A DNA stretch of 64,000 bases. Origin: Spirochaetales bacterium (lineage in GTDB: Bacteria; Spirochaetota; Spirochaetia; Treponematales; UBA12059). This document shows, one piece after another, positions 1-64,000 of the stretch. The notes beneath the pieces are model-generated. The model searched no databases, was not told the DNA's origin, and worked only from the letters and a program-made list of their open reading frames with translations. How positions within the stretch are numbered: position 1 is the stretch's first letter; every line of letters begins with the position of its first letter. The stretch lies in contig JAFGJV010000004.1 of the NCBI GenBank assembly GCA_016928955.1, positions 186,001-250,000 on the forward strand, read 5' to 3'. Both the position numbers and the translations under genes were made by a program.

Positions 1-1742
1 GGGTCCGTGGCGGACGACAAGAATCCTATGCCAAGCACGGCCGCAACGGACGACGCGTACGGGGCCTGCTTGGCGGCATCGGCGGCTGCATCGGGGACAC
101 AGGTCAGCACCGCGGGCTTGTGCATATCCTCCACATCACGGAAGAGGAAGGATAGGCGCTCGGCGGCGTCGGAGCCGGACACCAGTGCGCACACCGATCC
201 CTCCGTACACAAGCGCGTCGCCTCCCTGGCAAGAAGGCCATTATCAGCGTTCAAAATTAGGACATGGTCTGTATTTGCAAGACGTGCAGCCTTGAAAACT
301 GCATCCTTGAGTCCCTGGAACACGTGGGCCGACCCTGCCTCGGCGCGCTCGGTCCAGGCGCCCTGGCCCTTGCCTGCCATGGCTTCACCAGACAGCCAGG
401 CGGCCAATTGGGCGTCCCGGCGGACGAGCACCTTCTCGCGAACCGCGGACTCGTACCCTTCGGCGCCCGGCTGGTAAAACAGGGCGTCGCCAAGGCTTGA
501 TGGCAGGTAGCGCTGGGCTATCCAGTGGCCCTTGTACGCGTGCGGGTAGAGGTAGCCCTGGCCGTGTCCCAGGCCATCCGCGTCTCGGCTTGCGTCCTTC
601 AGGTGGTCGGGAACCTCAGCGCGCTCGCGCTCTACGGCGGCAAGGGCGTCGAAATAGGCCATGGCAGAGTTGGATTTTGGCGCCGTTGCCAGGTACAGGG
701 CGGCCTCGGCAAGGTGGAACTGGCCCTCCGGCAGGCCTATGCGCTCGTACGCTGCGGCGCACGCGTTGACCACGCCTATGGCCGACGGATCTGCAAGTCC
801 CACGTCCTCGGCCGCCGATATGAGAAGGCGGCGGAACAGGAATCTGGGATCCTCGCCGGCGTATACCATGCGGGCCGTCCAGTACAGGGCGGCGTCCGGG
901 TCCGAGCCTCGTATGCTTTTGATCAGGGCGCTGGCCGCGTCATAGTGGTAGTCGCCGTCCCGGTCGTACAGCACGGCCCGCTTCTGTATGCTCTCCTCGG
1001 CCGCGGCCATGGTGACCAGAATGGCTGAGCCGTCCGGTGGGGGCCAGGAGCTGGCGCTTGTTTCAACTGCCAGCTCCAGGGCGTTGAGCAAGGAGCGAGC
1101 GTCGCCGTCGGACACGTCCACCAGGTGTTCCAGGGCCCCGTCGTCAAACGCGACCTTCCAGCGGCCATAGCCGCGCTCGGCATCGGCAAGGGCCTGGGCG
1201 GCGGCCTTGGCAAGCTCGCCTGGGCCCAAGGACGCGAGCTGGAACACCCGGGAGCGGCTGACCAGCGCACGGTTGACCTCGAAATACGGGTTCTCCGTGG
1301 TGGCGCCGATCAGGATGATGGTGCCGTTCTCCACCCAGGGCAGGAGCGCATCCTGCTGGGCCTTGTTCCAGCGGTGCACCTCGTCGACGAACAAGATGGT
1401 GCGCCGGTCGTATAGATCGCGCTCGCGAGTGGCCGATTCTATGGCGTCGCGTATGGCCTGGACGCCGGACAGCACCGCGTTGATGGACACAAAACGGGAG
1501 CTGGTGCTGTTGGCTATGATCCTGGCCAGGGTGGTTTTGCCCGTACCCGGAGGGCCTGACAGGATTATGGACGACAGCCTGTCCCGCTGTATGGCCCTGC
1601 GGAGGAGCTTGCCTGGCCCGACGATGTGTTCCTGGCCTATGAATTCGTCCAGGGTGCGTGGCCGCATGCGATCGGCCAGGGGCGCGGACGTTCCGGATAC
1701 GGAACCGCCGCCCGGTGGGGCGGCGGAAAAAAGGTCGCTCAC
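1..1742 (-). CDS. rarA: RarA/MgsA-type AAA+ recombination factor with long C-terminal extension (3' end outside window)
   Basis: This is a clamp-loader-like AAA+ ATPase that acts at stalled replication forks. Visible motifs are Walker A SGPPGTGKTT (about residues 62-71), Walker B ILFVDEVHRWNKAQQ, sensor 1 LIGATTENP, and the MgsA-type C-terminal segment ending near KGHWIAQRYLP. About 580 codons lie in the window and the frame is still open at base 1, whereas RarA is usually 410-450 residues. The extra part after about residue 430 contains a Rossmann-like stretch (VLILNADNGLLAREATRLC) that could be a second, methyltransferase-like domain; that is inference. I chose GTG at 1742, giving VSDLFSAAPP followed by PLADRMRPRTLDEFIGQ, the usual family N-terminus. 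An ATG at 1790 is in frame but overlaps the upstream lipoprotein gene. Confidence 0.88.
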   Translation of the reverse strand, partial: MSDLFSAAPPGGGSVSGTSAPLADRMRPRTLDEFIGQEHIVGPGKLLRRAIQRDRLSSIILSGPPGTGKTTLARIIANSTSSRFVSINAVLSGVQAIRDAIESATRERDLYDRRTILFVDEVHRWNKAQQDALLPWVENGTIILIGATTENPYFEVNRALVSRSRVFQLASLGPGELAKAAAQALADAERGYGRWKVAFDDGALEHLVDVSDGDARSLLNALELAVETSASSWPPPDGSAILVTMAAAEESIQKRAVLYDRDGDYHYDAASALIKSIRGSDPDAALYWTARMVYAGEDPRFLFRRLLISAAEDVGLADPSAIGVVNACAAAYERIGLPEGQFHLAEAALYLATAPKSNSAMAYFDALAAVERERAEVPDHLKDASRDADGLGHGQGYLYPHAYKGHWIAQRYLPSSLGDALFYQPGAEGYESAVREKVLVRRDAQLAAWLSGEAMAGKGQGAWTERAEAGSAHVFQGLKDAVFKAARLANTDHVLILNADNGLLAREATRLCTEGSVCALVSGSDAAERLSFLFRDVEDMHKPAVLTCVPDAAADAAKQAPYASSVAAVLGIGFLSSATD

Positions 1743-1752
1743 GGGGCTTGTG

Positions 1753-2904
1753 CTACTCCCTGCGCCAGCCGGTCCACACAGAGCCGTCATGGTAGTTTGA
1801 CCACAGGCCGTTGCCGTCAGTCAGGGCAAAGAGCGATGTGCCCGTGCCTTCCTGCAGGCTGACGATGGACTTGATGGACGCCTTGTCCAGGGTAATGGCG
1901 TAGTTCGTTGGCCAGGACACCAGGTCACGGTCGGCGTTGGGGGTGGCCGTGGCCACATCAAAGCCGGTCGCGGCGAATTCCAGGTAGCCGCCTGGCGGGG
2001 CCGGGTCGGTGGAGCTTCTGTACCAGGAACGGGTGGGCATAAGGATGGCAGCCGTGCCGGCTGAAACGTAGACAGGCTGGTAGAAGGCGTACGCGTCGCC
2101 CCCAAGGTCGGTCTGGGCTGTGCTGGCGGCGCTCCAGGTGGTTCCGCTTACGGTATACATGACGCCCGAACGCGTTCCGAAAACGGTCTCGCCGGGCACG
2201 GCCGCGTATGCTACACCGCCAAAGTCCGCCGCCGGCGCCGTTGCGTCCACCGCTATGGCGCTTGCCGCCGTGCCGGTCAAGACCTGGGGACCGGCGGTGA
2301 ACCAGTATCTGGTGCCGTCAAAAGCAACCGAGTTAGGCTGGCCTATGGCGGCGTCTGCCGGACCCGCTGTGGCAAAGGCGGCTCCGTTCAGGTAGTACAG
2401 GCTGTGGGTGGTGTCCATGCTGTCGTCGCTGGCGGCGTGGAGGGCGGTAACGGCGAACACCTGGCCGTTGGCGCCGAGGACGCACCTGAGCTCCTCGCCG
2501 GCGGCCGGGAAAGCGGCGTCGACGCGGTTCCAACTTGTTCCGTTCCACGACCATACACCCAGGTCCGCGCCCGTGCCGGTGTCCGTGAACGTGGCATAGA
2601 GCGTGGTGCCGACAACGGCGGCGCTGGTGGCAAAGAGCGTGCCCGAGCCAACGGCGCTAACATCCATGCGGGTCCAAGGCCTGCCGCCTTCCGGGCGGCT
2701 CCACAGGACGCCGACACCCGCGTACATGGTGGTATCCGCCTTGACCACGAAGGCTGGGGACGCGTTCTCGAATTCCTTGGTCATGAGGGCGTTAATGTCC
2801 GTCTCGCCGGCTATGCTGGCAAAGATGCCCACCGGGCCCTCTTCGCAGGACGAGAGCGACACGACGACGACGGCAGCCAAGGCCAGTAGTTTGAGCGCTT
2901 TCAT
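1753..2904 (-). CDS. Putative lipoprotein, 383 aa, propeller-like repeats
   Basis: The N-terminus MKALKLLALAAVVVVSLSSC is a lipoprotein signal with the acylated Cys at residue 20, so the protein should be anchored in the inner or outer membrane. The mature part is rich in Ser/Thr/Gly/Ala and repeats short aromatic turns such as YYLNGAAF, RYWFTAGPQVL and GVWSWNGTSWN, suggesting a beta-propeller or other all-beta fold. I recognise no enzyme motif. An SD-like GGCGGAGG lies just before the ATG. It sits between a beta-barrel candidate upstream and rarA downstream on the same strand, 12 bases after the barrel gene, so the two envelope genes are probably co-transcribed. Confidence 0.8.
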   Translation of the reverse strand: MKALKLLALAAVVVVSLSSCEEGPVGIFASIAGETDINALMTKEFENASPAFVVKADTTMYAGVGVLWSRPEGGRPWTRMDVSAVGSGTLFATSAAVVGTTLYATFTDTGTGADLGVWSWNGTSWNRVDAAFPAAGEELRCVLGANGQVFAVTALHAASDDSMDTTHSLYYLNGAAFATAGPADAAIGQPNSVAFDGTRYWFTAGPQVLTGTAASAIAVDATAPAADFGGVAYAAVPGETVFGTRSGVMYTVSGTTWSAASTAQTDLGGDAYAFYQPVYVSAGTAAILMPTRSWYRSSTDPAPPGGYLEFAATGFDVATATPNADRDLVSWPTNYAITLDKASIKSIVSLQEGTGTSLFALTDGNGLWSNYHDGSVWTGWRRE

Positions 2905-2916
2905 GATGCCTCCGCC

Positions 2917-3504
2917 TTACAGGTGATACGACACGGACAGCGTGGCTTCCATGAAGAAGCCCACCCGGTTCTGGGTGCTGTCCTCGTAGAACTGGGGAAT
3001 GATGTCCGCAAACAGGTGCAGTCCGTAGCTCACGTCGCTGTTATAGCGCCACAGGAAGGATGACCCCAGTTTGAACAGCGGATCTATGTGCTTGTAATCT
3101 GACAGGGAACTGATGGCCATACCCACGCCTATGGTAGGCAGGATGGATATGGGCGACAAGTTGATGGCGTATGCAGCCTTGAAGGATATGGGGGCCAGGA
3201 AGAGCCGCCGTTCGGCCAGCGTCGTTATGAACGCTCCGCCCGCGTCGCCGCCGAGGGCCCAATGCTCGTCCAGAAAGCCAAGATAGGACAGGCCAAAGGC
3301 AAAACCCAGGGTGGAATTGGGGCCAACAAGGCCGGGCTGGGTGGGGTCGTAAAAGCCGAGGGGAATGTTGGTTCCGAGGTTGAGCGAGAAAATGCCGTCG
3401 CCCTTCTCGTAGTCGCTGTATTCCACCGCCGATAGGCCGTCTTGGGCGTACACGGGGGCCAGGGCGGCCGCCACAAGGAGCAAAGCAAGGAATCGGATGC
3501 GCAT
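2917..3504 (-). CDS. Secreted outer-membrane beta-barrel candidate, 195 aa
   Basis: A Sec signal peptide (MRIRFLALLLVAAALAPVYA) precedes a small protein with alternating hydrophobic strands separated by polar turns (FSLNLGTNIPLGF, TLGFAFGLSYLGF, SYGLHLFADIIPQF, VGFFMEATLSVSYHL). The last strand ends in hydrophobic and aromatic residues, as barrel proteins usually do. Length and pattern fit an eight-stranded OmpW/OmpX-sized porin-like barrel, as described for small treponemal outer-membrane proteins; the assignment rests on pattern only. GGAGGATCG places a good ribosome-binding site before the ATG, and a sigma70-like promoter lies about 65 bases upstream. Confidence 0.75.
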   Translation of the reverse strand: MRIRFLALLLVAAALAPVYAQDGLSAVEYSDYEKGDGIFSLNLGTNIPLGFYDPTQPGLVGPNSTLGFAFGLSYLGFLDEHWALGGDAGGAFITTLAERRLFLAPISFKAAYAINLSPISILPTIGVGMAISSLSDYKHIDPLFKLGSSFLWRYNSDVSYGLHLFADIIPQFYEDSTQNRVGFFMEATLSVSYHL

Positions 3505-3567
3505 CGATCCTCCATTTTCTGTTGGGCGTTGGTGCGCGGATACGCGCGGAACCGTCGCGGTCCCGCC

Positions 3568-3596
3568 ACTATACCACAGGCGCCACCCCGTGAAAA
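3568..3596 (-). promoter_or_regulatory. Sigma70-like promoter for the beta-barrel gene
   Basis: On the minus strand TTTTCA (3596-3591) and TATAGT (3573-3568) are separated by 17 bases. The predicted transcript start leaves a leader of roughly 60 bases that includes the GGAGG site of the barrel gene at 3504. Confidence 0.45.
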
Positions 3597-3615
3597 GGCT
3601 CGTGACGCCCGCTCG

Positions 3616-4137
3616 TTACCGTCTGGAAGCGCATTTTTTCGCAGCCATGCCGGCAAGCACGGACGGTCCCTCCTGCCACCAGGCCGCGTGTTCGTCCCAT
3701 ACCAGCCTGTACGCTGCCAGGCGGTAACGCCCAAAACGAGGGTAGGGCGGCGGCGGGAGGTCGATGGACTGGTCGGCGTGTCCGCAGTACAGCCCCAGGC
3801 CGGCGATGAAGGGCGCTTGGTCTAGGCGGGCACGGCCGATGCCCATATCGCGTAGCTGGGAAAGCGACTGAGTGTCAAAACCCAGGTAGAGTTGATCATC
3901 GTGGCGTACAAAACCGGTAAAACCCAACGGCCCGACCAATGCCGCCGCTCCGCGTTCAAGATCGGCACAGATGGGCGCGGATTCAGACCAGGCCACTACG
4001 GGACAGTCAAAGAAGGCCCGCGCTCCGGGAAGGCCGGATCTGAACAGCCGCTCCCTGAGCCCTGCCAGTTCAGCCAGAACATTGCCTGAAGGCAGACACG
4101 AGAGAGCCCACACCATGTTCTGTGTTCCCAAAGGCAT
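3616..4137 (-). CDS. Conserved-looking hypothetical protein, 173 aa
   Basis: Not recognised. It has no signal peptide or membrane segment, so it is probably cytoplasmic. Segments such as LSCLPSGNVLAELAGLRERLF and the aromatic C-terminal stretch RYRLAAYRLVWDE have the rhythm of a small alpha/beta enzyme. I considered the 2H phosphoesterase (2'-5' RNA ligase) fold, but the paired HxT/HxS motifs are absent. The ATG at 4137 lies 8 bases downstream of a TATACT hexamer and has no Shine-Dalgarno sequence, consistent with a leaderless transcript. The next ATG (residue 8, MVWALS) is an alternative start. Confidence 0.65.
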   Translation of the reverse strand: MPLGTQNMVWALSCLPSGNVLAELAGLRERLFRSGLPGARAFFDCPVVAWSESAPICADLERGAAALVGPLGFTGFVRHDDQLYLGFDTQSLSQLRDMGIGRARLDQAPFIAGLGLYCGHADQSIDLPPPPYPRFGRYRLAAYRLVWDEHAAWWQEGPSVLAGMAAKKCASRR

Positions 4138-4145
4138 GGAGGCAT

Positions 4146-4151
4146 AGTATA
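4146..4151 (-). promoter_or_regulatory. -10 element TATACT, 8 bases before a start codon
   Basis: TATACT on the minus strand (4151-4146) is followed by 8 bases and then the ATG at 4137. TTTACA lies upstream, but at only 15 bases, so the -35 is weak. It is one of several start codons here placed where transcription itself should begin. Confidence 0.4.
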
Positions 4152-4249
4152 CTCGGCGCTAGACGGTGTAAAGAAGCGCCAGCGGTAGGCGTCAAAACGC
4201 GCGTTTTGCGACCGCCCATGCAAGCGGCAATAAAAACGGGGGAGCATAC

Positions 4250-5017
4250 ATGAAGCACAGAGTCGAGCGCTTGGCTGAACGCCTGACGTCCGTTCTCGCA
4301 TCCTGGCCCATGGTGGAATGCGTTCTTTCCTGCGAGGCGTCGGAGACGGACGTCCTTGACCCGTATTTTGCCCTGGTGCTCGACGTGTTCTGCTCGGGCG
4401 ACATTCCCGACGACCAGGTGCGCCAGGAAGCCTTTGAGAATCCCGGCGCCTTCGAGAGCTCCCGCGCTAAGGAAAAGGACCGTTTTTTCCTGGAGGGGCT
4501 TCCTATACGCATAGAGTACAAACAGGTAGGAAGCGTGGACGAGATACTGGAAAAGCGCTTCAATATCATGTGGGTATACCGCAATTCGGGCACCTACCTC
4601 TTTTACCGGCTGGTGGACGGCAAGGTTCTGTACAAACGCTCGGAATGGATAGACCGCGTGAGGGAAGGCCTGTCGCGTACGCCGCCTGAGTTCTGGGAGC
4701 GGCTCAAGGAAACGCACCTGTTTTCCATGGAGCACAGCCTGAGCGATCTGGGCGGAGCAGCCCTCAAGGACGACTGGTACTTCTTCATGACATCGCTGGT
4801 CGGCTTCATGCGCGCGTGCATATCCACGCTGTTTGCCATCAACCAGGCATGGGAGCCGTCTGACCGGCACATGACCGAGGCGCTCAATGCCCTGGCCGTG
4901 CTTCCGGAGGATTTCCAGGGCCGTTGGGCCACCCTCCTCCGCGTGGACGGTTCGGCCACGCCCGAGCGCAAATATCAGGTTGCCCAACTCGTGGCCAAAA
5001 GCATATTTTCTATGTAA
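4250..5017 (+). CDS. Unknown cytoplasmic protein, possibly nucleotidyltransferase-fold, 255 aa
   Basis: GGGGGAG five bases before the ATG supports this start. The N-terminal third (VLSCEASETDVLDPYFALVL) resembles the acidic core of minimal nucleotidyltransferases of the DUF4037 type, where acidic residues on adjacent strands bind metal. The C-terminal half is helical and aromatic (DWYFFMTSLVGFMRACISTLF) and could be the helical substrate lobe. The canonical GSxxxGxxxxxSDxD signature is not present, so activity is doubtful. The downstream lipoprotein gene begins six bases after the stop, suggesting an operon. Confidence 0.72.
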   Translation: MKHRVERLAERLTSVLASWPMVECVLSCEASETDVLDPYFALVLDVFCSGDIPDDQVRQEAFENPGAFESSRAKEKDRFFLEGLPIRIEYKQVGSVDEILEKRFNIMWVYRNSGTYLFYRLVDGKVLYKRSEWIDRVREGLSRTPPEFWERLKETHLFSMEHSLSDLGGAALKDDWYFFMTSLVGFMRACISTLFAINQAWEPSDRHMTEALNALAVLPEDFQGRWATLLRVDGSATPERKYQVAQLVAKSIFSM

Positions 5018-5022
5018 GCACC

Positions 5023-6588
5023 ATGAGAACAACAGTACGTGCCGTTCCGCTGATCCTGGCCCTGGCGTCGTGTTCCTTCGGCAGGGTTGAAGACCTTTCC
5101 TTCTCGGACTCTGACGGCAGCTCCCAGGCCGTGTACGCGGAAAAAGCCAAGAACGCCCGATTTCTAGGGGCGGAGAATCCAGAGAGCGAATATTTCTTCT
5201 CGTCCGAGGAAATTCCCGGGGATACGGACCTGGCTCTCACCCTGACGGGCGAAGCCGATATCCGGGTCACGGCTCTCTACCAGGTTGAGGACGACAAAAA
5301 GGCGACTGTGGACGGTCCTTCAGCCGTCTTCCCCGGACTGGGCGCCGTATGGAGGGATCTCAGGTTGGCCCTGGAGCCCGGCACGCCTCTTGCCGGCCTC
5401 AGGCTCACCGTGGAGGGCGAGGGTTCGGTCACCCTGCATTATATAGGCCTCCGGCCGCGGTATATCGGATACCGGGCCGCCAGCGATAAGGCCCCCGAGC
5501 TGGCGAGCGCCGGAGTACGCTTGGTCATGGACGCGTCTGGCGCCGTGGCAGAAGTCAGCTTTACCCAGCCCGTCCCTAAGGGCGGCTCGCTCGCGGCTAC
5601 AGGCCGGCAGGAACACCCGCTGGTGTTCGGGGAATCAACACGCTTTACCCTACAGGCTTTGGGCAGGGAGTCAGCCATTCCCCTGGCCTTTTTGGATACG
5701 GCCGTGGTGAGATCCTCCGGCGGCATTGAAGAAGTCCGCTATGTTCCGGGAAACGGAGCTCCCCTGGCAGACCTCCATTCCGTATTGGACGCGGCATGGC
5801 CAGGCGGCGACTACGCGCTGTACCGCTGGGATGCGCTGCCGGGCACCTTGATACTGGATTTCAAGGATTACGCCACCCAGGATCGATACCTCAAACGCCT
5901 GGCGTTTTTCGCTGAAAAGCCCGGCTTTAGGGGACGAATAGCTTCGGATGAGGAAATAGCCGGCCTCCATGGCTGGAACGCCCACGATTACCCAACATGG
6001 ACCCTGCGCAACTTCTACACCCTGGCAGAGTCGTCGGGCTTCACGCTCAACCAGTCTGAATACCGACTGCTGGACCTGCTTGTGGCCTACGGCATACTCA
6101 GGCGGGGGGAGGACGGCTCGCTGAGCGAGGGTGCGGGAGCTGTCATATCGTTCACCAGGGAATCCAGCGCAGCTCTTCGCAGGCTATTTGCCGACCATGA
6201 AGCGTCGCACGCCCTGTTTTTCCAGGATCAGGCATACCGAGACCTGACCGCTGCCTTATGGAACGCCCAGCCAAAAGCGGCGCTGGACTTCTGGCTTGAG
6301 CATTTCCAGTGGCGTTCATATGATACGGCCGACGACTACCTGATGGTCAACGAGTACCAGGCGTATCTGGTTCAGCAGAGCGTATCGGCGACACGCTGGT
6401 ACGTGGGCGGAAACGTGATGGCGCGGCTGTCCGCGGTCCACCCTGAACGGGCGTCCTACCATGCTGCTACACGGGCCATAGTGGAGGACAGTTCCGTGTC
6501 ATCGGCGGCCGAGCTGGATTCGTACCTGGCTCGCGTATGGGGCCTGGGAGCCGGGCGTCTGGGCAGGCTGGAATCCGTGTCGTATTAG
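5023..6588 (+). CDS. Putative zinc-metallopeptidase lipoprotein with HEASH motif, 521 aa
   Basis: MRTTVRAVPLILALASC is a lipoprotein signal with Cys at residue 17, so the protein is exported and lipid-anchored. Residues 392-396 read HEASH, a zincin HExxH motif in the context FADHEASHALFFQD, and Glu444 in MVNEYQAYLVQQ is a plausible third zinc ligand of gluzincin type. The first half is beta-rich and could be a carbohydrate- or protein-binding module. I recognise no named peptidase family. The ATG at 5023 is chosen over an earlier in-frame ATG at 4924 because it directly precedes the lipoprotein signal and starts six bases after the previous stop. Catalytic function is inferred from the motif alone. 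Confidence 0.8.
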   Translation: MRTTVRAVPLILALASCSFGRVEDLSFSDSDGSSQAVYAEKAKNARFLGAENPESEYFFSSEEIPGDTDLALTLTGEADIRVTALYQVEDDKKATVDGPSAVFPGLGAVWRDLRLALEPGTPLAGLRLTVEGEGSVTLHYIGLRPRYIGYRAASDKAPELASAGVRLVMDASGAVAEVSFTQPVPKGGSLAATGRQEHPLVFGESTRFTLQALGRESAIPLAFLDTAVVRSSGGIEEVRYVPGNGAPLADLHSVLDAAWPGGDYALYRWDALPGTLILDFKDYATQDRYLKRLAFFAEKPGFRGRIASDEEIAGLHGWNAHDYPTWTLRNFYTLAESSGFTLNQSEYRLLDLLVAYGILRRGEDGSLSEGAGAVISFTRESSAALRRLFADHEASHALFFQDQAYRDLTAALWNAQPKAALDFWLEHFQWRSYDTADDYLMVNEYQAYLVQQSVSATRWYVGGNVMARLSAVHPERASYHAATRAIVEDSSVSSAAELDSYLARVWGLGAGRLGRLESVSY

Positions 6589-6627
6589 CAGGCTGCTGGC
6601 AAGGCATGCGGCTTTGTCAGCCAAATG

Positions 6628-6665
6628 GGAATCTCTAATAACCATGGGGTTTTAGAGGTTTCCCA
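6628..6665. repeat. Palindromic intergenic repeat, copy 1
   Basis: Between two convergent genes sits an imperfect inverted repeat: outer arms TGGGAA/TTTCCC, inner arms CTCTAATA and TTTTAGAG around CCATGG. The core CTCTAATAACCATGGGG, followed by TTTTAGAGGT, recurs at 25850-25882. The position suggests it may also act as a bidirectional transcript end. Confidence 0.7.
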
Positions 6666-6668
6666 ATG

Positions 6669-8360
6669 TTAGTCCCGCAGCTCACCACGGACTTTAGCTA
6701 TGCTCCACTCAAGCGCGTCCCTCAACACGGAAGCCCTGCCAGAACCACGCGTCTCCGCTTCCTTGCGGAACGCGGCTACGGAGGGCAGGATGGTTACCAG
6801 GGCCTCAAGGGCATCGGGTTCGAGCTCTGCCATGTATGAGCCGGCCTTGGCCGGCGTCTCGGGACCACGTAGCCGCGGGAGGCCCGTGAGGGCTTTCAGA
6901 TAGGATTTCATAAAATCGTCGGTGCCCATGAACAGCCTTCCGGAGGCAAACACCGCGCCCGGGGGGCCGGGAGGGACCTGCGTAGCTTTGTCTCCGTCCA
7001 GAGTGGAGGCCGCGCCTCCGCCGCGTCGTCTGGTAACGAACATGGCCAGGGATGACCCATAACGCTCAAAGCGCTCCAAATACACATCAAGCTGGCGGTT
7101 CCGGTAGCGGAATAAACCGTCCGGGTCGTTTTCCTTGCGTACGGTGCAGGACCTGAACATGAGCTCGACATGCATGCTCTCGAACGGGCCCAGGCGAGCC
7201 TGCCTGGCGTCAAAATACCGGTGTATGTAGGTACCCCTTGCGTAGCTCCTCCCGCCCGGATACGAATAGTCAGCACCGTAAACGGACACCTGCCTGGCCC
7301 CGAGCCTGGCTGCCAGGGACAGCGCCGCGTGGGTGACATTCCCGCCGGACGTGTCCAGGCTGGGGAAGGCCCTGAGCCTGGACGATATGTAGCCGGCAAA
7401 AGGATGGGCCGACGCAAAGAAGTACGGTCGCCGTGCCAGCCTGGCCAGGTTGGGCGGCGACGCCAGATCGAGGAACAGAGGAACGTCCTCAGGCAAGCCG
7501 TCCATGTAATGGTAGTAGCTGATGTGCTGGCAATCTATGGATATGACCGCGTCAGGTTTCACGCCTGAGCCCAAAAGGGCCGGAAGGCTTGTGTCCGTGG
7601 CAATAAGAAACTCGTCGCGCGAACGGCTTTTCAGGAGGGGCACGGCATCCTCTAGGCTCGGGCCGGCGCCCGTGACGATGGCTCTGCGAACAGGCGCCAC
7701 AGGCGGTGTCGCCAAGCATGCCTGCCGGATGTTCCTGACGATATTGGAAAACCATCGCTTGCCGAAATGCGCCTGTACCGAGTAGTCGTCGGATACGGAC
7801 GACAAGGCCCCCTTCAGGGCCACCGAAGCGCTGTGGAAGCGCTCGCTCTCCGCGTCAACACGGGATGAAAGGGGCACCACGGAAAAACCGCCGGCCACGG
7901 CAGGCACATACAGCTCGGCCACCGCCGCCGCAAGCTCGTCGTCCGCTGGATCGACCATGAGGCACAGGCGCCTGTCAGCCAGGAGCCTGGTCAGGTCCAG
8001 GCGCTCCAGGAGCGCCCTGAGGGTGGACGCCCTGTATTCAACGATGAGACCACGATTCAAAAGCCCGCTATCCAGGAGAGCCAGGGGCAGGAATCCGGCG
8101 CCCAAGCCCAGAAACACGTAAAATCCCCCGCCATCATAGGCGCGCGCAAGGCGCGTGGCTTCCCGTACAGGATCAAAGCGGGAATGCATGTGCGCCCTGC
8201 GCCCGGCCAGGTCAAGATAGGGTACTTGGCTACCGTCCCTGGCGCTCTCAAAACCCACCCTGGTATCTGGGCGAGCGGCTCTGATGCGCGAGGCGGTGGA
8301 TTCTGGGTGAAACGACGCTATGGCAAGCATATTGCGCTCGAACAAGGCCGGATCAGGCAT
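6669..8360 (-). CDS. DUF115/Maf-family protein (flagellin glycosylation type), downstream copy
   Basis: The protein (563 aa from this start) has the DUF115/MptE-like core: RRAIVTGAGPSLEDAVPLL, then DEFLIATDTSLPALLGSGVKPDAVISIDCQH, and later ARQVSVYGADYSYPGGRSY. In Campylobacter, Helicobacter and Aeromonas this family (motility accessory factors) attaches nonulosonic acids to flagellin. The substrate here is inferred. The ATG at 8360 overlaps the TGA of the upstream DUF115 gene, indicating translational coupling, and is preferred over an in-frame start 24 bases earlier inside that gene. It is the last gene of a four-gene minus-strand operon and is followed by palindromic repeat copy 1. Confidence 0.87.
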   Translation of the reverse strand: MPDPALFERNMLAIASFHPESTASRIRAARPDTRVGFESARDGSQVPYLDLAGRRAHMHSRFDPVREATRLARAYDGGGFYVFLGLGAGFLPLALLDSGLLNRGLIVEYRASTLRALLERLDLTRLLADRRLCLMVDPADDELAAAVAELYVPAVAGGFSVVPLSSRVDAESERFHSASVALKGALSSVSDDYSVQAHFGKRWFSNIVRNIRQACLATPPVAPVRRAIVTGAGPSLEDAVPLLKSRSRDEFLIATDTSLPALLGSGVKPDAVISIDCQHISYYHYMDGLPEDVPLFLDLASPPNLARLARRPYFFASAHPFAGYISSRLRAFPSLDTSGGNVTHAALSLAARLGARQVSVYGADYSYPGGRSYARGTYIHRYFDARQARLGPFESMHVELMFRSCTVRKENDPDGLFRYRNRQLDVYLERFERYGSSLAMFVTRRRGGGAASTLDGDKATQVPPGPPGAVFASGRLFMGTDDFMKSYLKALTGLPRLRGPETPAKAGSYMAELEPDALEALVTILPSVAAFRKEAETRGSGRASVLRDALEWSIAKVRGELRD

Positions 8361-9894
8361 GGTCTGCCTCCGCAAAGCTGGCACAGCCCCTGTCCACGGC
8401 GGCCAGGGCAGCCTGAATCCGTTCGGCGTCCGAACGCATCCTTGCCGCGTCCGCTATCACGGCGGCCGCGTCTCGTCCGGCCAGGGCCAGCAGGGCAAGC
8501 ACCTGGTCGGGATCCAGGTGGCGGGGTTCAGAGGCAAGGGCCGCGACCGAACTTTTCAGGCTTTGCGCTAGCTGCGCAAGGCCAACGGCAAAGCGCCTGG
8601 CGGGATCCGCGCTGGGATCCGGCGCGGGAATAAGCGCGGGCCGTTGGCTTTTTCCGTATGCGGAAAGAGCGGCGGCAAAAGCGTCCTGGGTAGCCGCAGT
8701 ACACCATGGCAGAGCTCCGGGCCTTCCCAGGGTAAAAAATCGCTTGACGTTGTTCCTTCTCAACCCAGAAGCATAGGCGTCAAAGGCTCTGGACAGCCTC
8801 CATGAGCAGCTGACCTGCGGATATCGCTCAAAAGCGCTGGTCACCATCTGCGACGTGCCGGGGTTGACGCGCGACGAGTATTCCCGGTCCACGTGGTCAA
8901 GGGCATAGGGGCGGGCATGGGCTAGGTAGGATCTGGCCGCGAGATCCAGGCCCGCTATAAACACAGGGCCTGAGCCAGCAGAGGCTGCTATGTCCAAGGC
9001 TGCCCCTGCAGCCGTACCCGAGCTTGGCGCCTTGAAGGCCCTGCTGCCCACGGCCATCGCGGCCAGTTCGTCAAAAGGCAGCGCGGTGTCCAGCGGAAGC
9101 AACATGCCCGCCCCGTCTAGTATGGACGCGGGTAGGAAGGAGCCTGGGGCGCAAGCCAGGGGCACCTTGCCATCCTGGGCCAGGCGCACGTGCAAGGCGT
9201 TCCACGGACCTGGATCGGTGGACACAAGAAGGTCTGGAATGACCCCGTGCTTGGACAAGGCGGCGTGCGCGGCGGCAAGGGCGACCACAAAGACATCCTG
9301 CCGCCTTTCCCTGAGCACGGGGAGAACCGGCTCAAGGCTAGGTCCTGCGCATGCTACTAGCGTCAGCCCCTGGCCAGGCTTGAGTTCGGCCAGGTTCCTG
9401 GGAGCGGCGGAAAAGCGCCAGGCGTTTCTCAGCCAGCGCCTGGCCCAATAGGCAGACGTGGCGGCGTTGGATGAAAGAAGCTCCAGGGCCGTTTCGGCTG
9501 CCGTACGGATACGGCCCGCCCAGCCGGGAAAGGCTCGCATGACCGGAGGCCATTCGAGTATCGCCACACCTCCCGCTGCCTTGCCGTCATACAGCTGAGC
9601 GTCAAAAAAGGCTAAAAGCTCCTGCCCTGAGCCCGGCGACCAGCAGGGATAGGGGAGCGCGGTCCAATGGCGGTCAAAACACGCGTCCGGCTGCACGGCA
9701 AGTATCCTGGTCCCGGGCAGGATGGAACTCAGGGCCGTTGCCAAAAACGGCATGCCGGGGCCAAGGAGTATCACAAGGGACGGGTGCTTGCCCTTGAGCT
9801 CGCGCACGGCAAAACGCTCGGCTTCCCTGCCCGGATCGTAACGCGAGTGGAACGTGTCTGTTCGCGGATCGGACGAGCTCGGGGAAGGGTTCAC
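8353..9894 (-). CDS. DUF115/Maf-family protein, upstream copy, 513 aa
   Basis: This is a paralogue of the next gene with the same core order: QGLTLVACAGPSLEPVLPVL, DVFVVALAAAHAALSKHGVIPDLLVSTD, and SGPVFIAGLDLAARSYLAHARPY. Overall it has diverged well beyond a recent duplication, so the pair probably has distinct targets or sugars. The start is GTG at 9894, giving MNPSPSSSDPRTDTFHSRYD; this GTG overlaps the TGA of the preceding gene in a GTGA arrangement. A longer frame exists but runs through the upstream gene. The N-terminal Rossmann-like part contains LVILLGPGMPFLATALSS. The role in flagellar glycosylation is inferred from the family. Confidence 0.85.
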   Translation of the reverse strand: MNPSPSSSDPRTDTFHSRYDPGREAERFAVRELKGKHPSLVILLGPGMPFLATALSSILPGTRILAVQPDACFDRHWTALPYPCWSPGSGQELLAFFDAQLYDGKAAGGVAILEWPPVMRAFPGWAGRIRTAAETALELLSSNAATSAYWARRWLRNAWRFSAAPRNLAELKPGQGLTLVACAGPSLEPVLPVLRERRQDVFVVALAAAHAALSKHGVIPDLLVSTDPGPWNALHVRLAQDGKVPLACAPGSFLPASILDGAGMLLPLDTALPFDELAAMAVGSRAFKAPSSGTAAGAALDIAASAGSGPVFIAGLDLAARSYLAHARPYALDHVDREYSSRVNPGTSQMVTSAFERYPQVSCSWRLSRAFDAYASGLRRNNVKRFFTLGRPGALPWCTAATQDAFAAALSAYGKSQRPALIPAPDPSADPARRFAVGLAQLAQSLKSSVAALASEPRHLDPDQVLALLALAGRDAAAVIADAARMRSDAERIQAALAAVDRGCASFAEADHA

Positions 9895-10870
9895 GGTTTC
9901 GACAGCATGTCCCGCAGTGCAGCCGCCGCGTCCGGGCTGGCCAGTTGGATGTTCATGAAGGAGACCAGGGCCGGCTGGGCCGCTTTTGGGGCTCCGAACA
10001 TCCGCATCATGGACGAGCTGAGCTGGACCCCGAGCAATTCCGGGTCGCACTGGCGCGGTGAGAAATTGACAGACAGGAGCCGTCGGGACGGAACCAGGCG
10101 AACCATGCCCGTATCGGAAAGCACCAGATTGGCAAAGCGGCCAGCGTCGGCGGCAATGGCCTGGGTAAGGGCATGGGGACATTCGGCCTGAACCCACGCG
10201 ATCAGGGCGCCAAGGTCCAGGATGCATACGGCAGCTTCCCGAGCGCAGCGCGCAGCCGGCTCACCGCGCAGCTCGGAAAAAAGGCTGTCGGCGCTGAGTG
10301 CGGGAGGCCGTGCTACGGTCAGCCGTCTGGCGCGCAATTCGGCGGCCTCGTCGGAGTGCGGGGCCACAACAGGGCCCTGGCTGACCGCTGGATAGCGCAC
10401 GAGCGCCGCAAGTCCGCCAAGGAGGGGCTCAATGGAACACGGGCCGCCACCGGGCAAGGGAAGCGATGCAGTGGCAGGCAAGCCCGAATCGAGATAGGGT
10501 TTAAGGACGCTCAGCTCGAGATCCGGCGGATAGGGTCGGGGTGCCCGGGGGCCAAAGGCAAGGGCGGGTTCATAGCGTTCGTGTGTCAGGAAGTACAAAA
10601 CGCCAAGTTCGTCCGACCCAGTTCTGGCCGCATGCTCGCCGACCTGAAAGGGGTACAGGTAGGCATTCCCCGCGCTTACAGCCGGGGGAACTGGTTTCTG
10701 TACGTCTTTGGATACTTGTTTGGAACTACGCCCAGGCGGAGCGGCTGCTGGGCGGCTTTCCCGAACCTGGTCTACGCGTACGCCGACCGGGACTTTTTTT
10801 TTTGACTCTGACCAAGCAGACCGCCGGGCTGGGCCGTTTTTGCCTCAGCCGCTTTATTCAATAAGCCCAT
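9891..10870 (-). CDS. Unknown protein whose reading frame needs a -1 shift at an A10 slippery run
   Basis: An ATG at 10870 overlaps the TGA of the upstream gene (TGATG) and opens a frame reading MGLLNKAAEAKTAQPGG, which reaches ten consecutive A bases (10803-10794) read CAA AAA AAA AAG. In the zero frame translation stops at TAG 10774-10772 after 32 residues. A -1 slip on A AAA AAG joins an open frame with no stop down to 9891, giving 326 residues. The region between run and first downstream start codon (TTG 10598) reads as protein (YPFQVGEHAARTGSDELGV). The product has a Pro/Ala-rich N-terminal part and an unrecognised C-terminal domain ending MRMFGAPKAAQPALVSFMN. Alternatives are a sequencing indel, phase variation, or a TTG start at 10598 with no shift. 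Confidence 0.68.
10794..10803 (-). other. A10 homopolymer forming an A AAA AAG slippery heptamer
   Basis: Ten A bases on the coding (minus) strand end in G. In the frame of the ATG at 10870 the last seven bases are phased A|AAA|AAG, the same heptamer and phase used for -1 frameshifting in E. coli dnaX. A short inverted repeat (GGTC and GACC around GCGTACGC) follows within about 25 bases and could act as a pause structure. Confidence 0.7.
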
Positions 10871-12981
10871 CAGAGCAACCCCAATTCCTCAAACAGCTTT
10901 TTATAGGTGTCGTAATACTCAGAGGACGCAAACTCCTCTATTTTCTCCTCAGGGAGCGATGCAAGAAGCTGGTCCAGGTACAAAAGAACGGATTTAATGT
11001 CCGTCTTTAGCTTGTCGGAAACCACGGGCTCAGGAGCAGACGAATCGTTGGCCGTGGGAGCCGGTGACGGTGCCATTGGTTCGGCGGACGGCATGCCAAA
11101 GGACGGCATGGCTATTGGAGGGGGCGACGACAATTCTATGGGACGCTCGGGCGCTTCTTCCGCTTCCACGAAGAAGGAGTCGTCCAGGCTCATGTTAATC
11201 TCGTCGGGATGCACCTCAACGGGCGTTGCCGGCTTAATGACGCTGCTGTCTATACGGTCGGCCAGGGACTCGCCGCTTTCCTGCTCATCGAGGGGAGAAA
11301 GATCCTCTATGCCGACTTCCTCGGTGTGCAGGTTCATGTCAAACGACACATCTTCGGGCGCCAGTTCCTCAAGCTCGGACGCCTCGAGCTCCTCAAGGGG
11401 AGCCTCTGCTAGGTCGGCGGGCGGAGACTCGGGCTCTTCGCCCTCTATGGAAAGCACCAGTTCGCCAAGATCGTCGTCGCCAGACTCATCCAGCACGAGT
11501 TCGTCGGCAGCTGGCTCCACCAAGGGAGGCTCTTCCAGGTCTTCCGTGTCCAGATAGCTGGTGTCCTCCTCCAGCGGGGTCATCGGGGTCACGTCAACGT
11601 CAGGAAGCTCGTGACTGTCGCTTTCCGCGGGGGTGGCGTCTATGCCGATGTGCTCGATATCCGACGGATGGGCTTCGTAGTCGCCGTCTTCCGGCAGGAT
11701 GGCAAGGTCGGCCTGTCGGTCCGGCGATCCTGCCTCCTCGGTGAAGTCGGCCGTGTTCAGGATATTGTCCAGCTCGTCGCCGGTCAGGGCTATGGTGTCG
11801 TCCTCTTCCTCGTCAAAGAAACCGCCTGACTGGGCCCCTGCCGACTTGGATTCATCCGACTCGGCGCCCTCGGCGGGACGGGAGGATTTCAGCGCTCCGA
11901 GCTGGCTGCGGAGGCTGGATAGCTCGTCTTTGATGGCAGCGAGCTCGGACGCGATGGTTTTGAGCATGTCCGACGCCGCGCCCCCTGAAGGGGATGCCAA
12001 ATCTGAGGTAACGGCCCCTACGTCGTCAAAGCCCACGTCCGAATCAAGGCGGATGCCTTCACGCTGCTCGAGGGAGGGGAGGACGCTGTCACCACCGCCC
12101 TGGTCCGAATCGATGAACGAATCCACGCTGATGCCTGACGGCATTGATTTGGTTTCCATGTCGTCAAAGGCGGCTGTCACGTCTTCCATGGACGAAGCGG
12201 GGCTGGGTATGCCCTCAAGGCCGCCCACGTCCTCGAACACGGGCTTGGATAGATCCTCAACGTCGTCTAGGGAAAACTCCACGCTGGAGTCGGCCGACGG
12301 TTCAGACGGCGCTGGTATGGTGTCGTCAAAATTCAGGTCTATGTCTATGGATTCGAACTCGTCGGCGGGCACCGGCTCGTCGTGGGTTTCCTCTTCCTCG
12401 GACATGCCGAACTCAGACAGGTCCACAGCTTCTGCCCCGGCGCTCGGGGTGGAAGGAGGCTCGGTTTCTTCAGGGGCCTCGTCCATAGAGAACCCAAAGT
12501 CCTCAAGGCTGACTTCCATGGCATCGGACGAGTCGGCCTCTGGCTCCCTGGCTTCAGGCTCTGGGCTACTCAGCCGCTCGGGCGGAGCTTCCGTCAGCTC
12601 GTCCAGGGGTATGTCTATGACAGAGTCTTCAATGACGCCCTCGTCGAGGTTGTCCTCAACGTCCATGATGGCCAGGTCGTCGTCCCCGCCCAGGGTCTGG
12701 ATGTCCAGAACATCGTCCCCGCCATGCTGAGCGGGCTGTTCGTCCTCCACACCCTCAGGAAGACCGAAATCGTCCAGGGACAGCTCGTCATCGGACGCAA
12801 AATCCATGTCCGCGGGAGGAACCAAAGACCCCTCCTCGGCCTCGGAGATGAGTTCGTGTTCGGTTTCCGGCTCCTCGATGACATCCTGAGGCTCCGCCTT
12901 GACCCAGACACCGTATTTTTCCAAATCCTGGTCCGAGGCAAGCTCAGGCACGTCGTGCCCACGCTGTTTCTTGGTCTGCAT
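10870..12981 (-). CDS. Highly acidic repeat-rich protein, 703 aa
   Basis: From ATG 12981 (MQTKKQRGHDVPELASDQD) the protein is dominated by Asp, Glu, Ser and Pro. It carries scattered short repeats of the type LDDFGLPEG, LEDFGFSMDE and LSEFGMSEEE. A short predicted coiled coil (MLKTIASELAAIKDELSSLRSQLG) lies mid-protein. The last 50 residues change character to a compact helical module (DIKSVLLYLDQLLASLPEEKI, then YYDTYKKLFEELGLL). No signal peptide or membrane segment is seen. It is probably an intrinsically disordered scaffold with a folded C-terminal interaction domain. It heads the operon that ends in the two DUF115 genes. A longer in-frame start exists, but its N-terminus has a different composition; GGAG lies 9-10 bases before 12981. 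Confidence 0.85.
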   Translation of the reverse strand: MQTKKQRGHDVPELASDQDLEKYGVWVKAEPQDVIEEPETEHELISEAEEGSLVPPADMDFASDDELSLDDFGLPEGVEDEQPAQHGGDDVLDIQTLGGDDDLAIMDVEDNLDEGVIEDSVIDIPLDELTEAPPERLSSPEPEAREPEADSSDAMEVSLEDFGFSMDEAPEETEPPSTPSAGAEAVDLSEFGMSEEEETHDEPVPADEFESIDIDLNFDDTIPAPSEPSADSSVEFSLDDVEDLSKPVFEDVGGLEGIPSPASSMEDVTAAFDDMETKSMPSGISVDSFIDSDQGGGDSVLPSLEQREGIRLDSDVGFDDVGAVTSDLASPSGGAASDMLKTIASELAAIKDELSSLRSQLGALKSSRPAEGAESDESKSAGAQSGGFFDEEEDDTIALTGDELDNILNTADFTEEAGSPDRQADLAILPEDGDYEAHPSDIEHIGIDATPAESDSHELPDVDVTPMTPLEEDTSYLDTEDLEEPPLVEPAADELVLDESGDDDLGELVLSIEGEEPESPPADLAEAPLEELEASELEELAPEDVSFDMNLHTEEVGIEDLSPLDEQESGESLADRIDSSVIKPATPVEVHPDEINMSLDDSFFVEAEEAPERPIELSSPPPIAMPSFGMPSAEPMAPSPAPTANDSSAPEPVVSDKLKTDIKSVLLYLDQLLASLPEEKIEEFASSEYYDTYKKLFEELGLL

Positions 12982-13241
12982 GGCGTAGCGCTCCGTCAAC
13001 GGGATGATTCTAGACCAAATATCGGCACAAAACCCGCTCAAGGGCACAGCAAAAAGCCCGTTGGGCTCCCTCCGCGCTCCTTGTTTCCAGGACCTGCCAC
13101 GGCGCGCGCATACGGGCGTGCCGGTGAATAAACGATCCTGACTCAACTCTACTAGCGCTCAAGTGCGTTGTCAACATCATGGTTTTGCTGATTGAAGATA
13201 GGCGTTCAAGGAGCGGCCCGGGCGAGCCGTTAATAGGAGGG

Positions 13242-13679
13242 ATGAAACGCTCACTCGCAACGGCCGCGTGGACGGCCATCGTGTCGTATTGCCTCATATC
13301 CCTGACGCTCGGGCCTTTCGGTGTCCTGGCGTTCCGCGACGCGGATGGAGCCAGGAAGGCCATGGAAGGCAATATCGTCGAACTGGAACGGATGAACCGC
13401 GCCTTTGAGCGCCAGTGGCAGGCTTTGCGGGCAGACGCCCAATCGGTGGCGCTGGAAGGCCGCACCCTCGGCTATGTGGCCTACGACGAGGTGGCAATAC
13501 GGCTGTCCGTAGGCGGCCGGCCGGGCGTTCCCGCCTCACCAGGAGACATCCTCACGCTTGAGCGGTCAGGCTTCATGGATGACGGCGCCATCAAGCTCTT
13601 TGCCCTTGGTTTGGGGGTGGCCGTGGGAATAGTCACCTTCGGGCTGGGCAGAATGAGACGCGAAACCGGGCGGGAATAG
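13242..13679 (+). CDS. FtsB/DivIC-like septum protein with an extra C-terminal membrane segment, 145 aa
   Basis: A perfect AGGAGG precedes the ATG at 13242. Residues about 8-30 form a membrane segment (AAWTAIVSYCLISLTLGPFG) followed by a heptad-like coiled coil (AMEGNIVELERMNRAFERQW), the layout of FtsB/DivIC septum-formation initiators. Unusually, a second hydrophobic segment (AIKLFALGLGVAVGIVTFGLG) occurs near the C-terminus. That would return the chain to the cytoplasm, with the 'GYVAYDEVAIRLSVGG' middle part in the periplasm. It is a single gene facing away from the acidic-repeat operon. Divisome function is inferred from topology. Confidence 0.75.
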   Translation: MKRSLATAAWTAIVSYCLISLTLGPFGVLAFRDADGARKAMEGNIVELERMNRAFERQWQALRADAQSVALEGRTLGYVAYDEVAIRLSVGGRPGVPASPGDILTLERSGFMDDGAIKLFALGLGVAVGIVTFGLGRMRRETGRE

Positions 13680-13743
13680 GCAACCCAGACATACAGGAGC
13701 CGTACCATGATCGGTGCGCAGTGTCCCTGGGCGCGCCGGCTCG

Positions 13744-14190
13744 CTAATCCTCTATATGAAACAGTTTCTTAAACCACGCGACCAGGGCGTTCCACAGCCT
13801 GGCCAGCAAGCCAGGGTGGTTTAGTCGCTCAAGCCGCGCCAGCCCGTCGGCCACCTCGTCGGCGCTGAGCTGGGCGCGCTGCAGGTTTTCGTCCAGCTCC
13901 AATTCCAAGAGCGCGGCCTTGCCCTGGCCGCGGATCATGATGGCCTCTATCGTGGTCCAGCCCAGGGATTTTGCCGCTTCCAGCCTGCGATGGCCGGACA
14001 CCAAGTGGTAGCGCCTGGTCAGAACCACGGGGTGGAGCTGGCCGAAACGCGCCATGCTGGCCGCCAGCTCCCCGATTGCGCCCATATCCTTGCGTACCCG
14101 CTTGAGAACACGTATCCGCCGTATGTCAACCTGCATATCAGCCCCCGTGGCCGGGTCGGCATCCGCAAACAGCAGCAGCCGACGTCCCAT
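13744..14190 (-). CDS. ParB/Srx-fold nuclease-domain protein, 148 aa
   Basis: The ParB N-terminal signature is clear: IGELAASMARFGQLHPVVLT, then LVSGHRRLEAAKSLGW, then LLELELDENLQRAQLSADE. There is no helix-turn-helix DNA-binding half as in chromosomal ParB. Instead the protein ends in an amphipathic aromatic helix (LLARLWNALVAWFKKLFHI) that may touch the membrane or a partner. It is therefore a single-domain relative rather than the partition protein. It starts two bases after the stop of the penicillin-binding protein gene, so the two are probably co-transcribed. ATG 14190 is used; an internal ATG at 14136 (MQVDIRRIRVLKRVR) also fits. Confidence 0.8.
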   Translation of the reverse strand: MGRRLLLFADADPATGADMQVDIRRIRVLKRVRKDMGAIGELAASMARFGQLHPVVLTRRYHLVSGHRRLEAAKSLGWTTIEAIMIRGQGKAALLELELDENLQRAQLSADEVADGLARLERLNHPGLLARLWNALVAWFKKLFHIED

Positions 14191-14192
14191 GC

Positions 14193-16787
14193 TCAGTCAA
14201 GCACGCCAGTTGTGTCGTCTTCAACAACCCCGGTTTCAGGTTCCTGGCCGGTGTCGCCGTCCTCGGTTTCTTCCGTACCCGTATCCTGCTCGCCGTCGGA
14301 CGGAAGCTGGCCTGACAGTATGGAGTCGAGCAGGTCTCCTATGCCGCCGTCGTCAAGGGCGCTGTCCACGGTGGGGCCTCCGAGTGTGGCTGCCTGGTCG
14401 CTCAGCTCCTGGATGCCTTCCTGGGCCTGCTCCGTGTTGAATTCGTGCAGGTCGCAGTACTGCCGCGGCTGGGTTCCCTCAAGGTAGGTAAGCGTGACCA
14501 GCCCGTCGTCGCAGTACTCGGTGGGCAGAAGGCCAGATTCCGCGCATACCGTCACTTCCACTAGCCCGGTGGCCGGTTTGGCAAAGTCCTTGTACGGAAG
14601 CCCCCTGTGTATCTCAGACATGTAGCCGGACCAGGCAGCGCCGGCTATGGTCGCTCCGGTCTGGCTCACGCCCAGGGAATTGCCGCCCTCGTCAAAGCCG
14701 AACCAGATGGCCGTGGTCATATAAGGCGTGTAGCCCACGGTCCATGCGTCTTCCCAGTTCTGGCTGGTTCCCGTCTTGCCTGCGGACGGAATGGTGAATT
14801 TCTTGCCGTCAGCGTCTTTGTAGGTGAATACGGTGCCGCTGGACGAGGGATAGCTCAGGGTGCCGATCTTGACCACGCGCTTGAGCATGTCGGTCATGAT
14901 GTACGCGTTCTGGGGCGACACCACTTGTATGGCCGACCCCTTGCGTTTCTGCTCGGCGCGCAGGTCCTTTTCCGGCTCCAGGATGACGCGTCCGTTCCTA
15001 TCCTCGATGGAACGGACGGCTATGGGCGTGACCTCTCGGCCCTGGTTCCCGAAGATGGCAAAGGCCCTGGCCATGCGCACCGGCGTCACTTCTATAATGC
15101 CGAGCGCCAGAGGGTATACGCGGGGGAAGGTGGTGCGGATTTGCTCTGGGTCGGTTATGTCCAGGAGGGCGGCTGCTCGGCTGATGGCGGCGTCAAAGCC
15201 TATGCCGTCAAGCACTTTGACAGCCGGTATGTTCATGGACGCTGCCAAGGCTTGGTACACAAGCACGGGGCCCTGCCATTCGCCCTTGTAGTTATTGGGA
15301 ACGTAGGGGGTGCCGTCCTCGTTGTAAAACACCATGGGCGCGTCGTAAATAAGCGTGCCCTGGCTGAACAGGCGGGAGTCGATGGCCGCAGAATAGAACA
15401 GAGGCTTGAAGGACGAGCCGGGGGTGATGGCGCTGATGGTGGCCCGGTTGAATTCGTTTTCTTTCCATACGAACTCCGAGCCGCCGACCATGGCCAGTAT
15501 GTAGCCCTTCTCGGTGTCGAGGGTAATTAGGGCGCCTTCCACCGTGGTTTTCTTCAGTTCCTTCTGCACGGCGCCGTAGCTGGTGCTCGTTGCGGCCTTG
15601 AGGGAATCCAGACCGAACATCAAGGCCAGGGCGTCCACGGTGGGATTGACGGACTTGGTGTAGTAATCCATGGCCTGGCTCTCCAGTTTTGAGCCGCGGC
15701 GGAAGACGCCCTCCAGGTTGAACGCCAGGCTGAACAGCTCGGCCATGGGCGCGTACAGAAGCTCGGCGTCCTTAAGGCGCATCGAGCTGGACTGCAGATA
15801 CGTCTTGTTCACCTGCTCGATGTAGCGGGCCATGTAGCGGTCGGCGACGGCTTGGTAATCCAGGTTCAGCGTGGTGTGTACCGTGAGCCCGTCCCGGTAC
15901 AGGTCGGTGGAGCCGTACAGCAGGTCCTGGAGCTGTATGCGCACGTACTCGCTGAACCAGGGCGCCTTGTCGTTCCGCGGGTTGTATGCCTCTCCGGATG
16001 CCCTGGTATAGTCAAAGTTGTCCCAATACAGGTTAAAGGACGTGTCGGCCTCGTCCCTGGTCGCAAAGCCAAAGTCTACCATGTCGTCAAGGACGGCCCT
16101 GGATCGGTCGCGGGCTACGTTCGGGTTCCGGAGAGGGTTGTAGCGCGTCGGGGCTGATAGCTGGACCGCCAGGATGGCGGCCTCGGCCAGGGTCACTTCC
16201 TTGGCGCTGTGGCCGAAATAATATTTGCTGGCGGCCTCCACCCCATAGGTGCCGGGGCCCATGATCATCCTGTTCAGGTACATCTCCAGGATTTCCTGTT
16301 TGGAGTACCTGCGCTCCAGCTGGAGGGCGTACCACAGCTCGACGAATTTCCGCCGGTAGCTGATATCCCTCCGGTCGGCGTACAGGGTTCCCGCCAGCTG
16401 GAGGGTTATGGTTGAACCGCCGCCGAGGTTCTTGCCCAAGATCTGGCCAGCCAGGGCGCGCACGTAGCCTTTGAGGGTGAAGCCGGGATGGGTCCAGAAC
16501 GTTTTGTCCTCACGGATTACTATGGCGTCAACCAGGTGTTGGGGAAGGTCCTTTATGGACACGATTTCGCGCTTGATGTCGGCCGAAAACTCGGTAATGA
16601 CCCGCCCGTTGACGTCCAGGATGCGGGACGGAATCTCGGGGTCGAACTGCGAGAAATTCTCCACGGACATCATGTTTTTGGTCGTTGCTACGGCCATGCC
16701 GAACGCCACACCAATCCCGAGGGCCGATACCAGGGTCAGGACGGTCAGGGTTTTTAGGAGCACGGACGCGATCTTCTTCGGCTTCAT
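14193..16787 (-). CDS. mrcA: Class A penicillin-binding protein (PBP1A type), 864 aa
   Basis: This is a bifunctional peptidoglycan synthase. A single N-terminal membrane anchor (TLTVLTLVSALGIGVAFGMA) is followed by the GT51 glycosyltransferase with REDKTFWTHPGF (catalytic Glu93), GGSTITLQLAG and ELWYALQLERRYSKQEILEM. The transpeptidase carries TPGSSFKPLFY (nucleophile Ser458), SMNIPAVK and GKTGTSQNWEDAW. The last about 70 residues are an acidic, threonine-rich low-complexity tail (EEDT/DTG repeats). The ATG at 16787 lacks a Shine-Dalgarno sequence and lies 8 bases after a TAGGCT -10, so the mRNA may be leaderless. The ParB-domain gene follows directly. Confidence 0.94.
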   Translation of the reverse strand: MKPKKIASVLLKTLTVLTLVSALGIGVAFGMAVATTKNMMSVENFSQFDPEIPSRILDVNGRVITEFSADIKREIVSIKDLPQHLVDAIVIREDKTFWTHPGFTLKGYVRALAGQILGKNLGGGSTITLQLAGTLYADRRDISYRRKFVELWYALQLERRYSKQEILEMYLNRMIMGPGTYGVEAASKYYFGHSAKEVTLAEAAILAVQLSAPTRYNPLRNPNVARDRSRAVLDDMVDFGFATRDEADTSFNLYWDNFDYTRASGEAYNPRNDKAPWFSEYVRIQLQDLLYGSTDLYRDGLTVHTTLNLDYQAVADRYMARYIEQVNKTYLQSSSMRLKDAELLYAPMAELFSLAFNLEGVFRRGSKLESQAMDYYTKSVNPTVDALALMFGLDSLKAATSTSYGAVQKELKKTTVEGALITLDTEKGYILAMVGGSEFVWKENEFNRATISAITPGSSFKPLFYSAAIDSRLFSQGTLIYDAPMVFYNEDGTPYVPNNYKGEWQGPVLVYQALAASMNIPAVKVLDGIGFDAAISRAAALLDITDPEQIRTTFPRVYPLALGIIEVTPVRMARAFAIFGNQGREVTPIAVRSIEDRNGRVILEPEKDLRAEQKRKGSAIQVVSPQNAYIMTDMLKRVVKIGTLSYPSSSGTVFTYKDADGKKFTIPSAGKTGTSQNWEDAWTVGYTPYMTTAIWFGFDEGGNSLGVSQTGATIAGAAWSGYMSEIHRGLPYKDFAKPATGLVEVTVCAESGLLPTEYCDDGLVTLTYLEGTQPRQYCDLHEFNTEQAQEGIQELSDQAATLGGPTVDSALDDGGIGDLLDSILSGQLPSDGEQDTGTEETEDGDTGQEPETGVVEDDTTGVLD

Positions 16788-16795
16788 ACGCTAGG

Positions 16796-16825
16796 AGCCT
16801 ACGCGAAAGCAAGCGCGCTGGTCAA
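16796..16825 (-). promoter_or_regulatory. Promoter for mrcA
   Basis: On the minus strand TTGACC (16825-16820), 18 bases, TAGGCT (16801-16796), 8 bases, then the mrcA ATG. It lies downstream of the terminator at 16854-16880, so mrcA has its own start separate from whatever RNA that terminator ends. Confidence 0.5.
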
Positions 16826-16853
16826 GCGAGCACGAGGAGCCACACAATGCAAG

Positions 16854-16880
16854 AAAAAGGCCGGTCACGCATGACCGGCC
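16854..16880 (-). terminator. Rho-independent terminator (minus strand)
   Basis: GGCCGGTCA and TGACCGGCC form a 9-bp GC-rich stem with a 4-base loop, followed on the minus strand by TTTTT. No protein gene on this strand ends here: the next coding sequence upstream would have to run through gap, which is on the other strand. Confidence 0.75.
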
Positions 16881-16950
16881 CGCCCTGACAGGCTGTCGGA
16901 CACCCCATAGCAAACTGGGAGGGGAACTATGAACGTCTCCGACACCCTTA
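16854..16950 (-). ncRNA. Candidate small structured RNA, about 95 nt
   Basis: Upstream of the terminator the minus strand holds a 10-base closing stem (16938-16947 with 16891-16900, one mismatch). It encloses interleaved pairings: CCCC 16903-16906 with GGGG 16921-16924, and ATAG 16907-16910 with CTAT 16927-16930, which is the geometry of an H-type pseudoknot. There is no open frame of note. The conserved SRP-RNA loop, tmRNA and 6S signatures are not seen. It could be an independent sRNA or, read on the other strand, a leader element of gap. No convincing promoter was found, so the 5' end is a guess. Confidence 0.35.
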
Positions 16951-17020
16951 GTATCGGTATTTGGCCAGCAACTTTAACAGACTTTTTGCCGACAAACGCC
17001 GTGCCCTGTCTCTCATCGGA

Positions 17021-17050
17021 TTGACGAATGATTCTCTTTGTCGATATGCT
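17021..17050 (+). promoter_or_regulatory. Promoter for gap
   Basis: TTGACG (17021-17026) and TATGCT (17045-17050) with an 18-base spacer. The expected start near 17057 leaves a leader of about 67 bases before gap, which includes AGGAGG. Confidence 0.6.
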
Positions 17051-17066
17051 CAGTACGCTAGCATAA

Positions 17067-18197
<1,131 letters not shown>

Positions 18198-18219
18198 CTC
18201 GGAGCCGGTTGCGATACGC

Positions 18220-18258
18220 AAAAGGGCTGCCCGGGCCTGGCCTGGACGGCCCTTTTTT
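18220..18258 (+). terminator. Terminator after gap
   Basis: AAAAGGGC (18220-18227) pairs with GCCCTTTT (18249-18256) across a GC-rich loop that can fold further, and a run of six T follows. It should end or attenuate the gap transcript before pgk. Confidence 0.65.
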
Positions 18259-18322
18259 ATCGTGATCAGCGCGTTGCCGGCCAGATACGGAGCTCGGAAC
18301 GAGTAGATCCAGGGAGGAACCG

Positions 18323-19582
18323 ATGATCAAGACAGTCAAGGATATAGCCCTCAAGGGCAAGCGGGTCGTCATGCGGGTGGATTTCAACGTGCCCATGAAG
18401 GATGGCAAGGTCCAGGACGACACGCGCGTCATGGCAGCCATACCGACCGTGCGCTACATCCTGGACCAGGGCGCGCGGAGCCTGGTCCTTTTGAGCCACC
18501 TGGGCGACCCGACCAAGGACGCCAAAAAAGCCAGGGAAAAGGCCGAGAAGGCCGGAGCGGCCTGGGACGAGCACACCTACCTGGCGGGCAAGCACCGCAT
18601 GAAGCCTGTAGCCGAGTACCTGGCGGCCAAGCTCGGCCGCCCCGTCGTGTTCGCGGGCGAGGACGGTTGCTACGGCAAGAAGGCCTTCATAGAGGCCCAG
18701 CCGGACGGTAGCGTCGTCATGCTTGAAAACACCCGCTTCCATAAGGAAGAGACTAGTGACGACCCCGCAGCCCGCGACAAGCTGGCCAAGGAACTGGCCG
18801 GCTACGGCGACGTATTCGTGAACGACGCTTTCGGCACGGCCCACCGCGACCACGCGTCCACGGCCAGCATAGCCAAATTCATGCCCGTGTCCGTGGGCGG
18901 CTTCCTGATGGAGAAGGAAGTTGCCTACCTGGAGCCCATGGTCACCACGCCTCCAAAGCCCATGGTGGCCATCATAGGCGGCGCCAAGGTCAGCTCCAAA
19001 ATAGCCGTGCTGGAAAGCCTCCTCAAAAACGCCAAGGCGCTGGTGATCGGCGGCGGCATGGCCTATACCTTCCTGAAAGCCCAGGGCCACGCCGTGGGCA
19101 CGTCACTGGTGGAAGACGACCAGCTGGACACGGCCAAGCGCGTCCTGGACGCGGCGGCCGCGGCGGGCGTGGACATCGTCCTTCCGCTCGACCACCTGTG
19201 CGCCGAGAAATTCGACGCTGGCGCCGCCGCGGTTGCCGTGGATGGCGTAGCGATACCCGGCAGCCTTATGGGCATGGATGTTGGACCAAAGACGCTGGAC
19301 CGCTACAAGGCCGTCCTCGCTGAGGCAAAGAGCGTGGTGTGGAACGGTCCTGTCGGCGTGTTTGAATTCGAGGCCTTTGCTGGCGGCACGGGAGCGGTGG
19401 CCAAGATGGTGGCCGAAGCTACCGGCAGGGGCGCGACCACCGTGGTAGGCGGCGGCGATTCCGTGGCGGCGGTCAACAAATTCGGCCTGGCGTCAAAGAT
19501 GAGCCATGTATCCACGGGAGGGGGCGCTTCCCTTGAGTTGCTTGAAGGCAAGAAGCTGCCCGGCATTGAAGTGTGCAGGTAG
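18323..19582 (+). CDS. pgk: Phosphoglycerate kinase
   Basis: It transfers phosphate from 1,3-bisphosphoglycerate to ADP. Diagnostic segments are KRVVMRVDFNVPMKDGKVQDD, LLSHLGDPT, the basic patch ENTRFHKEE, NDAFGTAHRDHAST, and the nucleotide-binding end VVGGGDSVAAVNKFGL with STGGGASLELLEGK. The length of 419 aa is normal. GGGAGG is seven bases before the ATG. tpiA follows after nine bases, so the two are co-transcribed. Confidence 0.97.
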   Translation: MIKTVKDIALKGKRVVMRVDFNVPMKDGKVQDDTRVMAAIPTVRYILDQGARSLVLLSHLGDPTKDAKKAREKAEKAGAAWDEHTYLAGKHRMKPVAEYLAAKLGRPVVFAGEDGCYGKKAFIEAQPDGSVVMLENTRFHKEETSDDPAARDKLAKELAGYGDVFVNDAFGTAHRDHASTASIAKFMPVSVGGFLMEKEVAYLEPMVTTPPKPMVAIIGGAKVSSKIAVLESLLKNAKALVIGGGMAYTFLKAQGHAVGTSLVEDDQLDTAKRVLDAAAAAGVDIVLPLDHLCAEKFDAGAAAVAVDGVAIPGSLMGMDVGPKTLDRYKAVLAEAKSVVWNGPVGVFEFEAFAGGTGAVAKMVAEATGRGATTVVGGGDSVAAVNKFGLASKMSHVSTGGGASLELLEGKKLPGIEVCR

Positions 19583-19591
19583 GGGGACAAC

Positions 19592-20341
19592 ATGAGAACA
19601 TATTACATGGCGGGCAACTGGAAAATGCATAAAACTGTCGCAGAGTCGGTGGCGCTGGCCAACGAGCTGAAACAGGCCCTGGCCGGAGCCAAGGACAAGG
19701 TGATGGTCGCTCCTCCCTTCACGGCCCTGGCGGCAGTGGGCCAGGCCATCAAGGGCTCGTCCATTATACTCGGCGCGCAGAACATGGGGCCCGATACCCA
19801 GGGAGCGCACACCGGCGAGGTGTCGCCCCTGATGCTCAAGGAACTTGGCGTCCGTGCCGTCATCCTTGGCCACTCGGAGCGCCGCCACTCGTATTTCGAG
19901 ACTGACGAACTGATCAACCGCAAGGTGCTTCTGGCCATCGAGCAGGGCCTGGATCCCATACTCTGCGTTGGCGAGACCCTGGCCGAGCGGGAGGCCGGGC
20001 GCCTTGAAGCCGTGGTGGGCACCCAGGTGCGGGAAGGCCTTAAGGGCGTGGCCCGAGGCGACCTGCCCAAGGTGACCATAGCCTATGAGCCCGTTTGGGC
20101 CATCGGTACCGGCAAAACGGCCACCCCGGACGACGCGGACGCCGTCCACGCCTTCATCCGGAGCGTTGTTGCGACTATGTACGACGGCGACGCGGCCAAA
20201 GCCCTCTGTATCCAATACGGCGGGTCGGTCAAACCGGACAATGTTGCGGAGCTCATGGCCAAACCCAACATAGACGGGGCCCTGGTCGGCGGAGCGTCGC
20301 TTAAAGCCGAAAGTTTTGTGCCCATAGCTGCCTTCCGCTGA
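19592..20341 (+). CDS. tpiA: Triosephosphate isomerase
   Basis: It interconverts dihydroxyacetone phosphate and glyceraldehyde 3-phosphate. All catalytic elements are present: GNWKMHKT (Lys), ILGHSERRHSYFE (His), AYEPVWAIGTGKTATP (Glu and loop 6) and the phosphate-binding IQYGGSVKPDN and GALVGGASL. At 249 aa it is typical. It begins 9 bases after pgk and is followed by a weak terminator and secG, the same neighbour order I recall from Treponema pallidum. Confidence 0.97.
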   Translation: MRTYYMAGNWKMHKTVAESVALANELKQALAGAKDKVMVAPPFTALAAVGQAIKGSSIILGAQNMGPDTQGAHTGEVSPLMLKELGVRAVILGHSERRHSYFETDELINRKVLLAIEQGLDPILCVGETLAEREAGRLEAVVGTQVREGLKGVARGDLPKVTIAYEPVWAIGTGKTATPDDADAVHAFIRSVVATMYDGDAAKALCIQYGGSVKPDNVAELMAKPNIDGALVGGASLKAESFVPIAAFR

Positions 20342-20416
20342 GGTATTCCCGGGATCCGGCGCCAAAGAGAGCCCTCTACAACGCCAGTTTGCAGGGAGTT
20401 CTCATAAGCCGGATTC

Positions 20417-20441
20417 CGGGCCTTGCCTAGGGCCCGCTTTT
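20417..20441 (+). terminator. Weak terminator after tpiA
   Basis: CGGGCC and GGCCCG form a 6-bp stem with an 8-base loop, followed by CTTTTA. The loop overlaps the -35 of the secG promoter, so termination and initiation signals are interleaved. Confidence 0.4.
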
Positions 20442-20452
20442 AGGGCTATTAT
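20423..20452 (+). promoter_or_regulatory. Promoter for secG
   Basis: TTGCCT (20423-20428), 18-base spacer, TATTAT (20447-20452). The expected leader to the secG ATG is about 65 bases. Confidence 0.5.
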
Positions 20453-20522
20453 CCCGACTTAGGGCTGTTCGCGGCATGAGCGGAGAAGCCCAATCCTGAC
20501 GGTAACCCTCGGAGTCAACAAA

Positions 20523-20897
20523 ATGGGATTCTTCGCTATCGTTCTGCTGGTGCTTTTTGCCATCGTGTGCGCCCTGCTGATTTTCATGGTCATCATCCAG
20601 GATCAGGAAGGCGAGGGCCTTGGCGGCATCTTCTCCGGAGCCGGCAGCGCGGCTTTCGGTTCGCGCTCGAGTTCCGTCGTGGTCAAGTTCACCTATATAC
20701 TCGGCGGTTTGTTCTTCGTCATTGCGTTCAGCCTGGCGTTGATGAACCGAGCCCCCGATCTTGATAACCTGGAACCGTCCAGCGCCGTATCCACCGAGAT
20801 CAGGCAGGCCGAGGTTCCGGCAGACGAGCCGAGCGCTACCGCCGCCGAGTCGGCAGACAGTACGGAAGACTCGGGCTCGACCGCGGAAAACCAGTAA
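20523..20897 (+). CDS. secG: Preprotein translocase subunit SecG
   Basis: SecG is a membrane subunit of the SecYEG channel that assists SecA-driven export. There are two hydrophobic segments (FFAIVLLVLFAIVCALLIFMV and FTYILGGLFFVIAFSLALM) joined by the family's Gly/Ser-rich loop (GLGGIFSGAGSAAFGSRSS). An acidic Ser/Thr-rich cytoplasmic or periplasmic tail of about 45 residues is longer than in E. coli. There is no strong SD before the ATG. The J-domain gene follows 27 bases later. Confidence 0.92.
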   Translation: MGFFAIVLLVLFAIVCALLIFMVIIQDQEGEGLGGIFSGAGSAAFGSRSSSVVVKFTYILGGLFFVIAFSLALMNRAPDLDNLEPSSAVSTEIRQAEVPADEPSATAAESADSTEDSGSTAENQ

Positions 20898-20924
20898 ACA
20901 GAGCCACCTGCGCGTCAGCGGCGG

Positions 20925-21719
20925 ATGACCGACCATTATCTTGTCCTCGGTGTCAGCCCTGACGCGTCGGACAAAGACGTAAAAAGCGCGTTCCGGAAAA
21001 AGGCCAAGGCGGGCCATCCCGACGTTGAGGGCGGCGACGCGAGCCGCATGCGGGAGCTTCTGGACGCGTATCGCGTCCTCTCTGATCCCCAGTTGCGGCG
21101 AGAGTACGACCGGGGCCGTCTCCGCATTATCCGGGATGGCTCGTCGGAAGGATTCGACTACCGGGCCTGGCTGAAAGAACGGCTGGGCGATCCTGAGTAC
21201 GTGGCCAAGCTGGTGTTCTACGACCTTCTGCACAACCTCGAAGACGAGGCCCTCGAGCTGTATGAAACCATCCGGCACCGCTCCGACGGCAGGCTGGAGC
21301 GGTTTTTCGAGCGCCCTGAAGCCATGGACGCCGAGTTCTGCATAGCCGAGGAGTACGCGGCACGGGGCCGTTTCCGCGACGCCTTTGACGTCATGGCAAA
21401 GCTCATACGCATGGAACAGCGCCTGTCGGGCTTTGGCTACTTTTACGACGTGGTTCTGGCTCGTTTCCGCAAGCTGACGCTTGAGGAGCTTGGCCGCACG
21501 CTCGAGCCCGAGGACGAAATTTCCCTCCTCGAGGAAGCAAGCTCGCTCAGAAGCAGCGCCGTCAACGACGCCCAGTTCCTGAGGAGAGCTGCCGAACTCC
21601 ATCTCAGGCTCGGCCGCAGGAACGAGGCGGCGCTTTGTGTATCCAGGGCCCAGGCCCTACGTCCCCGCCTGCCGGGACTCAAAGCCCTGGTTTCAAGGAT
21701 ACTTTCGGTCGGCGCTTGA
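20925..21719 (+). CDS. J-domain (DnaJ-like) protein, 264 aa
   Basis: Residues 1-65 form a J-domain with the HPD motif at residues 31-33 (KAGHPDVEGG) and a normal helix pattern (DKDVKSAFRKKAKA, RMRELLDAYRVLSD), so it should stimulate a DnaK partner's ATPase. The remaining 200 residues are helical, TPR-like (EYAARGRFRDAFDVMAKLIR, AAELHLRLGRRNEAALCVSR), without the Gly/Phe or zinc-finger regions of DnaJ. It is therefore a specialised co-chaperone. Its place after secG suggests a link to export or envelope proteins, which is inference only. Confidence 0.88.
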   Translation: MTDHYLVLGVSPDASDKDVKSAFRKKAKAGHPDVEGGDASRMRELLDAYRVLSDPQLRREYDRGRLRIIRDGSSEGFDYRAWLKERLGDPEYVAKLVFYDLLHNLEDEALELYETIRHRSDGRLERFFERPEAMDAEFCIAEEYAARGRFRDAFDVMAKLIRMEQRLSGFGYFYDVVLARFRKLTLEELGRTLEPEDEISLLEEASSLRSSAVNDAQFLRRAAELHLRLGRRNEAALCVSRAQALRPRLPGLKALVSRILSVGA

Positions 21720-21780
21720 TGCCGGTGGCCGATGCTTGCCTGATTTTTACTTTCCTGGCGTCTTTCCAACTGCCGGGTAT

Positions 21781-21810
21781 TAACCTGCCGCCCTCTCGCG
21801 TGTTATAGTC
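21781..21810 (+). promoter_or_regulatory. Promoter for the SurA-like gene
   Basis: TTAACC (21781-21786), 18-base spacer, TATAGT (21805-21810). A leader of about 58 bases carries GGAG six bases before the ATG at 21875. Confidence 0.5.
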
Positions 21811-21874
21811 CGTACGGCTCCGGCGCCCGCAGTGGGCGGACGGAACCGGCGATCCGTTCTTTTTGGAGCGTTTG

Positions 21875-22888
21875 ATGAAAAAGCCCCTCATAGTGCTGCT
21901 CATGGCCGCCACGCTGGCGTCCTTGGCCATTGCCCAGACCCTTGGTACTCCCATGGCCACGGTCAAGCTGACCAAGACGGAGATCATTTCCGTCAAGGCC
22001 TTCACCGACACGGTCGCCAAGTACGAGGCTGTCAAAAAAGCCACCCTCACCGAGGACGAGCGCAAGGCCCTGCTGGACGAGATGATCAACGATGTCCTCT
22101 TTTACCAGATGTGCGAGCGGGACGGCATCAAGGCCAGCGACGCCGAGGTGAACGCCTACATTACCCAGGTCAAGTCACAGCTCGGCCCGAACGTCACGGA
22201 CGCCCAGTTCGAGGCTTATCTTGCCGGACAGGGGGTCATGATGGCCGACCTCAGGGTGTACTACAAAAAGCAGATACTCCTCCAGCGCTGGCTGGCGGCG
22301 TTCCGCACGGCTGAGATAGCGGCCATACCCAAGGTGACCAGCAAGGACATCCTTGACACCTACGAGCTGTACAAATCCAAGCTCGTACGGCCCGATACGG
22401 TACGGATAGCCATGATCTATTACCCCTATACCGACCGCACCGAGGCGGAGCGGGCCAAGGCGGTCCAGGTCATCAAGGACATTTCCGAGAGGATAGCCAA
22501 GGGCGAGAGTTTCGACGCCCTGCGCTTAAAGGCGGCTGACGGCTCGTACGGAGCCACGCGCGACTATATTTACGTGCAAAAGACTGACGCCGCCCGTACG
22601 CAGTACGGCCCTATTTTTGACAACGCCTTTGCCATCAAGGACGGAGCCGTGTCAGCTCCCTTTGAGAACGACGCCGGGTGGTGGATCGTGCGCCGTGCCG
22701 AGTTCTTCCCCCAGAAGCAACTCGAGCTGTCGGATCCCATACAGCTTGGCCAGCAGGGCACTGTCCAGGATTACCTGACCCAGCAGCTTGCCCTGAAGCG
22801 CCAGAACGAGTTCATGTACAAGACGCTAACGGACCTGTTCAAGGAGCTCCGGGGCAAGGCCGAGATCAAGATCATCGGGAAGCCCTGA
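21875..22888 (+). CDS. SurA-like periplasmic peptidyl-prolyl isomerase/chaperone, 337 aa
   Basis: The signal peptide MKKPLIVLLMAATLASLAIA targets it to the periplasm. A helical SurA_N-like chaperone region (TEDERKALLDEMINDVLFYQ, then VNAYITQVKSQLG) is followed by a parvulin-like segment (FDALRLKAADGSYGATRDYIY, then FDNAFAIKDGAVSAPFENDAGWWIVRR). The family folds outer-membrane proteins on the way to the Bam complex. Whether isomerase activity survives cannot be judged from sequence. The start is ATG 21875, preceded by GGAG, rather than the in-frame ATG 12 bases earlier. Its TGA overlaps the ATG of nusB. Confidence 0.87.
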   Translation: MKKPLIVLLMAATLASLAIAQTLGTPMATVKLTKTEIISVKAFTDTVAKYEAVKKATLTEDERKALLDEMINDVLFYQMCERDGIKASDAEVNAYITQVKSQLGPNVTDAQFEAYLAGQGVMMADLRVYYKKQILLQRWLAAFRTAEIAAIPKVTSKDILDTYELYKSKLVRPDTVRIAMIYYPYTDRTEAERAKAVQVIKDISERIAKGESFDALRLKAADGSYGATRDYIYVQKTDAARTQYGPIFDNAFAIKDGAVSAPFENDAGWWIVRRAEFFPQKQLELSDPIQLGQQGTVQDYLTQQLALKRQNEFMYKTLTDLFKELRGKAEIKIIGKP

Positions 22889-23307
22889 TGGCGTCCAGGC
22901 GCAAGGCTCGTATACTGGCGTTCCAGGCTCTCTACGCATGGGACGCGGCAGGCGGAGACGCCGCCGATGTACTGTCGTTCTCCTGGCTGGCCGACGACTC
23001 CGCGGCCTACCAGGATGACGAGCTCAAGACCTATGCCCGCCTGATGGCCGCCGGGGCGATAGAAAATATCGACGCCATAGACGCGGCCATCAAGAAACAC
23101 CTGGAGCACTGGAGCTTTGAGCGCCTCAAACGCGTCGACCTGGCCATACTCCGCATGTCCGTGTACGCTTTGATGTACCAGCGCGACATACCGGTGCAGA
23201 TCAGCATAGACGAGGCTATAGAGATAGCCAAGGAATTCGGTTCGGAGGAATCCTACCGGTTCATCAACGGCGTGCTGGATGCCGTATGGAAAGAAATAGG
23301 CGGCTGA
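22888..23307 (+). CDS. nusB: Transcription antitermination factor NusB
   Basis: NusB binds boxA RNA with S10 (NusE) in antitermination complexes. The all-helical family pattern is intact: RRKARILAFQALYAWD at the start, LKRVDLAILRMSVYALMY in the middle, and VQISIDEAIEIAKEFGSEES leading to the FINGVLDAVWKE end. The length of 139 aa is normal. The ATG overlaps the SurA-like gene's TGA (TGATG), so the two are coupled. Confidence 0.95.
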   Translation: MASRRKARILAFQALYAWDAAGGDAADVLSFSWLADDSAAYQDDELKTYARLMAAGAIENIDAIDAAIKKHLEHWSFERLKRVDLAILRMSVYALMYQRDIPVQISIDEAIEIAKEFGSEESYRFINGVLDAVWKEIGG

Positions 23308-24821
23308 GCCGTATAGGCATGGCGGTCTGCGCGGCCACACTCATGGCCGCGGCGGGCTGCTCGGGAAAGCCTTCGTTCGAGGGACTCCTGGCGCTCATAG
23401 ACGCAGGCGCGCCCTCGGTCAACCAGGGCACGTTCATGCGCGCGGCCGAGCTGTGCGAGTCGACCGTAGACAGGCTGAGGCTCTTAAAGCGTGCGGCTGT
23501 GCGCGGCCCGGCCTTTGCCTCAGACCTAGCCCTCTCGCTGAGGTTTGACGCCGAAACCGAACCATCCGTGGCGTTAGCCGCGTACAGCTTCCACCTGGAT
23601 ACCGGAAAATACGCGGAAGCCGCTGCGCTGGTAAACCGTGGCGTGCCCTACGAACCATGGCCTGCCCTTGCCGCCGAGCTCGCGCTCAGGGCCCTTGCAG
23701 ACGGCCAGCTTCCGAAGCTGTCCACGGCGGCGCTGATAGCCGCTGCCGACTTCACATCCCACCCTGATTTCATGATCCTGGCGGCCCTTGAGGCAATGCG
23801 CTCTGGCCGGCCCGAGGAAGCCAGGGAGCTAGCTCGGGCAGCCATTTCCGGTGGCGGAGCGCCAGAGGCGGACGTGTTGTGGGATTGTGGCCTTTTGGAC
23901 CCTCTGGCCCTATCTGCCCTGGATATATCCAACCCCGACAAACTTGAATTGGCGGCCCAGGCCGCCTGGCTGAGCGGCCATGTGGCCCTGGCGGCCGAGG
24001 CCTACGGCGCGCTGGTGTCATCCGCTCCCCATTACTCATACAGACCGTACGCGGCATTGGCAAGGCTATCGGCCGCGGACCATACAGCCGCCGGCCGTGC
24101 GCCGCAAGCCGTCCACAACCAGCTGCGAACCTTTTGGGTCGAGGCCATGCGCTCCGCGTTCCCTGGCCATACAGCCGCCGGCCTTGAGTACGCGTCCCAC
24201 CTCATCCACGAAGGCAGGCTGGACCAGGCGCGCGCAGTTTTGGATACGCTGAGACCCGGGGACGCTCCCGAGGCAGCCAGGCTCTATGCCCTGCGGGCAG
24301 CCGCGGAGCCACGGCTGTCCGCGCGTTACGGTCAGGAACTGGCCCTGGCCTTTCCCGATAACGCCGTGGCCATGGACACGGCACTGGCCCTGGCTGTGCA
24401 TGCCGGCGACTGGGAAGGCTACCGGGCCGTCCGCGACTCAGCGCGCAAGCTGTCCGGCATGGAGCGTGATGTTTTCTGGGATGCCCTCGACGCTGTGATG
24501 ACGGGTGACCTTGAGGGTGCGTCGGGAATACTCCGCGCGAGACACGCGGACGTTCCGGATTTCTGGGCGGCGTATGACCTTGGCCTGGTCGAACTGGCGC
24601 GCGGCCTGGCCAAACAGGCCGCGGAAGCCTTTTCAGCTGCTGCCAGCAAGGCCTCGGATACCGCGCAGAAGGCCGAAGTGCTGGCGCGCGCCGGTTCGGC
24701 CTACGGATTCGCTGGAGACAGGGTCATGGCCAAGGCAGCGTACAAGGCGGCTATCAGCGCCGACCCCACCTGCGTTGACGCTATACGCGGGCTGTCGGGA
24801 CTTGAAGGTACCTCGCCTTGA
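23286..24821 (+). CDS. TPR-containing lipoprotein, 511 aa
   Basis: MERNRRLSRIGMAVCAATLMAAAGC is a lipoprotein signal with basic residues, a hydrophobic core and a lipobox Cys at residue 25. The rest is Ala-rich helical hairpins of TPR type, for example DFWAAYDLGLVELARGLAKQ, then AEVLARAGSAYGFAGDRVMAK and AAYKAAISADPTCVDAIRGL. Such lipoproteins usually scaffold envelope complexes; a specific role is unknown. The gene overlaps the end of nusB by 22 bases in another frame, so it is translated from the nusB transcript. A 165-base spacer with no gene separates it from map. Confidence 0.85.
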   Translation: MERNRRLSRIGMAVCAATLMAAAGCSGKPSFEGLLALIDAGAPSVNQGTFMRAAELCESTVDRLRLLKRAAVRGPAFASDLALSLRFDAETEPSVALAAYSFHLDTGKYAEAAALVNRGVPYEPWPALAAELALRALADGQLPKLSTAALIAAADFTSHPDFMILAALEAMRSGRPEEARELARAAISGGGAPEADVLWDCGLLDPLALSALDISNPDKLELAAQAAWLSGHVALAAEAYGALVSSAPHYSYRPYAALARLSAADHTAAGRAPQAVHNQLRTFWVEAMRSAFPGHTAAGLEYASHLIHEGRLDQARAVLDTLRPGDAPEAARLYALRAAAEPRLSARYGQELALAFPDNAVAMDTALALAVHAGDWEGYRAVRDSARKLSGMERDVFWDALDAVMTGDLEGASGILRARHADVPDFWAAYDLGLVELARGLAKQAAEAFSAAASKASDTAQKAEVLARAGSAYGFAGDRVMAKAAYKAAISADPTCVDAIRGLSGLEGTSP

Positions 24822-24986
24822 AGGTATTCTGGGCGTAGACGGTTCGGGTATCCTGAGTAGAAAGAACGGCCCGTCTATGCCCGCCGCTGCCCGGCCCGTA
24901 CTGAGCAGCCACGGTCCATACGTATCAGCGCATACACCCCGCGCCGGACCCTGGGCCCGCACGCAAGGAAAAGAGGAACGACCCCT

Positions 24987-25733
24987 ATGGTAAAACTCAA
25001 GAACAGAGAACAGCTCGAAGGAATACGGACATCGTGCAGGCTGCTCTCTGAGATGTTCTCGGTATTGGTACCCCGCGTCAAGGAAGGCATAACCACGGCC
25101 GACCTGGACGCCGTGGCCAGGGAGTTTATAGTATCGCACGGAGGAAAGCCGGCTTTTTTAGGCTATTATGATTATCCGGCGTCTCTGTGCGTATCCGTTA
25201 ATGAGGAAGTCATCCACGGCATACCAGGTTCGCGTGTGCTAAAGCCAGGCGACATAGTAGGCCTGGACTGCGGTATAGACCTGCACGGCTATTTCAGCGA
25301 CGCGGCCATAACGGTGCCCGTGCCGCCGGTGTCGCCCAAGGCCGAACGGCTCATGGCCACCACGCGCGAATGCCTGGACCTGGCCATCAAGGCCGCCCAT
25401 CCCGGTGGACGGGTGCACGATATATCCCGGGCAGTGTTCGCGCACGCCAAGACGGCCGGTTTTGGCGTGGTCAGGCAGTACTGCGGCCACGGGGTGGGGC
25501 TGGCCGTCCACGAGGATCCCCAGGTTCCCAACTACGTGGGTTCCGGCCCCAATCCTCGGCTCGTGCCCGGCATGGTACTGGCCATCGAGCCCATGATCAA
25601 CGCCGGAGGAGATGGCGTTGAGGAGCTTGACGACGGGTGGACGGTGGTCACGCGGGACCGCTCCCTGTCAGCCCACTATGAGCACACCATAGCCATCACC
25701 GAGGACGGTGTTGAGGTGCTGACCGCTTGGTAG
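24987..25733 (+). CDS. map: Type I methionine aminopeptidase
   Basis: It removes N-terminal methionine from nascent proteins using two metal ions. The ligand motifs are in order: GLDCGIDLHGYFSDAAI (Asp pair), YCGHGVGLAVHEDPQVPN (His) and GMVLAIEPMIN with YEHTIAIT (Glu pair). At 248 aa it lacks the N-terminal SH3-binding extension of some bacterial forms. The SD is modest (AAGAGGAAC). A terminator follows immediately, so this is the end of the transcript. Confidence 0.96.
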   Translation: MVKLKNREQLEGIRTSCRLLSEMFSVLVPRVKEGITTADLDAVAREFIVSHGGKPAFLGYYDYPASLCVSVNEEVIHGIPGSRVLKPGDIVGLDCGIDLHGYFSDAAITVPVPPVSPKAERLMATTRECLDLAIKAAHPGGRVHDISRAVFAHAKTAGFGVVRQYCGHGVGLAVHEDPQVPNYVGSGPNPRLVPGMVLAIEPMINAGGDGVEELDDGWTVVTRDRSLSAHYEHTIAITEDGVEVLTAW

Positions 25734-25737
25734 GCGC

Positions 25738-25758
25738 GGCCTGTCAGGCCTTCTTTTT
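25738..25758 (+). terminator. Terminator after map
   Basis: GGCCT-GTC-AGGCC hairpin followed by TTCTTTTT, beginning 5 bases after the map stop. Confidence 0.65.
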
Positions 25759-25780
25759 ATTAGTATATTACATGAGGGAG

Positions 25781-25806
25781 CCTCTAAAAACTGCAGTTTT
25801 TAGAGG
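25781..25806. repeat. 26-bp perfect palindrome (repeat cluster, unit 1)
   Basis: CCTCTAAAAACTG and its exact complement form a perfect palindrome centred on CTGCAG. It shares the CCTCTAA arms with unit 3 and with the copy at 6628-6665. Confidence 0.9.
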
Positions 25807-25821
25807 GTTACCTTAAAAACC

Positions 25822-25845
25822 CTGCGTTTTCGGCCGAAAACGCAG
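25822..25845. repeat. 24-bp perfect palindrome (repeat cluster, unit 2)
   Basis: CTGCGTTTTCGG and its exact complement form a perfect palindrome centred on CGGCCG. It lies between units 1 and 3 and has different arms. Confidence 0.9.
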
Positions 25846-25849
25846 AGGA

Positions 25850-25882
25850 CCTCTAATAACCATGGGGCTTTTAGAGGTTCCC
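25850..25882. repeat. Imperfect palindrome (repeat cluster, unit 3)
   Basis: CCTCTAAT and CTTTTAGAGG flank CCATGG, followed by TTCCC. It is nearly identical to the copy at 6628-6665, which has ATCTCTAATAACCATGGGG then TTTTAGAGGTTTCCC. This marks a dispersed repeat family. Confidence 0.85.
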
Positions 25883-25943
25883 ATGAGGCTCATCCACATG
25901 TTGGACGAGTTTTGAAGTAGGCTCTAGCCCCGACGGTCATGTC

Positions 25944-25970
25944 TGAAACTGGAACGTTTCTGAAACCGTC
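25944..25970 (+). promoter_or_regulatory. Possible ECF-sigma promoter for htrA
   Basis: TGAAAC (25944-25949), 17 bases, CGTC (25967-25970) matches the general ECF consensus (GAAAC / CGTC). TCTGAAAC also occurs twice, 17 bases apart (25942-25949 and 25959-25966), so a direct-repeat operator is the alternative reading. The leader to htrA would be about 45 bases. Confidence 0.4.
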
Positions 25971-26022
25971 GTATGCCTTGCATTGTTGTATGCTTTCGAT
26001 ACCCCGTGATAAGGAGAGCACC

Positions 26023-27525
26023 ATGTCGTTCACCAAAAAGCTGTTCTCAAGAAAGATTTTCCTTGTGAATCTCGTGCTGGTCGGCATCATGGTGGGCTTT
26101 GTCGGAGCCCTGGCCATCATGGCTGCCGGAGGCGGCGGAGGCCAGGCCGTGGTCAAGGCCGAGTCAGGGCCGGTTGCGCCCGCCCACGTCACCGACCAGG
26201 CCCTTGCCCTGCAGTCGGCATTCAACCATGTGGCGGACACGGTCTTGCCCGCCGTGGTAGAACTCCACGTGCTCGGCAGTTCCGCCGCTCCAGACTCAGG
26301 CGAGTTTCCCTGGCGCTTCTTCTTCGGCAATCCTGAGGAGGCTCCGGACGAGAGCGACCCGGCTCCCGGCTATCAGGAAGAGGGTCTTGGCTCGGGCATT
26401 GTCGTGCGGAAGAGCGGCTCCACCGCGTACGTGCTCACGAACAACCACGTGGTCGCCGGGGCCGACACCATAACGGTCAAGCTCTTTGACGAGCGCGAGT
26501 ACGCAGGCACCCTGGTCGGTTTTGACGAGCGCAAGGACCTGGCGGTCGTGTCCTTCAAACTTGCAGGAGGAGAGGACGTCCGGATCGCCACGCTCGGCAA
26601 TTCGGACAACGTCAAGGTCGGTGACTGGGCCATTGCCATAGGCAGCCCGTTCGGTTTCTTCTCGTCCGTAACTGCCGGCATAGTCAGCGCCATAGGCAGG
26701 GACGGCGGCCCGGACGGCAACATCAACGACTTTATCCAGACAGACGCGGCCATCAACCGGGGCAACTCCGGCGGCGCCCTGGTGAATATCCGAGGCGAGG
26801 TGATCGGCATCAACACCTGGATAGCCAGCACCACCGGCAGTTCCATAGGACTTGGCTTCTCCATCCCCATCAACAACGCCACCAGGGTCATAGACGACCT
26901 TATATCCAGAGGTTCCGTGCGCTATGGATGGCTCGGCGTCCTCTTGACCGCGCCAGGCAAGGAAAGCCTGTCCGAACTGGACGTAAAGGACCCCAAGGGT
27001 GCTCTGATAGGCCACGTGTTCACTGACGGGCCTGCGTCCAAGAGCGGCCTCAGGCCGGGTGATTTTGTGCAGGCCGTGGACGGCAAGAGCGTTGCCAACG
27101 TCGAGCAGCTGGTCAGGATAGTGGGCGACCTTCCCGCGGGCGCTACGTCCATGTTCTCCGTTGTGCGCGAGGGCAAGGCCATACAGCTCAAGGTGAGCAT
27201 TGAGGAGCGCAAGGAGAGCAACGCCGCCGACTATACCAAGCTGTGGCCAGGCGTTGAGGTCAGCCACCTGACCGATGAGCACGCCAAAGCCCAGGGGCTT
27301 TCCGGCGTGCGTTCGGGCGTCATGGTGTCCAGCGTCATCGCGCGGAGCCCCTCGGCCGCCTTGGGCCTCAAGATTGGCGACGTGATCACAGCGCTCAACG
27401 GACAGAAGATAGCTGACGTGGGCGACTTCTACCGCCTGCTCAACGACACCAAGGCCAAATCCGTGCAGTTTACCGTCATCAGGGACGGCGCCGAGTTGGC
27501 CACGCTTGCGCTGGTTCGCAAGTGA
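26023..27525 (+). CDS. htrA: HtrA/DegP-family periplasmic serine protease with two PDZ domains, 500 aa
   Basis: This is an envelope quality-control protease and chaperone. The N-terminal membrane segment (FLVNLVLVGIMVGFVGALAIM) acts as signal or anchor. The trypsin-like domain has a complete triad: His142 (TNNHVVAGAD), Asp172 (RKDLAVV) and Ser249 (NRGNSGGALVN). PDZ1 covers about 315-400 (GLRPGDFVQAVDGKSVANVE) and PDZ2 about 415-500 (LGLKIGDVITALNGQKIADV). ATG 26023 follows AAGGAGAG and is chosen over an upstream in-frame ATG at 25939, which lies before the putative promoter. A stress-type promoter upstream fits the role of the family. Confidence 0.95.
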   Translation: MSFTKKLFSRKIFLVNLVLVGIMVGFVGALAIMAAGGGGGQAVVKAESGPVAPAHVTDQALALQSAFNHVADTVLPAVVELHVLGSSAAPDSGEFPWRFFFGNPEEAPDESDPAPGYQEEGLGSGIVVRKSGSTAYVLTNNHVVAGADTITVKLFDEREYAGTLVGFDERKDLAVVSFKLAGGEDVRIATLGNSDNVKVGDWAIAIGSPFGFFSSVTAGIVSAIGRDGGPDGNINDFIQTDAAINRGNSGGALVNIRGEVIGINTWIASTTGSSIGLGFSIPINNATRVIDDLISRGSVRYGWLGVLLTAPGKESLSELDVKDPKGALIGHVFTDGPASKSGLRPGDFVQAVDGKSVANVEQLVRIVGDLPAGATSMFSVVREGKAIQLKVSIEERKESNAADYTKLWPGVEVSHLTDEHAKAQGLSGVRSGVMVSSVIARSPSAALGLKIGDVITALNGQKIADVGDFYRLLNDTKAKSVQFTVIRDGAELATLALVRK

Positions 27526-27552
27526 TGCTAGAGTGAGCCGCAAGAGGCCCCA

Positions 27553-28158
27553 ATGAGCAAAGAATTCATATCGTACAACCAGGTCCGCAACAACGCTCTG
27601 AAGCTCGCGCACCGTATCCACATGGACGGCTTCATACCCGATGTCGTCTATGTGTCGTTGCGCGGCGGGGCCTATCTGGGCAATGTCATATCTGAGTACT
27701 TCAAAGTGGTCAGGAAGGACGAGCGGCCCGTTTTTTACGCCGCGGTGGTCGCCCGTTCATACACCGACGTCAGGCAGAGCGAGCAGGTACGGGTGGACGG
27801 CTGGACATACAGCCCGGAATACCTCCGCCATGGCGACAAGGTTCTGCTCGTGGACGACATCTACGACTCTGGCCGGACTATCAACCATCTGGCGAGCGTG
27901 ATTCTTGAGAAAGGCGTGCCCAGACGCGATCTCAAGATAGCGGTACACGATTACAAGATCGTGCGGTACCGGGGAGAGCCCCTGCCCATCGTTCCCGACT
28001 ACTGGTGCCGCCTGCACGACATAGCCACGGTAGACGACGAACGCTGGATCCACTATATGAGCCACGAGCTGGTGGGCCTTACGGAGGCCGAGCTCAAGAC
28101 CCACTACTATCCCGAGGATCCGGAACTCCAGGACATTCTCTCCGTCCTCAAGGGCTAA
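27553..28158 (+). CDS. Type I phosphoribosyltransferase-family protein, 201 aa
   Basis: The PRPP-binding loop VLLVDDIYDSGRTINHL is a textbook type I PRTase signature, and VVYVSLRGGAYLGNVISEY supplies the PPi loop. The family includes hypoxanthine/xanthine-guanine PRTases and regulators. The base-binding hood (PIVPDYWCRLHDIATVD, then RWIHYMSHEL) resembles the xanthine-guanine type found in archaea and some bacteria, so purine salvage is likely, but the exact base cannot be read. It starts 27 bases after htrA and the next gene follows 1 base after its stop. Confidence 0.85.
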   Translation: MSKEFISYNQVRNNALKLAHRIHMDGFIPDVVYVSLRGGAYLGNVISEYFKVVRKDERPVFYAAVVARSYTDVRQSEQVRVDGWTYSPEYLRHGDKVLLVDDIYDSGRTINHLASVILEKGVPRRDLKIAVHDYKIVRYRGEPLPIVPDYWCRLHDIATVDDERWIHYMSHELVGLTEAELKTHYYPEDPELQDILSVLKG

Positions 28159-28159
28159 T

Positions 28160-29668
28160 ATGGGTTCGGGCACTGTAAGGTTCCTTGGGCTTGCGGCGGC
28201 TGTCACCTTATGCGCGGCCGCCGTACACGGCCAGTCCGGGCAGCTCGCAAGCCTGGTCCCCGAAAGCGACCGGGCAGCCTACGCTGAGGCGCTTTCAGCG
28301 CTGGATGCGGCCCGGGATGCCAACGAGGATTCCGTCATGAGCCGCATGCGCTGGTGGCTTGGCTGGCTGGATGGATCTTCGGAAGCGGCCTATCCCGTTC
28401 CCGACGAGCGGGCGGCCAGCCTTGCGAGTCAGGCGTCCGCAAACGTGGTGTCCTTGGTAGCCAAAAGCGCTCGCTCCAGCCTGGATAGGATACTGGAACT
28501 GTCGCTGGGCGAACTTGGGCTTCCTGACTACATTGTCCGGCTCTTTCCCGACCTTTCCAAGCTGGACGCGGAGAAACGGAAGCGTGTCGCCGCGGCAGCC
28601 CTCACGGGAAGCCAGCGTATCCTGCTGCAAACCCTGTCGGCCATCGACCCTCAATCCACCCTGACTACGTCTTGGTCCATCGCAGGCGAGCTCAGGGAGG
28701 CCCTGCTCTTGGATCAGCAGACAGGCATCAGGATTCCATCGGCCAAGGCCTTTTCCGCAGCCGCCCGGCTCGAGGCGTCCGCCGGCCTCCCAGCAGCCCG
28801 TTTCTTGGCAATGGCAGAGGCTGACGGCCTAGACACCTTCGGCTACGTCGCAACCTTCCTGCGGGCCTTGCCCGAGCCGGGAAGGCGAGCCCTCGCCGGG
28901 AACGGAATGTTGAGCTTCCTTGAACAACGGCGTATCCTGGCCTACGCATATGACCCCTTCTTAGACGGCGCGTATGCCTGGGAAGCCCTGAATGCGTATG
29001 CCGTATGGCTGTCCTCGTTCGTGCGCTCATCCCATGACGAAGCGAGCTTGCTAGCCGCCTTGACGACCCTGCCAGGCGCAAATTCATTGCCGAACCAGCT
29101 TGATCCGGATTCTCTGGCCCGCATGGAAAACAGGATGCTCGAACTTGCCGAGCTTGCCTCCCGCAGGCTCGAGCTGGAAGCCCGTATCGAGGCAAGAAGC
29201 TGGGCCAAGGATAAGGCCGGTACCCTGCCGGAATTCCGGGCTACCGTGGGACGAACGCCTGGCCACCCTCTGGGCTTCACCCTGAGGCTGTGGCTACAAA
29301 CCGAATCAGGCGCACTGAGTGTCCCCTGGAACAAAGTACGGTCGTCCTTCGAGCTTGCTCTTAGGGACGCTTTCGGAGGAATTCTGCCATTGGCCCTGTA
29401 CGTCGACGAGTCAGGGCTCAGTGCGGGAAGCGGGGACGCCGAATCGGACTCGGGCTATGTTCTCTACCATAGTCCTGCCGGGCTTGGAGAGGCTGGAGTG
29501 TGGCTTATGTCCGAGCTCACGGCGCTCGAGGTAGGGGGAAACGCCGGCTCGATCTTCATTGGCGCCGGTCGGATGGCGGCCGAATGGGCGGTGGTACAAG
29601 GCATGACGGATGGTACCGCCGCGGCACATGCCAGAGCCTGGTTTGAAGCCATGGAGGCCGGCTCATGA
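28160..29668 (+). CDS. Unknown secreted protein, 502 aa
   Basis: The cleavable signal MGSGTVRFLGLAAAVTLCAAAVHGQS indicates export. The mature protein is largely helical and rich in Ala and Leu (DRILELSLGELGLPDYIVR, then MLELAELASRRLELEARIEA). A C-terminal region carries mixed strands (GHPLGFTLRLWLQTESGAL). No family is recognised and no catalytic motif is visible. The stop overlaps the ATG of the following lipoprotein gene (ATGA), so the two are coupled and probably act together. Confidence 0.75.
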   Translation: MGSGTVRFLGLAAAVTLCAAAVHGQSGQLASLVPESDRAAYAEALSALDAARDANEDSVMSRMRWWLGWLDGSSEAAYPVPDERAASLASQASANVVSLVAKSARSSLDRILELSLGELGLPDYIVRLFPDLSKLDAEKRKRVAAAALTGSQRILLQTLSAIDPQSTLTTSWSIAGELREALLLDQQTGIRIPSAKAFSAAARLEASAGLPAARFLAMAEADGLDTFGYVATFLRALPEPGRRALAGNGMLSFLEQRRILAYAYDPFLDGAYAWEALNAYAVWLSSFVRSSHDEASLLAALTTLPGANSLPNQLDPDSLARMENRMLELAELASRRLELEARIEARSWAKDKAGTLPEFRATVGRTPGHPLGFTLRLWLQTESGALSVPWNKVRSSFELALRDAFGGILPLALYVDESGLSAGSGDAESDSGYVLYHSPAGLGEAGVWLMSELTALEVGGNAGSIFIGAGRMAAEWAVVQGMTDGTAAAHARAWFEAMEAGS

Positions 29669-30951
29669 AACGGGTATTCATGATCTGGGCCCTTGCCGTA
29701 CTTGCTCTTGCCCAATCCGCCTGCGGTTCAGGCTCCCGCGCGGGAGAAGGCCCCTCCGATAGCTTTACCATGGTCCGCCCGGCGGTTCATGAGGACGCTG
29801 GTTATTCTGGCCACGCGGCAGAGCCAGACGCGTCGGTCTTCTACCGGAACGACGAAGCATGGGCACAGGACATATACGCGGATAACCATATCCTGGCTAC
29901 GGCATACACCCAAAACGGTCCAATTTTCGCGTGGAGCGATGGATCCATATCTGTGGGCGGCACGGACCAGTCGGTCAGGCGGGATGAAGCCTTTGACCCT
30001 TCCGGCTTGGTGGAACTTGCCGTCACCCGGAGCGTATGCCTGGTTTCCGGACAGGATGGCGTCGTCAGGGCGTATCATCTTCCTCGCTTGGAGGAACTCT
30101 GGACCAGTAAAAAACGCACGGGGCGCATACTGGCAGCCGGCGGTGGAGCTTTGTGGGTCGAATCTGGCGATGTTGCGGTGCTACGCGGGGCGGACACGGG
30201 AGCCGTGGCTCAGTCCTTTCCCCTGGAAACGGCGTCGGTTTGGGTCCAGCCGGCCACCAACGGCGATGCCCTCTACCTTGCCTTGGGTGGCGGCAGGGTA
30301 GTGGCCCTCAGACCTGAAGACGGGGCAGTGCTATGGGATGCCACCCTGGGCGGCGTGGACTATATCCTGTGCTCGGACGACGCCGTATGGGTCCTGCGCG
30401 CCGATCAGGTGCTGGAGCTGGATCCTCTTGACGGCTCCATCCGGAAACGATCCGAGCTGCCTGCGCTACCGTTGTCACGCCCTTTCGTCAACGAGCAGGG
30501 ACTGCTGTGCTACAAAGGGGCGGACGGCTACATGTATTCGTCGTCAGCGCCGCAGCCGGATCAACGGAGCGTACCGCCTGCCGTCTGCGAGACGCTGTCG
30601 TCCTACCTGCTGGACAGCACGCTTGCCGCCGCAGGTGATACGTATCTTCCCTTTGTTGATATGGCTCCCCATGACGGAGCGTATCCCTTCACCGTGTTCC
30701 AGTGGTTCACTCCAGACAACGCGGCCGAGTTTGCCCTGGAAGCCCTGGAGGCCGACGGTCAGACACCGGCTAGCGGAGCTGTGCTGTGCGTGTTCGACTA
30801 TGACGGCAACCTGCTCATGTCCAACGTAGATGATTTGGGTGCCCACGCCGTCAGTGTCCACTCCTTCAATCCCTCGGAGGGGTATTACCTGGCTCTGGGC
30901 ACGCGTGAAGACGCAACACGGCCCCTGGTGCTCAGAGTCCGCCTTCCCTGA
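29665..30951 (+). CDS. Lipoprotein with PQQ/BamB-like beta-propeller repeats, 428 aa
   Basis: MKRVFMIWALAVLALAQSACG is a lipoprotein signal. The body repeats propeller blades of the type LYLALGGGRVVALRPEDGAVL, GQDGVVRAYHLPRLEELW and ADQVLELDPLDGSIR, as in BamB and PQQ-type outer-membrane assembly lipoproteins. The C-terminal 100 residues form a separate beta-rich domain (AVLCVFDYDGNLLMSNVDDL). A scaffold or binding role in the envelope is likely. The last 20 bases overlap the convergent isochorismatase-like gene. Confidence 0.8.
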   Translation: MKRVFMIWALAVLALAQSACGSGSRAGEGPSDSFTMVRPAVHEDAGYSGHAAEPDASVFYRNDEAWAQDIYADNHILATAYTQNGPIFAWSDGSISVGGTDQSVRRDEAFDPSGLVELAVTRSVCLVSGQDGVVRAYHLPRLEELWTSKKRTGRILAAGGGALWVESGDVAVLRGADTGAVAQSFPLETASVWVQPATNGDALYLALGGGRVVALRPEDGAVLWDATLGGVDYILCSDDAVWVLRADQVLELDPLDGSIRKRSELPALPLSRPFVNEQGLLCYKGADGYMYSSSAPQPDQRSVPPAVCETLSSYLLDSTLAAAGDTYLPFVDMAPHDGAYPFTVFQWFTPDNAAEFALEALEADGQTPASGAVLCVFDYDGNLLMSNVDDLGAHAVSVHSFNPSEGYYLALGTREDATRPLVLRVRLP

Positions 30952-31618
30952 CCATGATGGCGTCCACCGTGGCGTCGGGCTCGGCGCCCAGCAGCGCGGA
31001 CGTGACCTGGTGGCCCCCGCACACGTTGGCCGACGAGTAGAGGGCGGCCAGATGCGCCTGTTCCGAATAATCGGCCAGGGCGTCCGTGACAAAGGCCACC
31101 GAAAAGCCACGGTCGGACGCGTCGCGCGCCGTGGTGTTCACGCACTGGCTGGTGGTCAACCCGGTCATGAACATGAGCCCCACCCGTAGCTCCTTGAGCA
31201 GCGCTTCGAGCTTGCCCGAGGTAAATCCGGAATACCCTGTTTTGTCGAACACCAGTTCGCCAGCGGCTGGCTCAAGCTCAGGCGGCATGCCGGCAAGTTC
31301 CTGGTCGCACAGCGGATAGGTATCCTGATACCCCTCGGCCAGGGCCGCGTCGTAGAAACGCTTGAAGTAGCGATGCAGGTCCGATCGATCCTCTTTACTC
31401 CCGCAGAGCCGCAGGTACACCACCGGCCAGGAGCGCGAGCGGAAGAGCGGTAGCAGTCGTCCGAGCGCGGGTATCACCTGCTGTCGGACCCGATTCGCTA
31501 TGTAGCCGGTGCCGCCCGGCCTCAGGCGCTCGGAATAGCGCCTGAAAGGCGCGTCCGGGTCCAGGTAATAGCGTTGGACGTCGACAACAACCAGCGCCGG
31601 GAGCCTCCGCCCGCTCAA
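30932..31618 (-). CDS. Isochorismatase-family cysteine hydrolase, 228 aa
   Basis: The catalytic triad of the family is present: Asp13 (ALVVVDVQRYYLD), Lys126 (LVFDKTGYSGF) and Cys159 (MTGLTTSQCVNTTARDASD). Members hydrolyse amides or vinyl ethers such as nicotinamide, N-carbamoyl compounds or isochorismate; the substrate is not deducible. The start is TTG at 31618, whose TTGA overlaps the TGA of glgC. Its 3' end overlaps the last 20 bases of the convergent lipoprotein gene. Confidence 0.88.
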   Translation of the reverse strand: MSGRRLPALVVVDVQRYYLDPDAPFRRYSERLRPGGTGYIANRVRQQVIPALGRLLPLFRSRSWPVVYLRLCGSKEDRSDLHRYFKRFYDAALAEGYQDTYPLCDQELAGMPPELEPAAGELVFDKTGYSGFTSGKLEALLKELRVGLMFMTGLTTSQCVNTTARDASDRGFSVAFVTDALADYSEQAHLAALYSSANVCGGHQVTSALLGAEPDATVDAIMVREGGL

Positions 31619-32889
31619 ATGATGGTACCCGGCGGAATGGCGGCGTTTTTGGGTATGACGATGATGCCGTCCACGATGTAGTAGTGCTCATACTCGCCAT
31701 CGACCCTGGGCAGGTCGTCTATGCCTATGCGGCAGTTGGCTCCTATGCGGGCGTTTTTGTCTATGATGGCGCGCTTTATGATGGTGCCCATGCCTATGCC
31801 TATGTTCGGCCGGCCGGCCGCCTCGTTGGCGGCCTTTTCGTCGTCGTTCTCGTAATAATCCGCGCCCATGCACACCACGCCGTCCAGGCTGGCGCCTGTT
31901 TCTATGATGGTCCGGATACCGACTATCGAGCCGGATATGGACGCGTTGGTTATTATGCAGCCGTCGGCGCTCAAAGACCGGTTGAGGGTGCAATAATTCA
32001 GCTTGGACGCCGGCAGGTTGCGCCTGTGGGTGTAGATGGGCATGTGCTCGTCGTAGAAATTGAACTCCGGCGTCATGTCGCTCAGGTCCAGGTTCGCGTC
32101 GTAGAAGCTCTTGATGGTTCCTATGTCCTCCCAGTAGCCCTCGAACATGTAGGCGTTTACGGGCTTGGATTTCAGTATGGCCGGTATCACGTCCTTGCCG
32201 AAATCGTTGTGGGCGTTGGCCAAGGCCTCCTCCATCAGGGCGGCGTCGAATATGTATATGCCCATGGATGCCAGGTAATCCTTGCCCCCGGTCCTGCGGT
32301 CGTGCCTCAGTTCTTTTGGGATTTTATAGTTGTCAATGTCCAGGTCAGGCGCAGGCTTTTCCATGAAATCCAGGATGCGCGACTGTGCGTCCATCTGCAT
32401 GATCCCGAATCCGGACGCGGCTTCCCTGTCCACGGTGGTGCAGGCTATGGTCAGGGGGCAGCCGGACTCCACATGCCGCTTGAACATGTCAGCCAAGTCC
32501 ATGCGGTACAGCTGGTCGCCCGACACGATCAGGTAATGGCTGGGATGCTGGGGGCGGAAGTGGTTCAGGTTTTTGCGCACGGCGTCCGCGGTGCCCTCGT
32601 ACCATCCCGTGTGCGTGAGCGTCTGCTCGGCTGCCAGGATCTCCACAAAGCCGTCGGAAAAGGTGTCGAACACGTAGGTGCGCGCGATATGCAGGTGGAG
32701 AGACGCGGAGTTGAACTGGGTCAGGATGTATATTTGCTTGAAGCCGGAATTGATGCAGTTGGATATGGGTATGTCGACGATACGGTATTTGCCGCCAAAG
32801 GGAACGGCGGGTTTTGCCCTGTCTTTGGTCAGCGGGAACAGCCGAGTACCTTTGCCGCCGCCAAGGACGATGGACAGCACCTTTTGCAT
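31615..32889 (-). CDS. glgC: Glucose-1-phosphate adenylyltransferase
   Basis: It makes ADP-glucose, the committed step of bacterial glycogen synthesis. The N-terminus has the nucleotide-binding LGGGKGTRLFPLTKDRAKPA and the allosteric/substrate segment GGKYRIVDIPISNCINSG. HYLIVSGDQLYRMD carries the catalytic Asp, and the C-terminal left-handed beta-helix is seen as VGIRTIIETGASLDGVV and KNARIGANCRIG. ATG 32889 follows AAGGAG; an in-frame ATG 54 bases upstream lacks a site. No other glg gene is in the window. Confidence 0.95.
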   Translation of the reverse strand: MQKVLSIVLGGGKGTRLFPLTKDRAKPAVPFGGKYRIVDIPISNCINSGFKQIYILTQFNSASLHLHIARTYVFDTFSDGFVEILAAEQTLTHTGWYEGTADAVRKNLNHFRPQHPSHYLIVSGDQLYRMDLADMFKRHVESGCPLTIACTTVDREAASGFGIMQMDAQSRILDFMEKPAPDLDIDNYKIPKELRHDRRTGGKDYLASMGIYIFDAALMEEALANAHNDFGKDVIPAILKSKPVNAYMFEGYWEDIGTIKSFYDANLDLSDMTPEFNFYDEHMPIYTHRRNLPASKLNYCTLNRSLSADGCIITNASISGSIVGIRTIIETGASLDGVVCMGADYYENDDEKAANEAAGRPNIGIGMGTIIKRAIIDKNARIGANCRIGIDDLPRVDGEYEHYYIVDGIIVIPKNAAIPPGTII

Positions 32890-32922
32890 GATACGCTCCT
32901 TACTAGTAGTCTCGGGTCTGAG

Positions 32923-32951
32923 TGCACAGGCAGGCCGCTTCATAGTATAGT
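32923..32951 (+). promoter_or_regulatory. Promoter directly abutting the mrfA start
   Basis: TGCACA (32923-32928), 17-base spacer, TATAGT (32946-32951), then 7 bases to the ATG at 32959. No Shine-Dalgarno sequence fits in between, so the transcript would be leaderless. Confidence 0.5.
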
Positions 32952-32958
32952 CTCAGCC

Positions 32959-35265
32959 ATGAGCGCTGTCACCGATTTCCTGGACGATTTTTTGGCGGAT
33001 CCCGAATTTGGCCCCTCGGTCGGCCACGTGGAGCGCCTTCCGCCGCGGGACGCCGTGTGGGCTGACCTGCCTGCGGACCTGCCCGATGGCATACGCCGCG
33101 CCCTGGCCGCCCGCGGAGTAGAGCGCCTGTACTCCCACCAGGCCCAATCCCTTGCGCTTGCCAGAGCCGGCAGGGATTTTGTGGTCGTGACGCCGACGGC
33201 CAGCGGCAAAACCCTCTGTTACAATCTGCCGGTGGCGGAAACCTTGGTGCAGGATCCAGACGCACGGGCCTTGTACCTGTTTCCCACCAAGGCCCTGTCC
33301 CAGGACCAGCAGGCCGAGCTGAACGCCCTCGTCACCAGCGGGAACCTGCCCATCAAGGCCGCCACCTACGACGGCGACACGCCGCAGAGCGTACGGGCGT
33401 CCGCCAGGGACACGGGGCGCATAGTGATTACTAATCCTGACATGCTCCATTCCGGCGTCCTGCCGAACCACGCCAAATGGATCAGTTTCTTTGCTGGCCT
33501 GCGTTACGTGGTGGTTGACGAAATGCACGCGTACCGCGGCGTGTTTGGCAGCCACGTGGCAAATGTGCTCAGGCGCCTCCTTAGGGTAGCCGCCTTCTAC
33601 GGTTCATCGCCCAGGCTGATATTCTGCTCCGCCACCATAGGCAATCCCGCCGAGCTTGCCGGCCTGCTTGCCGGACGTCCCGTGGAAGCGGTCACGGAAA
33701 ACGGGGCGCCGAGCTCGGAAAAAGCCGTGCTGTTCTACAACCCGCCGCTTTTGGATCCCGTCCAGGGCATACGCAAAAGCTCCGCGTTGCAGTCTCGGTC
33801 CATAGCCGCCCGCCTCCTGGAACGCGGCGTGCGGACCATACTGTTTGCCCGGTCGCGCGTGCGCGTGGAGCTTATCGCATCCTACCTCAACGAGCATTTT
33901 AGAAACCTGTACACGGAAAATTCAGGCGTTCGCGTCGAGCCGTACCGCTCCGGCCTCTTGCCAACGGAACGGAGGGAAATCGAGCGCGGCCTCCGCGAGG
34001 GAACGGTCCACGGCGTGGTGTCGACCAATGCGCTTGAACTGGGCATAGACATAGGCGGCCTGGACGCAGCAGTCATAGCCGGCTGGCCGGGCGGGCTGGC
34101 ATCGTTCTGGCAACAGGCAGGGAGGGCGGGCAGGAGACGCGACCTTTCCGTGGCCGTGTACGTGGCGACAGGATCGCCTTTGGACCAGTATCTGATCAAC
34201 CATCCCGAACGCGTGTTCGGAAAGGGCGCCGAGAACGCGCGCATCGACCCATACAACCCGTATATCTACCTGGACCACCTTAAATGCGCGGCCTTTGAGC
34301 TGCCGTTCCGCGACGGGGAGAAATTCGGAGACGATCCTTCAGAAGGCCTTTCCATGCTCGAGGACGAGGGCATTGTGAGGCACACCGGCGGCCGCTGGTT
34401 CTGGGCCAGCCAGGGCTACCCGGCTGAAAAGCTGTCCCTGCGCTCGGCCACGTCGGACAATATCGTCATCGTTGACGCGACCGAAGGCCGTAACGCCGTC
34501 ATTGGGGAAATGGACAGGCCCAGCGCCAAGGAGCTGATCTTTGACGACGCCGTGTATATACACCGGGGCAGGCAGTATATCGTCCTCAAGCTGGACTTGG
34601 AAAACCGGATATGCACGGTCGAGGAACGTGACGTGAACTACTACACGGACGCCGTGGTCAAGACGGACCTTAAGGTGCTCTGCGAAGACCAGCGTTTTGG
34701 CCCGGATTCAGCGCCCGCTGTGCTGGGAGACATCCTGGTGCGTAGCCAGGCTGAAAAATTCAAGAAACTGCGCTTTCACAGCCATGAAAACGTCGGGTAC
34801 GGAGAAATTTACCTGCCACCGGAAGAAATGCAGACCCGGGCCCTGGCCATCCTGTTCCCCGAAGGGAGCCGGGCCGCCGACGTACTGGATTCTGCGTCCA
34901 ACGACATGAGGAAGGCGGCCCTCCTGTCCGGGCTGCTCCAGCTTATGAAAAGCCTGGCGCCGGTGCAGCTGTTGTGCGACGCGGCCGACCTAGGCGGCGC
35001 GTGGCGCCTGCGGGACGATCATTACGGCGTGCCTGCTTTGTACCTGTGGGACCGCTACCCGGGCGGAACGGGCCTGGCTGAGGCTTTGGGTCCCATGCTT
35101 GGCTCGCTTGCCCGCGCAGCGTCCGAGCGAGCCAGTACCTGCGATTGCGAGGATGGCTGCCCCTCGTGCCTGGGCGTGTATGACGGCAATCCCGACTTTG
35201 CCCGCGGCCGGAAAAAAACCGCGCTGTCTGCCCTGAAAATCCTTGCCGATGCCTGGAGGGCGTAA
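32959..35265 (+). CDS. mrfA: MrfA/YprA-type DEAD/H-box helicase with DUF1998 zinc domain, 768 aa
   Basis: This is a superfamily 2 helicase with Walker A TPTASGKT (Lys84), DEAH-box variant DEMH (Asp187), motif III CSATIGNP and a helicase C domain ending in SFWQQAGRAGRR (motif VI). The C-terminal region is the MZB/DUF1998 module with four Cys (C728, C730, C734, C737 in CDCEDGCPSC). In Bacillus, MrfA with MrfB repairs mitomycin-C damage. The frame extends upstream through the antisense of glgC; ATG 32959 is chosen because family similarity starts there and a promoter ends 7 bases before it. The next gene is the MrfB-like nuclease, four bases after. Confidence 0.9.
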   Translation: MSAVTDFLDDFLADPEFGPSVGHVERLPPRDAVWADLPADLPDGIRRALAARGVERLYSHQAQSLALARAGRDFVVVTPTASGKTLCYNLPVAETLVQDPDARALYLFPTKALSQDQQAELNALVTSGNLPIKAATYDGDTPQSVRASARDTGRIVITNPDMLHSGVLPNHAKWISFFAGLRYVVVDEMHAYRGVFGSHVANVLRRLLRVAAFYGSSPRLIFCSATIGNPAELAGLLAGRPVEAVTENGAPSSEKAVLFYNPPLLDPVQGIRKSSALQSRSIAARLLERGVRTILFARSRVRVELIASYLNEHFRNLYTENSGVRVEPYRSGLLPTERREIERGLREGTVHGVVSTNALELGIDIGGLDAAVIAGWPGGLASFWQQAGRAGRRRDLSVAVYVATGSPLDQYLINHPERVFGKGAENARIDPYNPYIYLDHLKCAAFELPFRDGEKFGDDPSEGLSMLEDEGIVRHTGGRWFWASQGYPAEKLSLRSATSDNIVIVDATEGRNAVIGEMDRPSAKELIFDDAVYIHRGRQYIVLKLDLENRICTVEERDVNYYTDAVVKTDLKVLCEDQRFGPDSAPAVLGDILVRSQAEKFKKLRFHSHENVGYGEIYLPPEEMQTRALAILFPEGSRAADVLDSASNDMRKAALLSGLLQLMKSLAPVQLLCDAADLGGAWRLRDDHYGVPALYLWDRYPGGTGLAEALGPMLGSLARAASERASTCDCEDGCPSCLGVYDGNPDFARGRKKTALSALKILADAWRA

Positions 35266-35268
35266 GGC

Positions 35269-36450
35269 GTGCCGAACGATCTGAGATCCAGGCTGAAGCG
35301 GATCAGGGAAAGTTCAGCCACGGCGGGCCAGGCCAGGCCCATGAACCCGGGCGGCAAGGCTCGGTGCGAGGACGGGGCGCCCGCGCGTTCAGAATGGCTC
35401 GAGCGACACGGCTGGGCACGCCTTGGCGACCAGGTTTGGGAGCGGCGCGTGGAGTGTCCCGGCATACATGCTGGAGCGACCATGGACGCCGGCTACCTCA
35501 GCGCGCGCGGCCGAGGTAGCCTGGTAGCTCCGGAAGACATAGTTTTTTTCGATCTGGAAACCACCGGGCTGTCGGGCGGGACGGGCACAATCGCTTTCCT
35601 GTCAGCATTTGGTTCGTTCGGGCGGCATGGCTACTCAGTGCGGCAGATATTCCTGGAGGATTATCCGGGCGAGCCCTTGTTCCTGGAAGCATCAGGCGAC
35701 GAATTGTCCCGCTTTAAGGCGGTGGCAAGCTACAACGGCGCGTCGTTTGACCTGCCCCTGTACAAGGCGCGCCGTACCATGAACGGACTGCCTCCGGTGG
35801 CGCCTGCTTTGTCGCTCGACCTCCTGCACGCGGCGCGGAGGCTGTGGCGCGGAGTGCTTCCTGACTGCTCGCTCAGCTCGGTGGAACGCGGCGTCTTGGG
35901 AGTGCGGCGTACGGATGACCTGCCCGGTTCCGAGGTGCCGGACGCGTGGTTCAGGTTCCTGGCAACAGGCCCGCACCCGGAGCTGGCCCTGGCCATGGAT
36001 CATAATCAGGCTGATGTAGCGGGCTTGGCGTCCTTATACGGACTCCTGAGCGCCGGGCTTGCCGCCGGACGGCTACGGAAAGCGGATCCGCGCGGGCTGG
36101 CGTCGCTCATTGCCAGGGTCGATCTCGGGAGGGCTGCCCGCGTGCTGGAACGCTCGCTCAGAACAGGAGACGCCGGAGCCGTTCCCGAACTCATGCGCCT
36201 GTACTGGAAACTCGGCCGCAGGGACGAGCGTTTGGCCCTGATACCCTTGCTTCCGGACGATGCCCGTGGCCTGTACCTGAAGTCCATCCACGCGGAACGG
36301 GTGCTCGGCGACGCCCAAAGCGCAACCAGGTTCGCGGAGTCGGCTGCCAAGCTGGCCGGCTCGTCTGAGAAAGCGTGCGACGCTGTGCTCGCTCGAAGGG
36401 CGGACCGCAGGCTCAGGCGACTTGAGCAGCTGCTGGCTCCTGACGCATAG
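35269..36450 (+). CDS. mrfB: MrfB/YprB-type RNase H-fold exonuclease, 393 aa
   Basis: The DEDD exonuclease motifs are visible: exo I DIVFFDLETTGLSGGTGT (Asp95, Glu97), exo II VASYNGASFDLPLYK, and exo III MDHNQADVAGLASL. In Bacillus the partner nuclease MrfB works with helicase MrfA in a UvrABC-independent excision route. The C-terminal 130 residues form helical TPR-like repeats. The start is GTG at 35269, four bases after the mrfA stop. The N-terminal 80 residues are divergent, but HGWARLGDQVWERRVECPG resembles the usual leader region. Function is inferred from fold and pairing. Confidence 0.87.
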   Translation: MPNDLRSRLKRIRESSATAGQARPMNPGGKARCEDGAPARSEWLERHGWARLGDQVWERRVECPGIHAGATMDAGYLSARGRGSLVAPEDIVFFDLETTGLSGGTGTIAFLSAFGSFGRHGYSVRQIFLEDYPGEPLFLEASGDELSRFKAVASYNGASFDLPLYKARRTMNGLPPVAPALSLDLLHAARRLWRGVLPDCSLSSVERGVLGVRRTDDLPGSEVPDAWFRFLATGPHPELALAMDHNQADVAGLASLYGLLSAGLAAGRLRKADPRGLASLIARVDLGRAARVLERSLRTGDAGAVPELMRLYWKLGRRDERLALIPLLPDDARGLYLKSIHAERVLGDAQSATRFAESAAKLAGSSEKACDAVLARRADRRLRRLEQLLAPDA

Positions 36451-36474
36451 CTGCGGGCGCAAAAAAAACCTTGA

Positions 36475-37509
36475 TCAGTCCTGATCGGCCTTGAGCGTGT
36501 CGCCAAGCTGGCCGCAGGCGCCAGCCACGCCCCTCCCGCGCCGTGCCCTGCGCACCGCAGTCAGCCCGAGCCGTTCCAGCTCGTTCTCATACGCGGATAC
36601 CTCGGCCCGTGACGGCTCATGGTAGGGCAAGCCATCGACGGGGTTCCAGGGTATGACGTTCACCTGTACCTTGAGCCCGCGCGCCCAGGCCGCCACCGCC
36701 CTTGCCGAATCAACGCCGGCGTTGGTGCCGGCCATAAGTGCTGTTTCCAGGGTGATCCTGTCGCCGCTGGCCTTTTGGTACACCAGCAGGGCATCCTTCA
36801 AGGCCGCCAGGTTCCAGGTCTTGTTGACCGGCATGAGTTCGTTCCTGATACGCTCGTCAGCGGCCGTCAGGGATATGGCCAGGCGTACGTGCGGACCGTT
36901 CTGGGCAAGGTCCAAGATGCCGGGAACCAGTCCGCAGGTGGATAGGGTGATTTTCCGTTTTGACAGCCCAAAGCCGTCAGGGTGTGTGAGTATGGCTATA
37001 GACGACCTGACGGCGGCCAGGTTGAGCAAAGGTTCGCCCATGCCCATGTACACGACATTCTGGATACGTCCCCGTATTGCTGACAGGTGCAGGTACTGCT
37101 CGACGATCTCATGGGTTTCCAGGTTGCGGAGAAAGCCCAGCGTGCCCGTTTTGCAAAAGGCGCAGGCCATGGGACAGCCCACCTGGGACGACAGGCACGC
37201 GGTGAGCCTGCCCTCATGGTCGCAAAGGAGCACGGACTCCACGGCCGCTCCGTCCCCAAGGCGGATCTTGAGCTTGATCGAACCGTCGGGGTCGCCCAGG
37301 CTGCCGTCTACGGAGCTCGAGTACAGGCTTGGCAATAGGGCGGCCAGGCGCTCGCGCTCTGCCGCGGGGAAATCCGTCATGTCCGCGAACGACCGGGCGC
37401 CCTTGACTATCCACTTGAATACCTGCAGGCCGCGGTATGCCTTGTCCAGCCCATAAGCGCGGCTTATGTCCTCGGGCAGCAAACCCGCGGGGTAGGGAGC
37501 ATTGTCCAT
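36475..37509 (-). CDS. rlmN: Dual-specificity 23S rRNA A2503 / tRNA A37 methyltransferase RlmN
   Basis: A radical SAM enzyme that methylates C2 of adenosine. The iron-sulfur cluster Cys are C112, C116 and C119 (GCPMACAFCKTGTLGF), SAM-binding segments are VYMGMGEPLLN and KITLSTCGLVPG, and the C-terminal mechanistic Cys lies in GRGVAGACGQLGD. The length is normal. AAGGAC precedes the ATG. On the minus strand the stop is followed by a weak GATC hairpin and eight T (36461-36468), which may terminate transcription. A TPR gene lies upstream, separated by a GC-rich palindrome. Confidence 0.95.
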   Translation of the reverse strand: MDNAPYPAGLLPEDISRAYGLDKAYRGLQVFKWIVKGARSFADMTDFPAAERERLAALLPSLYSSSVDGSLGDPDGSIKLKIRLGDGAAVESVLLCDHEGRLTACLSSQVGCPMACAFCKTGTLGFLRNLETHEIVEQYLHLSAIRGRIQNVVYMGMGEPLLNLAAVRSSIAILTHPDGFGLSKRKITLSTCGLVPGILDLAQNGPHVRLAISLTAADERIRNELMPVNKTWNLAALKDALLVYQKASGDRITLETALMAGTNAGVDSARAVAAWARGLKVQVNVIPWNPVDGLPYHEPSRAEVSAYENELERLGLTAVRRARRGRGVAGACGQLGDTLKADQD

Positions 37510-37528
37510 GCGCCGTCCTTGAAAGAGC

Positions 37529-37554
37529 CGCGCCCCCGGCCGGCCGGGGGCGCG
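37529..37554. repeat. 26-bp perfect GC palindrome in the rlmN leader
   Basis: CGCGCCCCCGGCC and its exact complement lie 20 bases before the rlmN ATG, between two genes of the same strand. A very stable hairpin is expected, without a T run in the reading direction. Confidence 0.8.
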
Positions 37555-37574
37555 AAAAACACTGCCAGTCCGTT

Positions 37575-38720
37575 TCAGTTCTGTATGCGCGACAAGAGCT
37601 CGCTGATCTGCGGATTACGAATGCCGAGCCGCTGGAACTCAACCAGGGTTTCCTCCGCCTTGCGCTTGTCGCCCACGGCCAGGTAGCACTGGGCCAGCTC
37701 CAGATACAGGCGATAGTTCTTGGCGTCGTTCTGCACCAGCCGGGTCAGGGAGTCGATGGCGTCCTGAACCTTGCCCTGCAGCCTGGATATGGTGGCCAGA
37801 CCGAGCACGGCGTACGCGTCGAACTCGATGTTCAAGGCGCGTTCGTAATACTCAACGGCGGTGGGAAGGTTTTCCATGGTACGGTACGCGTCGCCCGCCC
37901 GCGTGAGGATCACCTTGTTGCGCGGGTCCCTGTCCAGAATCTTATTCCAATACACCAGGGACTTCTCGGGATTCCCTATGCCGCGATAGCAGTCTGCCAG
38001 GCCGAAGAGGGCGTAAAAATTGTCCGGTTCCTTGCCCAGGGCCTTCTCGAAATAGGGAACCCCAAGCTCGAACTGCTTGAGCTTGCGGTGGCAGTTGCCT
38101 ATGGACGTGAGCACCCGTATGTCCACCGCCTCGCCCTGGGCGTCTACCATGCGCTGCCAGTAATGCAAGGCGTCACGGTATTCCTTGAAGTCGTAGTGGA
38201 GGTGCCCAAGGCCTATCAGGGCGTAGGGATTGTTGTCCTCCATCTCGAGTACCCTGAGGTAGATGGCCTTGGATTTGCGGAAATCCCTGACCTTGCGGTA
38301 AGCGTCCGCTATACGGGTCAGTACCGTGATGTTGCGGTTGTCGTGAAGCAGGTACTGTTCCCAAATCTCGATGGCTTTCTGGTACTGATTCAGGGCCTTG
38401 TAACAGTCTGCCAGGCCAAAAAGGGCGTAATTGTTGCCCGGATGGTACACCAGGCACTTCTTGTAGTGATCCACGGCGTCCCTGTACGCTCCGCGCTTGC
38501 GGGCCGCGTCGCCGAGTCCGACCAGAGCGTAGTTATTCTCGGGATCCTGTTCCAGGATCTTGCTGAAGTTACGCTCGGCGTCCGCCACGCGGTTTTCCTT
38601 GAGGTACTGGTATCCCTTTTTGGAAAGATCCGCGATTTCCACGATTTCTGGATTCTGCTGGGGGGCCGTCCCGGCTTGTGAATCCGCCTCGTGGTTCTGG
38701 TTGGTAAGATGGTCGCTCAT
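37575..38720 (-). CDS. Tetratricopeptide-repeat protein, 381 aa
   Basis: After a polar N-terminus there are about nine clear TPR units, for example NYALVGLGDAARKRGAYRDA, then YALFGLADCYKALNQYQKAI and YALIGLGHLHYDFKEYRDAL. TPR proteins are protein-binding scaffolds; spirochaetes have several linked to motility and envelope assembly. No signal peptide is present, so it is cytoplasmic. The ATG overlaps the TGA of the upstream 115-residue gene, so the two are coupled. Confidence 0.9.
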   Translation of the reverse strand: MSDHLTNQNHEADSQAGTAPQQNPEIVEIADLSKKGYQYLKENRVADAERNFSKILEQDPENNYALVGLGDAARKRGAYRDAVDHYKKCLVYHPGNNYALFGLADCYKALNQYQKAIEIWEQYLLHDNRNITVLTRIADAYRKVRDFRKSKAIYLRVLEMEDNNPYALIGLGHLHYDFKEYRDALHYWQRMVDAQGEAVDIRVLTSIGNCHRKLKQFELGVPYFEKALGKEPDNFYALFGLADCYRGIGNPEKSLVYWNKILDRDPRNKVILTRAGDAYRTMENLPTAVEYYERALNIEFDAYAVLGLATISRLQGKVQDAIDSLTRLVQNDAKNYRLYLELAQCYLAVGDKRKAEETLVEFQRLGIRNPQISELLSRIQN

Positions 38721-39064
38721 GTCTTTTCCTCTTCCGTGAGCATTTTTCGTATAGCCAAAGCCGCCTTTTCAAGCAGCGCTTCGCTCCGTTTGTCGTCATG
38801 GGCAAGCTTGAACATTTTAAGGGCGTCTACCGGCTTGCCGCCGTCCAGGTAACGCTCGCCAATGCGGATAAGTCCGTCCGAGTAGCCGGTTGTCTGGAAA
38901 ATGCGCCTGGCCGTGTCGTAGTCGCCCTTGTTGAACATGGTATTGCCTCTGAGATTGAGGCGGGCCTTCTGCTCGGCGCTGAGTTCGGCATTCGGCTCAT
39001 CAACGGCCTTGATAAGCCCTTCGTCCGGGAATTTGGATAAGATTGTTTCATCCATATCAATCAT
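38717..39064 (-). CDS. Small TPR-like helical protein, 115 aa
   Basis: Sequence segments RLNLRGNTMFNKGDYDTARRI and GKPVDALKMFKLAHDDKRSE have the helix-turn-helix rhythm of one to two TPR units. It is translated in a coupled pair with the larger TPR protein (ATGA overlap). The start ATG 39064 has no SD but lies 8 bases after a TACAAT hexamer, suggesting leaderless transcription; an ATG three codons later is possible. The function is unknown. Confidence 0.8.
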   Translation of the reverse strand: MIDMDETILSKFPDEGLIKAVDEPNAELSAEQKARLNLRGNTMFNKGDYDTARRIFQTTGYSDGLIRIGERYLDGGKPVDALKMFKLAHDDKRSEALLEKAALAIRKMLTEEEKT

Positions 39065-39072
39065 ATACTGCC

Positions 39073-39078
39073 ATTGTA
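39073..39078 (-). promoter_or_regulatory. -10 element TACAAT before the small TPR gene
   Basis: TACAAT on the minus strand is followed by 8 bases and the ATG at 39064. The -35 region has no good TTGACA match. Confidence 0.4.
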
Positions 39079-39470
39079 AGAACGGTTACAGGTTTATCAT
39101 ACGCTCGCGACATTAAGGGGTCGCGAAACTATACGATAGATGTTTAAAATAATCAATTGAAAGATGGTTGAGTGCATAGAATGGAAATTTTCGAATATTC
39201 TCGATTTCAGGAAACCAGCACTTGTTGATAGACTTGTGGCATTGTTGCCTTGAGGATGCCGCGCATGGTCCGTTTTGATTGAAATGTTTAGCAGACACCG
39301 CGGAGCGCGGTGGCCATGCCATTCAAACTGGTCAATCCAGGACTGAATTTTTACATTTGTGCGCTACAATCTGTACAAGACGGTGGGCAGGCACGGAGCC
39401 AAGCGCCCGGTACCTCATACTTTCACGCACCATGACGGCGGCTCTGGAGTCGCTGGGATCGGAGCGCTAG
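39079..39470. other. AT-rich intergenic pocket
   Basis: About 390 bases with no convincing gene. Bases 39121-39240 are only about one-third G+C, far below the surroundings. TCGCGAC/GTCGCGA arms form a 7-bp inverted repeat at 39105-39126. Open frames here are short and have unlike codon use. It may be a relic of an insertion or a regulatory region. Confidence 0.5.
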
Positions 39471-39644
39471 ATGGAACGCGACGAGATTTGCACGCATCTC
39501 CAACAGGTTATATCCGAGCCCGGTATCCAGGACCAGGTCCAACGACTGTTTCCAAAAAACCTGAAACCACGGAAAAAACCAGCCGGGCTCGAGGACGCGG
39601 ACAGTCGATTGGCCAAGCTCATGAGGGAACTCGACCACTGACAG
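39471..39644 (+). CDS. Possible small protein, 57 aa
   Basis: An ATG at 39471 opens a frame reading MERDEICTHLQQVI, then IQDQVQRLFPKNLKPRKKP, then DADSRLAKLMRELDH before TGA. It predicts two amphipathic helices joined by a basic Pro-rich linker. It begins right after the TAG of another short frame (39279-39470), which could be the remains of an upstream gene. No RBS is evident. It may be an orphan of a transferred cassette or a spurious frame. Confidence 0.4.
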
Positions 39645-39699
39645 CCCGCTGAAAAGCATTGGGTTTTTTGAACAGCCTTCTACACATTCTGCCAGAGAA

Positions 39700-40263
39700 T
39701 CAGACTCCGGTCGACTCTGCGCGGCGGTACAGCCGAACGCGCGAGCGTCCGTACTCCCGGATATCAACGCTTGCAAGGTCGCCTGAAAGCTCAGGGAGCG
39801 TGTCTTCCGCTGGGTAGTGTATGAGGAGGAGGCCGCCCGGTTCGACAAGACCCCTGGACGACACGGACTCGACCAACGCGGTCTTGTGGGCGTAGGGGAA
39901 GGGCGGATCGCAGAAAACAACGGAGAAGCGCTCGTCACAACGCAGAATAAAGCGTTCAACCGGCATGCACCTGCAGTGTATCCGTTGGTCGCTTGCAATG
40001 GACACGTTGCGTATCAGTACCGGCAGCTTGGCCCGATCGCGCTCCACGCATCTGATCGGCCGGGCGCCCCGGCTGGCCGCCTCCAGGGCCATGATGCCCG
40101 AGCCTGAGAAGAGATCCAAAAACGAGCGGCCCGACAAGTCGCCAAGCACAGAAAAGATGGATTCCCTCATGCGATCCATGGCCGGGCGTATGTCATAGGG
40201 GCCGGTTGGCACCTCTACCACGCGACCCCGGTACATCCCGCCGGTAATGCGGAGGCCGCCCAT
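39700..40263 (-). CDS. rsmD: 16S rRNA (guanine966-N2)-methyltransferase
   Basis: A SAM-dependent methyltransferase of the 30S subunit. Motif I is FLDLFSGSGIMALEAASRG, the acidic SAM ligand follows in RCVERDRAKL, and the catalytic DPPFPY (VVFCDPPFPYAHK) is intact. The N-terminal RITGGMYRGRVVEVP and RPAMDRMRESIFSVL are diagnostic. The length (187 aa) is typical. The ATG directly follows the smpB stop with no gap, so the two are co-transcribed. Confidence 0.94.
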   Translation of the reverse strand: MGGLRITGGMYRGRVVEVPTGPYDIRPAMDRMRESIFSVLGDLSGRSFLDLFSGSGIMALEAASRGARPIRCVERDRAKLPVLIRNVSIASDQRIHCRCMPVERFILRCDERFSVVFCDPPFPYAHKTALVESVSSRGLVEPGGLLLIHYPAEDTLPELSGDLASVDIREYGRSRVRLYRRAESTGV

Positions 40264-40791
40264 CTAGCTGTTACGCTCCCTGAACTCCCTGGCCAGGTCG
40301 CGCTTGACCTCCCGGTCGCGGATGGCGTCGCGCTTGTCGGCCATTTTCTTGCCCTTGCACAGGCCAAGCTCCACCTTGACCCTGCCTTTGGTGAAATGAA
40401 AATCCAGGGGAATAAGCGTGTATCCCTTTTCCTCTACCCGGCGTTTGAGCCGCTTGAGCTCATGGGCGTGGGCCAGCAGTTTCCGCGGACGGTGGGGGTC
40501 GTGGTTGAACATGGAGGAAAAGCTGTATTCGGATATATTCACGTTATAGAGCCAGAGCTCGCCGTCCTTGAAGGCCGCGTAGCCGTCAGGGAAGGACACC
40601 TTGCCCAGGCGCAGGGACTTCACCTCGGAGCCCTCGAGCACGATACCGCACTCAATGGTCTCGTCCACGCTATAGTCAAAGCGGGCGCGGCGGTTCTGCG
40701 CTATGATCTTTCTGCCTTCCACCTTCACTCCGATGCGGGCCTTGCTTTCGCTCGGGACGGCCATGGCGGCCATCACGCCCGCTTGCGCCAC
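40264..40791 (-). CDS. smpB: SsrA (tmRNA)-binding protein SmpB
   Basis: SmpB delivers tmRNA to stalled ribosomes. The core is intact: RRARFDYSVDETIECGIVLEG, SEVKSLRLGKVSFPDGYAA, the NISEYSFSSMFNHDPHRPRKL region, and the basic C-terminal tail KKMADKRDAIRDREVKRDL. At 175 aa from GTG 40791 it has a longer N-terminus than the usual 150-160. ATGs at 40773 and 40764 would give more typical lengths. I keep GTG because it lies 8 bases behind a perfect consensus promoter and no SD precedes any of the three. No tmRNA gene is in the window. Confidence 0.93.
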   Translation of the reverse strand: MAQAGVMAAMAVPSESKARIGVKVEGRKIIAQNRRARFDYSVDETIECGIVLEGSEVKSLRLGKVSFPDGYAAFKDGELWLYNVNISEYSFSSMFNHDPHRPRKLLAHAHELKRLKRRVEEKGYTLIPLDFHFTKGRVKVELGLCKGKKMADKRDAIRDREVKRDLAREFRERNS

Positions 40792-40799
40792 GCCGCGCG

Positions 40800-40829
40800 A
40801 TTATAGAAGCGCGGTCCGCGGCTTGTCAA
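40800..40829 (-). promoter_or_regulatory. Consensus sigma70 promoter for smpB
   Basis: On the minus strand TTGACA (40829-40824), 18 bases, TATAAT (40805-40800): both hexamers match the consensus perfectly. The GTG start is 8 bases downstream. Confidence 0.75.
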
Positions 40830-40851
40830 CGCGACCGAAAGATGCTAGCCT
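40823..40851 (+). promoter_or_regulatory. Divergent promoter for lepB
   Basis: TTGTCA (40823-40828), 17 bases, TAGCCT (40846-40851). Its -35 lies on the same bases as the smpB -35 on the other strand, so the two promoters should compete for polymerase. Confidence 0.4.
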
Positions 40852-40860
40852 TCCGACGCG

Positions 40861-40971
40861 ATGTTTGTACAACTGGGCAACGCCGGCCGCGGGAACGCGG
40901 CATTCGCCACGGCAAGGGCTCCGGCCTCTGGCCGCGAGCGCGGATGTATGGGACTCCTTTCATGGCTATAA
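40861..40971 (+). CDS. Possible 36-residue leader ORF of lepB
   Basis: ATG 40861 lies 9 bases after the TAGCCT hexamer and opens MFVQLGNAGRGNAAF..., ending GLLSWL at TAA 40969-40971, which overlaps the lepB ATG by 10 bases. It has no SD. Translation from a leaderless start could deliver ribosomes to lepB, which itself lacks an SD. The peptide is not conserved as far as I can tell. Confidence 0.3.
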   Translation: MFVQLGNAGRGNAAFATARAPASGRERGCMGLLSWL

Positions 40972-41684
40972 AGCGCGTCGAGTCTTTCCAGCTGGCCCGC
41001 TACCGGCGGCAGCGGGTCATGCGGGTTGTCAGGGCTATACTGATCGCTTTCGTGGTGTTCGAACTCGCGGATACCTACGTGGTGAGCTCGGTAAGCACCC
41101 TGTCCGCGTCCATGGAACCCACCATACGGAAGGGCGAGCGGCTGGTGGTCCTGCCAGGCGCCTACGGCCTCCTTAAGCCCTTCTCTGGATCCAGGCTGGC
41201 CGTCGGCGAGCCCCGTCGTGGGGACATCGTGCTGGTGCGCCCGCCCTCGGCGTTGGACAAATCGTGGCCGTCGCGCTTCCTGTCCAATGTCCTGGACTTT
41301 TTCACGCTCAGGCGCTTTGGCCGTAGCGCGGTGGACGAGGCCGTGATCAAACGCGTCGTGGCCCTACCCGGAGACAGCGTGCGCATGGACGGATTTGTCA
41401 TCCACGTCAGGGCCAAAGGCGAGGCGCATTTCCTGACCGAGCACGAGGTTTCCGGCAGGGCGTATGACGTGCGCACGCAGGGCCTGCCCGACGGCTGGGA
41501 TCCATCCCTGCCGCTGTCCGGCTCCTTCCCAGAATTCACCCTTGCCGACGGGCAGTTCTTTGTCATTGGCGACAACCGCCTGAGCTACGCCGATTCGCGA
41601 TTCTTCGGGCTCGTATCGGCAGACGACATACAGGGCAAGGTGGTGCTCCGGTATTGGCCGCTCGGCAGGCCGGAACTCAGGTGA
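40962..41684 (+). CDS. lepB: Signal peptidase I
   Basis: It cleaves Sec signal peptides at the outer face of the inner membrane. One N-terminal membrane segment (VVRAILIAFVVFELADTYVV) precedes the nucleophile Ser50 (SASMEPTIRKGERL), the general base Lys130 (AVIKRVVALPGDSV) and box E GDNRLSYADSRFFGLV. ATG 40962 is chosen because the basic N-terminus follows directly; ATG 40944 is in frame. No SD is visible, so initiation may depend on the overlapping leader ORF. The TGA overlaps the GTG start of hemW. Confidence 0.93.
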   Translation: MAIKRVESFQLARYRRQRVMRVVRAILIAFVVFELADTYVVSSVSTLSASMEPTIRKGERLVVLPGAYGLLKPFSGSRLAVGEPRRGDIVLVRPPSALDKSWPSRFLSNVLDFFTLRRFGRSAVDEAVIKRVVALPGDSVRMDGFVIHVRAKGEAHFLTEHEVSGRAYDVRTQGLPDGWDPSLPLSGSFPEFTLADGQFFVIGDNRLSYADSRFFGLVSADDIQGKVVLRYWPLGRPELR

Positions 41685-42856
41685 GCCCAAGGAAAATCAC
41701 TGCGGGCTCTTCGCCCTCGCTGTACATCCACGTTCCTTTCTGCCGTTCGATATGCTCGTACTGCGACTTTCACCGCTCGATTGGGTCCAGGCAGGCAATG
41801 GACGCATGGCTGGCCGCGGTCAAAAGGCATGTGGCCTGGCTCAAAGAGCATTTCAAGGTGAGTTCCTGGAACACGGTATACGTGGGCGGCGGCACCCCGT
41901 CGGCCCTGCCGAACGATATGTTGGCGGAACTTTTGGCCTTGCCGGGCGTCCGGAACACGGGCGTCGAGTTTACCCTTGAGGCCAACCCGGATGACATTGA
42001 CGACGCGTTTCTGGAAACCGCCACGCGGGCGGGGGTCACGCGCATCAGCGTAGGCGTCCAGAGCCTTGAGGACGATGCTCGAACGGCGGTGGCCCGGCGT
42101 GGCTCGTCGGACGACATCAAGACGGCCCTTGAGCGCCTGTCCCGATCCTGGAACGGCGAGCTGTCCGCGGATATGATTTACGGCCTGCCGCGCCAGACCG
42201 AATCCGGTCTGGCCGCCGATATAGCGTATCTGGCCGGCCTGGGTTTTGACCACCTGTCAGTGTACGAACTCACCCTGGCAGAGGGCACCAGCCTGGCTGA
42301 TGCCGTCCGCGATGGCACGGCCAAGGTGGCCGGCTCCGACGATCGAGCGCGCCTGTGGGACGCGGCCGTCCGCCCGCTGAGGGACCGTGGCTACGAGCGC
42401 TACGAAGTGTCCAACTGGGCGGTGCCCGGCCGGGAATGCAGGCACAACCAGATGTACTGGTCCATGGGCGACTGGCTCGCGGCCGGTCCTTCTGCTTCGG
42501 GGAACCTGTACAACGGTGATGGCACCTTCCTGCGGATGGACAACACATGGAACGACGCGGCATACGCGGCTGATCCCGTGGCCAGCTGCTCGGAGAGCGT
42601 GGTATCCGGCAAAGACGCGTGGATAGAAACGCTGATGATGGCCATGCGCACCAAGAAAGGCCTGGACTCGGATACCTTTGTCGGGCGCTTCGGCCGGCCA
42701 CCGGAAGATGTTTTCGGGCCGGCCCTGACCGAACGCCCCGACGTGTTCCAGAAGGATAGCCACGGCTGGAAACCGACCGAACGCGGCATGGACGTGCTCA
42801 ATTCAGCGCTGGTGGCGTGCATGATGGAAGCGGACCGGAGAGAGGGATCAACATGA
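41681..42856 (+). CDS. hemW: HemW-like radical SAM protein
   Basis: The N-terminus IHVPFCRSICSYCDFHRS carries the Cys triplet C21, C25, C28 for the 4Fe-4S cluster and the fourth HemW-type ligand environment. TVYVGGGTPSALP, LEANPDD and RISVGVQSLEDD are the usual SAM and substrate segments, and a HemN C-terminal domain follows (ETLMMAMRTKKGLD). Family members deliver haem rather than oxidise coproporphyrinogen. The start is GTG 41681 in a GTGA overlap with lepB. The stop overlaps pdxY (ATGA). The length of 391 aa is normal. Confidence 0.92.
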   Translation: MSPRKITAGSSPSLYIHVPFCRSICSYCDFHRSIGSRQAMDAWLAAVKRHVAWLKEHFKVSSWNTVYVGGGTPSALPNDMLAELLALPGVRNTGVEFTLEANPDDIDDAFLETATRAGVTRISVGVQSLEDDARTAVARRGSSDDIKTALERLSRSWNGELSADMIYGLPRQTESGLAADIAYLAGLGFDHLSVYELTLAEGTSLADAVRDGTAKVAGSDDRARLWDAAVRPLRDRGYERYEVSNWAVPGRECRHNQMYWSMGDWLAAGPSASGNLYNGDGTFLRMDNTWNDAAYAADPVASCSESVVSGKDAWIETLMMAMRTKKGLDSDTFVGRFGRPPEDVFGPALTERPDVFQKDSHGWKPTERGMDVLNSALVACMMEADRREGST

Positions 42857-43710
42857 CCGTGCTGTCCATTCAGTCGCATGTGGTGCGCGGCAGGGTAGGC
42901 AACCGCTCCGCCGTATTTCCCCTCGAGCGCATGGGCATAGACGTGTGGCCGTTGAACACCGTCCAGTTTTCCAGCCATACCGGCACCCCCGGCTGGAAGG
43001 GAGCGAGCTTTGGCGCGGACCACGTGGCCGATATCGTAGGAGCCTTGGACGGGCTGGGTGCCCTGGGTTCGTGCGACGCTGTGCTATCAGGCTACGTGGG
43101 CGACGCTGACACGGGCAGGTCCATACTGGGCGCCGTACGGGCAGTCAAGCGTGACAACCCGTCGGCCCTCTATTGCTGCGACCCCGTCATGGGCGACAAG
43201 CCCGCCGGCTTCTACGTCAGGCCAGACGTGCCGGGTTTCATGGCACGGGAAGCCTGCCCGGCGGCGGACATAGTGATTCCGAATCTCTTTGAGTCGGAAG
43301 TGCTTGCGGGTTCCGTGGTCAACAACCTTGCCGACGCGGAACGGGTGACTGCGGCCATACATGAGCTGGGGCCCAGGGTGGTGATCATCACCAGCTTCAG
43401 CCCTCCGGGCGAGGAGCGCACGGGCTTCTACCTGAGCGACTCGGGCAAGCCGTGGACCCTGATGACGCCGCGCCTTCCGTTTGCAAGCCCCCCAAAAGGA
43501 TCCGGCGACCTGTTTTCCGCCTTGTTCCTGGGGAATTACCTCAAGAACAGGGACGCTCCCTCGGCCCTGGGGAAAGCGGCGTCCAGCCTGTTCGCCATTT
43601 TGGAAGCCAGCCAGGGCTCGGGCTGCCTGGCCGTGGTTCAGGCCCAGGAGTCTATAGAAAAGCCGCCCCGTTTGTTCGAGGCGGCCATGGCATACAAGGC
43701 GCGTCGATAG
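42853..43710 (+). CDS. pdxY: Pyridoxal kinase
   Basis: It phosphorylates pyridoxal in vitamin B6 salvage. The PfkB/PdxK fold shows VLSIQSHVVRGRVGNRSAVF at the start (substrate pocket), NTVQFSSHTGTPGW, CDPVMGDKPAGFYV (Mg/ATP) and the anion hole PKGSGDLFSALFLG with the catalytic Asp. The length is 285 aa. The ATG overlaps the hemW stop, so lepB, hemW and pdxY form one coupled transcript. Confidence 0.93.
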   Translation: MTVLSIQSHVVRGRVGNRSAVFPLERMGIDVWPLNTVQFSSHTGTPGWKGASFGADHVADIVGALDGLGALGSCDAVLSGYVGDADTGRSILGAVRAVKRDNPSALYCCDPVMGDKPAGFYVRPDVPGFMAREACPAADIVIPNLFESEVLAGSVVNNLADAERVTAAIHELGPRVVIITSFSPPGEERTGFYLSDSGKPWTLMTPRLPFASPPKGSGDLFSALFLGNYLKNRDAPSALGKAASSLFAILEASQGSGCLAVVQAQESIEKPPRLFEAAMAYKARR

Positions 43711-43722
43711 CGCCCGAACGTC

Positions 43723-44259
43723 CTACTTTTTCTTCTTGGTGGGTATGACGGGAACAAAACTGGACGGATTGGGCAGGGTGAAATCCTTGGGCAGCTCGGA
43801 GGGACCGGCCAGCAGCCAGGTTTGGTTCCGGCCGAGAAGGCCCCCGGTACCCCGGAGCGAACCCCGCACGATCAGCTTGTTGCCGTCTCGCTTGATGGTG
43901 CAGTCGTACACCTTGCCGTCCTTGGGATCGATGATGGAACCCTTCCAGTCCTTGCCCTTCAGCTGCATGCCGTATACAAAATCCAGGCCGCACATGGGGG
44001 GATCGCCGGCAAGCTCGTCAGCAACGTGTTTCTTGGTGGCCAAGGTGTCGTCCACAAGGCCCGTATCCTCGTCAATGGTGGCCACCATGCGTCCGTACAA
44101 TTTGCCGTCGAACATGTACAGGTACACGTAGGCCGTGGGCTTGTTGGTCTTGTCGTCTATGATCTTCCAGACGCCCAGCACGTCAGTCGCCCATGCCGAC
44201 GCTGCCCCCAGGGTCGTAAGGAGCATGACAGCGGCGAGCGTCATCCATGTCTTCCTCAT
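43723..44259 (-). CDS. DUF2147 secreted protein, 178 aa
   Basis: The signal MRKTWMTLAAVMLLTTLGAASAWA exports it. The body matches DUF2147: LGVWKIIDDKTNKPTAYVYLY, DGKLYGRMVATI, CGLDFVYGMQLKGKDWKGS and DPKDGKVYDCTIKRDGNKL. The family is beta-rich and of unknown function, common in spirochaetes and Bacteroidetes. AAGGAG lies before ATG 44259; the longer frame upstream has no signal peptide. The C-terminus ends in four lysines. It is convergent with pdxY with only 12 bases between stops. Confidence 0.88.
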   Translation of the reverse strand: MRKTWMTLAAVMLLTTLGAASAWATDVLGVWKIIDDKTNKPTAYVYLYMFDGKLYGRMVATIDEDTGLVDDTLATKKHVADELAGDPPMCGLDFVYGMQLKGKDWKGSIIDPKDGKVYDCTIKRDGNKLIVRGSLRGTGGLLGRNQTWLLAGPSELPKDFTLPNPSSFVPVIPTKKKK

Positions 44260-44316
44260 AGCTTCTCCTTGTTGCGTGTGTCGGCGTCCGGCCGCGGCCC
44301 GACGCCTCAAGGCACA

Positions 44317-44344
44317 AGTATACGCTCTTTCCCCCGCTTGTAAA
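44317..44344 (-). promoter_or_regulatory. Promoter for the DUF2147 gene
   Basis: TTTACA (44344-44339), 16 bases, TATACT (44322-44317). The leader holds an imperfect GC palindrome (44283-44306, GGCGTC/GACGCC arms) before the SD. Confidence 0.45.
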
Positions 44345-44393
44345 TGACGCTCGCACGGACCGCCCGAGCGGAAGGCGGAAGCCCCTCGGGCCG

Positions 44394-44999
44394 TCACACG
44401 AAGAATTCGTAGCGGGCGCGCAGGGCCTCGGCCTTTGACTGCCTGAGGCCAAGGTTGAACTGCCGCTCGGCCGCCACGCTGGACGGAGGGCCGTGACCTG
44501 GCAGGATAAGGCAGTCGTCGCTCTGCGAAAGGATTTTCTGTTCCAGCTGGTCCCGGAGGAGCCCATGGCTGTACTGGCTCATGGTCGACCCTATGGTGCC
44601 CGCAAAGATAGCGTCGCCCGAGAAGAGTATTTTGCCGACACGGAACACCACGGAGTCAGCGCTGTGCCCGGGCACCGATATGGCCTCCACGTCCAACCCA
44701 GAGGCCGTAAAGCGGTCACCGTCGTGCACGAGCCTGCATGGCACTCCGTCTATCTCGGCGTTGTTTGAGTATACTTCCGCGTCGTACACCCGTAGCAGGG
44801 TCTTGAGGCCGGCCACGTGGTGGATATGGTTGTGGGTGATGAGGGCGGCCGTGACCGAATATCCCTTGCCCTCGATAAAGGACAAAAGCCCGGTGGTAAA
44901 GGCGGCAGGGTCGACCACGAAGGCCTGGCCGTTGTCGTCATTGCCGACCAGGTACACGTTGGCGAAGCCGTACAGCGAGTAGTGAAAAAATACCGTCAT
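44394..44999 (-). CDS. Metallo-beta-lactamase-fold hydrolase with altered zinc motif, 201 aa
   Basis: Typical glyoxalase II-like layout: strand NVYLVGNDDNGQAFVVDPAAF, the metal motif ALITHNHIHHVAGL, then SVPGHSADSVVFRVG, LFSGDAIFAGTIG and CLILPGHGPPSS. The canonical HxHxDH reads HNHIHH, so the Asp that binds the second metal is His. The other ligands (His in GHSADS, Asp in SGDAIF, His in GHGPP) are kept. Activity may be altered or mononuclear. ATG 44999 overlaps the stop of the pentapeptide gene (TAATG), showing coupling. Substrate unknown. Confidence 0.85.
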   Translation of the reverse strand: MTVFFHYSLYGFANVYLVGNDDNGQAFVVDPAAFTTGLLSFIEGKGYSVTAALITHNHIHHVAGLKTLLRVYDAEVYSNNAEIDGVPCRLVHDGDRFTASGLDVEAISVPGHSADSVVFRVGKILFSGDAIFAGTIGSTMSQYSHGLLRDQLEQKILSQSDDCLILPGHGPPSSVAAERQFNLGLRQSKAEALRARYEFFV

Positions 45000-45595
45000 T
45001 ACTCGGCGTCCTCCATGGAGCGCACGGCTTCCTGCAGGTTGGAGTATTTCCATGACACTTCGTTCTCCACCGTGTCTATGAGCCAAGCGTTTTTCAGGTT
45101 GCAGTCCACAAAATCGGTGGACCGGAAATTGGCCATCATGAAGCGCGAGTTATACAGGTTGGAAAAGCTGAAGGTGCACGACTCGGCTGCCAGCCCGTTG
45201 AAATTGTTGTGTATGAGCTCGGAATTCTCGAAGGATGCGTTGAAGAGCCGCGCGCCGGCAAAGGAGCAGAACTGGGCGTCCACCCCGGAAAAATCGCAGG
45301 AATCGGCCTGGCAGAAGTCGAAAAAACACATTCTGAACAGCGATCCCGCGAACGTGACGTTCTTGAGGGCTGACCTGGCAAACGAGCACGCGTAGAAGCG
45401 CTTGCCCGACAGGTCCGCTCCCTCGAGCATCAGCCCGGACAGGTTCTCGTTCTTGATGGTGTGCGTACCCGCCAGCCGCGTCAGGGTGTCTTCGGCGTAT
45501 GCCTTGGGATCCGGGTGGTGGGACGCGCAGAACTCGCTACCCGAGAGGACGGTAGCCTCGCAGCCCGGCGCAGAACAGCGCTTGAACGAATACAC
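44999..45595 (-). CDS. Pentapeptide-repeat protein with N-terminal Cys/His motif, 198 aa
   Basis: After a possible zinc knuckle (RCSAPGCEATVLSGSEFCASHH) come tandem pentapeptide units of A(D/N)LXX/F type: LSGLMLEGADLSGKRFYACS, SALKNVTFAGSLFRMCFFDF and GARLFNASFENSELIHNNF, forming a right-handed beta-helix. Such proteins bind other proteins or mimic DNA; a role is unknown. I use GTG 45595 because GAGGGGAGGGG lies just before it. A start further upstream (45718) is in frame but its product begins with a low-quality stretch. It is followed directly by the metallo-hydrolase gene. Confidence 0.8.
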   Translation of the reverse strand: MYSFKRCSAPGCEATVLSGSEFCASHHPDPKAYAEDTLTRLAGTHTIKNENLSGLMLEGADLSGKRFYACSFARSALKNVTFAGSLFRMCFFDFCQADSCDFSGVDAQFCSFAGARLFNASFENSELIHNNFNGLAAESCTFSFSNLYNSRFMMANFRSTDFVDCNLKNAWLIDTVENEVSWKYSNLQEAVRSMEDAE

Positions 45596-45711
45596 AGCCC
45601 CTCCCCTCGTGTTGGCAAACAGCCTGCCAGAACCGCATCCGGCCTTATCCGCGCAAGGCGGCTCCGCACGACAGCATACTCCGCTTATCGGCCGCCCCGC
45701 AAGCTCCATGC

Positions 45712-45741
45712 TTGCCAAAGCGCCCTCGGTGAACGTACACT
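45712..45741 (+). promoter_or_regulatory. Promoter abutting the zinc-ribbon gene
   Basis: TTGCCA (45712-45717), 18 bases, TACACT (45736-45741), 6 bases, ATG 45748. No SD fits between, so the message would be leaderless. Confidence 0.5.
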
Positions 45742-45747
45742 AGCCCC

Positions 45748-46020
45748 ATGTGCCTCTTCTGCGGCTCGCCCCTGCCCAAGGGCAAAATCATGTTCCGCGA
45801 CGTATGCCCGGACTGCGGCAAGGACATACATACCTGCAGGCATTGCCGCTTTTACAAGCCCGGCGTCTACCGCGATTGCGCGGAGACGGTGCCAGAGGAA
45901 GTGAAGGACAAGGACCGCAACAATTTCTGCGAGTACTTTTCGCCAGTGGCCAAGGTGGAAGCCGGCGGCGCAAAACCGGTTGATGACGCCAAAAAGGCCT
46001 TCGACAAGCTGTTTGGCTGA
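45748..46020 (+). CDS. Small zinc-ribbon protein, 90 aa
   Basis: Cys pairs MCLFCGS, CPDCGKDIHTCRHCRFY and NFCEYF suggest two zinc sites. The HTCRHCRFYKPGVYRDCAE stretch is a conserved small-protein family of unknown role seen in several bacterial phyla. Its C-terminus is a basic helix (AKKAFDKLFG). The start is at a promoter-adjacent ATG. murI follows 40 bases later. Confidence 0.82.
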   Translation: MCLFCGSPLPKGKIMFRDVCPDCGKDIHTCRHCRFYKPGVYRDCAETVPEEVKDKDRNNFCEYFSPVAKVEAGGAKPVDDAKKAFDKLFG

Positions 46021-46060
46021 CGGTCCGGATTCGTACGCCACGCTAGACACCGGAAGCACC

Positions 46061-46882
46061 ATGAGCAGAGATACAGGAACACAGCGCCCCGTCGCCTTTT
46101 TCGATTCCGGGGTTGGCGGTTTGCCCTACCTGGAGGTGGCCAAACGGCTCCTTCCCGGAGAGCGCTACATATATTTGGCTGACAGGGCAGGATTCCCTTA
46201 CGGCGCCAAGACCAGGCAGGAAATCGTCGGGCTGTCGCTCAGGGCTCTGGCCGAACTGGCTACCGCCCACCGGCCCAAGGCCGTGGTCGTGGCGTGCAAC
46301 ACGGCGTCGGCCGCGGCTTTGTCCGAGCTCAGGAAAGCCCATGCTAACCTGCCCATCGTGGGTACCGTACCGGCCATCAAGCCGGCAGCCCAGGGCTCGA
46401 GGGCAAAGCGTGTAGGCCTTGTGGCCACGGCGGCCGCCACGCGGGACCCGTACGTGCTAGACCTGGTGGAACGCTGGGCTGGCGACTGCCGGGTGGTGCT
46501 TCGGGGCGACCAGGACCTTGTGCGCTTTGTTGAGGACCAGCTGTTCAAGGCCACCCACGCTGAACGCCTGGCGGCAGTCAGGCCCAGCGTCGATGCCATG
46601 AAAGCGGAAGGGGTGGACGCCATCGTACTCGGTTGCACGCATTTCCTCTATCTTGCCTCCGAGTTCGCCGAGGCATCGGGGCCGGGCGTGCGGATAATCG
46701 ACTCCCGTGACGGAGTCATAGCCCAGCTCAGGCGGGTGCTCGCGGCCGGGCCGGGACTGGCCGACAACAGGCCGGATGGCCCCGACCTCATGTATCTCAC
46801 GGGGCCGGATCCCTTTGGCGACAAATACGCGTCGTTCGCCGCTCGTTTTGGCCTGGAACCGGCCGGCTCGCTGTACGCATGA
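46061..46882 (+). CDS. murI: Glutamate racemase
   Basis: It supplies D-glutamate for peptidoglycan. The two catalytic Cys are in VACNTASAAAL and VLGCTHFLYL, the Asp/Ser in FFDSGVGGLPYL, and PYGAK binds substrate. At 273 aa it is typical. ATG 46061 follows GGAAG and begins MSRDTGTQRPVAFFDSG; an earlier in-frame ATG at 45980 lies within the zinc-ribbon gene. The stop overlaps the rsgA ATG (ATGA). Confidence 0.94.
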   Translation: MSRDTGTQRPVAFFDSGVGGLPYLEVAKRLLPGERYIYLADRAGFPYGAKTRQEIVGLSLRALAELATAHRPKAVVVACNTASAAALSELRKAHANLPIVGTVPAIKPAAQGSRAKRVGLVATAAATRDPYVLDLVERWAGDCRVVLRGDQDLVRFVEDQLFKATHAERLAAVRPSVDAMKAEGVDAIVLGCTHFLYLASEFAEASGPGVRIIDSRDGVIAQLRRVLAAGPGLADNRPDGPDLMYLTGPDPFGDKYASFAARFGLEPAGSLYA

Positions 46883-47871
46883 TAGGCCTTGTTCTCTCTG
46901 GCGCAAACAACGCGTTTTCCGTGCGGGCGGAGGACGGATCCGTTATCCGCTGCGGTCTCAAAAGCAAGCGGCTCAAGGGCACCGAGGGCTTTTATAATCC
47001 CCTGGCCGCAGGCGACCTGGTGTCCTACGAGCCCGCGTCGGCAGGCAGCGGCACCATCACGTCGCTGGTGCCGCGCCGCTCCCTGTTCTGGCGTTATAAC
47101 GAGAAGGGCAGGGCCGTGCAGGCCATAGCCGCCAACATGGACCTGGTGGTGTGCGTGACCAGCGCCCGCCTCCCGCCGTTCAGGCCTCGTTTTATAGACA
47201 GAGTGTCGCTCGAGCCGGCCAGCGAAGGGTTGCCCTTCTTGATCGTGCTCAACAAGGAAGACCTGGGCGTGGACGATGACGTGGCCGAGCGCTGCGACGA
47301 CTACCTCAGGATAGGCTTCAGCGTCATCAGGACCAGCGTGGAGAGCGGTGGCGGGCTGGACGAGCTGGCATCGGCAATCAGGGGCAAGACCGCTGCCTTT
47401 GTGGGGCAATCCGGGGTGGGCAAGAGCTCCCTATTGAACGCCCTGGAACCGGGGCTCGGCTTCAAGGTCGGCGAGGTATGCGAGAAATACGAGCGGGGTA
47501 GGCACACCACGGTGGCCGCCGTGTTGGTAGAGCTGGCAGACGGCGCCACGAGAGTAATAGACACGCCGGGATTCAGGCGCCTGGCCGTGCGCGGAATGGC
47601 GCCTGAATCCCTGGGGGCCTGCTTTCCTGAAATCAGGACAACGTCCGCCGGCTGCTCGCTTGGTGCCCGCTGCATGCACGTGGATGAACCGGGCTGCGCC
47701 GTCAGCGCCGCCGCAGAGGACGGGAGGATCCACCCCGACCGTTACGAAAGCTATCTGCGTATCCTTTCCGAGCTTGAGGATACGAAAACCTACGCCAGAA
47801 AAGTCGGCCGGCCCAGGCATGTGGCCAGGCGCTATTCTGGCGACGACGATGGAAACGACAACGATGAATGA
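46879..47871 (+). CDS. rsgA: Ribosome small-subunit-dependent GTPase RsgA
   Basis: It checks late 30S assembly. The circularly permuted GTPase order is seen: G4 VLNKEDL before G1 FVGQSGVGKSSLLNAL, then G3 DTPGFRRL. An N-terminal OB domain (LKSKRLKGTEGFYNPLAAGD) and C-terminal zinc site (AGCSLGARCMHVDEPGC) complete the family layout. The length of 330 aa is normal. It overlaps murI by four bases and mutS2 by eight. Confidence 0.95.
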   Translation: MIGLVLSGANNAFSVRAEDGSVIRCGLKSKRLKGTEGFYNPLAAGDLVSYEPASAGSGTITSLVPRRSLFWRYNEKGRAVQAIAANMDLVVCVTSARLPPFRPRFIDRVSLEPASEGLPFLIVLNKEDLGVDDDVAERCDDYLRIGFSVIRTSVESGGGLDELASAIRGKTAAFVGQSGVGKSSLLNALEPGLGFKVGEVCEKYERGRHTTVAAVLVELADGATRVIDTPGFRRLAVRGMAPESLGACFPEIRTTSAGCSLGARCMHVDEPGCAVSAAAEDGRIHPDRYESYLRILSELEDTKTYARKVGRPRHVARRYSGDDDGNDNDE

Positions 47872-50206
47872 CCACGCGCTGAACTTATTGGATTTTCCCC
47901 GCATACGCGATTCGGTTGCCGAATACGCCCTCAGCCCGGAGGGAGCGGCCTCAATTCAAGCAGCCTTGCCGCTCACCGACACGGACGCCGTTGCCGAACT
48001 CAAGGCCCGTGCCGAGAGCGTCCGCTACCTGTTCCGAGAGGGCAAGGGAGTACCCGCCTGCAGCTACGCGCCCATAGAGGACTCTGTGCGCGTCATAGCC
48101 AAGGAAGGCACCTGCCTTGCCATCGAGGAGCTGTGGGCCCTGGGCATGTGGGCCGACGCGTATGAGGCCGAGCGCCGCTGGCTGGGTCAGGCCAGGCACC
48201 CGGCACTGGCGTCGGAGCTCTCAGCCTGTCCTGACCTCGGCGCCGTTTCCCAGGCCGTGTTCCGGATCGTCGGCAGGGACTGCGTCATCCGGGATCTGCC
48301 CGAGCTCAGGGAGATCAGCAGCCGCATCCAGAGAATCAACGCCGATATCCAGAAGACCACAGCCGCCTACTTCCAGGACGAATCGCTGAGGGCCGCCCTC
48401 CAGAGCGACGTGCCGACCCAGCGTGACGGCCGCACGGTACTTGCGGTCCGCTCGGGATCCAAGACCAAGGTCAAGGGCATAGTCCACGAGGTGTCCAGCA
48501 CGGGCCAGACAGTGTTCATAGAACCAGAACTCCTGGTGCAGAAAAACAACGAGCTGGTGGAGGAAGAGGCGCGCTACCAGCGCGAGCTGGCCAGGATACT
48601 CAGGGACGCCACGGCCGCCCTCCACGTCCACCATGACGCGGTCCTTGCCGCTCGCGCGGCGTGCGCGTCCTTTGACGCCCTGTACGCCCGCGCCCGCTAT
48701 TCCCACATGAACGACGGCACCTTTGCCGAGCCCCGGGCGGCCGGCATGGAGCTCATTCGCGCCAGGCACCCCGTGCTCGGGAGCAAAGCCGTGCCCATAG
48801 ACCTTCGCCTGCCCGAGGACGCGCGCGTACTCATCATCACCGGGCCGAACACCGGCGGTAAGACCGTGTCGCTCAAAACGGCGGGCTTGTTCGCGCTGAT
48901 GAACCAGTTCGGCCTTGCGGTGCCGGCGGCACTAGGCACGGCCATGCAGGTCTTTGACGGGGTGTGGGCAGACATAGGCGACGAGCAGAGCATGGACCAG
49001 AGCCTGTCCACGTTCTCGGGTCACATGAGGACCATCGCAGACATCGTGTCAGGCGCCGGCCCCTCAAGCCTGGTGCTGTTGGACGAGCTGGGTTCGGGCA
49101 CCGACCCCGAGGAGGGCTGCGCCATTGCCATGGCCCTTTTGGACCACTTCATAGCCGCCGGCGCCCTGACCCTGGTAACCACCCACCACGGCATCCTGAA
49201 GAATTACGGTTACACCAAGGAAGCCGTCCTGAACGCTAGCGTCGATTTTGACAAGACGACCCTGTCACCCACCTACCGCATCCTCATGGGCGTGCCCGGA
49301 GAGAGCCGTGCCCTGGAAATAGCCGGGCGCAACGGCCTGCCGGACACACTGGTGGAGGGAGCCCGCGCTTACCTCAAGGACGAGCGCACCGACATATCCG
49401 CCATGATACGCGGCCTGTCGGCCAAGCACCGCGAGCTCGAGCAGATGAAGGACGAGGAACGCAGGCGCCTTAGGGACGCCATGGAAGAACAGCGCAAGGC
49501 AGACCTCAAGGAACTGAAGCTCAGGCAGAAGGAAACCGAGCTGCGCGCCCAGGGAGTCGCCGAGCTCAAAAACCTCCTGGCAGAAAGCCGCAAGACCCTG
49601 GAGAACCTGGTGCGGGCCGTGCGAGAAGGCGAGCTCACCAGGGAAAAAACCCAGGAGGTCAAGGACTTTTTGGCCGACCTGGATGTAAAGGTAGCCGACG
49701 CCGACAGGCAGCTCCGCGCCGACGAGCGCAAGCTCAAGACAGGCGCGCGCCCTCCCGAGGAGATCAAGGCCGGGACCTCGGTCCTGGTCCTGCCGGCACG
49801 CAGGCGGGGCAGGGTACTGAGGGCGGCAAAAAAAGGTTCCTGGGTGGTGGAGACCGACGCTCTCAGGCTGACCGTGGACGAGGCGGACCTGGAAGTGACG
49901 CAGGATCTTGCCATGCGCGCCCCCAGCATCAGCGTGGAGGCTGCGTCGAGCAGGTCCAACCGAGCGGTCATAGAACTGGACGTGCGCGGTTTCAGGCTCG
50001 GGGAGGCGATCCAGGCGCTGGAACGCCAGCTGGACGCGGCCGTGCTGGAAGGTCTCCACGGTTTCTCGGTGATACATGGCACGGGAGAGGGCGTGCTCCA
50101 GCAGGGTGTGCGGGAAACCCTGTCGCGCTACCCGGGCGTGGCCGATTTCCATTATGCCCGGCCGGAGGAGGGCGGGCACGGCAAAACGGTGGTCAGCCTG
50201 GGCTGA
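47864..50206 (+). CDS. mutS2: Endonuclease MutS2
   Basis: A MutS-family ATPase with clamp and core domains, Walker A ITGPNTGGKTVSLKTAG, Walker B LVLLDELGSGTDPEEG, a long coiled coil (EQMKDEERRRLRDAMEEQ), and a C-terminal Smr domain (IELDVRGFRLGEAIQAL and FSVIHGTGEGVLQQGVRE). MutS2 acts on branched DNA and, in some bacteria, on collided ribosomes, with the Smr part as nuclease. The start is ATG 47864 (MNDHALNLLDFPRIRD), overlapping the rsgA end. The 780-aa length is typical. Its 3' end overlaps the convergent NeuB-family gene by 14 bases. Confidence 0.95.
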   Translation: MNDHALNLLDFPRIRDSVAEYALSPEGAASIQAALPLTDTDAVAELKARAESVRYLFREGKGVPACSYAPIEDSVRVIAKEGTCLAIEELWALGMWADAYEAERRWLGQARHPALASELSACPDLGAVSQAVFRIVGRDCVIRDLPELREISSRIQRINADIQKTTAAYFQDESLRAALQSDVPTQRDGRTVLAVRSGSKTKVKGIVHEVSSTGQTVFIEPELLVQKNNELVEEEARYQRELARILRDATAALHVHHDAVLAARAACASFDALYARARYSHMNDGTFAEPRAAGMELIRARHPVLGSKAVPIDLRLPEDARVLIITGPNTGGKTVSLKTAGLFALMNQFGLAVPAALGTAMQVFDGVWADIGDEQSMDQSLSTFSGHMRTIADIVSGAGPSSLVLLDELGSGTDPEEGCAIAMALLDHFIAAGALTLVTTHHGILKNYGYTKEAVLNASVDFDKTTLSPTYRILMGVPGESRALEIAGRNGLPDTLVEGARAYLKDERTDISAMIRGLSAKHRELEQMKDEERRRLRDAMEEQRKADLKELKLRQKETELRAQGVAELKNLLAESRKTLENLVRAVREGELTREKTQEVKDFLADLDVKVADADRQLRADERKLKTGARPPEEIKAGTSVLVLPARRRGRVLRAAKKGSWVVETDALRLTVDEADLEVTQDLAMRAPSISVEAASSRSNRAVIELDVRGFRLGEAIQALERQLDAAVLEGLHGFSVIHGTGEGVLQQGVRETLSRYPGVADFHYARPEEGGHGKTVVSLG

Positions 50207-51350
50207 CAGCCTGTGCGTCGACCGGTCCGCCGACGTCTTCCCAGCGTATGCCTTGCCCATCAGGAACATCCCTTGCGGCCAGGCGTCCAAGAACGATGGG
50301 CAGAAAGCGCGGCTGCACGCCGGGGCGCAACACTTTTTCCGTGCGTAGGATGGCTACATTGCCCTCCGTGAACGCCTGACCGGCTCGAATGGCTGTCCGC
50401 GCGTGCAGGGACCGGTTGGTGCGTCCATAATTATCCGCCTCGCTGGATGCCAGGCGCTTGCGGCCGTTTCCAAGGACGGCTTCTACCAGCTCGGGTGTGT
50501 AGTCTCTGGACAGGGTAAGGGCGGTTTCCTCCAGGGGACGCCCCGCTGCGTCCTGGACGGCCCGAACCATGGCCGCGAACTGCCCAGGCGGCAGGGCTAT
50601 GGGATCGTCCAGGCCAGGGTCGTCGCGGGACAGGCATAGGTGCTTCTCAATGACGACGGCGCCGACCGCCGCGGCAAGCGCAGGCACCAGTACCGGGTCC
50701 ATGGAATGGTCGGACACTCCAGGCGCCATGCCTAGAAGCGTCGACAAAACGGGCAGGATACGCAGGTTGTAGTCACGTTCAGGCGCTGGATACGCGGTCA
50801 CGCAGTGGAGCAGGGCTAGAGAAACGCCGTCCTGGTACGCGGGCCTGGCGGAAAACAGCCCGACAGCCCGCTCTATGTCCGCGAGCGTGGACACCCCAGA
50901 CGATAGGATGACCGGCAGGCCATAGGACGACAGCTCGTCCAGCAAGGGCTCGTGGTTGAGTTCCGGAGACGCGACCTTCATGGCTACGACGCCAAGGTCG
51001 CGCAGCTCCCTGGCGCTCCTTTTCCCGAACGGCGTGCAGAGGAAAAGGGCGCCGCGGCGCTCGGTCTCGTCCTTGAGGAAGGAGAGAAAGTCCAGCCCGG
51101 TTTCCAGCGCCCGGAAACGATCGTAGAGGGCGACAGGTCCTCCGGGAAGGGGGACGACGCCCGTGAGCGGGTGAATAATCTCGTCGGCGTACACATGCTG
51201 GAATTTCACGCAACCCGCGCCCGAGTCCACGGCCGCCGCGATGAGCTCGGCCGCCTTGACCCTGTCCCCGTTGTGGCCGGTACCCACCTCGGCCACAATA
51301 AGGGGTGAGCCCGCCCCGTATTTCCTGCCGTGTATGCTCAAAATGGACAT
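50193..51350 (-). CDS. NeuB/PseI-family nonulosonic acid synthase, 385 aa
   Basis: The TIM-barrel domain condenses PEP with a modified hexose to give sialic, legionaminic or pseudaminic acid. Segments IVAEVGTGHNGDRVKAAELI, AVDSGAGCVKFQHVYADEI, VAMKVASPELNHEPLLDEL and GVSDHSMDPVLVPALAAAVG are typical, and the C-terminal 70 residues are the SAF/antifreeze-like substrate lid (SLHARTAIRAGQAFTEGNVA). ATG 51350 follows GAGGAG; a longer frame upstream is shadow. It is not beside the other sugar genes, but the DUF115 proteins at 6.7-9.9 kb are known users of this sugar class. Which acid is made cannot be told. Confidence 0.9.
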   Translation of the reverse strand: MSILSIHGRKYGAGSPLIVAEVGTGHNGDRVKAAELIAAAVDSGAGCVKFQHVYADEIIHPLTGVVPLPGGPVALYDRFRALETGLDFLSFLKDETERRGALFLCTPFGKRSARELRDLGVVAMKVASPELNHEPLLDELSSYGLPVILSSGVSTLADIERAVGLFSARPAYQDGVSLALLHCVTAYPAPERDYNLRILPVLSTLLGMAPGVSDHSMDPVLVPALAAAVGAVVIEKHLCLSRDDPGLDDPIALPPGQFAAMVRAVQDAAGRPLEETALTLSRDYTPELVEAVLGNGRKRLASSEADNYGRTNRSLHARTAIRAGQAFTEGNVAILRTEKVLRPGVQPRFLPIVLGRLAARDVPDGQGIRWEDVGGPVDAQAVSPG

Positions 51351-51480
51351 GTATACTCCTCTCGGGCGCCATCCGTGGGCCACACGCGCCCGGTACGCCA
51401 AGGCGCGGCGAAAAACGCTCGACAGAGACAACGCGATACGATACACTTATCGGCATCGATCGCATGCGAGGAGTAGCGAC

Positions 51481-51726
51481 ATGAAGCAGTTGTTCTGCGA
51501 TATCTGCAAGAAAGAAGTCTCTGATCCCATCCCCGGCCGGACCTTTTACCACTTCCGGGAATTTGACCTCTGCGAGTCGTGCAAGGACGACCTGGAAGCG
51601 GCCCTTAAGTGGACCGTCAGGAACAAGAAGCCCTTCGACTTCAGCTGGTACGACAAGCTCCGCATGGAACTCCTCCAGGCCGGAGCAAAGAACAATCGTA
51701 TAGCCGTGAGCAAGCGGCCGCGCTGA
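51481..51726 (+). CDS. Small CxxC-CxxC zinc-finger protein, 81 aa
   Basis: Cys6/Cys9 (CDIC) and Cys31/Cys34 (CESC) form a four-Cys zinc site, followed by a polar helical tail (YDKLRMELLQAGAKNNRIAV). It may bind nucleic acid or protein. GAGGAG lies before the ATG at 51481. It faces away from the NeuB-family gene and is followed by a terminator, so it is probably monocistronic. Confidence 0.8.
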   Translation: MKQLFCDICKKEVSDPIPGRTFYHFREFDLCESCKDDLEAALKWTVRNKKPFDFSWYDKLRMELLQAGAKNNRIAVSKRPR

Positions 51727-51741
51727 ACAGACTGTGCAAAC

Positions 51742-51775
51742 CGGCAGGACACTAACACGGTCCTGCCGCTTTCCC
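51742..51775 (+). terminator. Terminator after the zinc-finger gene
   Basis: CGGCAGGAC and GTCCTGCCG form a 9-bp stem with a 9-base loop, followed by CTTTCC. Only three T make it imperfect. The 51776-51942 stretch before the next promoter holds no gene I can support. Confidence 0.6.
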
Positions 51776-51942
51776 CTTCATACGACTGAGCCGGTGTCCA
51801 AGCGCACGCCGGCCCGGTCGTGTTTTTTTTGCCCGTCATACGGACCCGTACTCATTTGATACCGGGGAAAAGGCGCTTGGCATCCACAACGAAGCGCGAA
51901 TCCTGTAGTTTTTCGCGTCTTCTTGCGTTTTCTGCCGTATCG

Positions 51943-51972
51943 TTGACAGTTGCCTGCGCCGTGTGCTATGGT
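51943..51972 (+). promoter_or_regulatory. Promoter for yebC
   Basis: TTGACA (51943-51948), 18 bases, TATGGT (51967-51972). The leader to yebC is about 110 bases and carries AAGGAG. Confidence 0.6.
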
Positions 51973-52089
51973 CATTGACGGTTCAAGCGCGTACGGCCCC
52001 TGAATTTCAAGCGCCTGGCCCCACCAGGCCTGTGTTTACCCTTGGGGCCCTTGCACATCGACCCCGCATTCCGCTCGCAAGGAGTCAAT

Positions 52090-52827
52090 ATGTCAGGCCA
52101 TAGCAAATGGGCGACCATCAAACACAAGAAGGGTGCCGCCGACGCCAAGCGCGGCCAGATGTTCACCAAACTTATTAAGGAAATTTCCATAGCCGCTCGC
52201 ATGGGCGGAGGCGATCCTGACACCAACGCCCGCCTGCGCACCGCGGTTCTCAAGGCCCGCGCCGCGAACATGCCCAAAGACAACATCGAGCGGGCTATCA
52301 AGAAGGGCACCGGCGAACTCGGTGCCTCGACCTTTGAAGAGCTCGTATACGAGGCGTACGCCCCGGGCGGAATAGCCGTGCTGGTCGAAGTGCTGACCGA
52401 CAACAAAAACCGCGCTGCCGCCGAGGTTCGCAATATCCTCAACAAGGCCGGCGGTTCCCTGGCCACAGCAAACGCCGTTACCCGCCTGTTCAACCGCAAG
52501 GGCGTCATATCCCTGGACGGGGAGAAATACTCTGAAGACCAGGTCATGGAAGTGGCCCTGGACGCCGGCGCAGACGACATCGTCAACGAGGACGGTGAAA
52601 TCGTGGTGTATACCACGCCGGAGGCTTTTGAGGCCGTTCTGAACGCCATCAACGCCAAGGGCATGGAAACCGACGGCGCCGAGGTGTCCATGGTTCCGGA
52701 CAGCTACGTGGACATGGACGTGGAATCCGGCAAGAAAGTCGCCAAGATGATCGACCGCCTTGAGGAAAACGACGACGTCCAGAACGTGTACCACAATGCC
52801 AACCTGCCCGAGATGGATGAGGAATAA
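52090..52827 (+). CDS. yebC: YebC/PmpR-family protein (TACO1-like)
   Basis: The diagnostic N-terminus MSGHSKWATIKHKKGAADAK and GGDPDTNARLRTAVLKARAA are present, with the family's three domains (YEAYAPGGIAVLVEVLTDN in the middle). Members regulate transcription or relieve ribosome stalling at proline runs. ATG 52090 follows AAGGAG. ruvC starts two bases after the stop, a common pairing in bacteria. Confidence 0.95.
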   Translation: MSGHSKWATIKHKKGAADAKRGQMFTKLIKEISIAARMGGGDPDTNARLRTAVLKARAANMPKDNIERAIKKGTGELGASTFEELVYEAYAPGGIAVLVEVLTDNKNRAAAEVRNILNKAGGSLATANAVTRLFNRKGVISLDGEKYSEDQVMEVALDAGADDIVNEDGEIVVYTTPEAFEAVLNAINAKGMETDGAEVSMVPDSYVDMDVESGKKVAKMIDRLEENDDVQNVYHNANLPEMDEE

Positions 52828-52829
52828 CC

Positions 52830-53330
52830 GTGCCTAGGGCCCCGGTCCGCGTCTTGGGCGTGGATCCCGGCCTTGCTTCCGTGGGATGGGGCGTCGTCGA
52901 CATGGACGGCGCCCGTCTTTTTTATCGGGGGCATGGCTGCATATCGACCCCTGCCGACGCTCCCCTGGCCGAACGCCTGGCCAGCATACGGGACAGCTTG
53001 GTGGCCGTTGCTGACACCTGGAATCCCGGCCAGGTGGCCATGGAAGGCCTTTTTTTCTCCCGCAACGTGACCAGCGCCCTGGGCGTTGCGGAAGCCAGGG
53101 GCGTTATCCGCCTTGCCTTCCGCGACCGAGGGCTCATTCCCTTTGAATACCTACCGAACGCGGTCAAGCAGGCAGCCGCCGGGTCCGCAAGCGCCCGCAA
53201 GGCCGACGTGCAGAATTTCGTGCGCCTGGTGCTCGGCCTTGGCGATGTGCCCAAACCGGACCACGCCGCTGACGCCCTGGCAGTGGCGCTGTGCCACTGC
53301 CAGCACATGACGCTGCCCGGCATCCGCTGA
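52830..53330 (+). CDS. ruvC: Holliday junction resolvase RuvC
   Basis: RuvC cuts Holliday junctions. Acidic active-site residues are Asp12 (VLGVDPGLASVGWGVVD), Glu72 (VAMEGLFFSRN) and the Asp pair in PDHAADALAVALCH; VKQAAAGSASARKADVQ is the DNA-binding segment. The length of 166 aa is typical. The start is GTG at 52830. In most genomes ruvA and ruvB follow directly; here two ABC exporter genes intervene. Confidence 0.94.
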   Translation: MPRAPVRVLGVDPGLASVGWGVVDMDGARLFYRGHGCISTPADAPLAERLASIRDSLVAVADTWNPGQVAMEGLFFSRNVTSALGVAEARGVIRLAFRDRGLIPFEYLPNAVKQAAAGSASARKADVQNFVRLVLGLGDVPKPDHAADALAVALCHCQHMTLPGIR

Positions 53331-53341
53331 TACGATTTCTC

Positions 53342-53371
53342 TTGCCTCCTGCATGACCGGTCTGCTATAGT
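53342..53371 (+). promoter_or_regulatory. Promoter for the ABC exporter genes
   Basis: TTGCCT (53342-53347), 18 bases, TATAGT (53366-53371), beginning 11 bases after the ruvC stop. The exporter therefore has its own transcript start within the ruv region. Confidence 0.55.
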
Positions 53372-53446
53372 CACGCTCTTTGCCCGCCGCCCCCTGTCAA
53401 GCGGTGGGCTCGACCGGCCCGTCAGCGGCCACGAGGGTCCATAGCC

Positions 53447-55180
53447 ATGACCAAAAGAACATTCTTCCTCACCTATGCCTGGGCAGAGCGGGGCAGGCTT
53501 GCCGCGCTCCTGGCCCTGACCCTGGCAGCCACGGGCGCGGCCCTGGCCAGTCCGCAGATCGTCAGGCGCTTCCTTGACCAGGCCCAGGCTGGCACCGAGC
53601 CCGGGCGGCTGTTATGGACGGCCCTGGCGTTCATGGCCCTGGCCCTCGCCGCGCAGGGCCTGAATCTGGCACGTACCTATCTGGGAGAGCTGGTCGCCTG
53701 GCGGGCAACCAACAAGCTGAGGGAGGACCTGGCGGCGCATTGCCTTGCCCTGGACATGGACTTTCACAAAACCCACAAACCCGGGGAGCTGATGGAGCGC
53801 CTGGACAACGACGTGAACGAGACAAGGGCCTATTTTTCCACCCTGTTCACCGAGTTGGTGTCCACCGGCTGCCTGTTCGTCGGCGTTATCGTGTTCCTCT
53901 GGCTGGAGGACTGGCGGCTTGGTACCAGCGCCATGTTCGTGAGCGTTGTGGTGCTGGCCGTCTTCCCGCGCATCAATAAGGCCCGCGTTCCCCTTATAGC
54001 CAACGTGCGTGAGGTGCACGCCGCGCTGTCCGGAGACCTCCAGGAATGGGTGCAGGGCAGAGAAGACATACAGGCGTCGGGTTCCACGGGCGTGATGCTG
54101 GACCGCCTGGAGGGCCGCTACGGGGAACGCTACCGCGTGTCCCTGGCCCTCCTGCCGGTCAACACCGTATCCAACGTCCTTCCGGGCGTGGTGCTGTTCT
54201 CCGCCTATGCTCTGGCATATACCCTGAGTTCCGGTGCCTTTGGCGGCGCGCTCAGCGTGAGCGCCTTTGCCATGGTGCTCATGTACATTGCCAAGCTAGA
54301 AAACCCCATCTACATGATCCAGGAAAGCTTTATGTGGGCGGCCACCGCCCAGGCCAGCCTGGAACGCATAGCTGACCTGTTAGGTCAGCGTCCGAGGCTC
54401 TCGCCGGGACGCGCGACGCTCAAGCCGAGCGGCGGACTGGGCGTACGCCTTGAGAGCGTCTTTTTTGGCTACGACGACGAGAACGTGCTCCACGGCGTCA
54501 GCCTGGATCTTGCCCCCGGGCAGAGTCTCGGACTCCTCGGGCGGACGGGAAGCGGCAAGACCACGGTGGCCCGACTCATAGCCCGCATGTATGATCCCGT
54601 GCGCGGCCGCGTGGTGCTCAGCGACGGCAACACCGAGGCAAGCCCCGCCGAGCTGGATCCGGCCTGCCTGCGCTCCATGGTCGCCATGGTCACGCAGGAA
54701 GTCGAGCTCTTAAACGCGTCCGTGCGCGACAACATCACCCTGTTCAACCAGGAAATTCCGGACGACAGGATATGGGAAGCCCTCAGGTCCGTGGGCATGG
54801 ACGGCTGGGTACGGGGCAAGCCCGGATGCCTTGCGTACAAGCTGAACGGCATTCACGGACTGTCGGCCGGGGAAGCCCAGCTCCTGGCCCTGGCCCGGGT
54901 ATTCCTGAGCGACCCTGCCCTGGTCGTCATGGACGAGGCGTCGTCGCGCCTTGATCCAGCCACCGAGCGCGCCATGCGGAACGCCGTATCGGCCCTGCTG
55001 CGCGGCCGCTCGGCCGTGATCATAGCCCACCGGCTGGAAACCCTGCGCGATGTGGACACAATTGCCGTGCTTGAGGAAGGCCGCGTCATCGAATTCGGCC
55101 GCCGCGTCGATCTGGAGGAACGCCAGGACAGCCGGTACAGCGCCCTCCTCCGGGCCGGACTCGAGGAGGCCTTGGCGTGA
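53447..55180 (+). CDS. ABC exporter half-transporter A (fused membrane and ATPase domains), 577 aa
   Basis: The type IV exporter layout: about six membrane segments in residues 15-300, then an ATPase with Walker A GRTGSGKTTVAR (about 365), signature GLSAGEAQLLAL (about 471), Walker B LVVMDEASSRLD with a catalytic Glu, and H-loop His (SAVIIAHRLETL). The signature departs from LSGGQ at the Q position. It is translated with the next gene (GTGA overlap), and together they form a heterodimer. Possible substrates are lipids, peptides or drugs; nothing nearby indicates which. Confidence 0.93.
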   Translation: MTKRTFFLTYAWAERGRLAALLALTLAATGAALASPQIVRRFLDQAQAGTEPGRLLWTALAFMALALAAQGLNLARTYLGELVAWRATNKLREDLAAHCLALDMDFHKTHKPGELMERLDNDVNETRAYFSTLFTELVSTGCLFVGVIVFLWLEDWRLGTSAMFVSVVVLAVFPRINKARVPLIANVREVHAALSGDLQEWVQGREDIQASGSTGVMLDRLEGRYGERYRVSLALLPVNTVSNVLPGVVLFSAYALAYTLSSGAFGGALSVSAFAMVLMYIAKLENPIYMIQESFMWAATAQASLERIADLLGQRPRLSPGRATLKPSGGLGVRLESVFFGYDDENVLHGVSLDLAPGQSLGLLGRTGSGKTTVARLIARMYDPVRGRVVLSDGNTEASPAELDPACLRSMVAMVTQEVELLNASVRDNITLFNQEIPDDRIWEALRSVGMDGWVRGKPGCLAYKLNGIHGLSAGEAQLLALARVFLSDPALVVMDEASSRLDPATERAMRNAVSALLRGRSAVIIAHRLETLRDVDTIAVLEEGRVIEFGRRVDLEERQDSRYSALLRAGLEEALA

Positions 55181-57078
55181 ACACCCTGAAATACCTGTAC
55201 GGCCTCCTGAAATCCTTTCCCGCCCTGGTGGCGTCGTTCTTCGCTTCCATGCAGGCGAGCAACATAGTGGTGTTCCTGTCCGGCGGCTACATAGCCCGCG
55301 CCTTCATCAACCACCTGAACGGCGACCCGGGGCCCAGCTTTGGGCTGGGAGCGGCTCTGGCCCTCCTCACCATTGCTGAAATGTTCCGGGTGGCGGGAAT
55401 GGCCACGAACATGTATACGTCCATCAGGGTGAGCCGTTTTTCCATGGCTCTCCTGTCGCTCAACATCATGGAGCGCATCCTTAAGCGGCCAGGCGGGCTG
55501 CCCTTGCCCCTGGACCGCAAGAAAGGACGCCCCCTGAGCGAGGGACAATGCCTGAACACCCTGAGCACGGACACGCTGAAGATACCCGGCATGTTCCATT
55601 TCCTCTTCGAGATGGCCAGCATGCTGGCGTCAGGAGTGGTGGCGTTCTGGATCATGATGTCCATAAACCCGGCGGTCACGCTCACGGTGTGCATTCCGCT
55701 TGCCCTGGTGTTCTGGCTCATCAATATGCTCAGGAAACGCGTCGAACCCCTGGCGGACAAGGCCAGGCGCTCTGCCGGCGAGGTCAGCTCCCTGATAGGC
55801 GACATGTTCAACTGCGTGCAGACCGTCAAGACCATGGGCGCCGAGTCATTGTTCCTGGCGGAATTCCGCAGGAGGAACCACAAGCGCCTGCGCGACTCGG
55901 TCAGGTCGGAATTCTTCTTTACCCTCCTGCGCGGCTTGAACGCCGGTCTTATGGAGTTCGCGGCCGGCATCATACTCCTGGGAGCAGCCGCTTCGATGAC
56001 CAAGGGCGCGTTCACCGTGGGCGACTTCATGCTGTTCACGTCCTACCTGTGGGCGGTGCTCGGCGTGTTCAGGTGGGGAGGACTCTTCCTGGCCGAGCTC
56101 AAGCGCAACGACGTGGCCATAGAACGCATGGAAACGCTCACCAGCCCGGAACCGCCAGGCACCCCGGCGCGGAGGCGCCGACTGAGGCTGGACAAACCAT
56201 TTGACTCGTCGCTTGACCTGGCCGCCCGGCCCGTTGAGCCCCTGCGCTCCCTTGAGGTCAAGGATCTGTGTTTCACCTACTCCGCGCCCCGCCAACATGA
56301 CGACGACGATCCAGCCTCGGTCGCCGGGTTGGACGCAACCCGCGGCCATACCGGGAGTTCAGGCCCGCACGCGGCCACATTCAGCCTGGACCGCGTGTCC
56401 TTCATGCTTGAAGGCGGAAGCCTTGTGGCCGTGACCGGACCCGTGGGCTCAGGCAAGACCACCCTCCTTAAATGCGTGGTCGGGCTCCTTCCCGTTGACT
56501 CTGGCCACGTGCGCTGGAACGGCCAGGAAACTCCCGCGGCGTCGGTTTCCGCTCGCGGGGATTACTGGGACGCTCCCCGGGCCGCGTACACGCCGCAGGT
56601 TCCCAGGCTCTTCTCTGACAGCCTGGGCCGCAACATCTTGCTCGGGCTTCCGCACGATCCGGACCTGCTTGACCGCGCCATGCGCGACGCGTGCCTAGAG
56701 GACGATCTTGAGCTCATGCCCGATGGTCTTGCTACGCAGATCGGGCCTCGGGGCGTCCGACTGTCTGGTGGCCAGCTGCAGAGAACCGCGGCGGCCCGGA
56801 TGTTTGCCCGCGGGGCCAGGCTTATGGTACTGGACGACATATCGAGCGCGTTGGACGTGGAGACGGAACGGCGGCTGTGGGATCGCCTTATGGCCAAAGG
56901 AGGCGACGCGAGCTACCTGGTGGCAACGCACCGCGAGGCCGTGCTCAGGCGCGCGGACGCCATCCTGTTTCTCAAGGACGGCCGCCTGGAAGCCAAGGGC
57001 GTATACAGCCAGCTTATGGAAAGCTGCCCGGGTTTCAGGAACATGATAGCCCGCTGCGAACATCCGGAACTGAACTGA
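55177..57078 (+). CDS. ABC exporter half-transporter B, 633 aa
   Basis: Same architecture as its partner, with a longer membrane-ATPase linker (about 60 residues around RQHDDDDPASVAG). Walker A is GPVGSGKTTLLKCV (about 421), signature LSGGQLQRTAAARM (about 528), Walker B LMVLDDISSALD. The residue after Walker B is Asp rather than catalytic Glu. Combined with the partner's imperfect signature this gives one degenerate and one consensus ATP site, the arrangement seen in TM287/288- and TmrAB-like exporters. The start is GTG in an overlap with gene A. Confidence 0.93.
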   Translation: MNTLKYLYGLLKSFPALVASFFASMQASNIVVFLSGGYIARAFINHLNGDPGPSFGLGAALALLTIAEMFRVAGMATNMYTSIRVSRFSMALLSLNIMERILKRPGGLPLPLDRKKGRPLSEGQCLNTLSTDTLKIPGMFHFLFEMASMLASGVVAFWIMMSINPAVTLTVCIPLALVFWLINMLRKRVEPLADKARRSAGEVSSLIGDMFNCVQTVKTMGAESLFLAEFRRRNHKRLRDSVRSEFFFTLLRGLNAGLMEFAAGIILLGAAASMTKGAFTVGDFMLFTSYLWAVLGVFRWGGLFLAELKRNDVAIERMETLTSPEPPGTPARRRRLRLDKPFDSSLDLAARPVEPLRSLEVKDLCFTYSAPRQHDDDDPASVAGLDATRGHTGSSGPHAATFSLDRVSFMLEGGSLVAVTGPVGSGKTTLLKCVVGLLPVDSGHVRWNGQETPAASVSARGDYWDAPRAAYTPQVPRLFSDSLGRNILLGLPHDPDLLDRAMRDACLEDDLELMPDGLATQIGPRGVRLSGGQLQRTAAARMFARGARLMVLDDISSALDVETERRLWDRLMAKGGDASYLVATHREAVLRRADAILFLKDGRLEAKGVYSQLMESCPGFRNMIARCEHPELN

Positions 57079-57096
57079 ATGGGCTCGCTTCCTACC

Positions 57097-57125
57097 ATGA
57101 CAGGAGCTTCCAAGCTTGGTATACT
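57097..57125 (+). promoter_or_regulatory. Promoter abutting the ruvA start
   Basis: ATGACA (57097-57102), 17 bases, TATACT (57120-57125), 6 bases, ATG 57132. The predicted transcript start falls on the start codon; no SD is present. Confidence 0.6.
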
Positions 57126-57131
57126 GCCGTC

Positions 57132-57737
57132 ATGATCAATGCCATCAGCGGCACCCTGGTACACAAGGGTGCCGATAGCATACGGGTGGAGAACCACGGC
57201 ATCGAATGGGAATTCTCCGTGCCGGCTCGTTCGGTGGACGCTTTTGGCCGCGTAGGCGACCAGACCCGCGTCCTTGCGTGGCTGCTGCACCGCGAGGACC
57301 AGATGCGGCTGTTCGGCTTTCCCGCGGAGGACGAGCGGACCGTTTTCCACGAGCTTCTGACCGTTGAGGGCATAGGCCCCAAGCAGGCCCTGAAGATACT
57401 CGGGGGCATAGGAGCGGCCGACCTTGAACGAGCCCTGGACTCAGAAGACCTGGCGCGGCTCGAATCCATACCCGGCCTTGGCAAGAAGACTGCCCAGAAG
57501 CTGGTGTTCAGCCTGAAGGGCAAGCTGCCTTCGTCCCTGCCGCCGCGCCCAGGCGCTGACGCAGACGGCCCCCACGAGGACATCGTCCGGGCCTTGGTCG
57601 ACCTCGGCTACGAGCGCAGAAAGGCACAGGACGCCGTGAGGACGGCCGCAGCCGACCCGGCCATAGCGGCGGTGGAACCTGCCGAACGGGAACGCGAGAT
57701 TTTCCGCCGAGCCATGATGGCGCTGAGCGGAGCCTAA
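57132..57737 (+). CDS. ruvA: Holliday junction branch migration protein RuvA
   Basis: RuvA binds four-way junctions and loads RuvB. The OB-fold start MINAISGTLVHKGADSI, the two helix-hairpin-helix motifs VEGIGPKQALKILG and IPGLGKKTAQKLVF, and the C-terminal RuvB-contact domain (IVRALVDLGYERRKAQDAV) are complete (201 aa). ruvB starts four bases after the stop. Confidence 0.95.
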   Translation: MINAISGTLVHKGADSIRVENHGIEWEFSVPARSVDAFGRVGDQTRVLAWLLHREDQMRLFGFPAEDERTVFHELLTVEGIGPKQALKILGGIGAADLERALDSEDLARLESIPGLGKKTAQKLVFSLKGKLPSSLPPRPGADADGPHEDIVRALVDLGYERRKAQDAVRTAAADPAIAAVEPAEREREIFRRAMMALSGA

Positions 57738-57741
57738 GGCC

Positions 57742-58764
57742 ATGGACGCAACCACCATCGTATCAGGGGCCTACCAGCCGGGCGAGGACGAGCGGGAGAA
57801 TGTCCTCAGGCCCCGTTTCCTGTCCGAGTTCCTGGGCCAGGCAGGCGTCAAGGACAACCTTGCCGTGTTCATCCAGGCTGCCAAAAACCGGGGAGAGGCC
57901 CTGGACCACGTATTTCTGATCGGCCCTCCCGGCCTGGGCAAGACCACCCTGGCCGGCATCTTGTCGCGCGAGCTGGACGTAGAATTCAAGGTAACCAGCG
58001 CTCCGGCCCTGGAGAAACCCAAGGACCTGGCGGGAATTCTGACCACGCTGTCACCCAGGAGCGTCTTCTTCATCGACGAGGTGCACCGCCTGAAACCGGC
58101 CATAGAGGAAATGCTGTACATGGCCATGGAGGACGGCGAACTGGACTTTATCATAGGCCAGGGGCCAAGCGCCCGCACCCTGCGCATACCGCTGCCGCCT
58201 TTTACCCTTGTGGGCGCCACCACCAGGGCAGGCATGGTTGGCAGTCCCTTGGTCAGCCGCTTTGGCATCAACGTGCGCCTCGGCTTCTACGACAAAACCG
58301 ACATGGTAGCCATATTGTCGCGGTCAGCGGCCATACTGGGCATGGCCCTCGATATCGACGCCGCCGGGCTCCTTGCAGACGCCAGCCGGGGAACGCCACG
58401 CGTGGCGAATCGGCTCCTGCGGCGGATGCGCGACTTTGCCCAGGTGGACGGCAAGGCCACCGTGGACGCGGACGTGGTCCGGCGCGGACTCGGGCGCCTG
58501 GAAGTGGACGCGTACGGGCTGGAGCGACATGACCGGGACGTGCTGGCCACCATCATAGAAAAATTCGGCGGGGGTCCCGTGGGCGCTGAGACCCTGGCCG
58601 TGTCAACGTCGGAGAGCGTTGAAACCCTGGAGGACTACCTGGAGCCCTATTTGATCCAGGCCGGTTTTCTGATGCGCACCCCCCGGGGGCGCATAGCCAC
58701 TCCCTTGGCCTACAGGCACCTAGGATACGCACCAAAGCATGAAGACAACGGATTTCAGTTTTGA
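57742..58764 (+). CDS. ruvB: Holliday junction branch migration ATPase RuvB
   Basis: AAA+ motor of branch migration. Walker A IGPPGLGKTTLAGIL, Walker B VFFIDEVHRL, sensor 1 VGATTRAG, the arginine finger in SPLVSRFG and the C-terminal winged helix (TPRGRIATPLAYRHLGY) are intact. The length of 340 aa is normal. Its last 26 bases overlap queA, a common ruvAB-queA gene order. Confidence 0.96.
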   Translation: MDATTIVSGAYQPGEDERENVLRPRFLSEFLGQAGVKDNLAVFIQAAKNRGEALDHVFLIGPPGLGKTTLAGILSRELDVEFKVTSAPALEKPKDLAGILTTLSPRSVFFIDEVHRLKPAIEEMLYMAMEDGELDFIIGQGPSARTLRIPLPPFTLVGATTRAGMVGSPLVSRFGINVRLGFYDKTDMVAILSRSAAILGMALDIDAAGLLADASRGTPRVANRLLRRMRDFAQVDGKATVDADVVRRGLGRLEVDAYGLERHDRDVLATIIEKFGGGPVGAETLAVSTSESVETLEDYLEPYLIQAGFLMRTPRGRIATPLAYRHLGYAPKHEDNGFQF

Positions 58765-59755
58765 GCTCCCCGAGGAGCTGATAGCCCAGGAACCGGCAGC
58801 CAAACGGGGGGCGTCACGGCTCCTCACGCTGGACAGTCACAGCGGAGCTCTGGGGCACCGCATGGTGGCGGACCTTCCCGACCTGGTAGAGCCGGGCACC
58901 GTCATGGTGTTCAACGACTCGCGGGTCCGGCGGGCGCGCCTCTTTGCGTCCAGCGCGACCGGGGGCAGGGTGGAAGTGCTCCTTCTCAGACGTGAGGGGG
59001 AGCGGCTATGGGCCGCCATCACCACGCGCATGGCCAAACAGACCGTGGGCAAGACGCTCTGCCTGCCCGAAGGCCTTGGAGCGGAAATAGTCGCCGTTCG
59101 ACCCGACGAGAGGGTGCTGGAATTCAGCCGCGAGCTCGACGATTCCTACCTGGAACGCCACGGCCACCTGCCCCTGCCGCCGTACATACGCAGGCCGGAT
59201 TCTGCCCAGGACGCGTCCAGGTACCAGACCGTGTACGCCCGAAACGCGGGGTCGTCGGCGGCGCCAACGGCCGGCCTCCACTTCACGCAAGAGCTTTTGG
59301 ACAGGCTTGCCGAGCGGGGCGTGGACCTGCGCTTTGTCACCCTTCACGTCGGCCTTGGCACCTTCCTGCCGGTCAGGGCCGACAACATAGAAGACCACCG
59401 CATGCACGAGGAAAGCTACACGGTGCCGGACGACACGGCCGACGCGGTCAACCGGGCCAAGGCTGAAGGCCGCGCCGTGATGGCCGTGGGAACGACGAGC
59501 GTGCGCACCCTGGAAAGCGCGTCCCAGAACGGCACGCTTGCCGCCGGGCCGGGATCAACCTCTATTTTCATAACGCCCGGCTACCACTTCAGGATGGTCG
59601 ACCAGCTCTTTACCAACTTCCATACGCCGGAATCCACCCTGCTGATGCTTGTGTCGGCCTTTGCGGGGAGGGAACGCATCCTGGCCGCGTACCGTGAGGC
59701 GGTGGAACGGCGCTACCGCTTCTTTTCCTACGGCGACGCCATGCTGATACGCTGA
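58739..59755 (+). CDS. queA: S-adenosylmethionine:tRNA ribosyltransferase-isomerase
   Basis: It transfers the ribosyl part of SAM to preQ1 in tRNA to form epoxyqueuosine. The segments FELPEELIAQEPAAKRGASR, VFNDSRVRRARLF, the signature AAPTAGLHFTQELLD and HVGLGTFLPVRADNIEDHRM are intact (338 aa). It begins inside the end of ruvB, so translation is coupled. Confidence 0.96.
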   Translation: MKTTDFSFELPEELIAQEPAAKRGASRLLTLDSHSGALGHRMVADLPDLVEPGTVMVFNDSRVRRARLFASSATGGRVEVLLLRREGERLWAAITTRMAKQTVGKTLCLPEGLGAEIVAVRPDERVLEFSRELDDSYLERHGHLPLPPYIRRPDSAQDASRYQTVYARNAGSSAAPTAGLHFTQELLDRLAERGVDLRFVTLHVGLGTFLPVRADNIEDHRMHEESYTVPDDTADAVNRAKAEGRAVMAVGTTSVRTLESASQNGTLAAGPGSTSIFITPGYHFRMVDQLFTNFHTPESTLLMLVSAFAGRERILAAYREAVERRYRFFSYGDAMLIR

Positions 59756-59779
59756 TTTCAGGGATACAGGCAGGGCAGG

Positions 59780-60379
59780 CTAGTAGCTGGCCTCGTCCAT
59801 GGCCTCAAAGTCCGCGCGGACCTTGGCCAGGTGCTCTAGATGGCGCTCTATGATGCGGCCGTAATCCAATTCGCCGGTCGCTATTCTCTGCGCTTCGTCT
59901 ATCCAGTACTGTACGTCCGGAAGGAGCGTCCAGCGTAGCTCGTTAGCCTTCAGAGCCCAGGCCTTGGCGCTGTCCCAATAGGCCAGGGCGGCCCGGTACG
60001 CCGTTTCGGCTATGGCCAGGCTCTCCAGGTTTTCCCGCTTCCAAGGCGCGTTGTAAAAATACGCCACCTGTTTGTCAAACTTGGCGCCCAGATACAGGTG
60101 CTGCTCGATCAGCTTGAGCTCGATATGCATGTTGAAAAGATATCGGTAGCGTTCCCAGTGTTTTTCGTCAGGAATCTTGGCCAGGGCGTAAAGGGGATTG
60201 CAGAAATCGGCCTTCTGGGCCTGCTCCAGCCAGTATATGTTCTCTATCGTGTCGTCAGGGTATTGGATGTAGTGGATGTGGTACAGCCGGAAGTATTGTT
60301 CCTTGAAATAGACAGGATAGGCCGCGGCCGATGAGAATTGGGTAAGGAGGACGAGCGCCAGGGCTAAGGCCTTCTTCAT
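59780..60379 (-). CDS. Unknown secreted protein, 199 aa
   Basis: The signal MKKALALALVLLTQFSSAAA precedes a mature protein rich in Tyr, Trp and His (YFRLYHIHYIQYPDDTIENIY, then NMHIELKLIEQHLYLGAKF). Much of it is helical. I cannot name the family; the conserved look of the aromatic stretches suggests a spirochaetal periplasmic component. TAGGAGC precedes the ATG. It is convergent with queA and divergently placed from nothing else close. Confidence 0.78.
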   Translation of the reverse strand: MKKALALALVLLTQFSSAAAYPVYFKEQYFRLYHIHYIQYPDDTIENIYWLEQAQKADFCNPLYALAKIPDEKHWERYRYLFNMHIELKLIEQHLYLGAKFDKQVAYFYNAPWKRENLESLAIAETAYRAALAYWDSAKAWALKANELRWTLLPDVQYWIDEAQRIATGELDYGRIIERHLEHLAKVRADFEAMDEASY

Positions 60380-60428
60380 GCTCCTAATATCGGCCCCTCG
60401 GCACGGTCCATAAAGAGCCGGCGGCCTG

Positions 60429-61079
60429 TTACGTCGTGCCCGGCCTTAACAACCGCCCGGCCACAGGGTGCACGGCGGCCCATACGGCCTCGGACACCAA
60501 ATCCACCGGCAAGGATGCGTCGACCCGCACGATGGCCACCCCCGACGATGCGTATGAGTCAAGGACAGCCCTATATTCGTCCGCCACCCGGTCCTGAAAG
60601 TCTCGGTTCTCGTAGATATCCAGGGCATGGCGTCCGGCCATGCGGGACATGGACGTATCCGTACGCACGTCGAAGTAGACCACCAGCTCGGGAAGGGGAA
60701 AGGCGGCGTTCTGGAAACGCGGAAAGTCGCGCCCGCAGGTCAGGCCCTGGTAGGCGAGCGACGAGAATATGTAACGGTCGCTGATGGCCAGCCCGCCTTG
60801 CGCCAGGGTATCCAGGATGCCGCCCGTCGAGCGAAGATGCTCGTCCCTGTCGGCGGCGAACAGCCTGGCCACGGTTTCGGGGAGCAGGGGCGTCCGGCCG
60901 GCCAGAGCGTCGCGTATCAGCTTGCCAACGGGACCGTCGGTCGGCTCGGCGCTGACCGTATGCGGGATGCCAAGACCGGACAGGCGGGCGTCCAGGACAC
61001 GCAGCTGCGTGCTGGTCCCTGAGCCGTCTATGCCTTCAAAAACGACAAAACCCGTAAGGATGCGTGGCGCGTCGGACAT
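60429..61079 (-). CDS. tmk: Thymidylate kinase with altered P-loop
   Basis: It phosphorylates dTMP to dTDP. The P-loop reads FEGIDGSGTSTQLRVL: the Walker A Lys is Thr22. Other segments are typical (SAEPTDGPVGKLIRDAL, the AISDRYIFSSLAYQG DRY motif, PELVVYFDVRTDTSMSR). At 216 aa from ATG 61079 the length is normal; the upstream frame has no family character. A TATGCT -10 lies 8 bases before the ATG. The lysine change may be a clade trait or reduce activity. Confidence 0.86.
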   Translation of the reverse strand: MSDAPRILTGFVVFEGIDGSGTSTQLRVLDARLSGLGIPHTVSAEPTDGPVGKLIRDALAGRTPLLPETVARLFAADRDEHLRSTGGILDTLAQGGLAISDRYIFSSLAYQGLTCGRDFPRFQNAAFPLPELVVYFDVRTDTSMSRMAGRHALDIYENRDFQDRVADEYRAVLDSYASSGVAIVRVDASLPVDLVSEAVWAAVHPVAGRLLRPGTT

Positions 61080-61087
61080 GATGCGCG

Positions 61088-61117
61088 AGCATACCCGCGA
61101 CGCGGCCAGGAGGGCAA
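61088..61117 (-). promoter_or_regulatory. Promoter for tmk
   Basis: On the minus strand TTGCCC (61117-61112), 18 bases, TATGCT (61093-61088), 8 bases, ATG 61079. Confidence 0.5.
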
Positions 61118-61120
61118 GTA

Positions 61121-61150
61121 TTCTGGCGCAAGAATCCCCGCTGTGATACT
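61121..61150 (+). promoter_or_regulatory. Promoter for the TamB-like gene
   Basis: TTCTGG (61121-61126), 18 bases, GATACT (61145-61150), 9 bases, GTG 61160. The -35 is weak. It sits back to back with the tmk promoter. Confidence 0.35.
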
Positions 61151-61159
61151 GTCTTGGGC

Positions 61160-64000
61160 GTGACTGAACGGCCGCGCGCAAAACTCATTATCGTCATCCT
61201 GCTTACCGCGGGCGTGGTGTCAGCATGGGCCGCGGCATCGTTTCTTGGCGACGCGTTGTCGCTGGACCTGGTCGCGTCCACCCTGGAAGCCACGCTTTCT
61301 CGCTACACCCAGGCTCTGGGCATACAGGCAACGTACGCGGGCGCGTCCCCGTCCATTTTCAGCGGCCTCTCCCTGCGGGACATAGTCGTGCGCAGGGGAG
61401 AGCGCGTCATGCTGTCCGTGCGCCGGGTGCGTCTTGACTACAACCTGTGGTCGCTCATCCGCGGCAAGCCGGGGTTGGACGGGATTACGGTGACCGGCCT
61501 GGCCGCGGACATAGACCTTGAACAGGACAGGGACAGCATAGACGGCCTTCTGGACATGCTGAAGGACGGCGGCGGCCAGCTTGGCCGCCTGGAACTGGCT
61601 CTGGAAGACGTTACTATCGGTGTCAGGGGGCCGGGGCTGCCGCCCCTAAGCGCCAAGCTGCGCCGCGCCGACCTCTTGTCCGCTCCCGACGGGTCCCTTT
61701 CCGTGAGCGGCTCGGGCCAGATAACCCTGGATACCGGCACGTCTTCAACCCTTGGCACCATAACGGCTCCCTTTGCGCTTACAGGCAGCATGAACGCGGA
61801 TGCGTCGTCGGCCCTGGTGTCCGCAAAGCTGGCCGCCGAGAGCCCGGCGGGCAGGCTGAGGGAAATCCGCGTTCTTGCAGGCCTGGACGGAAATCGGGCA
61901 AACCTGTCGGTGCACGGAGTCGCGGGCATCAGGGAACTGGGGTTTGAGTACGACACGGCGGCAGGCACCCTGGGAGCCAGCGCGGATTTTGATGACTGGC
62001 GACCATCGTCCGTGCTCAGCTTGGGTAACGCGTTCAAGGACGCCAACCAATGGCTTGAATCAACCGTAACGGGCACGCTTGCCGTATCCACGGATTTCAG
62101 CCTGGACGGCACAAGGATCGGCGCGTCGCTGTCAGGCAGGCTTCCCCTTGGCCTGCCGGGCGGCAGGGCTTCCTATCGGCTCAGGGCGGATGGCACGGCG
62201 GCAAACGTCGCCGTGGCCGAGGCGCGGATAGCGTCGCCTGGAGTGTCGCTGTCCTATTCTGGCCAGGTTTTCCCGGCCGCTCCCGGAGCGTCAGGCTCCC
62301 TGGACCTGGTTTTTGCCCCCAGCGGAACGGACGCTCTGGAGGCGTCGTTCAGTATTGAAGGCAGGGGGCTGTCCTGGCGTGCGGCTTCAGAGCGCCTCGG
62401 TGGGGACGTGCCAGCCCTGGAAAACGTCGTCGTTACCCTGGATTCAGAGGGCCAGAGCCTGACCTTTGGGCTGGAAGCGGACGCTGTGCCCCCGGTGCGC
62501 TCGGAACCCGACCCGGCCGCTATTCCCAGACCCCGCCTGACGCTGGAAGGCCGCGCAGCCCTTGGACGCAAACCATATATAGAAGCTGCACTCAGCCTGG
62601 ACAACAGCGGCCTGGGCTGGCTGGCCAGCCTGCTGCCGGACAACGCCAGGTCCCTGGTTGACGATTACGCCGCGGGGCTCAGCATTGAAAGCTCGCTGTC
62701 CTTTTTCAGCGACCTGTCGACCTTCTCCTTCGGCTCGCCGGCAACGGTGTTCAGCTATGACGGGCCCACGCCGGCCCGCGTCGAACTGTCCTTCAAGGGC
62801 AACTCGGAGAGCGCCGAGCTGGGCATGCTCGACGCGCGCATAGGGGACTATGTGGTGACCGGCTCGGGTTCGGTCGACTATTCGTCGCCCCAAGGGCTGT
62901 CCTTTGACGCCAATTTCAAGGTACAGGACATACCCTACGATCTGGCCGGTTCCGTCCTTGACAAGAGCCTGTTCATCCAGGGTGCGTACGGGCTCCTGGT
63001 GTCCCTCAAGGGCACGGGTACCGGAACAAGCGCGTCCTTGGTCATGGATTCGCTGCCCGTGGCCCTGGCAGGCGAGATACTCCTGTTCACCGTGGACGCC
63101 GGGGCCCTTCTTGAGGGCCAGACCTGGCAAGCCGTGCTGTCGCGCTTTGAGGCCACGCCGTCGGACGCGACCACGGCTCGGCTACCGAGCGTGTCCATGT
63201 CAGGCAGTTTTGACCAGAACGGCGGCTCGCTCCACGACATGAAGCTAGCCGACCGCTTCTCGTCATTGGAAGGCGGAGCGGAATTCATCTGGCCAGCCGG
63301 CGGCGGGGCGTCAGCAAGCCTGAACCTGGCCAACGATGGAGGGGAGTCGTACCAGGTTACGGCTTCATATTCAGACGGCCGCCTGGATGTGGACACTGAC
63401 GTCAAGCGGGCCGCCCTGGCCCGGTTCGGTCTGCCTGTGCTGACGGGAGTCATGGACGCCAACCTCCGCGCCAAGGACATCCTGGGCCAGGCTGAAGCCA
63501 ATTTTACCTTCACCGTCAACGGCGGCCAGCGCAACGACGACGCGCCCTTTGCGACCGGGCGGGGGACCTTTGCCAACGGCGCGCTGGAGCTCACGGACAC
63601 GCGCTTGAGCTACCTGATGCAGACCGTTGACAGCCTTTCCATGCTGCTCCGGCCGTCCGACTGGTCCTTTGGGCTGACGGCGAACGCGGCGTTGTCGTTG
63701 GGCGACGCTACCGCGACCGGAGCCTTGAGCGCCGAAGGCGCGCTACAGGCGGATGGCGGCTACCTGATAGGCGGTTCATTTGCCGATTTTTCCTGGGAAA
63801 ACGAGCCGGTAGGCACCTGGCCCTTCGCCGTGGAGCTAGGCGACCAGGTCCTGGTTGCCACCCTCGGTGCCAACGGCGAGGCGTACCTGCGTCTGACGGG
63901 GCAGGGCGACATACAGGCGCGACTGGACCCCGTCCTTCCGCTGTCGTTCGACGCGTCTGGCCGCGTGAGCGGCGACACCATAAGCCTGGACCTTCGCAGC
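61160..64000 (+). CDS. tamB: TamB/AsmA-like envelope protein (3' end outside window)
   Basis: The frame runs from GTG 61160 to the window edge (947 codons). A membrane segment (LIIVILLTAGVVSAWAAASFL) is followed by an AsmA-like start (SIFSGLSLRDIVVRRGERV, VRLDYNLWSLIRGKPGLDGI) and a long repetitive beta-rich region (for example LSVSGSGQITLDTGTSS and VVTGSGSVDYSSPQGLSF). This is the layout of TamB/YhdP-like proteins that bridge the two membranes and move lipids or help insert outer-membrane proteins. In treponemes a TamB homologue lies next to bamA, so bamA may follow outside the window. Confidence 0.8.
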   Translation, partial: MTERPRAKLIIVILLTAGVVSAWAAASFLGDALSLDLVASTLEATLSRYTQALGIQATYAGASPSIFSGLSLRDIVVRRGERVMLSVRRVRLDYNLWSLIRGKPGLDGITVTGLAADIDLEQDRDSIDGLLDMLKDGGGQLGRLELALEDVTIGVRGPGLPPLSAKLRRADLLSAPDGSLSVSGSGQITLDTGTSSTLGTITAPFALTGSMNADASSALVSAKLAAESPAGRLREIRVLAGLDGNRANLSVHGVAGIRELGFEYDTAAGTLGASADFDDWRPSSVLSLGNAFKDANQWLESTVTGTLAVSTDFSLDGTRIGASLSGRLPLGLPGGRASYRLRADGTAANVAVAEARIASPGVSLSYSGQVFPAAPGASGSLDLVFAPSGTDALEASFSIEGRGLSWRAASERLGGDVPALENVVVTLDSEGQSLTFGLEADAVPPVRSEPDPAAIPRPRLTLEGRAALGRKPYIEAALSLDNSGLGWLASLLPDNARSLVDDYAAGLSIESSLSFFSDLSTFSFGSPATVFSYDGPTPARVELSFKGNSESAELGMLDARIGDYVVTGSGSVDYSSPQGLSFDANFKVQDIPYDLAGSVLDKSLFIQGAYGLLVSLKGTGTGTSASLVMDSLPVALAGEILLFTVDAGALLEGQTWQAVLSRFEATPSDATTARLPSVSMSGSFDQNGGSLHDMKLADRFSSLEGGAEFIWPAGGGASASLNLANDGGESYQVTASYSDGRLDVDTDVKRAALARFGLPVLTGVMDANLRAKDILGQAEANFTFTVNGGQRNDDAPFATGRGTFANGALELTDTRLSYLMQTVDSLSMLLRPSDWSFGLTANAALSLGDATATGALSAEGALQADGGYLIGGSFADFSWENEPVGTWPFAVELGDQVLVATLGANGEAYLRLTGQGDIQARLDPVLPLSFDASGRVSGDTISLDLRS

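Follow-up and report, generated by a model that had tools for sequence, protein, structure and literature searches.

A conserved run of ten adenines divides the reading frame of an operon gene in a spirochaete family and points to programmed slippage

In the 64 kb stretch of Spirochaetales DNA analysed here (the window), a gene that we call X is cut by a run of ten adenines (A10), and the locus raises the question of whether, and by what means, the two pieces of this gene yield one protein. The ATG of X (10870-10868) shares bases with the TGA of the upstream gene (TGATG), and its zero frame crosses the run as ...AGT CAA AAA AAA AAG TCC.... Adding one A to the run creates a single X frame of 326 residues that ends at TGA 9893-9891, and removing one A leaves a frame of 47 codons. 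Re-reading the frames (32 codons against 326 residues) reproduced the run, its phase and the equivalence of a -1 shift to one added nucleotide, as described in an earlier reading made from the letters of the window (the sequence-only reading). The zero frame contains a heptamer of the X XXY YYZ type, which is A AAA AAG in the window and A AAA AAC/T or A AAA AAA in other members of the family. In the window, which has a G+C content of 62%, this run is the sole A or T run of at least nine (0.16 matches expected). The 2.87 Mb genome holds ten runs of at least nine, two of which reach ten including that of X; the second A10 looks like part of a terminator, and the remaining A9/A10 runs are mostly terminator-like or intergenic. 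The features of the locus are collected in Table 1.

Table 1. Coordinates of gene X, its A10 run and neighbouring features in the window
Feature	Position	Strand	Description
A10 run, putative slippage site	10794..10803	-	codon phase xAA AAA AAA AAG
Zero-frame short ORF of X	10772..10870	-	32 codons, MGLLNKAAEAK...QKKKSRSAYA; stop TAG 10774-10772
X body, shifted frame	9891..10799	-	302 codons; predicted GAF-like and degenerate GGDEF-like fold
Upstream acidic protein	10870..12981	-	703 aa from ATG 12981 (start assumed); conserved C-terminus ...LPEEKIEEFASSEYYDTYKKLFEELGLL
DUF115/MptE-like gene 1	8353..9894	-	GTG start overlaps X TGA (GTGA)
DUF115/MptE-like gene 2	6669..8384	-	PF01973; weak PseD match
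Sigma-70-like promoter candidate, TTGACA-17-TAGAGT	13146..13174	-	consensus match only; count equal to shuffle mean

X is the second gene of an operon, lying between the gene for an acidic protein and two DUF115/MptE-like genes. Both of the latter match PF01973 (E 9e-15 and 4e-28), in agreement with the sequence-only reading, and a match to the PseD model beside X (E 1e-8) falls far below the cut-off of that model. The same reading had labelled the operon as one for flagellar glycosylation, which fits the MptE-like/DUF115 domains; these domains and the weak PseD match are its whole basis, and they suggest rather than establish the label. The first DUF115 gene starts with a GTG that shares bases with the stop codon TGA of X, so its translation is probably coupled to that of X, and in twelve other family loci examined the next start lies between -17 and +30 relative to the X stop. 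The upstream protein is very acidic, and its C-terminus is strongly conserved across the order, being present in 352 of 394 genomes; searches of Pfam and NCBIfam found no family for it.

Using the X sequence of the window by itself to scan GTDB genomes gave no match, because X is too divergent. Relatives were located through the conserved C-terminus of the acidic protein, and the sequence downstream of it was then read. All 20 members of the window's family with a readable site, drawn from about ten genera, carry A9 or A10 at the same place, which answers the call of the sequence-only reading for run lengths in related genomes. In 17 of them the run is A10 in the same phase (xAA AAA AAA AAN), starting and ending at codon position 2; here the zero frame ends after 28-51 codons, and the long frame is opened only by one added A, the equivalent of a -1 shift by the ribosome. 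In two draft MAGs (G017 and G020) the run is A9, which would require -1 or +2, and in one genome (G006) an A10 that starts at codon position 3 leaves the frame open as it stands. Each ∼3 Mb genome contains 1-5 A10 runs, and two genomes have no other than that of X. G004 contains two co-assembled strain variants (L220 and L230) with 98% identity across 496 nt; each has A10, and a cluster of substitutions lies directly after the run in this pair.

The X proteins of different genera share only about 10-35% identity; conservation of the run thus exceeds that of the protein, and the KKK that it encodes is nearly the sole invariant feature among X bodies. Between congeners, where dS is near 1, the X body has a dN/dS of about 0.2-0.4 in the shifted frame, and neither of the other frames is constrained. 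Because low dN/dS is confined to the shifted frame, the X body is translated there and is under selection. The recurrence of run and phase in the family, together with this purifying selection, bears out the proposal of a programmed shift in the sequence-only reading, and these comparisons make it very probable that X is recoded in one way or another.

Alignment of the joined frame with homologues, which had also been suggested, was informative outside the family. Across the four remaining families of the order, this MGLL..KA N-terminus and a body are usually parts of a single uninterrupted ORF that has no such run, and in some members X is absent from the locus. By this comparison, the fused form of the gene is ancestral. 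Other A-runs were observed in X outside the family. In Brucepastera parasyntrophica RmG11 (L109/L207), X has A9, and one added A opens a frame of 128 codons; the site may have arisen independently as a slippage site, or the complete genome may contain a sequencing error here. One MAG (L174) has A10 in another phase and needs +1, a more distant MAG (L161) has A11 in frame, and L190 has an A10/A11-type run near the start of X, in another phase or in frame. Judged from these three loci, the start region of X seems to gain A-runs repeatedly.

The AlphaFold model of X (pLDDT 81) shows disorder following the run and two domains, one GAF-like and one GGDEF-like. Its best matches in the PDB are diguanylate cyclases, with PelD among the weaker ones, all at low TM-scores. 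A GG(D/E)EF motif is absent from X by inspection, leaving the fold only, and searches of Pfam and NCBIfam with X returned no family. PelD-like proteins with a GAF and a degenerate GGDEF domain have the same predicted order of folds, but X lacks the GGDEF motif and the membrane part, and the structural matches are weak. Together with the DUF115/MptE-like neighbours, this model makes it plausible that X senses nucleotides and regulates flagellin modification or motility.

We favour, as the likely explanation, that X is made by programmed slippage at the conserved A10, mainly by RNA polymerase and possibly with help from -1 shifting of the ribosome. In this mechanism, polymerase would realign on A10 and insert an A in what would be a minority of transcripts. 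Normal translation of the A11 (or A8) mRNA would then join the MGLL..KA...KKK segment to the body to give the ∼326-aa X, and the unslipped mRNA would give a short peptide ending shortly past the run. The same protein would come from a -1 slip of the ribosome at this tract, which may play a part as well. With the DUF115 start overlapping the X stop or lying close beside it, translation of the DUF115 genes should likewise be set and limited by the slip rate, probably through coupling or through polarity after the early stop of the ribosome, by analogy with known systems. A main role for polymerase is suggested by the retention of ten adenines, though seven suffice for the ribosomal heptamer. It is also suggested by the mixed direction of the required shift, +1 in 17 orthologues and -1 or +2 in the two with A9, since an inconstant direction among orthologues is a published criterion for transcriptional realignment (PMC3711429); this argument is thin because both A9 genomes, the only two, are draft MAGs. 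Counterpoints to the polymerase reading are the phase and the 3′ G (A AAA AAG), which suit the ribosome, the enrichment of hairpins downstream and the in-frame gene of G006.

Several known systems resemble this arrangement. In Shigella flexneri spa13 and mxiE (PMC5009743), as we propose for X, transcriptional slippage fuses the main body with a short ORF 5′ of it, and the extension has an end that overlaps the following gene or affects it; the slip rate in spa13 is reported to affect downstream spa32 (PMC5009743). These genes are unrelated to X and lie on a virulence plasmid, whereas X is chromosomal and kept across a spirochaete family. In Citrobacter rodentium tssM1 (A11) and Yersinia tssM3, an A added to a poly-A run yields the full-length protein at 15-25% (PMC4256274). 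The Citrobacter tssM A11 slips at 20-25%, and efficiencies of comparable tracts are 15-30%, up to 55% (PMC4256274). The tssM cases are sporadic and their truncated form exceeds 800 aa, in contrast to X, where the run is family-wide and the leader peptide is about 28-51 aa.

Slippage in dnaX (A9 in Thermus, and A10 types; PMC3711429) likewise uses an A9/A10 run, and in a survey nine dnaX genes with A10 were ascribed to transcriptional realignment (PMC3711429). The same geometry occurs in dnaX within the order: in ten genomes, Treponema-like ones included, dnaX has A10 in the phase xAA AAA AAA AAN with a +1 stop 4-5 codons later (L238, L239, L241, L243, L245, L247 and L251 in the window's family; L244, L249 and L252 in other families). 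In the window's own dnaX (L250), adenine runs stay below seven. In the dnaX of the order the unshifted product is the long one, whereas in X the shift makes the long one, and X is not a replicase gene.

The strongest alternative is programmed -1 frameshifting by the ribosome on A AAA AAG or A AAA AAA, as in E. coli dnaX, with the length of the run incidental or accessory. Its phase is correct in 17 of the 18 A10 family members, and a G follows the run in most. Hairpins downstream of the run are enriched, with z < -2 in 6 of 18 members compared with 5% of controls, and a mean z of -1.36 against -0.27 in control windows. Two loci (L041 and L046) have an AGGAGG- or GGAGG-like site (at least five matching bases) before the run. 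Such sites are mostly absent elsewhere, however, and many members lack a hairpin; in the window, the hairpin is unremarkable (z about 0) and no Shine-Dalgarno-like stimulator lies upstream of the run. Moreover, seven adenines would be enough, yet ten are kept, and a ribosomal -1 shift cannot rescue the A9 members G017 and G020. The likeness to E. coli dnaX holds for the heptamer A AAA AAG and its phase, and the 'dnaX-type' shift of the sequence-only reading is less well supported as the main mechanism, given the three extra adenines, the mostly absent stimulators and the two A9 genomes. Frameshifting by the ribosome as the principal process is rather unlikely. Somewhat less doubtful, and held only tentatively, is the idea that A10 is a composite site where polymerase and ribosomal -1 slippage give the same product. 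In this chromosomal, non-mobile gene, such a site, kept throughout the family, may act as a fixed-ratio attenuator that sets the dose of X as a GAF/GGDEF-like regulator and of the coupled flagellin-modification genes, a device reused from the dnaX of the order.

About a third of members (L040, L041, L045, L049, L050 and L051) have unusually stable RNA hairpins directly 3′ of the run, which could be frameshift stimulators or one half of an antisense terminator. A terminator-like hairpin upstream of the run is absent (mean z -0.35). We also considered an antisense terminator, formed by a hairpin beside the run on the other strand; a strong adjacent hairpin occurs only in L045 and L049, so this does not explain the conservation of the run.

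Phase variation, in which replication slippage alters run length and turns X and the coupled DUF115 genes ON or OFF, had been raised in the sequence-only reading. Poly-A tracts are mutable, and glycosylation and Maf genes of Campylobacter are phase-variable (PMC8355987, PMC6321876); G006 is in frame at A10, as is the distant L161 at A11. The run length is nearly invariant, however, and the OFF state is found in 19 of the 20 family members, of which 17 share one phase. Under free drift in length about a third should be in frame, and at most one ON in 20 at a probability of 1/3 has P of about 0.003, ignoring shared ancestry. The co-assembled strain variants also have runs of equal length. ON/OFF switching thus fits poorly and is improbable as an account of the locus, and low-level changes in run length may occur below the consensus.

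It is still less credible that the locus encodes two separate proteins, a short peptide and a body that is initiated internally or by re-initiation. The body frame of the window does contain TTG 10598, and L050 and L213 have a start codon beside the zero-frame stop. The sequence-only reading had named homologues that begin at the TTG 10598 position as evidence against a shift; the family has no conserved start in the body frame, where the first start lies 2-101 codons downstream. Initiation at codon 65, the first such start in the window, would truncate the GAF-like domain within its first strand, the outgroups usually carry both parts as one ORF, and A10 would be left without an explanation. 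Finally, the dull alternative of an assembly or base-call error, with X simply open, has a negligible chance of being right: homopolymers are error-prone and the relatives are mostly MAGs, but for the family as a whole it is refuted because separate sequencing projects recovered the run with the same length and phase in about ten genera.

Bacteria offer few documented cases of conserved programmed slippage other than those in mobile elements and dnaX. Among 108 genomes surveyed, the one non-mobile candidate whose A9 was conserved was mapW (PMC1088944), and our search of the literature on slippage in spirochaetes returned nothing on the X gene. X belongs to a cellular operon that is probably linked to motility, and its run has persisted across about ten genera with saturating change at synonymous sites. 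The X ORF is liable to be mis-annotated as a pseudogene or as truncated in many spirochaete genomes. The natural series of A9, A10, in-frame A10 and no run bears on why exactly ten adenines are kept. Together with slippage led by polymerase, the reading that we prefer, the A10 at X appears to be a built-in limit on the output of X.
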